Positions 1-25,685 of a stretch of DNA of 25,685 nt are shown piece after piece. A program made the position numbers and the translations under genes. The DNA comes from a virus. The first letter of the stretch is position 1. Every line of letters begins with the position of its first letter. The stretch lies in IMG/VR virus record IMGVR_UViG_3300042376_000353, positions 1-25,685 of that record. One strand, 5' to 3'. A model generated the notes under the pieces. The model saw only the letters and a program-made list of their open reading frames with translations. It ran no database searches and had not been told where the DNA came from.

Positions 1-237
1 AAGTGACCGCGACGCTGGCCGCGCACTCAGGATTGGCGAAGTGACGCCCCGGCTTTTGGGTCCTGGGCCACGCCTCCGTCAAGGGTGATCCTGCGGCCAC
101 CTTTGTATCTTGACAACTGTTCTCAATAAGGTTGCCCCACAACCAGCAAACCCAGTGATAGCAAGGCCCGGCGTTCTCAATAAACCGACCTACTGAGAAT
201 TGCAACCACCTGCAACCCTGTCCATAGCTTGGTTGCA
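1..237. other. Gene-poor region upstream of terminase, candidate packaging/control site
   Basis: No complete gene is convincing here. The first 88 bases stay open in one + frame (2-88) and another + frame stops at 42-44, so the tail of an upstream gene may be present, but nothing recognisable can be read. From about 110 the DNA is rich in short repeats: an 11-bp direct repeat (119-129 and 173-183), a TGAGAA inverted match at 194-199, and a 9-bp perfect inverted repeat (199-207 with 231-239) that runs into the terminase start codon. TTGACA at 110-115 resembles a -35 box, but no good -10 box follows at 16-18 bp. In lambdoid phages cos and terminase-binding sites lie just upstream of the small terminase gene, so a packaging role is a reasonable inference but unproven. 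Confidence 0.4.
119..183 (+). repeat. Direct repeat GTTCTCAATAA, two copies
   Basis: GTTCTCAATAA occurs at 119-129 and again at 173-183, with start points 54 bp apart, about five turns of B-DNA. The second copy can also pair with TGAGAA at 194-199. Iterated short sites in front of a small terminase gene are typical of terminase or regulator binding sites; the binding protein is not known here. Confidence 0.55.
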
Positions 238-239
238 AT
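199..239. promoter_or_regulatory. Inverted repeat over the terminase start, with CCATAGC motif inside
   Basis: ATTGCAACC at 199-207 is the exact reverse complement of GGTTGCAAT at 231-239. A further TGCAACC lies at 211-217. The arms flank CCATAGCTTG (222-231), a variant of the motif that recurs before later genes. TTGCAA (200-205) and TAGCTT (225-230) are 19 bp apart and could be loose -35 and -10 elements. The right arm overlaps the ATG at 238, so a bound protein could block both transcription and translation of terminase. It could equally be a terminase recognition site. Confidence 0.45.
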
Positions 240-822
240 GGGAAATCCGCTCAACAGCACCAAGGGCGCCGAGCTAATCGAGACCCAGACCGGCCGCCGC
301 TGCACCCGCCAAAACCTGGACAAGCTCTGCGAGCGTGGGGCGCTTCGCGGCAGTCCTTGCATCCTGCAAGCCAAGCCGTTGCGGGTGGATGCTGACCTGC
401 TGGTGAGTGAGTACTTGGCCAAGGTGTCACCACATCAAGCCGAAGCGCAGCAGCCAAGGGCCAAGCGTGAGCCAGCAACGCCACGGCCGCCACGGCCACC
501 ACGGCGCCAGCCGGCGGAGAGCGCGCCACCACCTGAACCAGCAGGCCTACCTGACTACAACGTCAGCCGTGCCCGTTCTGAATACGAAAAGGCCAACCTG
601 CTCGAGCTGGACCGCAAGACCAAAGAGGGCCACCTGCTGCGCCGTGAGGATGTAGAGCAGGCCTGGGGTGGTGCGGTGAACATCACCCGCACCAGATTGC
701 TTGGTGTGGCCAGCACTGCCAGGCAGCGCATCCCGCACCTGGAGACCGAGGAGGTGGAGCTGATCACCACGCTAATCCGCGAGGCCCTTGAGGAGCTGGC
801 CGCTGGAGAGCTGAATCAATGA
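238..822 (+). CDS. Terminase small subunit (Nu1-like)
   Basis: Predicted 194-aa DNA-packaging subunit that would recognise phage DNA and bring in the large terminase. The N-terminal third (starting MGNPLNSTKGAELIETQTG) looks like a small helix-turn-helix DNA-binding domain of the Nu1/excisionase type. A Pro/Arg/Ala-rich linker follows (about residues 70-105). The C-terminal half is helical and charged, with a conserved-looking SEYEKANLLELDRKTKEG stretch and an acidic end suited to binding the large subunit. I chose ATG 238; a TTG at 229 would add three residues, and neither has a good Shine-Dalgarno. The stop overlaps the next start (ATGA). Size, position and overlap with a GpA-type terminase support the call; direct sequence similarity is weak, as is usual for this family. 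Confidence 0.82.
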   Translation: MGNPLNSTKGAELIETQTGRRCTRQNLDKLCERGALRGSPCILQAKPLRVDADLLVSEYLAKVSPHQAEAQQPRAKREPATPRPPRPPRRQPAESAPPPEPAGLPDYNVSRARSEYEKANLLELDRKTKEGHLLRREDVEQAWGGAVNITRTRLLGVASTARQRIPHLETEEVELITTLIREALEELAAGELNQ

Positions 823-2717
823 TCAACGCCAACCCTGCAGAGCTGACGCGCCAGATCCTGGCTGGCTTCAAGCCACCACCGCGGCTGCAGCTGAGCCAGT
901 ACGCAGACGAGTTTGCGGTGATGACTGGCAACGCTGCGGAGAAAGGCAAGTGGAACACGCTGCCGTATCAGCGCGAGATCCTCGACAGCTTCACCAACCC
1001 GGCGGTGGAGACCGTCGCCATCATGAAGTCCGCCCGCGTGGGCTGGACGAAGATGCTTGGCGTGGTGGTGCAGTACTACAGCCACCAAGACCCCTGCCCG
1101 GTGATGATCGTGCAGCCGGTGAAGGAAGACGCCGAGGGCTACAGCAAAGAAGAGATCAAGCCACTCTTTGAAGACACGCCGGTGCTGCGCGGGCTGATCT
1201 CAGAGAGCAAATCTCGCGGCACCGCCAGCAACACAATCCTGCTGAAGCAGCTGGGGAACGGCGGGCTGATCGACATCGTGAACGCTGCCAGCGGCAGATC
1301 GTTCCGGCGCAAGAGCAGGAAGGTGGTGCTCTTTGATGAGGTGGATGCTTACCCGAAGCTGGATGAAGGCGACCCGATCAAGCTGGGCCGCAACCGTGCT
1401 GATTACTACTGGGACCGGAAAATCGGCCAGGGCGGCACGCCGATATTTGTAGGAGGCAAGACCGAGGAGGCGTTTCTGCGCGGTGATCAGCGGCGCTTTT
1501 TTGTGCCGTGCCCGTTCTGCCAGACCATGCAGGTGCTGCGCTGGGAGCAGATGGAGCGCGAGGGCACAGCCGCCGGCTGCTACCGCTGCGAGAACTGCGC
1601 CGATCTGATCCCGCACAGCAAGAAGCGCTGGATGGTGGAGCGCGGTGAGTGGCGGCCAACTGCTGAATCACAGCAGCCAGGCCTGGTGTCATTCCACATC
1701 TGGGCGGCCTACAGCTACAGCCCGGCAGCTGATTGGAGCGTGCTGGTGCGCGAGCACGCCGAGGCGCTTGACGCCATGCGCAAGGGCGACCCTGATGCGA
1801 TGCAGACGTTCCGCAACACCGTGCTGGGGCTGCCTTGGGAAGACACACTGTCAGGCAAGCTCACCGGCGACGGCCTGGCCGAACGGCGGAAGAACGAGGC
1901 CACCGGCAACGGCTACGCCGTGGGCACCGTGCCTGCTGGCGTGCTGCTGATCACCGCTGGCGTTGACGTGCAGGGCGGCGGCGGCACTGTTGGCGAGCGG
2001 CTGGTGGTGACGTTCTGGGGCTGGGGCCGCGGCGAAGAGGGCTGGCACCTAGGCCACTTCGAAATTGACGGCGACCCGCAGCAGGCTGAGACCTTGGCGC
2101 AGCTCGATCAGATCGCCGCCACCAAGTGGAAGCGCGAAGACGGCATGGAGCTACGGGTGAGCATGGGCGGCATTGATGACGGTGGCATCGCTACCCAGGA
2201 GGTGAGGGAATGGTGCCGCACCCGCTCGGCGCAGTGGGTGCCGGTAAAGGGTGCGCCGCAGAAAGGCAAGCCATTGCTCAGCCGTGGAGTGCCGGTGGAT
2301 GTGAACCGCAAGAACCAGACGACCAAACGCGGCGTGATGCTCTATCACGTCGGTTATGACGCCAGCGTCAATCACCTGCAGGGCCGGCTGAGGGTGGAGC
2401 AACCCGGCCCGAGTTATCTGCACCTTGGCGCAGCGGCTACTGATCAATTCCTAGCTGAGCTGTTCCCGTGGAAGCGAATGCCTAAGCGCGACAAGGGCCA
2501 GACCGTTTACAGCTGGATCCTGCCAAGGGGCGCCAGAGATGAGGGCGGAGATTGCACCCGCTACGCCTACGCCGCTCTGCAACTGGTGGCTCGCCGCTAC
2601 AACCGCGCCACGATGTGGGACCAGCTCGAGGCCGGCCTAACGAAAGCCGCACCCGAGACCACCAGGCGCCGACCTGCTGCAGCACCACGGCCAGGCGGAT
2701 TCGTGTCTGGCTGGTGA
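819..2717 (+). CDS. Terminase large subunit, GpA family
   Basis: 632-aa packaging motor: ATPase that drives DNA into the prohead and nuclease that cuts the concatemer. Close in length to lambda gpA (641 aa). The N-terminal ATPase shows an adenine-side motif (LPYQREIL, ~48-55), a deviant Walker A (K70-SARVGWTK-78) and a Walker B (VVLFDEVD, 169-176). A Cys cluster, CPFC then CYRCENC (~231-258), resembles the zinc-binding insertion seen in this family. The nuclease half begins near AGVDVQ (~380), with acidic residues in GVDVQ and in IDDGG expected to bind metal. A Pro/Arg-rich tail ends the protein. It starts within the stop of the small subunit, so the two are translationally coupled. Confident assignment. 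Confidence 0.96.
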   Translation: MINANPAELTRQILAGFKPPPRLQLSQYADEFAVMTGNAAEKGKWNTLPYQREILDSFTNPAVETVAIMKSARVGWTKMLGVVVQYYSHQDPCPVMIVQPVKEDAEGYSKEEIKPLFEDTPVLRGLISESKSRGTASNTILLKQLGNGGLIDIVNAASGRSFRRKSRKVVLFDEVDAYPKLDEGDPIKLGRNRADYYWDRKIGQGGTPIFVGGKTEEAFLRGDQRRFFVPCPFCQTMQVLRWEQMEREGTAAGCYRCENCADLIPHSKKRWMVERGEWRPTAESQQPGLVSFHIWAAYSYSPAADWSVLVREHAEALDAMRKGDPDAMQTFRNTVLGLPWEDTLSGKLTGDGLAERRKNEATGNGYAVGTVPAGVLLITAGVDVQGGGGTVGERLVVTFWGWGRGEEGWHLGHFEIDGDPQQAETLAQLDQIAATKWKREDGMELRVSMGGIDDGGIATQEVREWCRTRSAQWVPVKGAPQKGKPLLSRGVPVDVNRKNQTTKRGVMLYHVGYDASVNHLQGRLRVEQPGPSYLHLGAAATDQFLAELFPWKRMPKRDKGQTVYSWILPRGARDEGGDCTRYAYAALQLVARRYNRATMWDQLEAGLTKAAPETTRRRPAAAPRPGGFVSGW

Positions 2718-2718
2718 T

Positions 2719-2728
2719 GCATAGCCTG
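2719..2728 (+). promoter_or_regulatory. CATAGCCTG motif copy before gpW-like gene
   Basis: GCATAGCCTG lies between the terminase stop (2717) and the ATG at 2734. TAGCCT (2722-2727) fits a TANNNT -10 box. If it is one, transcription would start at or next to the ATG and the mRNA would be leaderless. Part of a set of similar sites at gene boundaries (222, 4889, 8247, 10963, 20148). Function is inferred only from recurrence and position. Confidence 0.45.
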
Positions 2729-2733
2729 AGGCC

Positions 2734-3309
2734 ATGACAGTTCCCGCCACCATTCGGGCCGGCACGACCGTAGGGTGGGTGGAGCCGCCGGCGGTGGATC
2801 TTGACGGCAATGCAGCTACATCAGCTAGTTGGACGCTGATCTCCTACCTGCGCACGAATACAAACCACAAAGGTGCCACTGTTACCGGCACTGCCCGTGC
2901 CGATGGCGGCTGGAATATGGCGATCACCGCCACCACCTCCAGCGGATTTGACGCCGGCACGTGGTACTGGGAGACCCGGATCACCAGCGGCGCCACGGTG
3001 CTGACCATTGGATCTGGCACCACGCAGGTGTTGCCGGGTCTGAACTACACCGGTCAGCCTGCTGCCTTCAACGGCCAGAGCCAGGCCGAGCAAGACCTTG
3101 TAGCGGTGCAGGCCGCAATTCGCGCGATCGTCAGCAAGGGCGCCAAGAGCTACACCATCGGCAGCAGGCGCTTTGATGCTGCTGACCTGGGCCAACTGAT
3201 GCAGCGGGAATCACAGCTCAAGGCGATCGTGGCCCGCGAGCGTGCCGCCGAGAAGATGGCTGCCGGCCTGGGTGACCCGCGCTCGCTCTACGTGCGGTTT
3301 GGGCGATGA
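2734..3309 (+). CDS. Head-tail joining protein, gpW-like C-terminus with extra N-terminal beta domain
   Basis: 191 aa. The C-terminal ~75 residues (Q116-E170) carry the pattern of lambda gpW, the small protein that closes the packaged head and prepares it for the tail: a helix (AEQDLVAVQAAIRAIVSKG), a short beta hairpin (KSYTIGSRRFD) and a second helix (AADLGQLMQRESQLKAIVARE). Gene order agrees, since W lies between terminase A and portal B in lambda. The first ~105 residues are not gpW: they are rich in Thr/Gly/Trp and beta-strand patterns and look like an Ig-like or jelly-roll domain. Lambda gpW is only 68 aa, so this is an unusually extended version. It overlaps the portal gene by 4 bp (ATGA). 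The gpW call is moderately sure; the N-domain role is unknown. Confidence 0.72.
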   Translation: MTVPATIRAGTTVGWVEPPAVDLDGNAATSASWTLISYLRTNTNHKGATVTGTARADGGWNMAITATTSSGFDAGTWYWETRITSGATVLTIGSGTTQVLPGLNYTGQPAAFNGQSQAEQDLVAVQAAIRAIVSKGAKSYTIGSRRFDAADLGQLMQRESQLKAIVARERAAEKMAAGLGDPRSLYVRFGR

Positions 3310-4877
3310 GCAAGCGCAAGGCCAAGCAGCCCCAGCAGCCGGCCCCGGCCGCCCCCCGCCGCAGCCGGCGCGCCTACGAAGGCGCCCTGGTGTCACGCCT
3401 CACGGCTGACTGGGTAACCAGCTCGACATCAGCAGACGCTGAGATTGATGGCAGCTTGGTGCGGTTGCGCAATAGGGCGCGGCAGCTGGTCAGGGACAAC
3501 GGCTACGCGCAGCAGGCGCTGCGCTGCATTGTCTCCAACGTGATTGGAACCGGCGTCAGGATGCAGGCCCAAGTGCCGGCGGCGGCCGGCGGCGGCCGAC
3601 CAGACACCACGATCAATGACGCCATCGAGCGGCGGTGGGCCCATTGGTGCCACGCCGACACCTGCCACGCTGCCGGCCAGCTGAGCCTGCAGGAGATAGC
3701 CCGGCTGGCATGGCGCGCCATGGCTGAATCTGGTGAGGTGTTTATTCGGCTGGTGCCCGAGGCCATGGGCGCCGGCGTTGTGCCGCTGGCCCTGGAGATC
3801 CTTGAGGCCGATCTGGTTGACGAGAGCAAGACATCAGGACCAGAAACTGATGGTGGTGAGTGGCGCATGGGCGTGCGCGTCAACCGCTGGGGGCGGCCCA
3901 TTGCCTATCGCTTCAGGACACGGCACCCGGGCGACGTGTCGGGATCGGTGGGTTATTCAGTGGTCGATGTCCCGGCTGATCAGGTTCTTCATTTACGCCG
4001 CATAGAACGCCCCGGCCAGACGCGAGGCGTTCCTTGGTTCGCTGCAGCAATCAAGAGCTTGCATCACCTTGCCGGCTACCAAGAAGCTGAAGTGGTGCGA
4101 GCCCGCGCCGCCAGTAGCCTGATGGGATTTATCACCAGCCCTGAAGGCGAGCTGATTGGTGATGACGTTTACGACGCCGAGCGCGTCAGCAACTTTGAGC
4201 CTGGGGTTTTCAAATACCTAGCGCCTGGTGAATCGGTCAGCGTGCCTCAACTCGACGCGCCTGACGGGCAGTTTGAACCATTCCTGCGGGCCATGCTGCG
4301 CGGTGTTGCGGCATCAACCGGCTGTAGCTTTGAGCAGGTCAGCAATGACTACAGCCAAAGCAACTACAGCTCCAACCGGATGAGCCGGCAAGATTCCATT
4401 GAGATGTGGAAAGGTGAGCAGCAATACGCCATCGAACATTTCTACCGGCCGATCTTCCAGCGGTGGATGGATGCAGCTGTTGGTGTTGGCGATCTGTCGC
4501 TGCCCAACTACGACACCATGCGCGATCGCTACCAGTCCGTCCGTTGGTATCCACGGGCCTGGGGCTTCCTTGATCCGAAAGTGGAGATCGGCGCTTACAA
4601 GGACGCTGTCCGCTGCGGCTTCATGACGCAGGCGCAGGTAGTGGCCGAGCAGGGCGGTGATCTTGCCGAACTGATGCGCGACCTGGCGGCAGAGCGAGAG
4701 ATGGCACAACAGCTGGGCCTGACCCTTGACATCGACGCCGGCAAGGTGAGCAACGCCGGCCTGACGCAGGCTCGGCCGCCTGGTTCGATCATCCCCCAGG
4801 ACGCCTACGCGCCGGATGACACCGCAGCCGATGCCAGCAGTAACGAACCTGGCAACGACACGGAGGATTTGGCCTAA
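3306..4877 (+). CDS. Portal protein, lambda gpB-type
   Basis: 523-aa subunit of the dodecameric portal ring at the head vertex, the channel for DNA entry and exit and the dock for terminase and connector proteins. Family features seen: a basic N-terminus, the block LVRDNGYAQQALRCIVSNVIGTG (given here only by its span ~62-84), IRLVPE, a DLV motif after LEILEA, VLHLRRIERPGQTRGVPWFA-like text around 226-245 (portal hallmark H-x5-RPGQ-x-RG-P), and SNDYSQSNYSS followed by W near 345-370. The C-terminus is acidic and low complexity. Length is near lambda gpB (533 aa). The stop overlaps the next ATG (TAATG). Confident. Confidence 0.95.
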   Translation: MSKRKAKQPQQPAPAAPRRSRRAYEGALVSRLTADWVTSSTSADAEIDGSLVRLRNRARQLVRDNGYAQQALRCIVSNVIGTGVRMQAQVPAAAGGGRPDTTINDAIERRWAHWCHADTCHAAGQLSLQEIARLAWRAMAESGEVFIRLVPEAMGAGVVPLALEILEADLVDESKTSGPETDGGEWRMGVRVNRWGRPIAYRFRTRHPGDVSGSVGYSVVDVPADQVLHLRRIERPGQTRGVPWFAAAIKSLHHLAGYQEAEVVRARAASSLMGFITSPEGELIGDDVYDAERVSNFEPGVFKYLAPGESVSVPQLDAPDGQFEPFLRAMLRGVAASTGCSFEQVSNDYSQSNYSSNRMSRQDSIEMWKGEQQYAIEHFYRPIFQRWMDAAVGVGDLSLPNYDTMRDRYQSVRWYPRAWGFLDPKVEIGAYKDAVRCGFMTQAQVVAEQGGDLAELMRDLAAEREMAQQLGLTLDIDAGKVSNAGLTQARPPGSIIPQDAYAPDDTAADASSNEPGNDTEDLA

Positions 4878-6754
4878 TGAGCAACGTCCATAGCCTAAGC
4901 GCAGGAAAAGCCGCGCCAATGGAACAACGCGACTACGACGGTAAGCCGCTTTACCGCAATGCGGTGGTGGCGAGCTGGTGCCGCGCGGAGGATGACCCTG
5001 ATGTAGTCGAGTTCAGCTTCTCCTCAGAGGAGCCAGTCGAGCGCTACTTCGGGATGGAAGTTCTTAGCCATGCCCCTGGCGCGATGAACATGGCCCGCCT
5101 TAATTCAGGGGCGGCGCCATGGCTCTGGAACCACAATCCCGATGTGGTTCTTGGCGGAGTCGAGAGGGCTTGGCAGGGCAATGACGGGCGCGGCATGGTT
5201 CGCACCCGCTGGAGCCCCAACACCAAGTCCGAGGGCTCCGAGGAGTGGAAGGTCAGGCAGAACTGGGAGGCGGGAATTATCCGCAACGTCTCTTTCATGT
5301 ACTCCATCGATGCGCCACTTGATCTCAAGTCGCGTGAGGGTGTGGCGCTGGTAATAGCGTTCACGCCGATGGAGGTCTCGACCGTCTCCATTCCAGCCGA
5401 CGCCACCGTCGGCCAAGGCCGAGCAATCGGCAAAACCGCGGCCCCGGCCGCAGACCAAACCCAATCTCCCTCCACCATGGAAACTGTTGACCTGGCCCAG
5501 GAGCGGGCGGCGGCTGCAGCCGATGCCGTTACCGCTGAGCGTGGCCGCATCGCGGCGATCACCAGCCTTACCCGCGAGCACGGCGCCGACGATCTAGCCG
5601 GCGATCTGATCGCATCCGGTGCCACCGAGGCCGATGCCATGCGCACCGTGCTGGGCGCCATTGCCAAGCGCACCAAGCAACCCGCCACCCCTGCCACCCC
5701 TGCTCAGCCAATCGCCGGCGCATCTGCTGACATCGGCCTGACCGACAATGAAGCCCGCAGCTTCAGTTTTCTGAAGGCCATGCGGGCCCAGCTATTTCCC
5801 AACGAGCGGGCCTTCCAGGAAGAGGCTGCCTTTGAGCGCGAGGCCAGCAACGCCGCTGCGCAGCGGATGGGCATGAGTCCTAAGGGCATCTTGATCCCTA
5901 ACGACGTGCTCAGCCGGTCCCTGACCGCTGGCCAGGCTTCCGCCGCTGGAGACCTGATCTTCACCGATGCCCGCCCCGGTTCGTTTATTGAGCTATTGCG
6001 CAAGCGCAATTTCTTGACCGGCCTGGGTGTAACAATCCTGTCTGGACTAACCGGCCCTGTGGGCATCCCCAAGCAGACCGGCGCCAGCCAGGTCTACTGG
6101 AAGGGTGAAGGCGTGGCCGCAGCCGAATCTGAGCCCAGCGTTGGCCAGGTCACGATGACGCTCAAAGAGATGTCGGCGTGGACCCGCTTCTCTCGTTCGC
6201 TGATGCTGCAAAGCTCCATCGACGTTGAGACGTTTGTCCGCAATGACTTGGTGACCGTGATGGCCCTAGAGCAAGCGCGTGTTGCTCTCTATGGCCTGGG
6301 CTCATCCTCTCAGCCCGAGGGCCTGAAGCTGACCACCGGCATCAACACCAAGGACTTCGCCGCCAACCAGCCCACCTATGCGGAGCTGGTGGACATGGAG
6401 ACCCTGGTTGCGGCCGATGACGCCGACATTGACACCATGGGCTACGTCACCAACGCCACAATCTACGGCGGCTTTAAGACCACCGAGAAGGCAGCCAACA
6501 CCGCTCAGTTCGTTCTGGAGCCTGGCGGCACCGTGAACTCCTACGGGGTAGTTCGCTCCAATCAGGTGGAGGCTGGGGACGTGTTCTTCGGCGTCTGGAG
6601 TCAGCTTGTCCTGGGCCTTTTCGGTGCCGTAGATCTCCAGGTCAACCCTTATAGCGAAGACAAGGAGGGCAACATCCGCGTTGTGGCTCATCAGGCCATC
6701 GACTATGCGGTGCGTCATCCCCAGGCCTTCTGCCGCGGCAACAACACCCTGTGA
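4877..6754 (+). CDS. Fused prohead protease and HK97-fold major capsid protein
   Basis: 625 aa combining two functions that are separate genes in HK97. Residues ~15-185 are a U35-type prohead protease: candidate catalytic His86 (WLWNHNPDV), Ser139 (RNVSFMYSI) and acidic Glu166 in the family signature EVSTVSIPAD. Residues ~200-270 are Ala/Glu-rich and helical, resembling the scaffold/delta region removed during maturation. Residues ~295-625 are an HK97-fold capsid subunit (RSLTAGQASAAGD, then VYWKGEG, LEQARVALYGLGSSSQPEG, and a C-terminal HPQAF). The protease would be expected to cut between the halves after assembly. ATG 4877 overlaps the portal stop (TAATG). ATG 4919 (MEQRDYDGKPLYRNAVV) is a serious alternative, because a CCATAGCCT motif lies 21 bp before it. 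Confidence 0.93.
   Translation: MSNVHSLSAGKAAPMEQRDYDGKPLYRNAVVASWCRAEDDPDVVEFSFSSEEPVERYFGMEVLSHAPGAMNMARLNSGAAPWLWNHNPDVVLGGVERAWQGNDGRGMVRTRWSPNTKSEGSEEWKVRQNWEAGIIRNVSFMYSIDAPLDLKSREGVALVIAFTPMEVSTVSIPADATVGQGRAIGKTAAPAADQTQSPSTMETVDLAQERAAAAADAVTAERGRIAAITSLTREHGADDLAGDLIASGATEADAMRTVLGAIAKRTKQPATPATPAQPIAGASADIGLTDNEARSFSFLKAMRAQLFPNERAFQEEAAFEREASNAAAQRMGMSPKGILIPNDVLSRSLTAGQASAAGDLIFTDARPGSFIELLRKRNFLTGLGVTILSGLTGPVGIPKQTGASQVYWKGEGVAAAESEPSVGQVTMTLKEMSAWTRFSRSLMLQSSIDVETFVRNDLVTVMALEQARVALYGLGSSSQPEGLKLTTGINTKDFAANQPTYAELVDMETLVAADDADIDTMGYVTNATIYGGFKTTEKAANTAQFVLEPGGTVNSYGVVRSNQVEAGDVFFGVWSQLVLGLFGAVDLQVNPYSEDKEGNIRVVAHQAIDYAVRHPQAFCRGNNTL
4889..4898 (+). promoter_or_regulatory. CCATAGCCT motif copy near capsid gene start
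   Basis: CCATAGCCTA lies within the first codons of the annotated capsid frame, 21 bp upstream of the alternative start ATG 4919. It differs from the consensus only in the last base. If the motif is a promoter or processing site, it would give a separate transcript for the most abundant virion protein, starting translation at 4919. Confidence 0.35.
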
Positions 6755-6975
6755 TGGCCATGAGGATCAGGATCTTGCGCCAAACCTCAATCAGTGGCCG
6801 ACCTGCTCGAGTTGGCGACGTGTTGGAGGCAACCCCTGCGGATGCCCGGCTACTGCTGGCCATGGGCAGGGCCGAGCGGGCGCCAGATCCTGATCCCGTG
6901 GTGATCACTGCTCCAGAGGCCGCAAAGCCTCGCTCCCGTAAACCAACCCCCCGCCAAACCGATGGCCGTTCATGA
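6754..6975 (+). CDS. Small basic protein after the capsid gene
   Basis: 73 aa, unrecognised by name. It starts at ATG 6754, inside the capsid stop (TGATG), and overlaps the next gene by 14 bp, so it is clearly part of the head operon. The N-terminal half (MAMRIRILRQTSISGRPARVGDVLEATPADARLLLAMGRAE, shown only in part by its key words RVGDVLE and DARLL) matches the usual pattern of small phage proteins next to the capsid gene that begin with a beta strand and then GDV-x-E..DA..L. The C-terminus is Pro/Lys/Arg-rich and probably disordered. An alternative start is ATG 6760. Location suggests a head-completion or capsid accessory role, but none is shown. Confidence 0.7.
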   Translation: MAMRIRILRQTSISGRPARVGDVLEATPADARLLLAMGRAERAPDPDPVVITAPEAAKPRSRKPTPRQTDGRS

Positions 6976-7339
6976 GCTTTCGCTGGACAAGATCGAGCAC
7001 TTCACCCTTCTGGCTACGACTACAATCACCGCTACCGGCAACCAGGCCGGCGTGGACCTTCAAGGATTCGAAGGCGATGTTCAGATTATCCTGGCCGGCA
7101 CTGCTGCTGGTGCTGGCGCTGATCTGACCTTCCGCATTGAAGAGTCAGACGACAACTCGACGTATACCGCCGCCACCGGCGGTGGCTTCACTGCAATTGC
7201 CAACGCTGGATCAAAGCAGGTAATCACCCTGAACAGCAACGACCTCAAGCGTTACATCCGCTTGAGCTGCACTGCTGAGACGGGCACCGCTTCGAGCAGC
7301 GTGACCTGTTTTGGCTACGGACTGAAGAAATACGGCTGA
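6962..7339 (+). CDS. Putative capsid decoration protein
   Basis: 125 aa, beta-rich, Thr/Ala/Gly-rich and without Cys until C112 and C125-side residues; no signal peptide or membrane segment. The text GFEGDVQIILAGTAAGAG, FRIEESDDNSTYTAA and LKRYIRLSCTAETGTASS follows the pattern of phage head decoration or Ig-like capsid proteins (an alternating-strand fold with a central EESDD acidic turn). It sits between the capsid region and the FII-like connector, the place of lambda D/FI-type accessory genes. It overlaps its neighbours on both sides (14 bp upstream, TGATG downstream), which argues for stoichiometric co-expression. The decoration role is inferred from fold pattern and position. Confidence 0.65.
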   Translation: MAVHELSLDKIEHFTLLATTTITATGNQAGVDLQGFEGDVQIILAGTAAGAGADLTFRIEESDDNSTYTAATGGGFTAIANAGSKQVITLNSNDLKRYIRLSCTAETGTASSSVTCFGYGLKKYG

Positions 7340-7674
7340 TGGCACTCACCGAGAACCTAGATGTGTTCTTGGCAGACTTCGGCGTCAGCGTAACTGCTGG
7401 CGCCGTTTCTGGTGTTGGCATCTTGGATATGCCAGGCGAGCTGGTGGCTGATGGAATGGTGATCAGCACTGATTACATGCTGACGGCGAAAGCCGATGAT
7501 TTTGGCAGCCTGCTGTATGGCGACTCAATCCTGGTCAGCAACGATCTTTACAACGTGCGGCAAGTTTTGTCGATTGACGATGGCCGGATGATTCAAGCGG
7601 GCTTACAGCTTGTTACCGCAGCCGCTCAGGCGGTTTATGTGCCCGATGTATTTCAAGCTGGCGTCTATCTCTAA
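7339..7674 (+). CDS. Head-tail connector, FII-like
   Basis: 111 aa, near the 117 aa of lambda gpFII, which joins the filled head to the tail. Seen: FLADFGVSVTAGAVSGVGILD (start of the FII pattern, D-FG-V), a GELV..GMVISTDYMLTAK segment, then FGSLLYGDSILVSNDLYNVRQV and a late DDGRMIQAGLQLV strand. This order (FG, T-Y-LT, FG-L-GD-I, Y-VR, D-G, L-L) is that of the FII/head-tail attachment family. It starts in the stop of the preceding gene (TGATG). It is the last gene of the head module; the next 2.8 kb are virion adhesin-like genes rather than the Z/U genes of lambda. Confidence 0.8.
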   Translation: MALTENLDVFLADFGVSVTAGAVSGVGILDMPGELVADGMVISTDYMLTAKADDFGSLLYGDSILVSNDLYNVRQVLSIDDGRMIQAGLQLVTAAAQAVYVPDVFQAGVYL

Positions 7675-7698
7675 AGTGACCTTAAACAGGCTGATCTC

Positions 7699-8241
7699 AT
7701 GACCATTGACCTAGTGCGGCGATTGGTGAAAGGTTCACCGCTGACCGCTGCCGAGCATGATGCAAACCTTGACGAGCTTGAGAACGCAATCGAGCTGGAG
7801 CTGACGCGAGGTCAGGTCAGCAAGATGGACTCCGGCACCATCACGATCACCACGCAAGGCGTCTACGTCACCACGGGGCTTACCGGCACCTTTGACACCG
7901 CCACCGCAAGCGGCATGACGCTCGGCACCACCAACGCATTTGCGGTGAAGAACACCAGCGGCGCCACCAAGCTGATGCAGATCTACGGCAGCATCGACGC
8001 CAAGACCGTCACCGGCAACAACAAGGTGCTCGGCATCAAGCTGGCTAAAAATGGCACAGCCATAGATCAAACCGAGTGCCGCGCCTTTACTGGTTCCGGC
8101 GCGGAAGAAGCCAAGTTGGTCACCAACTGGATGATCAGCATGGCCGCTAACGATGAGGTGGCGTTGTTTATTGCCAACCAAAGCGGCACTGAAAATATTA
8201 CCCTTGGTCGTGCTCGGCTTGTTGCCGTAGAGGTGCGCTAA
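7699..8241 (+). CDS. C1q/TNF-like beta virion protein with tail-fibre-type N-terminus
   Basis: 180 aa. Residues 1-35 (LVKGSPLTAAEHDANLDELENAIE) match the short N-terminal motif KGSPLT..E.DAN..., common at the start of phage fibre and appendage proteins. The rest (GTITITTQGVYVTTGL, then FAVKNTSGATKLMQIYGS, then ALFIANQSG and a final RLVAVEV strand) follows the jelly-roll pattern of C1q/TNF-like head domains, which form trimers at the tips of fibres. There is no signal peptide. It is separated from the FII-like gene by 24 bp and followed by an intergenic gap holding a CCATAGCCTG motif. A head fibre or neck appendage that binds the host surface is the likeliest role. Fold call moderate, role inferred. 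Confidence 0.6.
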   Translation: MTIDLVRRLVKGSPLTAAEHDANLDELENAIELELTRGQVSKMDSGTITITTQGVYVTTGLTGTFDTATASGMTLGTTNAFAVKNTSGATKLMQIYGSIDAKTVTGNNKVLGIKLAKNGTAIDQTECRAFTGSGAEEAKLVTNWMISMAANDEVALFIANQSGTENITLGRARLVAVEVR

Positions 8242-8246
8242 TCCCA

Positions 8247-8256
8247 TCCATAGCCT
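8247..8256 (+). promoter_or_regulatory. CCATAGCCTG motif copy in the 78-bp gap
   Basis: Exact CCATAGCCTG, 6 bp after the stop of the C1q-like gene and 64 bp before the next ATG (8320). This is one of the larger gaps in the late region, so the site could drive the adhesin block on its own. No clear -35 hexamer is seen at 16-18 bp. Confidence 0.5.
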
Positions 8257-8319
8257 GCCTGTGGCGTGTTCTGTGTGATCACGCTGCAAAAGACCTGACC
8301 CCCACCACTGGATTTGATC

Positions 8320-8895
8320 ATGGCCGACCTGGTTGCCGCAGTACGAATCAACAAGCCGGACATTCCAGGCGAGCTCGGCGATCTGTATTTTCCCGCGTCG
8401 CAAGGTGTCGCCGGCAAGGCATACCGCACCACCGCCACAATCACCAGGCCCAGCAACGCCACTGCCTACACCGCAGGCGACGTTGTTGGTGACACAGGCG
8501 GCAGCGCGATCATCAGCCTTACCAGTGCTGGCCCTACGGCAGGGTTTGTGATTATCCAGAGCGTCTCGCTGGTGTTCAGTGACAGCGTGGTGCCTGCTGG
8601 CATGGGTGCGTTCCGTCTGCACCTGTACAGCGCCAGTCCTACTGCCATTGCTGACAACGCAGCCTTTGACCTGCTGAGTGGTGATCGTGCCACCTACATG
8701 GGCTTTATCGACCTGCCAACACCTGCAGACTTCGGCAGCACCCTTTACACCCAGATTGACTACTCCGGCCGCCTAGTCAAGCTCGCCGCTGCTAGCACGA
8801 CGCTCTTCGCTGAGCTTGAAACCCGTGGTGCTTATACCCCGGTGAGCGCTAGCACGGTGGCCATCCGCGTAAATCTGCTGGAGGCTGGCTTGTGA
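8320..8895 (+). CDS. Virion structural protein, beta-rich, unknown family
   Basis: 191 aa. ATG 8320 (MADLVAAVRINKPDIPGELG) is preferred over the in-frame TTG 8314. No known domain is recognised. The text is that of an extracellular beta protein: many Thr/Ser/Gly, few charges, no Cys, with strands such as GFVIIQSVSLVFS, FRLHLYSASPTA and VAIRVNLLEAGL. It resembles phage proteins that form the shaft or base of fibres, or decorate virions. Its stop overlaps the GTG of the next gene (GTGA), so it is made together with the larger adhesin-like protein and may form a complex with it. Confidence 0.6.
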   Translation: MADLVAAVRINKPDIPGELGDLYFPASQGVAGKAYRTTATITRPSNATAYTAGDVVGDTGGSAIISLTSAGPTAGFVIIQSVSLVFSDSVVPAGMGAFRLHLYSASPTAIADNAAFDLLSGDRATYMGFIDLPTPADFGSTLYTQIDYSGRLVKLAAASTTLFAELETRGAYTPVSASTVAIRVNLLEAGL

Positions 8896-9947
8896 GCCAA
8901 CTGCTCGTTGCTCAGCGGGCACTAACTGTCCCTGGCTGGGCTAAGGATGCGCTATGGCGCCGCGCCCAAGCCGTGCCATCACTTGACCTGCGCTTTGCTG
9001 ACAACAAGAGCCTGGTTGATGTGGCCACTGGCGCATCGCTTGTCACGTTCACCCGCGCCAGCTCTGGCACGTTCGTGGATAGTGCTGGGGTGTTGCAGAC
9101 GGCGGTGACGAATGTGCCACGCTTCGACCACAACCCCACGACCGGCGAAAGCCTGGGGCTGCTGGTGGAGGAGCAGAGGACGAACCTGCTGCTGAACAGC
9201 GGAACACTTTCCACCCAAAGCGCCACTGTTACCGCTGTCGCCCATACCCTTCATTTCACTGGCACCGGCACAATCACGCTGACAGGCGTCAGCACCGCCG
9301 GCCCATTGGTCGGCACTGGCACTGGCGAGGCCAACCGGGTGAGCCTGACGTTTACACCAACAGCAGGCAGCCTGACGCTGACAGTGAGCGGTACTGTTAC
9401 CAATGCACAGTTGGAGATCGGAGCATTTCGGACGTCCTACATCGCTACTACGGGGTCAGCCGCCACCCGCAGTGCTGATGTTTGCAGCATCACGGGCAGT
9501 GCGTTTAGTTCGTGGTATCGGCAGGATGAGGGAAGTTTTTACGGTGAATTTGCAAGAAGCGCTGTTGACACAAGATTTCCAGCAACATTTACCGTAAGCG
9601 ACAATACCCGTCAAAATGAAATTTATAGTGTCACAGGTCAAAATGGCAGCGCTCAAGGGCAATTTAGTGTAACTACTGGTAACGTTTCGCAGGCATACCT
9701 TACGGTTACTGCGTTGACTGCTCCAGCAGCAAATAAAGTGGCTGGAGCATTTAAGTCTAATGATTTTATTGTTGCTGCAAATGGTGCGTTGAGCGCTGCG
9801 GATACATCAGGAACAGTGCCTACAGTTGACAGGGCATACATTGGCCTTCGTGGAGATGGCGTCGCATCTATCAACGGCACCATCCGCCGCCTAACATTCT
9901 GGGGCCAACGCTTGCCTAATAACGTACTCCAGAAAATAACCCAATAA
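8892..9947 (+). CDS. Tail-fibre/adhesin-like protein with lectin-like C-terminus
   Basis: 351 aa, GTG start in the stop of the preceding gene. The N-terminal third has a motif common in phage structural proteins: SLDLRFADNKSLVD, then FTRASSGTFVDSAGVLQ, then VPRFDH and LLVEEQRTNLL. This is the attachment or folding module before variable receptor-binding parts. The middle (~100-190) is Thr/Gly-rich beta repeats. The C-terminal ~150 residues (from SSWYRQDEGSFYGEF to IRRLTFWGQRLPNNVLQ) follow a concanavalin/LamG-like lectin pattern ending in a typical IDG..Y..R...RLP-type tail. DNA from about 9540 to 9780 is clearly more AT-rich than its surroundings, as if the binding module was acquired separately. 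Likely binds host surface glycans. Confidence 0.65.
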   Translation: MSQLLVAQRALTVPGWAKDALWRRAQAVPSLDLRFADNKSLVDVATGASLVTFTRASSGTFVDSAGVLQTAVTNVPRFDHNPTTGESLGLLVEEQRTNLLLNSGTLSTQSATVTAVAHTLHFTGTGTITLTGVSTAGPLVGTGTGEANRVSLTFTPTAGSLTLTVSGTVTNAQLEIGAFRTSYIATTGSAATRSADVCSITGSAFSSWYRQDEGSFYGEFARSAVDTRFPATFTVSDNTRQNEIYSVTGQNGSAQGQFSVTTGNVSQAYLTVTALTAPAANKVAGAFKSNDFIVAANGALSAADTSGTVPTVDRAYIGLRGDGVASINGTIRRLTFWGQRLPNNVLQKITQ

Positions 9948-9951
9948 CACC

Positions 9952-10281
9952 ATGTACTGTTTCCGCTTCAACTCCCGCAACCAGTTCCGCACTCTCGCTG
10001 CTGCCGAGGGCCTGATCACCGAAGACAACGAGCTGATCACCGCCAGCCACACCCATGCCATTGATGAAATCGGAATCATCACCGAGGGCGGCACCTACGA
10101 CGCTGAGGGCAATGTGATCACCCCACCCACACCACTTACCGGTTGGCATGTGAATTACGCCAGCAATCCCCCTGAAACCTGGGACCAGCACCTAGTCATC
10201 GTCAACACCGCCAGCCGCGTGTTTTTTGGTGGTGCTGCCCAGGCTCCTGATACCGCCACCCTGGAGGAAATGGCAGCATGA
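9952..10281 (+). CDS. Small protein downstream of adhesin, unknown
   Basis: 109 aa beginning MYCFRFNSRNQFRTLAAAEG, with no family I recognise. It has an acidic, beta/turn-rich middle (EIGIITEGGTYDAEGNVI) and a Trp-containing segment (TGWHVNYASNPPETWDQHLVIVN) ahead of a FFGG strand. It starts 4 bp after the adhesin stop and overlaps the next ORF by 4 bp (ATGA). The pattern of a small soluble protein directly after a fibre gene often marks a fibre assembly chaperone or cap, and I propose that only as a possibility. Confidence 0.55.
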   Translation: MYCFRFNSRNQFRTLAAAEGLITEDNELITASHTHAIDEIGIITEGGTYDAEGNVITPPTPLTGWHVNYASNPPETWDQHLVIVNTASRVFFGGAAQAPDTATLEEMAA

Positions 10282-10484
10282 ACCCTTACATCCGCGCCAG
10301 CAAGAAGTTCCCTGCCATGAGGGCAAGAGCACTGGAGCGCCTGGGCAAACGCCCTGCGCGCCCAGACCGCCCCGCCAAGCCAAGCGGCAGGGTTCGTGCC
10401 CGTGAGGCAGCCGGCACCTTTAAGGCTGATGATCCAGCTACGCCGGTTGTAGATGAAGCCTGGGTGGATGTTGCCGCTGAGTAA
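10278..10484 (+). CDS. Small basic protein, unknown
   Basis: 68 aa, rich in Arg, Lys, Pro and Ala over residues 1-45 (MNPYIRASKKFPAMRARALE, then KRPARPDRPAKPSGRVRARE), with a short acidic tail (DEAWVDVAAE). No domain or membrane segment. It starts in the stop of the 109-aa gene. The charge split suggests a disordered or DNA/protein-binding adaptor. It is the last gene of the adhesin-like block; a 42-bp gap separates it from the tail terminator. Codon use is like the neighbours, so I take it as real. Confidence 0.55.
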   Translation: MNPYIRASKKFPAMRARALERLGKRPARPDRPAKPSGRVRAREAAGTFKADDPATPVVDEAWVDVAAE

Positions 10485-10526
10485 CCACACCCGCTGCTCA
10501 GACTGATCTAAGCAATAGCAGCACCG

Positions 10527-10955
10527 ATGCCATCCAAGCGCGAATCAATCCTGGCGGCAGTGGCCACCACTCTGGCCGGCACCACTGGCGTTAGCACTCG
10601 CATCTATCGCTCTAGGGTGGAGGCCTTCGCCCGCAATGAAGCGCCAGCGCTGGTGATCGAGCCTGGCACTGATTTGGCATCAGAGGAGCTGGTGAGTAAC
10701 TGCAAGATTGACTGGCGGCTGTCGGTGCTGATCGCGGTCTACACCCGTGGCGCCATTCCTGATCAGCTGGCCGATCCGATCATCATCAGTATGCACGGCA
10801 AGCTCATGGCTGACCGCACTCTCGGCGGCCTGGCGATGGACATATTCCCCGGCACGGTGGACCCGCAAATGGAGAAGGCGGATCAGCCCGCGCTCTGGAC
10901 CGTCTGCACCTACAACGTCCGCTACCGCTCCAGCGTGACCAATCTGACCACCTAG
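10527..10955 (+). CDS. Tail terminator, gpU-like
   Basis: 142 aa, close to lambda gpU (131 aa), which caps the tail tube at its defined length and joins it to the head. Seen: an opening helix MPSKRESILAAVATTLAG, a PALVIEPG turn, the strand pair WRLSVLIAVYTRG, a helix (PDQLADPIIISMHGKLM), and closing strands LWTVCTYNVRYRSS, which is the family order (helix, strand, D-P-loop, strand). It lies just before the tube gene, as U does before V. The gap after it holds a CCATAGCCTG motif. Confident on family type, less so on which terminator subfamily. Confidence 0.78.
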   Translation: MPSKRESILAAVATTLAGTTGVSTRIYRSRVEAFARNEAPALVIEPGTDLASEELVSNCKIDWRLSVLIAVYTRGAIPDQLADPIIISMHGKLMADRTLGGLAMDIFPGTVDPQMEKADQPALWTVCTYNVRYRSSVTNLTT

Positions 10956-10962
10956 AGGTGCT

Positions 10963-10972
10963 CCATAGCCTG
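10963..10972 (+). promoter_or_regulatory. CCATAGCCTG motif copy before tube region
   Basis: Exact CCATAGCCTG 8 bp after the tail-terminator stop. CTGACC at 10943-10948 lies 17 bp before TAGCCT (10966-10971), so this copy has the best -35/-10 geometry of the set. Transcription from it would serve the 53-aa gene and the major tail tube gene, both needed in large amounts. Confidence 0.5.
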
Positions 10973-10997
10973 TCGATGGCGTTAGCACCTGGCGATC

Positions 10998-11159
10998 GTG
11001 GCGAAGCCACTACCCCCTCTCCCATCGGAAGGTGGTTCGTACCTATTGGATGCAAAGAAGAACCAATGGGTGTTGATCGAAGAAACGCCAGCAGACCTGC
11101 CTATCCCCGAGAGCACCAATGGCACTGACTCGCAAGCGCTTATTGCTGGCGAAGATTGA
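10998..11159 (+). CDS. 53-aa protein overlapping the start of the tail tube gene
   Basis: GTG start, 53 aa, reading MAKPLPPLPSEGGSYLLDAK and ending ESTNGTDSQALIAGED. I take this frame as coding because it has a sensible composition (YLLDAKKNQWVLIEETPADL has an amphipathic strand pattern) with acidic, Pro-rich ends. The rival frame from ATG 10976 gives an Arg/Pro/His-rich 50-mer with poor codon choice. It overlaps the tube gene (ATG 11119) by 41 bp in another frame, unusually long for this genome. Small proteins between tail terminator and tube genes are common in siphophages, but the function of this one is unknown. Confidence rests on composition only. Confidence 0.55.
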   Translation: MAKPLPPLPSEGGSYLLDAKKNQWVLIEETPADLPIPESTNGTDSQALIAGED

Positions 11160-12048
11160 AACCACCTATGGCACCGATCCCACGCCCGCAGCGACTGATG
11201 CGGTGCTGGTGTCAGCCCTTGAGGTGCAGCCCCTGCAGCTGGAGCTCAAAGACCGCGAGCTGATCCTGGGCCATCTCGGCAACACTGAGATGGTGGTGGG
11301 TCAGCGCCTGGTCAGCGTCAGCTTCGACGTGGAGATTGCAGGTTCTGGCACAGCAGGCACAGCGCCGAAGTGGTCAGCGCTGATGCAGGCCTGCGGGTTC
11401 AGCGAAACCATTGTGGCCGTCACCAGCGTCACCTATGCGCCAATCAGCAGCGCCTTTAAGGGCGTGACGCTGTACTTCTTCGCCGATGGCGTGCGCCACA
11501 AAGTGACCGGCTGCCGTGGCACTTGGAGCATGGCCTTGGAAACTGGCGAGATTCCCAAGATCTCCTTCTCGTTCACAGGCATCTTCAACGCACCAACAGA
11601 CGAGACCCAGCCTTCACCCACCTTCAGCAACCAAGCTGATCCGGTGGTGGTCAACAGCGCCAACACCGCAACGCTTGAGGTGCATGGCTACGCGGCCTGC
11701 CTGAGCGCGTTCAGCCTCGACCTAGCCAACGAGAATCCATTCCGTCAGCTGGCCGGCTGCACCCAGCAGGTGCTGATCACCGACCGCAAACCAGAGGGCG
11801 AAGTTACAATTGAAGCGCCAACGATCGCGCAGAAGAACTACTTCAGCGCTGCCAGCACCCAGACCGCAGGTCAGTTCAGCTGGGTTCACGGCACCACTGC
11901 GGGGAACATTATCACGTTCACCGCGCCAACCTGCACCCTGGGCTCCCCAGAATACGAAGACAGCGACGGCGTTGTCATGCTGAAGCTGCCCTTCATGCCT
12001 CAGCCAACCGCTGCAGGCAACGATGAGTTCACCCTTGCGTTGACCTGA
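11119..12048 (+). CDS. Major tail tube protein
   Basis: 309-aa subunit of the stacked rings that form the tail tube. The opening MALTRKRLLLAKIETTYGTD followed by PTPAATDAVLV is the signature of the large phage tube-protein family found in Pseudomonas and cyanobacterial siphophages (Phage_tube_2 type). Next come a beta segment with GQRLVSVSFDVEIAGSG, then PKWSALMQACGF, typical of the family, VTLYFFADGVRHKVTGCRGT, and FSFTGIF(N). The last third (~170-309) looks like an added beta domain. It starts within the frame of the 53-aa gene and is followed, after 39 bp, by the assembly chaperone gene, the order of lambda V-G-T-H. Confidence 0.88.
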   Translation: MALTRKRLLLAKIETTYGTDPTPAATDAVLVSALEVQPLQLELKDRELILGHLGNTEMVVGQRLVSVSFDVEIAGSGTAGTAPKWSALMQACGFSETIVAVTSVTYAPISSAFKGVTLYFFADGVRHKVTGCRGTWSMALETGEIPKISFSFTGIFNAPTDETQPSPTFSNQADPVVVNSANTATLEVHGYAACLSAFSLDLANENPFRQLAGCTQQVLITDRKPEGEVTIEAPTIAQKNYFSAASTQTAGQFSWVHGTTAGNIITFTAPTCTLGSPEYEDSDGVVMLKLPFMPQPTAAGNDEFTLALT

Positions 12049-12087
12049 TTTTGAGTTCAGGATTCATCCACCACCAACTAGCAACCC

Positions 12088-12462
12088 ATGGCCTTTAAGC
12101 TGCAGCAATCAACCACCTATGTGTGGCCTGTAAAAATCGTGCTACCGATTGATGGCGGCAAGCGCGAGACACACACATTTGATGCCGTCTTCCGCCGGCT
12201 GCCCCAGTCGCGGATCAACGAGATCATTAAGCAGGCCCGACTGCAGGAGCGTGGCCGCATTGAAGACGATGATCAAGTTTTAGAAGACCAGGGCGCTGCT
12301 CGGGAGATCATGACCGGCTGGGCCGGCGTGCAGGATGACGAGGGCAATGACATTCCGTTCTCCGAAGGTGCTGTGGTCCAGCTGCTGGAGATCCCGACAG
12401 TTGCAGGCCAGATCGTTAAGGCCTGGTTTGGCAGCCTGGCAGAGGCCAAGAAAAAAAACTGA
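12088..12462 (+). CDS. Tail assembly chaperone, gpG-like (zero-frame product)
   Basis: 124 aa. Equivalent of lambda gpG, which coats the tape measure protein during tail assembly and is absent from the virion. N-terminal beta part (YVWPVKIVLPIDGGKRETHT then FDAVFRRLPQSRINEI) and helical C-terminal part ending in LAEAKKKN. The last codons before the TGA are AAG AAA AAA AAC, a -1 slippery site that lets a fraction of ribosomes continue into the downstream frame to make a 250-aa GT-type fusion. Position between tube and tape measure genes fits. The family is recognised by synteny, size and frameshift more than by sequence. Confidence 0.85.
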   Translation: MAFKLQQSTTYVWPVKIVLPIDGGKRETHTFDAVFRRLPQSRINEIIKQARLQERGRIEDDDQVLEDQGAAREIMTGWAGVQDDEGNDIPFSEGAVVQLLEIPTVAGQIVKAWFGSLAEAKKKN

Positions 12463-12506
12463 TTGGCGCCGTTAATCACTGGTGGCACGGTGATGGCGGC
12501 GCCAAT
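12453..12506 (+). promoter_or_regulatory. Programmed -1 frameshift site with downstream stem-loop
   Basis: The heptamer A AAA AAC (12453-12459) is in the correct register (zero-frame codons AAA AAC) directly before the TGA at 12460-12462. Slipping back one base continues at CTG 12459 into an open frame of 126 codons ending at 12839. Downstream, ATTGGCGCC (12462-12470) pairs perfectly with GGCGCCAAT (12498-12506). An inner stem ATCAC/GTGAT (12475-12479 with 12490-12494) sits inside it. A slippery heptamer followed at short distance by a stable stem is the standard make-up of such signals, and the G/GT pair of lambda is the known precedent. Confidence 0.9.
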
Positions 12507-12839
12507 GATGAACTGCTGGCAGACCTTGCGGCCTTTGGCGCCGACGCTTCCTGCCTGCCAGAGAGCATCACCAATCCGCAGGAGTATGAAGTTTGGCCCG
12601 AGCATGAAGACGCGGTGGCAATGTTCCTGCGCATCCAGACCCAATGGCGACCGGGGCCTAATGGTGTGATTGGGCTGGACTATGGAATCCTGCTGGGGCC
12701 AGGAAATATGTTTGATCTTTACTCTGTGAAGAGCCCGCGCCAGACCCTGGAGGATCTGCAAATGATGGAAGCCAGAGCCAAAGAGCTGATCAACAAGGCC
12801 GCTGAGCCGAAGCCTGCGAAGAAGGGAGGGAAGCGGTAA
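12459..12839 (+). CDS. Tail assembly chaperone, gpT-like extension (made as GT fusion)
   Basis: Frame entered by -1 frameshift from the gpG-like gene; it adds 126 residues, giving a 250-aa fusion (lambda GT is 279 aa). The text has WWHGDGG near its start, then YEVWPEHEDAVAMFLRIQTQW, GLDYGILLGPGNMFDLY and a Lys-rich end, matching the WP-E-AV-F-QWR and GLDY pattern of the DUF1799-type phage proteins found at this place. There is no ATG before 12615, and starting there would cut off the conserved VWPE region, which supports frameshift translation rather than independent initiation. The stop overlaps the tape measure start (TAATG). Confidence 0.85.
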   Translation: MIGAVNHWWHGDGGANDELLADLAAFGADASCLPESITNPQEYEVWPEHEDAVAMFLRIQTQWRPGPNGVIGLDYGILLGPGNMFDLYSVKSPRQTLEDLQMMEARAKELINKAAEPKPAKKGGKR

Positions 12840-15800
12840 TGGCAATGAACATGGAGGCGATGCTAAAGATCGCGGCCAAAGTGACAGGGCTAAACGATCT
12901 TGGCGCACTTGAAAAGGGTCTGATTGGCGCTGAGAAAGCCGCAGGAGCAGCCAAGGGCGGCTTTAAGGCAATGCTGGACTCAAGCGCCTGGCAAGGCGCT
13001 GCAGTGGCCGCTGCAGGTATTGGAGTTGCTTTAGGCCTAAGCGTGAAAGCAGCTATTGATTTTGAAGAATCAATGGCCGAGGTACGGAAGGTAGTGAGTG
13101 GGCTTGAAAGCCCAGAAGCACTTCAAGAAATTCAGCAAGAAATCTTTGGCCTATCGCGTGAAATCCCCATTACAGCGAAAGGCTTTGCCGAGATGTATGC
13201 GGCTGCGGGCCAAGCCGGTATTCCTAAGGCAGAACTAAGAGCGTTTGCTGTTGACGTATCAAAGGTAGCGATTGCTTTTGACATGACTGCCGCCGAAGCC
13301 GGCAACGCCATGGCAAAGCTTCGAACCAACCTTGGATTCACCCAGCCAGAGCTGATGAAACTTGCCGACGCGGCAAACTACCTCAGCAACAATATGGCAT
13401 CAACGGCTACGGAGATTGTTGAATTCATGTTGCGGAGCGGATCGGCAGGCAAGCAGGCCGGGCTGTCAGCAGAGCAGACCGCAGCATTTGGATCAGCGAT
13501 GATTGCCAGTGGCGCCCAAGCGGAAGTTGCAGCCACCAGCTTCAACAACATGATTATAGCTCTGAGTCGCGGGCCAAGCATGACCGAGCGGCAAATCAGC
13601 GCACTGGTGAGGCTGGGATATGGGCAGGCCGATGCAGCAAGGAGGGAACAGGAGCTAACGCAAGCTGTTGAAGAACAGAGCCGGCAGCGACTAGACGCCT
13701 ATCGCAACGAGACAGACGCAGCGCTTAAAGAGATCAACCGCAGATACCGCGACCAGATGCAAGCGCTGGAAGACGGCTGGGGCGATCAGCAAAGTGCATA
13801 TGAGGATGCGGCAAGCAACCGCCTAGAAACGCAAATCAAAGCTTTAAGCCGCCAGCGCAATGCCGAGATTGAAGCGTCATACCAGCGTGCTGAGGCAAGC
13901 GGCACAAGCAACCGCAATGAGCTGAATCAAATCAGTGATTTCTACGACGAGCGGATTGATGCCTTGCGCGATGCGAACTCGGCAGAAATAAAAGATCGCC
14001 AGCGCCAGGCGCGTGATCAGCAGCAGCAAGTCAAAGACCAGTTGGACGATCAGAAAGAAATGGAAATTAACGCCGTACAACAAAAGTACAACCAACTGAA
14101 AACAATTGAAGATGCTCGCAAAAAACTTGCTATTGATGATGCTAAGGCAACGGCTGCAGCAATTGTTGGCGAGCTTGGCACCAACATGGCGGCGATGCTG
14201 CAGCAGGACGCAATCGGCACTATCCGAGACGTGTTTGGCCGGATAAAGGCGCTGCCTGCCGAAATGCAAATGTCGGTGATTTCCGATCTGTTTGGTGATG
14301 AAGCCAAGGCACTGCTGCCGCTTATCACTAACACTCAGCTGATGGAGCAAGCACTGAGCCTGGTTGGCGACCAAAGTAAATATGCAGGCTCAACGAGTGA
14401 CGAATTTCAGAAAAGGCTGGCCACTACAGCATCACAACTACAGCTAGCAGAAAATAATCTTAAGGAGCTGTCGATTACATTTGGAGCTGTATTCCTGGTG
14501 GCTATTTCTGACGTGCTTAACGTTTTTGCTCCATTGGTTAAGGAATTTACTTGGTTGATAACTAACGTTCCAATTCTTGGCCCTAGTATTGCTCTTGTAA
14601 CAAGTGCGTTTGTTGGCCTGATTGCCGTTGCCCCAACTATTAGCGGCTTAATCACCTTGCTGGGCCAGCTAGGGATTACGGGGGCAAAAATCGGCGCGTT
14701 ATTCAAAGGCCTTGGCGTTATCTGGCTTGGTCTTAAGACAGCTTTCCTCATTGCATTTCAACCTATCTTGGCCTGGATTGGCAGCACATTTATCCCAGCA
14801 CTGCTGGCCTTATTCTCCGGCCCTGTCGGCTGGACTGTGCTGGCAATTGCTGCAGTAGTGGCGATGGCGGTGCTGTTCCGTAAGCCCATTGGCGATTTCT
14901 TCAACTGGCTAGGTCGTGCCATTTCAAAAGCGTTCAGCGGCCTGGTGAAACTACTCCAGTCGATCTTTGTGCAGCCATGGGTGAACCTCTGGAACAACGT
15001 GCTGCGTGGTCCCGTCACCGCGATTTTCAGCTTCATGCTCAGATTGTTTAGGTTCTGGATGCAAACGTTCTATGCGATCGCGTATCAGCTATTTGTGCAG
15101 CCATGGGTGAACCTCTGGAACAACGTGCTGCGTGGTCCCGTCACCGCCATGTTCAGCTGGATTAGCAGCTTCATCCAGGTTGGTATGCAAAAGGCGTATG
15201 CCCTGGCTTATCTTGTATTTGTGCAGCCATGGATAAGCCTCTGGAACAACGTGCTGCGTGGTCCAGTCACTGCGGCAGTCGGCTGGCTGCAAGGAGTGTG
15301 GACAGGTATCACCACCTTTTTTAACACTAACGTTGTCATTCCCATCCGCACCATCTGGACAACCCTGACCGAGTTTCTGCCCAAAACGATGTCAAGCCTA
15401 GGCAAGAAAGTTCAAAATATATGGACTGGTGTTGTCAACACAATTAAAGGAGCAATGCGCAATGTGTTGCAGTTTATCGCCAACGCTATTAACTCTGTTG
15501 GTTGGCAGGTTAACAGGCTGATTATCGCATTTAATCGGCTGCCAGGCCCTGATATTCCTTTCGTCCCAACGCTTAGCGTGCCCAAGTTTGCGCAGGGCGG
15601 AGTAGTCAATGGCCCAACTCTGGCGATGGTGGGCGAAGGTGGCGAGCGTGAGTACATCATCCCCGCCAGCAAGATGGCAGCCGCATCAGCCAACTACCTC
15701 AACGGCGCTCGCGGTGGCGCGGTGATCCCATCGGGCAACGCCCAGATCAATGTCACCACAGGGCCAGTGCTGCAGCAGGGCGGCCAGCAGTACGTCACCA

Positions 15801-15895
15801 TCGCTGACCTGGAACGCGCCATGCGCAAGACTGCTGATGGCGTGTACGCCAGCCTTCGCACACCGGCCGGACGCTACGCAATGGGGGTGCGGTAA
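12839..15895 (+). CDS. Tape measure protein
   Basis: 1018-aa protein that sets tail length and passes through the tube at infection. It has the classic start: MAMNMEAMLKIAAKVTGLND, helices, then AAIDFEESMAEVRKVVSG (~71-88) of the PhageMin_Tail/TP901 core, with EIPITAKGFAEMYAAAGQAG. Residues ~265-435 form a long, highly charged Glu/Arg/Gln-rich coiled coil. Residues ~510-680 hold several hydrophobic, membrane-type segments. Residues ~710-815 carry three copies of a 42-residue repeat. The end has GGVVNGPTLAMVGEGGERE then IIPASKM (~920-950), common in tape measures. At ~1000 aa a tail of roughly 150 nm would be expected by the usual 0.15 nm per residue rule. DNA of the central part is somewhat more AT-rich than the neighbours. 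Confidence 0.95.
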   Translation: MAMNMEAMLKIAAKVTGLNDLGALEKGLIGAEKAAGAAKGGFKAMLDSSAWQGAAVAAAGIGVALGLSVKAAIDFEESMAEVRKVVSGLESPEALQEIQQEIFGLSREIPITAKGFAEMYAAAGQAGIPKAELRAFAVDVSKVAIAFDMTAAEAGNAMAKLRTNLGFTQPELMKLADAANYLSNNMASTATEIVEFMLRSGSAGKQAGLSAEQTAAFGSAMIASGAQAEVAATSFNNMIIALSRGPSMTERQISALVRLGYGQADAARREQELTQAVEEQSRQRLDAYRNETDAALKEINRRYRDQMQALEDGWGDQQSAYEDAASNRLETQIKALSRQRNAEIEASYQRAEASGTSNRNELNQISDFYDERIDALRDANSAEIKDRQRQARDQQQQVKDQLDDQKEMEINAVQQKYNQLKTIEDARKKLAIDDAKATAAAIVGELGTNMAAMLQQDAIGTIRDVFGRIKALPAEMQMSVISDLFGDEAKALLPLITNTQLMEQALSLVGDQSKYAGSTSDEFQKRLATTASQLQLAENNLKELSITFGAVFLVAISDVLNVFAPLVKEFTWLITNVPILGPSIALVTSAFVGLIAVAPTISGLITLLGQLGITGAKIGALFKGLGVIWLGLKTAFLIAFQPILAWIGSTFIPALLALFSGPVGWTVLAIAAVVAMAVLFRKPIGDFFNWLGRAISKAFSGLVKLLQSIFVQPWVNLWNNVLRGPVTAIFSFMLRLFRFWMQTFYAIAYQLFVQPWVNLWNNVLRGPVTAMFSWISSFIQVGMQKAYALAYLVFVQPWISLWNNVLRGPVTAAVGWLQGVWTGITTFFNTNVVIPIRTIWTTLTEFLPKTMSSLGKKVQNIWTGVVNTIKGAMRNVLQFIANAINSVGWQVNRLIIAFNRLPGPDIPFVPTLSVPKFAQGGVVNGPTLAMVGEGGEREYIIPASKMAAASANYLNGARGGAVIPSGNAQINVTTGPVLQQGGQQYVTIADLERAMRKTADGVYASLRTPAGRYAMGVR
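14966..15273 (+). repeat. 126-bp tandem repeats within tape measure gene
   Basis: Three copies start at TTT 14966, 15092 and 15218, exactly 126 bp (42 codons) apart. The first ~56 bp of each copy are nearly identical at DNA level (FVQPWVNLWNNVLRGPVTA, with VN to IS in copy three), while the rest of each unit has diverged. The Trp/hydrophobic spacing fits a repeated helical segment. Repeat gain or loss here would change tail length in steps. Confidence 0.9.
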
Positions 15896-16356
15896 TGGCT
15901 CGCGGCCAATCCCAGTATCTGAGAATCTTCTCAGGCTCCACCACCTACCAACGGTGGCAGTCCTACTACGTCAACACCAGCGTTACATGGGAGTCTGCAA
16001 GCTGGTCCTACCAGCCCTTCGATGCTGATGGCATCACCGCTGGTGAGGTCCAATCGGAGTCGTCGATCTCAGTCAGATTGCCGGCCACCACCAACGTGAT
16101 GCAGGTGGTGCTGCAGGCGCTTAATGAAGCCCGACTGGCAGAGCTGCGCCTGTATGAGTTCGACACCATCCTGGGCAACAGCACCCCACAGGCTGGGCAG
16201 ACGCTGATCGCGTCTTACCTGGGCGAGGTGGTTGGAGTGTCAGGCAGTTTCACATCCATCCAGATGCAGCTAGGCAGCAGCCTTTCACCAGTCGGCGCTC
16301 AGGTTCCGCCGCGCACATTCTCCACCCGGTTGATCGGGGCACCCTGCAAATTATGA
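15895..16356 (+). CDS. Distal/minor tail protein (DUF1833-like)
   Basis: 153 aa, starting in the stop of the tape measure gene (TAATG). The text (TWESASWSYQPFDADGITAG, SVRLPATTNVMQVVLQALNE, LRLYEFDT, then a final LIGAPCKL) resembles the small beta proteins after the tape measure gene that form the ring between tube and tip, including DUF1833-type proteins. In lambda this slot is taken by M and L. The lone Cys near the C-terminus is reminiscent of, but not enough for, the Cys cluster of gpL. Overlaps the tip gene by 4 bp. Role from position is fairly safe; family is tentative. Confidence 0.72.
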   Translation: MARGQSQYLRIFSGSTTYQRWQSYYVNTSVTWESASWSYQPFDADGITAGEVQSESSISVRLPATTNVMQVVLQALNEARLAELRLYEFDTILGNSTPQAGQTLIASYLGEVVGVSGSFTSIQMQLGSSLSPVGAQVPPRTFSTRLIGAPCKL

Positions 16357-18530
16357 GCATCATCAGCAGCGATCCCCTAGCCTTCCTAACCGCTCAGGGT
16401 GGAGTGGTTGGAACACCGCTGACCGAGGCCGGGGCCAGTGGTGCTGACAACCTGGATCAGAAACAGCGCGGCGCAGTTATCGGTGAGCCAATTCCGATTG
16501 TGTTCTGCCGCCGCACTGGTGGATCTGGTGGGGTGCTGATCAGTCCGCCGGCAACAGAGGCCAGATTCTCCGATGATGCATCGAGCAACATCACAGCGAG
16601 CTACCACCTGGTGTTGAGCGAGGGCCAGATTGACTCGATCCAGGTGCGTGATGTATTCCAGCGCGCCTGCCGGGTGGGCAGCTTCACCCAGACCTACGAC
16701 CGGCGAGCTGGCACGTTCGTGGCCGGTAACTTCATTGACAACACGCCAAACCTAGAGGCACCAACCTATTGCGGCACCAGCGGCACTTATGACGGACTGA
16801 GCACCATGGCGTTCTCGGTCACTATCCCGGCAGGGTTTGACCAGTGGAACCGCCAGGTGCATTGCTTCATCCGTGGCGGCATCAATGTCACCCGGTTGCT
16901 CGATAGCGTCACCGGCCCCAGCAACAACGTGGCCGATCTGCTGCTGTATCTGCTGCGCAATAGCTCCAGAGTGCCTAATGCAATGATCGACACCGCAACC
17001 AGCTTTTTGGCAGCAGCGACATTCACCAATGCCAACGGGTTTTGGTTTAATGGCGTGGTGAGCAAATCGACCAACCTACGCGACTGGATCAGTACAACCC
17101 TTCAGTATTTCCTGTTGCGTCAAACACGAATCGGCGGCAAGGAAGCGCTCAAGCCACTGGTGCCAACCAACAACGACGGCACCATCAAGACCACAACAGT
17201 GAGCTGGGTGTTTACGTTCACCCAGCAGCACATCTCAGACAGCTTTGAAATCACCTATACGCCACTGGCAGACCGTAAGCCGTTTTGCGCCACGGTGCTC
17301 TGGCGCCAGCAGGATGATCTAGGCATCCCTGTGATGCGCACCGCTGAGGTGCGCTACACCGGCACTGCTGTTGATGGACCCTATGAGCAGCACGACCTGA
17401 GCGGATTCTGCTCTACTGAAAACCACGCAGTCAAGGTCGGCGCTTACATCCTGTCTAAGCGCCGGCATGTTACCCACCGGCTCCAGCTTGGCGTGAAGCC
17501 TGATGCCTACAACCCCACCTTGGCGGCTGGTGATCTGGTGCGGGTGCGCTTGGAGCGTGTGGCATCGACCGGAGCCAGCAGCGTTCACGACTACCTCTAC
17601 GAGGTGGACCGCATTGGCAAGTCGATCACGGGTGAAGTGCAGCTTGACCTAACCCATTTCCCGGTTGATTCCAACCTGGCCAGCGTGGTGGCACAGGAGG
17701 TAAACGCAGCAACTGGATCTGGCCTGTTGCTACCCACCGGGCTAAGCGGCATCACCTGCGACGTGAACTCATCAACGGATACCAGTGTGCCGGCTGAGAC
17801 GTTTACTGATGAGACGTTCTCTGATTATGGCAACAACATTGGCGAGCTTGATGAATCTGGCCTGGGTGATCCGCCTATTGATAATCCTGAGGATGGCATA
17901 GGCGGGCAATCCACGCCGGAGGCAGAGGCAAGCGTCGGCGATGTGCTCACCGCACCTGACTGCAACTGCGCCAATAGCTCGATTCAGTGGTATCGCGGCA
18001 CGGTGGCATTTGGTGATCTGCCGATTGCTGGCGCTACGGCGAACATCTATACGGTTGGGGTCGTAGATGGTGGCGCGGGCGTTTATGCGGTGATCACCTG
18101 CACAGACGGTTCTGGCGTTTGCGTAGGAAAGCCGACAAAGGTCGAAAAAATGCCGCTTAACGTTTTAAACGATCTAGGCTCAATGCGCACGTTTAATTTT
18201 AGCGCAACTGCCACGATCAGGTTTGTGCAGGCGCCATGCGATCCGCAAGACGCGGCGTCCTGCCCGCCGGAAACTGTGACTACATATACAACCCCAGTCG
18301 GCACGGCAACCGCTCGCTATATTTTCGTAGAAGAAGCAAATCTTACGTCGGGATTTTGGGTTTGCAGCGGCGGCCTATCTCATAACAGTACGTGGCGATT
18401 TGAGTTTTCCAATAGCCTAGGCGTCGGTGTCGGCAGCGGACAATACTCTACCCCGTTTGTTTACAGTAATAGCCAATGTAGAGGACAGGTGACAGTTGCA
18501 TGGTCAAGCATTGAAATTAACTTCATATGA
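16353..18530 (+). CDS. Tail tip/central fibre protein, gpJ-like
   Basis: 725 aa. Forms the tail tip and probably carries host specificity. The N-terminal part (~1-460) has the tip pattern: GAVIGEPIPIVFCRRTGGSGG (the VY/F-G/R start of TipJ/phage-tail_3), YHLVLSEGQIDSI, LRDWISTTLQYFLLR, and a GDLVRVRLERV strand with YEVDRIGKS, similar to baseplate hub domains. A low-complexity acidic linker follows (~490-530). Residues ~530-600 form an Ig-like domain (SSIQWYRG then IAGATANIYTV, GVYAVITC). The last ~130 residues are Cys-containing beta text. It is shorter than lambda gpJ (1132 aa). DNA after ~18120 is more AT-rich than upstream, suggesting a swapped receptor-binding end. Confidence 0.85.
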   Translation: MSIISSDPLAFLTAQGGVVGTPLTEAGASGADNLDQKQRGAVIGEPIPIVFCRRTGGSGGVLISPPATEARFSDDASSNITASYHLVLSEGQIDSIQVRDVFQRACRVGSFTQTYDRRAGTFVAGNFIDNTPNLEAPTYCGTSGTYDGLSTMAFSVTIPAGFDQWNRQVHCFIRGGINVTRLLDSVTGPSNNVADLLLYLLRNSSRVPNAMIDTATSFLAAATFTNANGFWFNGVVSKSTNLRDWISTTLQYFLLRQTRIGGKEALKPLVPTNNDGTIKTTTVSWVFTFTQQHISDSFEITYTPLADRKPFCATVLWRQQDDLGIPVMRTAEVRYTGTAVDGPYEQHDLSGFCSTENHAVKVGAYILSKRRHVTHRLQLGVKPDAYNPTLAAGDLVRVRLERVASTGASSVHDYLYEVDRIGKSITGEVQLDLTHFPVDSNLASVVAQEVNAATGSGLLLPTGLSGITCDVNSSTDTSVPAETFTDETFSDYGNNIGELDESGLGDPPIDNPEDGIGGQSTPEAEASVGDVLTAPDCNCANSSIQWYRGTVAFGDLPIAGATANIYTVGVVDGGAGVYAVITCTDGSGVCVGKPTKVEKMPLNVLNDLGSMRTFNFSATATIRFVQAPCDPQDAASCPPETVTTYTTPVGTATARYIFVEEANLTSGFWVCSGGLSHNSTWRFEFSNSLGVGVGSGQYSTPFVYSNSQCRGQVTVAWSSIEINFI

Positions 18531-18709
18531 TGCATCTTGATTCCGCCAACTGGTTTGCCGCAAATTCTCAGGAGGCACAGGCCCGGCTAGCCCGGTGCGC
18601 CACCTGCCCTAGCTACCGCCCCGCTACAACGCAGTGCGCGCTATGCAGTTGTTTCATGCCGATCAAGGCGCGGATACCATTCGCCCATTGCCCAGCGGGG
18701 AACTGGTAG
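18527..18709 (+). CDS. Small Cys-rich (zinc-ribbon-like) protein
   Basis: 60 aa starting at ATG 18527 within the tip stop; a second ATG at 18530 is in another frame, not a rival start. Six Cys (24, 27, 37, 40, 42, 55) in CATCPS-x8-QCALCSCFMP form two CxxC knuckles typical of a zinc ribbon or small metal site. It is followed 3 bp later by a minor tail gene. In lambda the tail-tip protein gpL carries a metal cluster, so a metal-binding tip component is possible; a small host-directed factor is an alternative. No named family is recognised. Confidence 0.65.
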   Translation: MMHLDSANWFAANSQEAQARLARCATCPSYRPATTQCALCSCFMPIKARIPFAHCPAGNW

Positions 18710-18712
18710 CTC

Positions 18713-19264
18713 ATGACCACCTTCCCCACCCTCACCCCATCCAGCCGCACCTTCACGCCAGGGCGGCATCCGCACTCAGAGATTCCCACGCTGGATGGGT
18801 TGCAGGTCCGGGTGCGCACCAGCAACGTGATCTTGGAGCAGCAGCTACGGCTGAGTTTCCTAGGACTTACTGAGGCGCAGATGCTGAGCATTCGCAGCCA
18901 CTACATCGGGCAGCAGGGGCGGTTCCTAAGTTTCGCCATCCCGAGCAGCCTGCTGAGTGGCATGACTACGCCTTCATATTTCACCCCTACCGGCCACAGC
19001 TGGATCTATGGCAGCGCCCCGCAGGTTGAGGACATACCCTGCAGTCAGCGTTACAACGTCAGCGTTGAGCTGGTGACCGTGCCACCCGAGGGCGCCAACG
19101 TCAATGGGGCTGAGTTCACTATCAGCGTCACGCTGGCAACGGTGACACCACTGGCGCAGACAATCACCATCACTTTCGTGGCTGGTGCGCCTAGCGTTGA
19201 ATTGCCAGGGCTTGCTCTTGCCATCACCGCATCGCTGGCGGCTGGTGCTGCATCAGGTGCCTAA
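18713..19264 (+). CDS. Minor tail protein, paralogue A
   Basis: 183 aa. Residues 1-125 share a scaffold with the 146-aa protein at 19706: FP-LTP-SRTFTPG, then RTSNVILEQQLRLSFLGLTE, SHYIGQQGRFLSFAIPS, a Trp-Tyr turn (SWIYGSAP) and YNVSVELVTV. This is the pattern of the small minor tail proteins related to lambda gpM and DUF2460-like proteins. It adds a second beta segment (NGAEFTISVTLATVTPLAQ) and a low-complexity Ala/Gly-rich end. Both paralogues lie around a small virion gene, so they probably form part of the tip or side structures. ATG 18713 follows the Cys-rich gene by 3 bp. Confidence 0.68.
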   Translation: MTTFPTLTPSSRTFTPGRHPHSEIPTLDGLQVRVRTSNVILEQQLRLSFLGLTEAQMLSIRSHYIGQQGRFLSFAIPSSLLSGMTTPSYFTPTGHSWIYGSAPQVEDIPCSQRYNVSVELVTVPPEGANVNGAEFTISVTLATVTPLAQTITITFVAGAPSVELPGLALAITASLAAGAASGA

Positions 19265-19289
19265 CCTGTAACTATCACCCGGCATAGCT

Positions 19290-19706
19290 ATGGCATCCCT
19301 GATCTACAACTCAGCACCAGACAAAATGGCGCGTGGTGACATTGACTTCAGCACCAATACCTTTAAGGCGATGCTGGTAACCAGCACCTACGCGCCGAAC
19401 AAAGACACGCATGACTTCCGCGATGACGTAACCAATGAAGTGTTCGGCACCGGATACACCGCTGGCGGCGCCACCAGTACGGTCACAGTCACCAAAGACA
19501 CCGCCAACGACAAAGTAACCATTCAGTTCGGCGCCGTTTCCTGGGCCAGCAGCACCATCACCGCTCGCGGCTGCGTCTACTACAAATCCCGTGGAGGTGC
19601 ATCAAGCTCTGATGAGTTGATTTGCTATGCGGATTTTGGCTCTGATGTATCCAGCAGCGGCGGCACCTTCTCAGTGGCTGCCAGCACCATCACGCTGCAG
19701 AACTAA
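19290..19706 (+). CDS. Conserved phage virion protein, small beta type
   Basis: 138 aa. The opening (LIYNSAPDKMARGDIDFSTN then FKAMLVTSTYAPNKDTHDFR) is a widely seen phage protein start (IYN-F---L--G-IDL-TD-FKVMLVTSSYTP..DTH) found in many tailed phages near tail or decoration genes. Then a run of Thr/Val strands, an ARGCVYYKSRGGASSSDEL hairpin and a repetitive end (GGTFSVAASTITLQN). Its exact place in virions is not known to me. A GCATAGC sequence at 19282-19288 touches the start codon. The stop overlaps the next start (TAATG). Confidence 0.7.
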   Translation: MASLIYNSAPDKMARGDIDFSTNTFKAMLVTSTYAPNKDTHDFRDDVTNEVFGTGYTAGGATSTVTVTKDTANDKVTIQFGAVSWASSTITARGCVYYKSRGGASSSDELICYADFGSDVSSSGGTFSVAASTITLQN

Positions 19707-20146
19707 TGGCCGCGTTCCCCGAGCTGGAACCTGCCACCCGCAGCTACGACTTCGGGCTGTTCCCGTTGACGGAGCAGCCATCACTGAGCGCTGGCATCGT
19801 GCGGTTCAGGCATAGCGTCACGCCGCAGAACTACCAACTCACGCTGGGCTACACCGCGCTCACGGACGCGGAGGCAGCGCTGATCCGCAAGCATTACCAG
19901 GGCCAGGGTGGCGGCTACAGGAGCTTCCAGCTGCCGCCAATCATCTGGCGCGGGCACACATTCAGCGGCAACATCGTACCAACCAACACTCGCTGGCGAT
20001 ACATCGACGCACCAGAGGAGGAGCACCGGAGCGCTGGCTACGTCAACGTCTCCGTGACCCTCGGGGCTGATGGCACGATTGACGCTGAGCTAGGGTTGCA
20101 GCCGATTGATCTGACCGTCACCGGCGGCGCCGCGACAGGCGCCTGA
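19706..20146 (+). CDS. Minor tail protein, paralogue B
   Basis: 146 aa, related in layout to the 183-aa protein at 18713: FPELEPATRSYDFG, then LTLGYTALTDAEAALIRKHY with QGQGGGYRSFQLPP, a Trp-Arg-Tyr turn (TRWRYIDAPEEE) and closing YVNVSVTLGADG. It lacks the extra beta segment of its paralogue but ends in a similar Gly/Ala-rich tail (GGAATGA versus AAGAASGA). It starts in the stop of the previous gene. The shared end sequence suggests gene duplication with divergence rather than chance. Likely part of the tail tip. Confidence 0.68.
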   Translation: MAAFPELEPATRSYDFGLFPLTEQPSLSAGIVRFRHSVTPQNYQLTLGYTALTDAEAALIRKHYQGQGGGYRSFQLPPIIWRGHTFSGNIVPTNTRWRYIDAPEEEHRSAGYVNVSVTLGADGTIDAELGLQPIDLTVTGGAATGA

Positions 20147-20147
20147 T

Positions 20148-20157
20148 CCATAGCCTG
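20148..20157 (+). promoter_or_regulatory. CCATAGCCTG motif copy at start of lysis/HNH segment
   Basis: Exact CCATAGCCTG 2 bp after the stop of the last tail gene and 27 bp before the GTG at 20184. It therefore marks the boundary between tail and post-tail genes and is the last copy I find; none is seen in the - strand genes or to their right. Confidence 0.5.
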
Positions 20158-20183
20158 AAGCCAAAGCAGCTGAGGCATCAATC

Positions 20184-20363
20184 GTGGATCCAGTGACGGG
20201 AGTGGCAGTTGTCGGACTTCTTGGCGCTGGTGTATCAGCTCTATGGAGAATTGCCGCCGGCCTAGGCAGGTTTGAATCCAAGACCACAACAATCCTAGGG
20301 GCCATGCAGGTGATGCTGCAGGACCACGAAGAGCGCCTTAGGACAATCGAGCGCAGGCGATGA
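20184..20363 (+). CDS. 59-aa membrane-anchored protein with coiled-coil tail
   Basis: GTG start, 59 aa: MDPVTGVAVVGLLGAGVSAL then WRIAAGLGRFESKTTTILGA and a charged end (MQVMLQDHEERLRTIERRR). One hydrophobic segment (~5-26) followed by an amphipathic helix, the layout of small spanin- or holin-partner proteins, and of a widespread phage protein type found just after tail genes. No signal-peptide cleavage site is clear. It overlaps the next membrane protein by 4 bp (ATGA), so the two are likely to act together. Role in lysis is inferred from position and topology. Confidence 0.62.
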   Translation: MDPVTGVAVVGLLGAGVSALWRIAAGLGRFESKTTTILGAMQVMLQDHEERLRTIERRR

Positions 20364-20563
20364 CCACACCAACCGAGCGCAGCTATCTGCTCCGCTGCCT
20401 GGTGGGGCTGCTGGTCACGGGCATTGTGATCAGCGGCATCGACCTGGCCGGCTGCCGCATCCGCACACCAGCTAGCTGTGACGCCCAGTCCAGCGCAATC
20501 AGCGCAGCCGTTGGTGCAGCCGCTGGCTGGATCGGTGGCCTGCTCGTCCCTGCAAAACCATGA
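20360..20563 (+). CDS. Small membrane protein, holin-like candidate
   Basis: 67 aa with two hydrophobic segments (~10-30 and ~46-63) separated by a short Cys-containing loop (GCRIRTPASCDAQSS). The second segment is Ala/Gly-rich. A short basic tail follows. Size and topology fit a class II holin that would release an endolysin, but no endolysin gene is visible in the window and holins cannot be called by sequence alone. Starts in the stop of the 59-aa gene. The two Cys could form a disulfide outside the membrane. Confidence 0.55.
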   Translation: MTTPTERSYLLRCLVGLLVTGIVISGIDLAGCRIRTPASCDAQSSAISAAVGAAAGWIGGLLVPAKP

Positions 20564-20569
20564 CCAAAG

Positions 20570-20890
20570 ATGGCCTTCGACCATCAGATTGATGGAACCG
20601 AGCTAACGCCTAAGCGCTCCAGCAAGCATCGATTTCGCGCCTTGATATTCGAGACCTGGGGCAGCCGCTGCGCGTATTGCACAGCCCCAGCTGACACGCT
20701 GGATCATGTGCTGGCGCGGGTGCGGGGCGGCCTAACGGTGGCTGAAAACTTGGTGCCGGCCTGCAGGCGCTGCAACGGCGCCAAGGGTTCCGATAACTGG
20801 CAAGAGTGGTTCGAGCAGCAGGACTGGCACTGCTCAGACCGTGCGGCCAGGATCAACGGGTGGATTGGTGGCGGCCTTGAGTTCGGCTAG
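20570..20890 (+). CDS. HNH endonuclease
   Basis: 106-aa compact HNH nuclease. Motif order: CAYC (C34, C37), LDHVLARVRGG with the catalytic D45-H46, N60 in AENLVPAC, and CRRCNGAKG (C65, C68, N69, K72). The four Cys bind a structural zinc, and His46 with Asn60 and the third motif position make the metal site. In many siphophages a HNH protein works with terminase in cleaving cos or packaging sites; such genes often flank the packaging module, and in a circular map this one would lie near it. Homing activity is an alternative, but the gene is not inserted in another gene. Its 3' end overlaps a - strand gene by 57 bp. Confidence 0.88.
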   Translation: MAFDHQIDGTELTPKRSSKHRFRALIFETWGSRCAYCTAPADTLDHVLARVRGGLTVAENLVPACRRCNGAKGSDNWQEWFEQQDWHCSDRAARINGWIGGGLEFG

Positions 20891-21004
20891 CGCATCCTTG
20901 CCTGAGTCGTAACTGATGACGCGATCAGCTGTCACGACTAACCAGCAGACGCCGCCGGCGTCGTTGATGCCAACGGTGATGTACGGAAGGGCGTAGTTCT
21001 GCAT
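20834..21004 (-). CDS. 56-aa protein downstream of the sigma factor
   Basis: ATG start on the - strand at 21004; 56 aa: MQNYALPYITVGINDAGGVC then WLVVTADRVISYDSGKDALA and ELKAATNPPVDPGRTV. Good beta-alpha text with natural codon use, so I take it as real though its end lies antisense to the last 57 bp of the HNH gene. It begins 18 bp after the sigma factor stop, so the two probably share a transcript. No known family. A sigma-associated role (for example a small regulator or host takeover peptide) is only a guess from linkage. Confidence 0.6.
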   Translation of the reverse strand: MQNYALPYITVGINDAGGVCWLVVTADRVISYDSGKDALAELKAATNPPVDPGRTV

Positions 21005-21022
21005 GGGTCTGGTGGTGGTAAC

Positions 21023-22006
21023 TCAGGCTGCAGAGGCCACCACCAGCCTGAGCTGCTCACCACCAGACCCGCGCCGCTTGCGTTTCATGGGTGGCGGTGG
21101 CGATGGCCGGCAGCGGCACACTGCAACCAGCACCAGCTGCACGGAGTGCGCCGCCAGGGACGCCTGCAGCCGCTCTAGGCGTGATTCCAGCGCCCGCGTG
21201 CTGAGACCCTCCTGACGGGCGAGCTCGGCGCGTGGAATCTCCACGCCATCAAGGCCCCAGGCCAGCACCAGCAGCCGCTGATCTGACACCGGTAGCCGGG
21301 CGATCATGTTTCGCAGCTGCTCAGCCTGCCGCCACCGCTCGCGTTGCTCTTCCTCGTCTTCAATGCTGCGGTCGAATGACGCGCAGGTGGCGCCCAGCTC
21401 CAGGCCGTCGTCGCTGATTACCTGATCAAGGCTGGCGATTGAACGACCGTTCTCAAGCACCTGCTCCAGCACTGCCAGCGATACGCCCAGCTCATCGGCG
21501 ATCTCTTGGCGGGTGGGCGTGCGGTTCAGTTTCTGCTCAAGGCGGCGGGTGATCGGGCCGATTCGGCCGAGGTGCTGGCAGTGGCTGCCGGGAATCGAGA
21601 TCAGGCGCGAGTGCTGATCTGCCCAGCGGTCGACGGCCTGCCGAATCCACCAGTACGCGTACGTTGAAAATCGGTATCCCCGTGCCGGATCGAAGCGCTC
21701 AGCAGCAGTGATGAGGCCCATGTTGGCGGCCTGGATCAGGTCGTCCTGCGCGTGCGCCTTGGCCAACCGCCAGCAGCGCTTGGACACATACGAAACCGCC
21801 AGCCGCAGATTCGCCTGCACAAACCTGTCACGGGCCCGCATCCCGCGGCGCCTGATGCCTGGTGGGCACGGGTCTGGGTGCTGCTGCCACCGCTGGATGA
21901 TCGTGCCTAGCTCGATCTCTTCGGCAGGCGTGAGCAGGGGGATCCTGCCGATCGTGTCGAGCCACCATGAGCCGGCCACGAAAATCAGATCGTGAAGACT
22001 GCCCAA
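21023..22006 (-). CDS. RpoD-type sigma-70 factor
   Basis: 327 aa (TTG start; GTG 21979, codon 10, is a plausible shorter start). Would redirect host RNA polymerase to phage promoters. Region 1.2 DTIGRIPLLTPAEEIELG (17-34), region 2 RFVQANLRLAVSYVSKR (61-77), the core-binding/-10 block GLITAAERFDPARGYRFSTY with AYWWIRQA (97-124), region 3 LNRTPTRQEIADELGVS (160-176) and region 4 LPVSDQRLLVLAWGL (238-252). Region 4.2 (RAELARQEGLSTRALESRLE) lacks the usual TRERVRQIE recognition helix, so -35 recognition is probably altered. After ~285 there is an unusual 40-residue basic, Pro-rich tail. Shape is that of cyanobacterial group 2 sigma factors. Divergent from the Gp157 gene. Confidence 0.93.
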   Translation of the reverse strand: MGSLHDLIFVAGSWWLDTIGRIPLLTPAEEIELGTIIQRWQQHPDPCPPGIRRRGMRARDRFVQANLRLAVSYVSKRCWRLAKAHAQDDLIQAANMGLITAAERFDPARGYRFSTYAYWWIRQAVDRWADQHSRLISIPGSHCQHLGRIGPITRRLEQKLNRTPTRQEIADELGVSLAVLEQVLENGRSIASLDQVISDDGLELGATCASFDRSIEDEEEQRERWRQAEQLRNMIARLPVSDQRLLVLAWGLDGVEIPRAELARQEGLSTRALESRLERLQASLAAHSVQLVLVAVCRCRPSPPPPMKRKRRGSGGEQLRLVVASAA

Positions 22007-22067
22007 CTATAGGGGTGCAGATGCGGTATTAAAAGGCTAGGGTTGGCGAGTTCACCGCAAGCGGCCC
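22007..22067. promoter_or_regulatory. Divergent promoter region between sigma and Gp157 operons
   Basis: 61 bp shared by two divergent units. On the - strand TATAGT (22011-22006) is a good -10 box, but it overlaps the TTG start of the sigma gene, which favours initiation at GTG 21979 if it is used. On the + strand TATTAA (22027-22032) and TAGGGT (22038-22043) are possible -10 boxes for the Gp157 operon. No clear operator repeat is seen. Confidence 0.45.
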
Positions 22068-22610
22068 ATGACCACCCTCTTCGACCTCACCGGCGAAGCC
22101 CTGCACCTTCAGCGCCAGATCAACGAATCAGCTGAGTTGCTGTTCAGTGAAGACCCAGGCGAGGTAGCCGCTGCCACCATGGCGCTGGAAAACCTGATCA
22201 GCGCCGAGAGCGACAACCGCAAGGCCGTCGAGGCCAAGGCCGACGCCTGGTGCTGGGTGATCGATCACATGCGCGCTCAGGCCGATGCCCGTGCCGCTCA
22301 CGCCCAGCGCCTCAAGAATCTGGCCACCAGCGCTCAGCAGCAGGCAGACGCCCTGCAGGAGCGGCTCATCGCAGCGCTGCAGAAAGTTGCGCCAGACGAG
22401 ACACGTTGGGAGCTGCCTAGGCACAAGATCACCAGCCGCAAGACCACGGCCGTCGACGTCACCGCCGATCCGCTTGAGCTGCCGGAGCAGTACCAGCGGA
22501 TTAACACCACCATTGCCGCTGATAAGACCGCACTCGCCGCAGCGCTGAAAGGTGGTGCGCAGATTGAAGGGTGCGCCTTGGTCGAGGGCCGCAGCTGGAG
22601 CATTAAGTGA
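22068..22610 (+). CDS. Siphovirus Gp157 family protein
   Basis: 180 aa. Family features: MTTLFDLTGEALHLQRQINE start, an acidic helical middle with KADAWCWVIDHMRAQADARA and HAQRLKNLA, then the diagnostic C-terminal block TRWELPRHKITSRKTTAVDV, LPEQYQRI and a closing GAQIEGCALVEGRSWSIK. In other siphophages Gp157 proteins sit in early operons with recombination genes, and the streptococcal one is linked to phage resistance; biochemical function is not settled. First gene of the + operon that ends at 23649. The stop overlaps the next start (TGATG). Confidence 0.85.
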   Translation: MTTLFDLTGEALHLQRQINESAELLFSEDPGEVAAATMALENLISAESDNRKAVEAKADAWCWVIDHMRAQADARAAHAQRLKNLATSAQQQADALQERLIAALQKVAPDETRWELPRHKITSRKTTAVDVTADPLELPEQYQRINTTIAADKTALAAALKGGAQIEGCALVEGRSWSIK

Positions 22611-22924
22611 TGCCGATCCACAACCACATCGAGTGCGATAGCGCGCTGTCTGACCTGATCCTCCAAGCGGCGCGGCAGGCCATCCCTAGCGACGCCAGCC
22701 AGCTGATCACGCTGCCAGACTCTGGCCGCCGCAACCAGCCAATCCTGCCGCTGTTGGTGGGGCTGATCGACGCCACGCAGCAGGTCGCCCAGGCCGTTGC
22801 GGATAACGCCTGGGATGAATGCATCCCGCTGGACCGCGAGCTGATGGCCGATCTGGCTCGGCAGTCGCGTGCCATCGCCACAGCAATTGAATCAGCCAGC
22901 GACTGCCCTGATGCCCGCTCCTGA
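22610..22924 (+). CDS. Hypothetical early protein, helical
   Basis: 104 aa from ATG 22610 (overlapping the Gp157 stop); an in-frame GTG at 22607 would add one residue. Mostly helical text with acidic patches: ALSDLILQAARQAIPS, LITLPDSGRRNQPILPLLVG, then ATQQVAQAVADNAWDECIPL and DLARQSRAIATAIESA. No motif recognised. Cys 9, 71 and 99 are scattered. Four bp separate it from the next gene. Position beside Gp157 suggests an early accessory function. Confidence 0.6.
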   Translation: MPIHNHIECDSALSDLILQAARQAIPSDASQLITLPDSGRRNQPILPLLVGLIDATQQVAQAVADNAWDECIPLDRELMADLARQSRAIATAIESASDCPDARS

Positions 22925-22927
22925 CCC

Positions 22928-23095
22928 ATGGCCTACATCATCACTTATCAAAAGAACAATGCAATTCACACGCTGGAATGGATTGTGCCGACTGGTTGGA
23001 GCACAGCTGCAATACACGAGTCGCTCGAACGACAGTTTCCAGGCGCTGCAGTCATCACCATCGCAGCCTGTCGCGAGGGTTGTCTCGTTGGATGA
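22928..23095 (+). CDS. 55-aa hypothetical protein
   Basis: 55 aa reading MAYIITYQKNNAIHTLEWIV then PTGWSTAAIHESLERQFPGA and AVITIAACREGCLVG. It has a compact beta-alpha-beta pattern (strand, helix AAIHESLERQFP, strand AVITIAACREG), like small phage proteins of about this size. I prefer it to the longer 120-aa frame that crosses the region (22869-23231), whose N-terminal part has no natural composition. Function unknown. Its end overlaps the next start (TTGGATGA). Confidence 0.6.
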   Translation: MAYIITYQKNNAIHTLEWIVPTGWSTAAIHESLERQFPGAAVITIAACREGCLVG

Positions 23096-23231
23096 CTATC
23101 GAGCCCAGCGCAGGGCTGGGCGGATCGCTTGGAACATCCTGGTAGCTGCCGTCGTAGCAATCGGGATGATCACCACTAGCGTTGCGCTTCATCGTGAGCA
23201 GCGGCTGCAGATGATGGAGTCGGGGCGATAG
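23088..23231 (+). CDS. 47-aa single-pass membrane protein
   Basis: TTG start at 23088, overlapping the stop of the 55-aa gene by 8 bp. 47 aa: DDYRAQRRAGRIAWNILVA, then AVVAIGMITTSVALH and a charged tail (REQRLQMMESGR). One transmembrane segment (~13-34) with a basic N-terminal side, so the N-terminus is probably inside. Same frame as a longer open reading frame, but the overlap with the 55-aa gene and the composition change point to this start. Function unknown; small membrane proteins in early operons often target host membrane processes. Confidence 0.5.
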   Translation: MDDYRAQRRAGRIAWNILVAAVVAIGMITTSVALHREQRLQMMESGR

Positions 23232-23275
23232 CCGATCAGAACAGTCGAGCAAACCTACAACCTGGAGACAAACCA

Positions 23276-23482
23276 ATGATCCTTGAACTTCTCAACGCCA
23301 ACCCGTGGCGCTTTGCCGCTGGTGATGTGGTCTACATCGTCGGCCATGAGCAGCAGCCGGCCAAGGTGACCATGGCCTTTGGTCATGGTCGGCTCAGCTG
23401 GCCGCACTACCTAGTGGTGGATTACGAAGGGCATGAATGGACTGTTTCACAGCAGCGCTTAACGCGGTCGCCATTGCCATGA
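23276..23482 (+). CDS. 68-aa hypothetical protein, SH3-like beta text
   Basis: 68 aa with a good ribosome site (GGAGA, 9 bp before ATG 23276). Text: FAAGDVVYIVGHEQQPAKVT, then MAFGHGRLSWPHYLVVDYEG and HEWTVSQQRLTRSPLP. The pattern GDVVYIVG...V...G...YLVVD...W.V....L is that of a small SH3-like/KOW-type beta barrel, common in phage and cyanobacterial small proteins. No catalytic residues seen. The stop overlaps the next start (ATGA). Confidence 0.65.
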   Translation: MILELLNANPWRFAAGDVVYIVGHEQQPAKVTMAFGHGRLSWPHYLVVDYEGHEWTVSQQRLTRSPLP

Positions 23483-23649
23483 CCACCTTGCCGAATGACT
23501 TTGATCGCTGCGCTGGCGATGGCTCCGATAACGAGGGATGGCGCGAGGGCTGTGAAGATTGCCTCAGGCGCACAACGCCAGGCGGCGATCAGCACATAAA
23601 GCCGCCGCCGATCATTGTCTTTGAGTGTGAGTACAGAATCGAGCCATAA
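23479..23649 (+). CDS. 56-aa hypothetical protein, Cys-containing
   Basis: 56 aa from ATG 23479 (ATGA overlap with the previous gene). Text: MTTLPNDFDRCAGDGSDNEG, then WREGCEDCLRRTTPGGDQHI and KPPPIIVFECEYRIEP. CEDC (residues 25-28) with Cys 11 and 50 may form a small metal site; WREGCEDCLRRT is a recurring pattern of small phage and cyanobacterial proteins. An upstream start at 23437 would run over the previous gene and is less likely. Last gene of the + operon, 16 bp before a strong terminator. Confidence 0.62.
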   Translation: MTTLPNDFDRCAGDGSDNEGWREGCEDCLRRTTPGGDQHIKPPPIIVFECEYRIEP

Positions 23650-23665
23650 CCTGGCCGCAGCAATG

Positions 23666-23697
23666 CCTCCGCTCCCGGCAAGGAGTGGGGGTTTTTT
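23666..23697 (+). terminator. Rho-independent terminator of the + early operon
   Basis: Stem CCTCCGCTCC (23666-23675) pairs with GGAGTGGGGG (23682-23691) with two G-T wobbles, loop CGGCAA, followed by six T (23692-23697). It lies 16 bp after the last + strand gene. Confidence 0.9.
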
Positions 23698-23735
23698 ATT
23701 GGTCGCCAGGCCTTCGGTACCGTTGCAGGCGCCTC

Positions 23736-23775
23736 AACAAAAATGGTCCCTGGGGGCCTCACCTCAGGGACCATT
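23736..23775 (-). terminator. Rho-independent terminator of the - strand cassette cluster
   Basis: AATGGTCCCTG (23742-23752) and CAGGGACCATT (23765-23775) form a perfect 11-bp stem. On the - strand it is followed by TTTTTGTT, so it ends transcription coming from 25685 towards 23781. On the + strand no T tract follows. It faces the + terminator across ~40 bp, closing two convergent operons. Confidence 0.85.
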
Positions 23776-23780
23776 AGAGA

Positions 23781-23831
23781 TCAGGCCGCTATGTTTTGAG
23801 GGCGCGGACGGCGAAACACCAGGGCCTTCAC
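23781..23831 (-). CDS. Possible short ORF or gene remnant after trailer repeat
   Basis: The frame open from 23870 to a TGA at 23781 ends in coding-like text (GWDEEAVKALVFRRPRPQ then NIAA), 5 bp before the terminator. The only usual start codon is GTG 23831, giving 16 aa (MKALVFRRPRPQNIAA). At the same distance after the other trailer repeat a normal gene starts (24815), so this may be the cut-down end of such a gene. A real peptide, a remnant or chance are all possible. Confidence 0.3.
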   Translation of the reverse strand: MKALVFRRPRPQNIAA

Positions 23832-23859
23832 TGCTTCTTCATCCCAGCCAGTGGAACTT

Positions 23860-23927
23860 GTAAGCAGGATTTACAGGTTGCCGGGTAGGCCCCGGCGGGC
23901 CGTGGACTATTAGGCCATCTGCAAATA
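23860..23927 (-). repeat. Trailer repeat, copy A
   Basis: Pairs with copy B (24822-24892) at high identity. On the - strand it covers the last codons and stop of the preceding ORF, a GC hairpin (GCCGGG, loop GCCTA, CCCGGC; 23896 to 23880) and a conserved AACCTGTAAATCCTGCTT tail. No T tract follows the hairpin, so it is not a standard terminator. Confidence 0.85.
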
Positions 23928-24293
23928 AACGCTAATAAGCTGGCGCTTAGCCAATCTTTGTCTTGTGCCAATTATTTCCTGTAGCTCGCGAACTGTTAGC
24001 CGCTCCAGTTGTGCGGCTATTTCAATTAGCGGATGCTGGACCACTGCCAGCGCCGCTGCTGGTTCTGTTTTTGCCGGCTCCTTTGCCGGCTCCGCTGTCA
24101 CAATTGCTGTGGGCTTCAGCCCCAGGACAGCCACGTGGGCGGCACTGAGCTGAGCATTGGTGCGATGGACCCAGAGCCCCAGGCAGTAGCCCAAGGCGTA
24201 GGCGAATGCGACAACTTTAACAATTGCCTGGCCAACTTCGTGCCAGTTGATTTGATCAACGAAATTGATCGTGGAATTGATGATTTTTTTCAT
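23910..24293 (-). CDS. Membrane-anchored protein with SAP/Rho-N-like C-terminus
   Basis: 127 aa. ATG 24293 lies directly after the shared leader. N-terminal MKKIINSTINFVDQINWHEV, a transmembrane segment (~22-43), then an Ala/Pro/Glu linker (~62-86, TAEPAKEPAKTEPAAA). The C-terminal 35 residues (ERLTVRELQEIIGTRQRLAK then RQLISVYL) resemble SAP or Rho-N type helix-extended-helix domains that bind nucleic acid or act as small adaptors. The end YLQMA resembles YAQVA of the ORF at 24875, because the trailer repeat extends into the last codons. This combination suggests a membrane-tethered DNA or protein binder. Function unknown. Confidence 0.68.
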   Translation of the reverse strand: MKKIINSTINFVDQINWHEVGQAIVKVVAFAYALGYCLGLWVHRTNAQLSAAHVAVLGLKPTAIVTAEPAKEPAKTEPAAALAVVQHPLIEIAAQLERLTVRELQEIIGTRQRLAKRQLISVYLQMA

Positions 24294-24400
24294 TTTTTGT
24301 GGGTGGTGGTGGAGGGCCTCCCCTCCGGTGAACTAATAGTAGCGCACCGCGTTAGGCATGGCGGGGGGCAGGGCGGCCAGTTCACATATTGTCACAAGCT
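24291..24400 (-). promoter_or_regulatory. Shared leader, copy 1
   Basis: The 48 bp from the ATG outward (24291-24338) are identical to the other two leaders. They hold a hairpin (24311-24326, GGAGGG/CCCTCC, loop GAGG on the - strand) and a -10-like TACTAT (24341 to 24336). Weaker similarity to copy 2 goes on to GTGAC near 24391. Likely promoter plus structured 5' UTR. No strong -35 box is seen. Confidence 0.7.
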
Positions 24401-24610
24401 ACGTCGCCTGGCCCTGCTCAGCCTGACCCGCTGGGCTTTAGCAGCCCTGCCCTCTGTGGTCAGCCTCTCCCAGCAGCAGGAACACAGCGCACCATGGATG
24501 CCTCTGCTGTGGGCGCCGCACGCCTGGCAGGTGAGCGGCTGCCAGGGGGTACCGGCTTTCTGGCGGGCGTACCAGCGCCGCTGGCGGGCTGCTGCGGTGG
24601 GGTCAGGCAT
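24392..24610 (-). CDS. Small zinc-finger-like basic protein
   Basis: 72 aa. Two CxxC pairs (C28-C31 in CQACG, C43/C46 in CSCCWERL) spaced 12 apart make a small zinc knuckle, with basic arms on both sides (AAARQRRWYARQKAG, and QRVRLSRARRRSL at the end). Such proteins are common in phages and freshwater cyanobacteria and may bind DNA or RNA. Its ATG overlaps the stop of the upstream ORF by 8 bp (ATGCCTGA), so translation is coupled. It lies between the trailer B and leader 1 elements. Confidence 0.68.
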   Translation of the reverse strand: MPDPTAAARQRRWYARQKAGTPWQPLTCQACGAHSRGIHGALCSCCWERLTTEGRAAKAQRVRLSRARRRSL

Positions 24611-24815
24611 TAATGGAGCTCCAGAGCAGACTGTTAATCTCGGCTTCCACCAGCGCAGGCCAGTTTTCCATTGATGGGTCGTAGGCCGCTTCTAGGGCGA
24701 GAATCAGCTGGGCCCTGGTGATCGTGATTACTCCGCCTTCAACGTGCCAATGGTGGAATCCGTTGCCGATGTGTGTGGCCTGTAGTAGATCGTCAACCGT
24801 GGGAACGGGGCTCAT
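24603..24815 (-). CDS. 70-aa hypothetical protein
   Basis: 70 aa from ATG 24815, 7 bp after the end of trailer repeat B. Text: MSPVPTVDDLLQATHIGNGF, then HHWHVEGGVITITRAQLILA and LEAAYDPSMENWPALVEAEI. A helix, an HHWHVEGG turn (three His, possible metal site) and a long helix. The pattern VDDLL...ITR-QL--AL--AY-- suggests a small adaptor or DNA-binding type fold. No clear ribosome site. It shares a transcript with the zinc-finger gene. Function unknown. Confidence 0.62.
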   Translation of the reverse strand: MSPVPTVDDLLQATHIGNGFHHWHVEGGVITITRAQLILALEAAYDPSMENWPALVEAEINSLLWSSINA

Positions 24816-24821
24816 TGAATT

Positions 24822-24892
24822 GCAAGCAGGATTTACAGGTTGCCGGGATAGGCTCCCGGCGAGCCGTGGATTATCTAAGCTACCTGTGCATA
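24822..24892 (-). repeat. Trailer repeat, copy B
   Basis: Matches copy A. The hairpin here is GCCGGGA, loop GCCTA, TCCCGGC (24860 to 24842 with one more base pair at each side of the loop than copy A). The stem grows by an A-U pair while the loop stays GCCTA, which points to a conserved RNA structure. It overlaps the stop of the ORF at 24875 and precedes the ORF at 24815. Confidence 0.85.
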
Positions 24893-25189
24893 CGCTGCAT
24901 CCCTAGCTGCCCACCACGCAGCTATAGCTGCGTGCACTTCTTCGGAGTCGTCCCCAGGGGACACTCCAGGGGCCTCTGAGGCGCCTATAAAGACTCCATC
25001 CCTCACATAGGCTGGCCGGAACCAGTAGGGAGGGGCCCCAGCTGAGACCAGATGGGGAGCCGGACATTCCCCCATGGGGTGCCCTTCTGCGAGCCAACTT
25101 TCTCTGAGGTTCTCAGCGGCGTCCTGGGCGGCGGCCTGGGCAAAGAACAGCTCATAATATGAGCCATTCCATACAGAAGTGATTGCCAT
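24875..25189 (-). CDS. Cassette protein with conserved N-terminal 23 residues, variant 1
   Basis: 104 aa. Residues 1-23 (MAITSVWNGSYYELFFAQAA then AQD) are identical to the protein at 25278. The remainder is different: AENLRESWLAEGHPMGECPA, then PYWFRPAYVRDGVFIGASEA and EEVHAAIAAWWAARDAAYAQ. The end (AAYAQVA) lies in trailer repeat B. No domain, signal peptide or membrane segment is seen; the N-terminal peptide is aromatic and may be an interaction or localisation tag. Leader copy 2 precedes it directly. Function unknown. Confidence 0.68.
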   Translation of the reverse strand: MAITSVWNGSYYELFFAQAAAQDAAENLRESWLAEGHPMGECPAPHLVSAGAPPYWFRPAYVRDGVFIGASEAPGVSPGDDSEEVHAAIAAWWAARDAAYAQVA

Positions 25190-25246
25190 TTTTTGTGGGT
25201 GGTGGTGGAGGGCCTCCCCTCCGGTGAACTAATAATAGCGCGTAGC
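25120..25246 (-). repeat. 127-bp exact repeat, internal copy
   Basis: Identical over 127 bp to 25559-25685, covering the leader and the first 23 codons. The bases just outside differ at its left end (25119 G versus 25558 T). The other copy runs to the last base of the window. Confidence 0.93.
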
Positions 25247-25255
25247 GTTAGGCCT
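25187..25255 (-). promoter_or_regulatory. Shared leader, copy 2
   Basis: Same leader as at 24291: hairpin at 25207-25222, -10-like TATTAT (25237 to 25232) and an A-rich stretch just before the ATG. It follows the TAA of the upstream ORF (25278) closely. The hairpin may hide or present a GAGG ribosome-binding core, though it is ~25 nt from the ATG, farther than usual. Confidence 0.7.
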
Positions 25256-25277
25256 GCCACCCCCTTTGCCGACCAGT

Positions 25278-25628
25278 TTACAATCCGTCACCATTCCCCA
25301 GCGGCTCGGGCGACTGACCATCTTCGACCGGGGTTGGCACAGTGACCCCCGTGGCGGCCTGTGCAAGCACTGCGCGGATGCCCCGCAGGTAAATTTCGTC
25401 AGCGGTGCCACCCTCGCTGTTGGTGGCCGTATAGAACGCAGTCAACAGCTCCCGGTCGGGGCCGGTGATGTTGTCGTCGATGTAGTTGGCCGGGATCGCA
25501 GGCGGCTGAGTTGATGCCTCAACAGCTGAGCGCAGATCGGCCAGCTGGGCGATGCGTTCGTCCTGGGCGGCGGCCTGGGCAAAGAACAGCTCATAATATG
25601 AGCCATTCCATACAGAAGTGATTGCCAT
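25278..25628 (-). CDS. Cassette protein with conserved N-terminal 23 residues, variant 2
   Basis: 116 aa. Same first 23 residues as the protein at 24875, then a different body: ERIAQLADLRSAVEASTQPP, PANYIDDNITGPDRELLTAF, then a helix (TADEIYLRGIRAVLAQAATG) and an acidic Pro/Gly-rich end (PTPVEDGQSPEPLGNGDGL). No trailer repeat follows it, unlike two of the other units. No known family. The leader runs off the window, so the start is inside the sequence but its promoter region is cut. Confidence 0.66.
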   Translation of the reverse strand: MAITSVWNGSYYELFFAQAAAQDERIAQLADLRSAVEASTQPPAIPANYIDDNITGPDRELLTAFYTATNSEGGTADEIYLRGIRAVLAQAATGVTVPTPVEDGQSPEPLGNGDGL

Positions 25629-25685
25629 TTTTTGTGGGTGGTGGTGGAGGGCCTCCCCTCCGGTGAACTAATAATAGCGCGTAGC
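25559..25685 (-). repeat. 127-bp exact repeat, terminal copy with leader copy 3
   Basis: Identical to 25120-25246. It holds the first codons of the variant 2 ORF and the third leader (hairpin 25646-25661). The match stops only because the sequence ends. A length of exactly 127 bp at a contig end is typical of a short-read assembly that stopped in a repeat at k = 127. Confidence 0.9.

Follow-up and report, generated by a model that had tools for sequence, protein, structure and literature searches.

The window, the whole stretch of 25,685 nucleotides of viral DNA analysed here, comes from a phage closely related to the cyanosiphovirus Synechococcus phage S-LBS1 (MG271909, PMC6157547), with TerL 97% alike at the amino-acid level. 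The two have the phage backbone in common, but in S-LBS1 the locus described below is occupied by other genes. S-LBS1 and nine sibling loci that reach the site (L139-L147) showed no leader and no trailer, making the cluster accessory. The features of the cluster, all on the minus strand, are as follows.

25629..25685, minus: leader copy A, cut by the contig end; -10 TATTAT at 25676-25671; 5' hairpin at 25661-25646
25278..25628, minus: ORF1, slot gene, 116 aa; N-terminal 23 aa common with ORF2; end (..GDGL stop) inside the next leader
25190..25291, minus: leader copy B; upstream element at 25291-25276; -10 TATTAT at 25237-25232; 5' hairpin GGAGGG-GAGG-CCCTCC at 25222-25207
24875..25189, minus: ORF2, slot-1 gene, 104 aa
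24820..24871, minus: trailer, immediately after the ORF2 stop; T1 hairpin GCCGGG-agccta-TCCCGGC
24603..24815, minus: ORFB, slot-2 gene, 70 aa; homologue in L006 fused to an AcrIE4-like anti-CRISPR domain
24392..24610, minus: ORFC, CxxC..CxxCW zinc-ribbon protein, 72 aa; weak DZR_2 match
24294..24395, minus: leader copy C; upstream element at 24395-24380; -10 TACTAT at 24341-24336; 5' hairpin at 24326-24311
23910..24293, minus: ORFD, slot-1 gene, 127 aa; one likely membrane segment (by eye); charged C-terminus
23858..23909, minus: trailer, second T1 copy, after the ORFD stop; ORFB comes next in L007 but not in the window
23737..23773, minus: GC hairpin with T-run (inverted repeat I3), probable terminator of the cluster

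None of the five ORFs matched a known anti-CRISPR family, and ORF1 had no match in Pfam, PHROG or PADLOC. The structure model of ORFB reached a pLDDT of 88, and fold searches with ORFB and ORFC gave no significant match. Homologues of ORFD were present in the viral loci L007, L023 and L024. ORF2 and the ORFD of L023 have similar 3' ends (YAQVA in ORF2), which suggests a chimaeric junction.

Leader and trailer

The earlier note on this DNA had described a near-identical leader before three ORFs and a trailer behind two; both are real and far wider than the window. The three minus-strand leaders stand ahead of the ATGs at 25628, 25189 and 24293. About 55 nt are common to all three, two copies are identical across 127 nt, and the likeness of the third to the others is beyond chance (self-BLAST E 2.7e-23). 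Because the 127-nt identity runs 69 nt into the coding sequence, ORF1 and ORF2 do have the same N-terminus, as the note had said, over 23 aa; this constant N-terminus did not define a wider family, its DNA being absent elsewhere. The leader length of 48 bp given in the note was too short, since the constant part begins at a GTGAC..TGTRAAC element, at 25291 and 24395.

Of 85 distinct copies of this 16-nt upstream element, 79 are followed by a TANNNT box after a spacer of exactly 38 nt. Scored by offset, the box stood at exactly +54 in these 79, and any other tested offset gave at most 3. Just downstream of 79 of the 85 elements begins an ORF of 40 aa or more, compared with 25% at random positions. 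Folding of the 5' hairpin in 52 distinct UTRs gave a mean z of -2.1, with loops mostly GAGG or GAGA. The hairpin covaries (97.9% paired; double changes in 4 of 6 pairs), and the observed pairing and covariation were reached by 0 of 500 shuffles. Rfam returned no known RNA family in the cluster region. The leader looks like a promoter combined with a 5' RNA hairpin.

Coding of the zinc-ribbon C-terminus (KRDGL stop) was rejected as the sole cause of upstream-element conservation, because most copies are not behind a zinc-ribbon gene; a member of the ORFC family lies directly upstream of 40 of 157 leaders. If ORFC binds GTGACGGATTGTGAAC DNA and the 5' hairpin RNA, it would be the regulator of the cluster.

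The two trailer copies (23858-23909 and 24820-24871) are 91% identical, also beyond chance (self-BLAST E 8e-16). An exact 20-mer of the trailer was found in 40 stretches, behind the stop codons of many unrelated genes. A tRNA-derived trailer was considered for the resemblance of CTGTAAATCC to a tRNA-Tyr anticodon loop and was rejected: ARAGORN found none, and the T1 core occurs elsewhere without that part. Leaders and trailers as constant ends of gene units were confirmed, but not for the zinc-ribbon ORF (24392-24610), which had been counted among the units. It is not bounded by leader and trailer and adjoins the leader of ATG 24293 on its upstream side.

Distribution and replacement of slot genes

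About 120 viral loci carry leaders, and the small genes that these precede form about 57 unrelated clusters. The 152 downstream ORFs, called by a simple rule that probably miscalled one (L130), fall into 57 clusters, and slot genes scored as different may be very diverged homologues. One exact 5' hairpin precedes 13 unrelated clusters. The leader was absent from 50,697 named phage records, and its exact 19-mer gave seven scattered matches in genome contigs, none of them cyanobacterial, which we took as chance. No zinc-ribbon or INGRSF slot proteins were found in named phages, and no INGRSF proteins in plasmids.

Three near-identical sibling pairs show exchange between the constant ends, as expected from the proposal that units are gained, lost or swapped. 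L023 and L024 have flanks 95-98% alike around a differing span that opens at ATGACTG and closes at the stop codon; L014 and L126 differ in the middle cassette; and the window and L007 carry the ORFB unit at different places. Among 57 contigs with both flanks homologous, a single slot carries 21 gene clusters, and 8 clusters occupy it in one set of 8 contigs whose flanks agree to at least 90%. Whole genes have evidently been replaced between constant ends in near-identical phages. The breakpoints, which vary between the ATG, the stop and positions inside coding sequence, suggest that the exchange ran through recombination in the constant parts. The earlier note would have dropped the exchange idea had leader and trailer occurred only here, or always with the same genes in the same order; they occur in many other contigs, with different genes and in different orders.

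Two other origins of this pattern were weighed. Misassembly, or a recent local duplication within one phage, is a most improbable source of the repeats. The copy at 25559-25685 spans 127 nt exactly, reaches the contig end and matches 25120-25246, and such a terminal copy is the signature of de Bruijn assembly (k=127) halting in a repeat; with the contig broken in the repeat at leader copy A, the window therefore gives no view upstream of that copy. However, the remaining two leader copies are internal with unique flanks, and the same architecture recurs in contigs from other metagenomes, L007 ending near the same place, so that independent contigs already largely refute an artefact or local duplication. 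Movement of the units by a site-specific cassette system, integron-like or driven by a phage serine integrase, is also highly improbable. It would fit the head-to-tail arrays of constant-ended units and the serine integrase genes near the first leader in L010 and L023, but the two ends of a unit differ from each other, the breakpoints are not fixed, and inspection of the stretches, without a profile search, brought up no integron integrase. Integron gene cassettes, with attC and its RYYYAAC / GTTRRRY boxes between genes, were rejected as a match, the RYYYAAC box being present in only 8 of 157 leaders.

An anti-CRISPR family among slot proteins

The slot protein of L037, L039 and L088 is assigned to the AcrIE4 type because it passes the Pfam cut-off, matches a PDB entry and keeps the Cas8e-contact residues. 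In the PF25703 model (cut-off 27 bits) the L037 and L006 proteins scored 41.9 and 62.2 bits, and the AcrIE4 half of AcrIE4-F7 scored 92.6. The same two proteins matched PDB 7vzm (AcrIE4-F7) with E 2.7e-9 and 1.1e-10, respectively. Of the Cas8e-contact residues (taken from PMC8887544), E19, Y20 and D22 are kept in the alignments and D30/E31 are kept or changed from D to E (D30 is E in L006). In the L006 fusion, the partner of the AcrIE4-like domain is a homologue of ORFB of the window (24603-24815). A Pseudomonas homologue of the L037 slot protein sits in an acr operon, that of Pseudomonas phage LESphi4, as its first gene. The guess of the earlier note that the locus holds anti-host or anti-defence genes gains support from this family in the slot of related phages; in the window itself, such a role of the ORFs is no more than predicted.

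Anti-CRISPR matches were limited to one slot-1 family and one slot-2 fusion of about 57 clusters. Most slot proteins had no family match, and PADLOC, NCBIfam and PHROGs gave nothing further for anti-defence among them. A J-domain protein and a membrane-HTH protein are also part of the cargo, and neither need be anti-defence; L014, L032 and L078 have the membrane-HTH gene ahead of a leader, but the window does not.

Known systems and interpretation

The acr-aca loci of Pseudomonas and Pectobacterium phages (PMC7648647) likewise have small variable genes, a conserved companion gene and different locus genes in related phages, and the operon position of the L037 homologue adds to the likeness. 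Here the variable small genes are preceded by a promoter-like sequence that is conserved, and a protein of a known anti-CRISPR family is absent from the window and present in L037 and L006. In contrast to those loci, the cluster has a constant 5' RNA hairpin, a constant hairpin behind each stop and several promoter units; its companion, a zinc ribbon of the CxxC kind, gave no HTH match such as an Aca repressor would; and its hosts are cyanobacterial. The SAS/ESAS (Start-Associated Sequences) of cluster K mycobacteriophages (PMC3203893) are also conserved elements repeated upstream of the starts of many small genes of different phamilies. However, SAS is a 13-nt GGGATAGGAGCCC adjoining the start codon, to which ESAS adds 17-bp inverted repeats, and the description as found has no trailer or gene-swap slot; the leader differs in sequence and was rejected as SAS/ESAS. 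The 17-bp repeats of cluster O mycobacteriophages (PMC4351075) are often at gene borders, with gene gain and loss attributed to recombination between them, but they are palindromic, lie partly within genes and have no tie to starts.

The slot genes might instead be ordinary morons, their leader and terminators mere expression signals, with no anti-defence bias and with general mosaic shuffling. Like morons, temperate-phage accessory genes with their own promoter and terminator between backbone genes, they have such signals (the promoter predicted from sequence) and are missing from close relatives; the J-domain and membrane-HTH cargo and the many slot proteins without a match also suit this reading. 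We regard it as rather unlikely. The few slot proteins confidently placed in a family include an anti-CRISPR that retains its contact residues, the same AcrIE4-like domain is also the fusion partner of a slot-2 family, and allelic replacement within one slot is unusually strong. Here, unlike in morons, one signal family is reused for dozens of unrelated genes, with one gene standing in for another in a slot. The statement of the earlier note that no described system has this exact make-up stands with a qualifier, acr loci and morons being similar in kind.

We consider it likely that these are portable expression slots that exchange small genes and whose cargo is largely anti-defence. Each slot would consist of a constant phage promoter (the 16-nt upstream element, 38-nt spacer and -10 box), a constant 5' mRNA hairpin beginning a few nt past the presumed transcription start, and one small gene whose stop codon is immediately followed by a hairpin, either T1 or a U-run terminator; between this hairpin and the following promoter there would often be a second gene and a zinc-ribbon gene. 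The shared ends may be retained because expression needs them and, as a by-product, would supply short homologies for gene swaps by phage RecT-type annealing proteins or host recombination. S-LBS1 has RecT (phrog_561), as do 11 of 26 records; it was unseen in the other 15, which include L023, L024 and L014 (the records are fragments). The window contig stops short of the region that holds the RecT gene in S-LBS1. A largely anti-defence cargo, as in acr loci, is suggested by the AcrIE4-type slot family, by the fusion of another family to an AcrIE4-like domain, and by a slot diversity that points to an arms race.

The slots of these freshwater cyanobacterial viruses are probably a store of anti-defence genes, because at least one slot gene in the relatives is of a known anti-CRISPR family. 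We know of no described anti-CRISPR locus for freshwater Synechococcus and relatives. Anti-defence genes are hard to find because they are short and unlike each other; aca genes have served as a sequence key for anti-CRISPRs, and a constant leader marking the slot may provide another for anti-defence genes. We hold evenly balanced the broader proposition that picocyanobacterial phages have a common platform of promoter, 5' hairpin and 3' hairpin whose slots form a large, fast-exchanged pool of anti-CRISPR and anti-defence proteins, with ORFB, ORFD, ORF1 and ORF2 as new families and the leader as a search key for dozens more. In these slots natural phage gene replacement can also be seen cleanly, down to the single gene and between two defined ends; with the same flanks and promoter around a different gene, the drivers of modular phage evolution become testable.

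Unrelated genes between constant ends

The same leaders and trailers were found in many contigs with unrelated genes between them, in agreement with the constant ends and variable contents described in the earlier note. The 152 ORFs that follow leaders (109 distinct) formed 57 clusters by BLAST. One exact hairpin, GGAGGGGAGGCCCTCC, stands before 13 unrelated gene clusters, and the INGRSF gene family occurs with four different hairpins. In the metagenome contigs L023 and L024, the slot (the leader-to-trailer gene position) holds unrelated genes of 109 aa and 61 aa, respectively, while both flanks are 95-98% identical; the differing stretch runs from ATGACTG through the stop codon. Contigs L014 and L126 have the first and last cassettes in common and different middle cassettes. 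Over all contexts with homologous flanks on both sides, the genes were different in 446 of 563 pairs; these flank-pair counts are mutually non-independent and one or two ORFs may have been called wrongly (as in L130), but the result does not depend on them. In one group of 57 contigs with both flanks homologous there were 21 gene clusters; when 90% flank identity was required, 8 contigs forming one group carried 8 clusters. All the related loci bearing leaders were metagenome contigs, many of them fragmentary, and the leader had no match in 50,697 named phage records.

Structure of the leader and trailer

Exact 19-mers of the leader hairpin were present in 17 contigs. Upstream of the hairpin, almost every copy showed GTGACGGATTGTGAAC or near variants, and a degenerate pattern of this upstream element alone returned 117 stretches. 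In 79 of 85 distinct elements, TANNNT lies at exactly 54 nt from the start of the element (at most 3 for the other tested offsets), a spacing that emerged without TANNNT being part of the search pattern. This box is soon followed by CATC, after which one leader subtype has the hairpin; in the second subtype the UTR is short and lacks the 5' hairpin. The hairpin was mostly preserved despite sequence change among 52 distinct UTRs, with loops mainly GAGG or GAGA, and in the eight distinct 16-nt hairpins counted, pairing was 97.9% and 4 of the 6 pairs had double changes. The leader resembles a promoter followed by a 5' hairpin, and a transcript would start there.

Two kinds of hairpin occur directly 3' of the stop codon: CCCACGGCCCGCCGGGAGCCYATCCCGGCA, which is stable and lacks a U-run, and a classical terminator hairpin that has one. 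A 20-mer from the CCCACGGCCCGCCGGGAGCCYATCCCGGCA-type trailer (T1) recurs exactly in 40 stretches, and the trailer stem changes length on both arms together (GCCGGG/CCCGGC, GCCGG/CCGGC). Contigs L171, L172, and L176 each have three T1 trailers inside ~500 nt without leader matches, and are possibly arrays of trailers only.

The cluster in the window and its relatives

The terminase of the window (25,685 bp of viral DNA) was 97% identical to the terminase of Synechococcus phage S-LBS1, an integrase-carrying cyanosiphovirus from fresh water (PMC6157547), and DNA identity to S-LBS1 was 74-85% across the backbone, as far as window position 23458. Among the window genes are those for a Gp157 protein and for a sigma factor of cyanobacterial type. 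The cassettes are clustered at the window end, and the corresponding stretch of S-LBS1 and its relatives, from the Gp157 module to the rotamase/SSB/RecT module, is variable. The order on the minus strand is:

Leader A, before the ATG at 25628
25278-25628, minus, ORF1
Leader B, before the ATG at 25189
24875-25189, minus, ORF2
24820-24871, minus, trailer
24603-24815, minus, ORFB
24392-24610, minus, ORFC (zinc ribbon)
Leader C, before the ATG at 24293
23910-24293, minus, ORFD
23858-23909, minus, trailer
Terminator

The three leaders and two shared trailers that had been claimed are all present. However, the zinc-ribbon ORF, said to lie between leader and trailer, instead precedes a leader and is not enclosed by both. 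At the contig end, the leader copy belongs to a 127-nt stretch (25559-25685) that repeats 25120-25246 exactly and runs to the last base. This is a k=127 assembly break within a repeat, and because k=127 assembly stops in this way, the true cluster runs past the contig end. Leader repeats may be break points of many cyanophage assemblies; contigs L045, L077, and L007 end close to a leader or its repeat.

The sibling contig L007 was 96-99% identical to the window along the backbone, with the order ORF2, ORFC, leader, ORFD, trailer, ORFB, and terminator. The two gene orders differ, and therefore ORFB has moved position. The window ORF2 end, trailer, and ORFB showed 94% identity to the ORFD end, trailer, and ORFB of L023, while the 10.8 kb of L023 compared resembled the window in DNA sequence only within the cassette cluster, so this block looks like an import from an L023-like phage. 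A homologue of the ORF1 C-terminal part (61% over 51 aa) was found at L014:6207-6359 (minus), apart from leader units, which suggests that ORF1 is the N-terminus shared with ORF2 joined to this domain.

Slot proteins and proposed mechanism

A Pfam scan of 50 representative slot proteins gave one anti-CRISPR match, PF25703, to the protein directly after the leader in contig L037 (also L039, L088, and partial L074) with 41.9 bits (cut-off 27). The domain of the gene after the trailer in contig L006 scored 62.2 bits against the same family (cut-off 27). Both proteins matched the AcrIE4 half of AcrIE4-F7 (7vzm), which blocks the Cas8e PAM site and loses binding on E19 or D22 change, with weaker binding on Y20 and D30/E31 changes (PMC8887544). 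The alignments showed that contact residues E19, Y20, D22, and D30/E31 are retained in L037, and that D30 is E in L006. PF25703 is named AcrF31 (Anti-CRISPR protein F31); since AcrIE4 scores highest here, this name may mislead on target type. Among named phages, relatives were found in Pseudomonas phages at 40% identity, and the one examined stands first among the genes of an acr operon. The AcrIE4-like domain of L006 is fused in frame with a homologue of window ORFB, which parallels the AcrIE4-AcrIF7 fusion of the known protein. Window ORFB itself had neither a Pfam nor a fold match, none of the window's own proteins matched an Acr family, and many slot proteins had no match at all. A J-domain slot gene (L061, L069, L073, L084, L112, and others) encodes ~165 aa with an N-terminal DnaJ domain (PF00226) and a C-terminal part of no assigned kind. 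Two apparently unrelated contigs carry AcrIE4 homologues behind TATAGTTCACACATCGAC (L195:497-514 and L197:2958-2975). Over 18 nt this sequence is identical to the -10/start region in some leaders of the short-UTR subtype, but a classical -35 (TTGACG) takes the place of the leader upstream element.

We propose that the leader acts as a promoter with an activator-like upstream site, as the spacing supports. The 5' hairpin would protect or regulate the mRNA and the hairpin after the stop would end or protect it, roles with which the preserved structures are consistent, so that any gene inserted between them could be expressed at once. A small protein with one membrane segment and a C-terminal HTH is a candidate regulator of these clusters; its gene immediately precedes a leader in L014 (gene end ~8711), L032, and L078, lies behind a leader in L092, and is also present at L147:10599-10793.

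The exchange of genes is seen directly in the slots. Since different phages share similar ends, a short homology would be enough for replacement. Possible agents are RecT/Red-type proteins, which are reported to recombine diverged phage DNA (PMC2327257, PMC3945230) and were found in S-LBS1 and 11 of 26 records examined. Serine integrase genes (L010:12582-13838 and L023:4770-6032) lie near the first leader of the cluster in opposite orientation.

The leader differs from SAS/ESAS elements, and the leader/trailer cluster differs from cluster O repeats. It also differs from an acr-aca locus, as ORFC is a zinc ribbon and not an HTH companion repressor (Aca). The cluster would work similarly to an acr locus with moron-type signals added, and its slots would be under pressure to change because they probably hold anti-defence genes.
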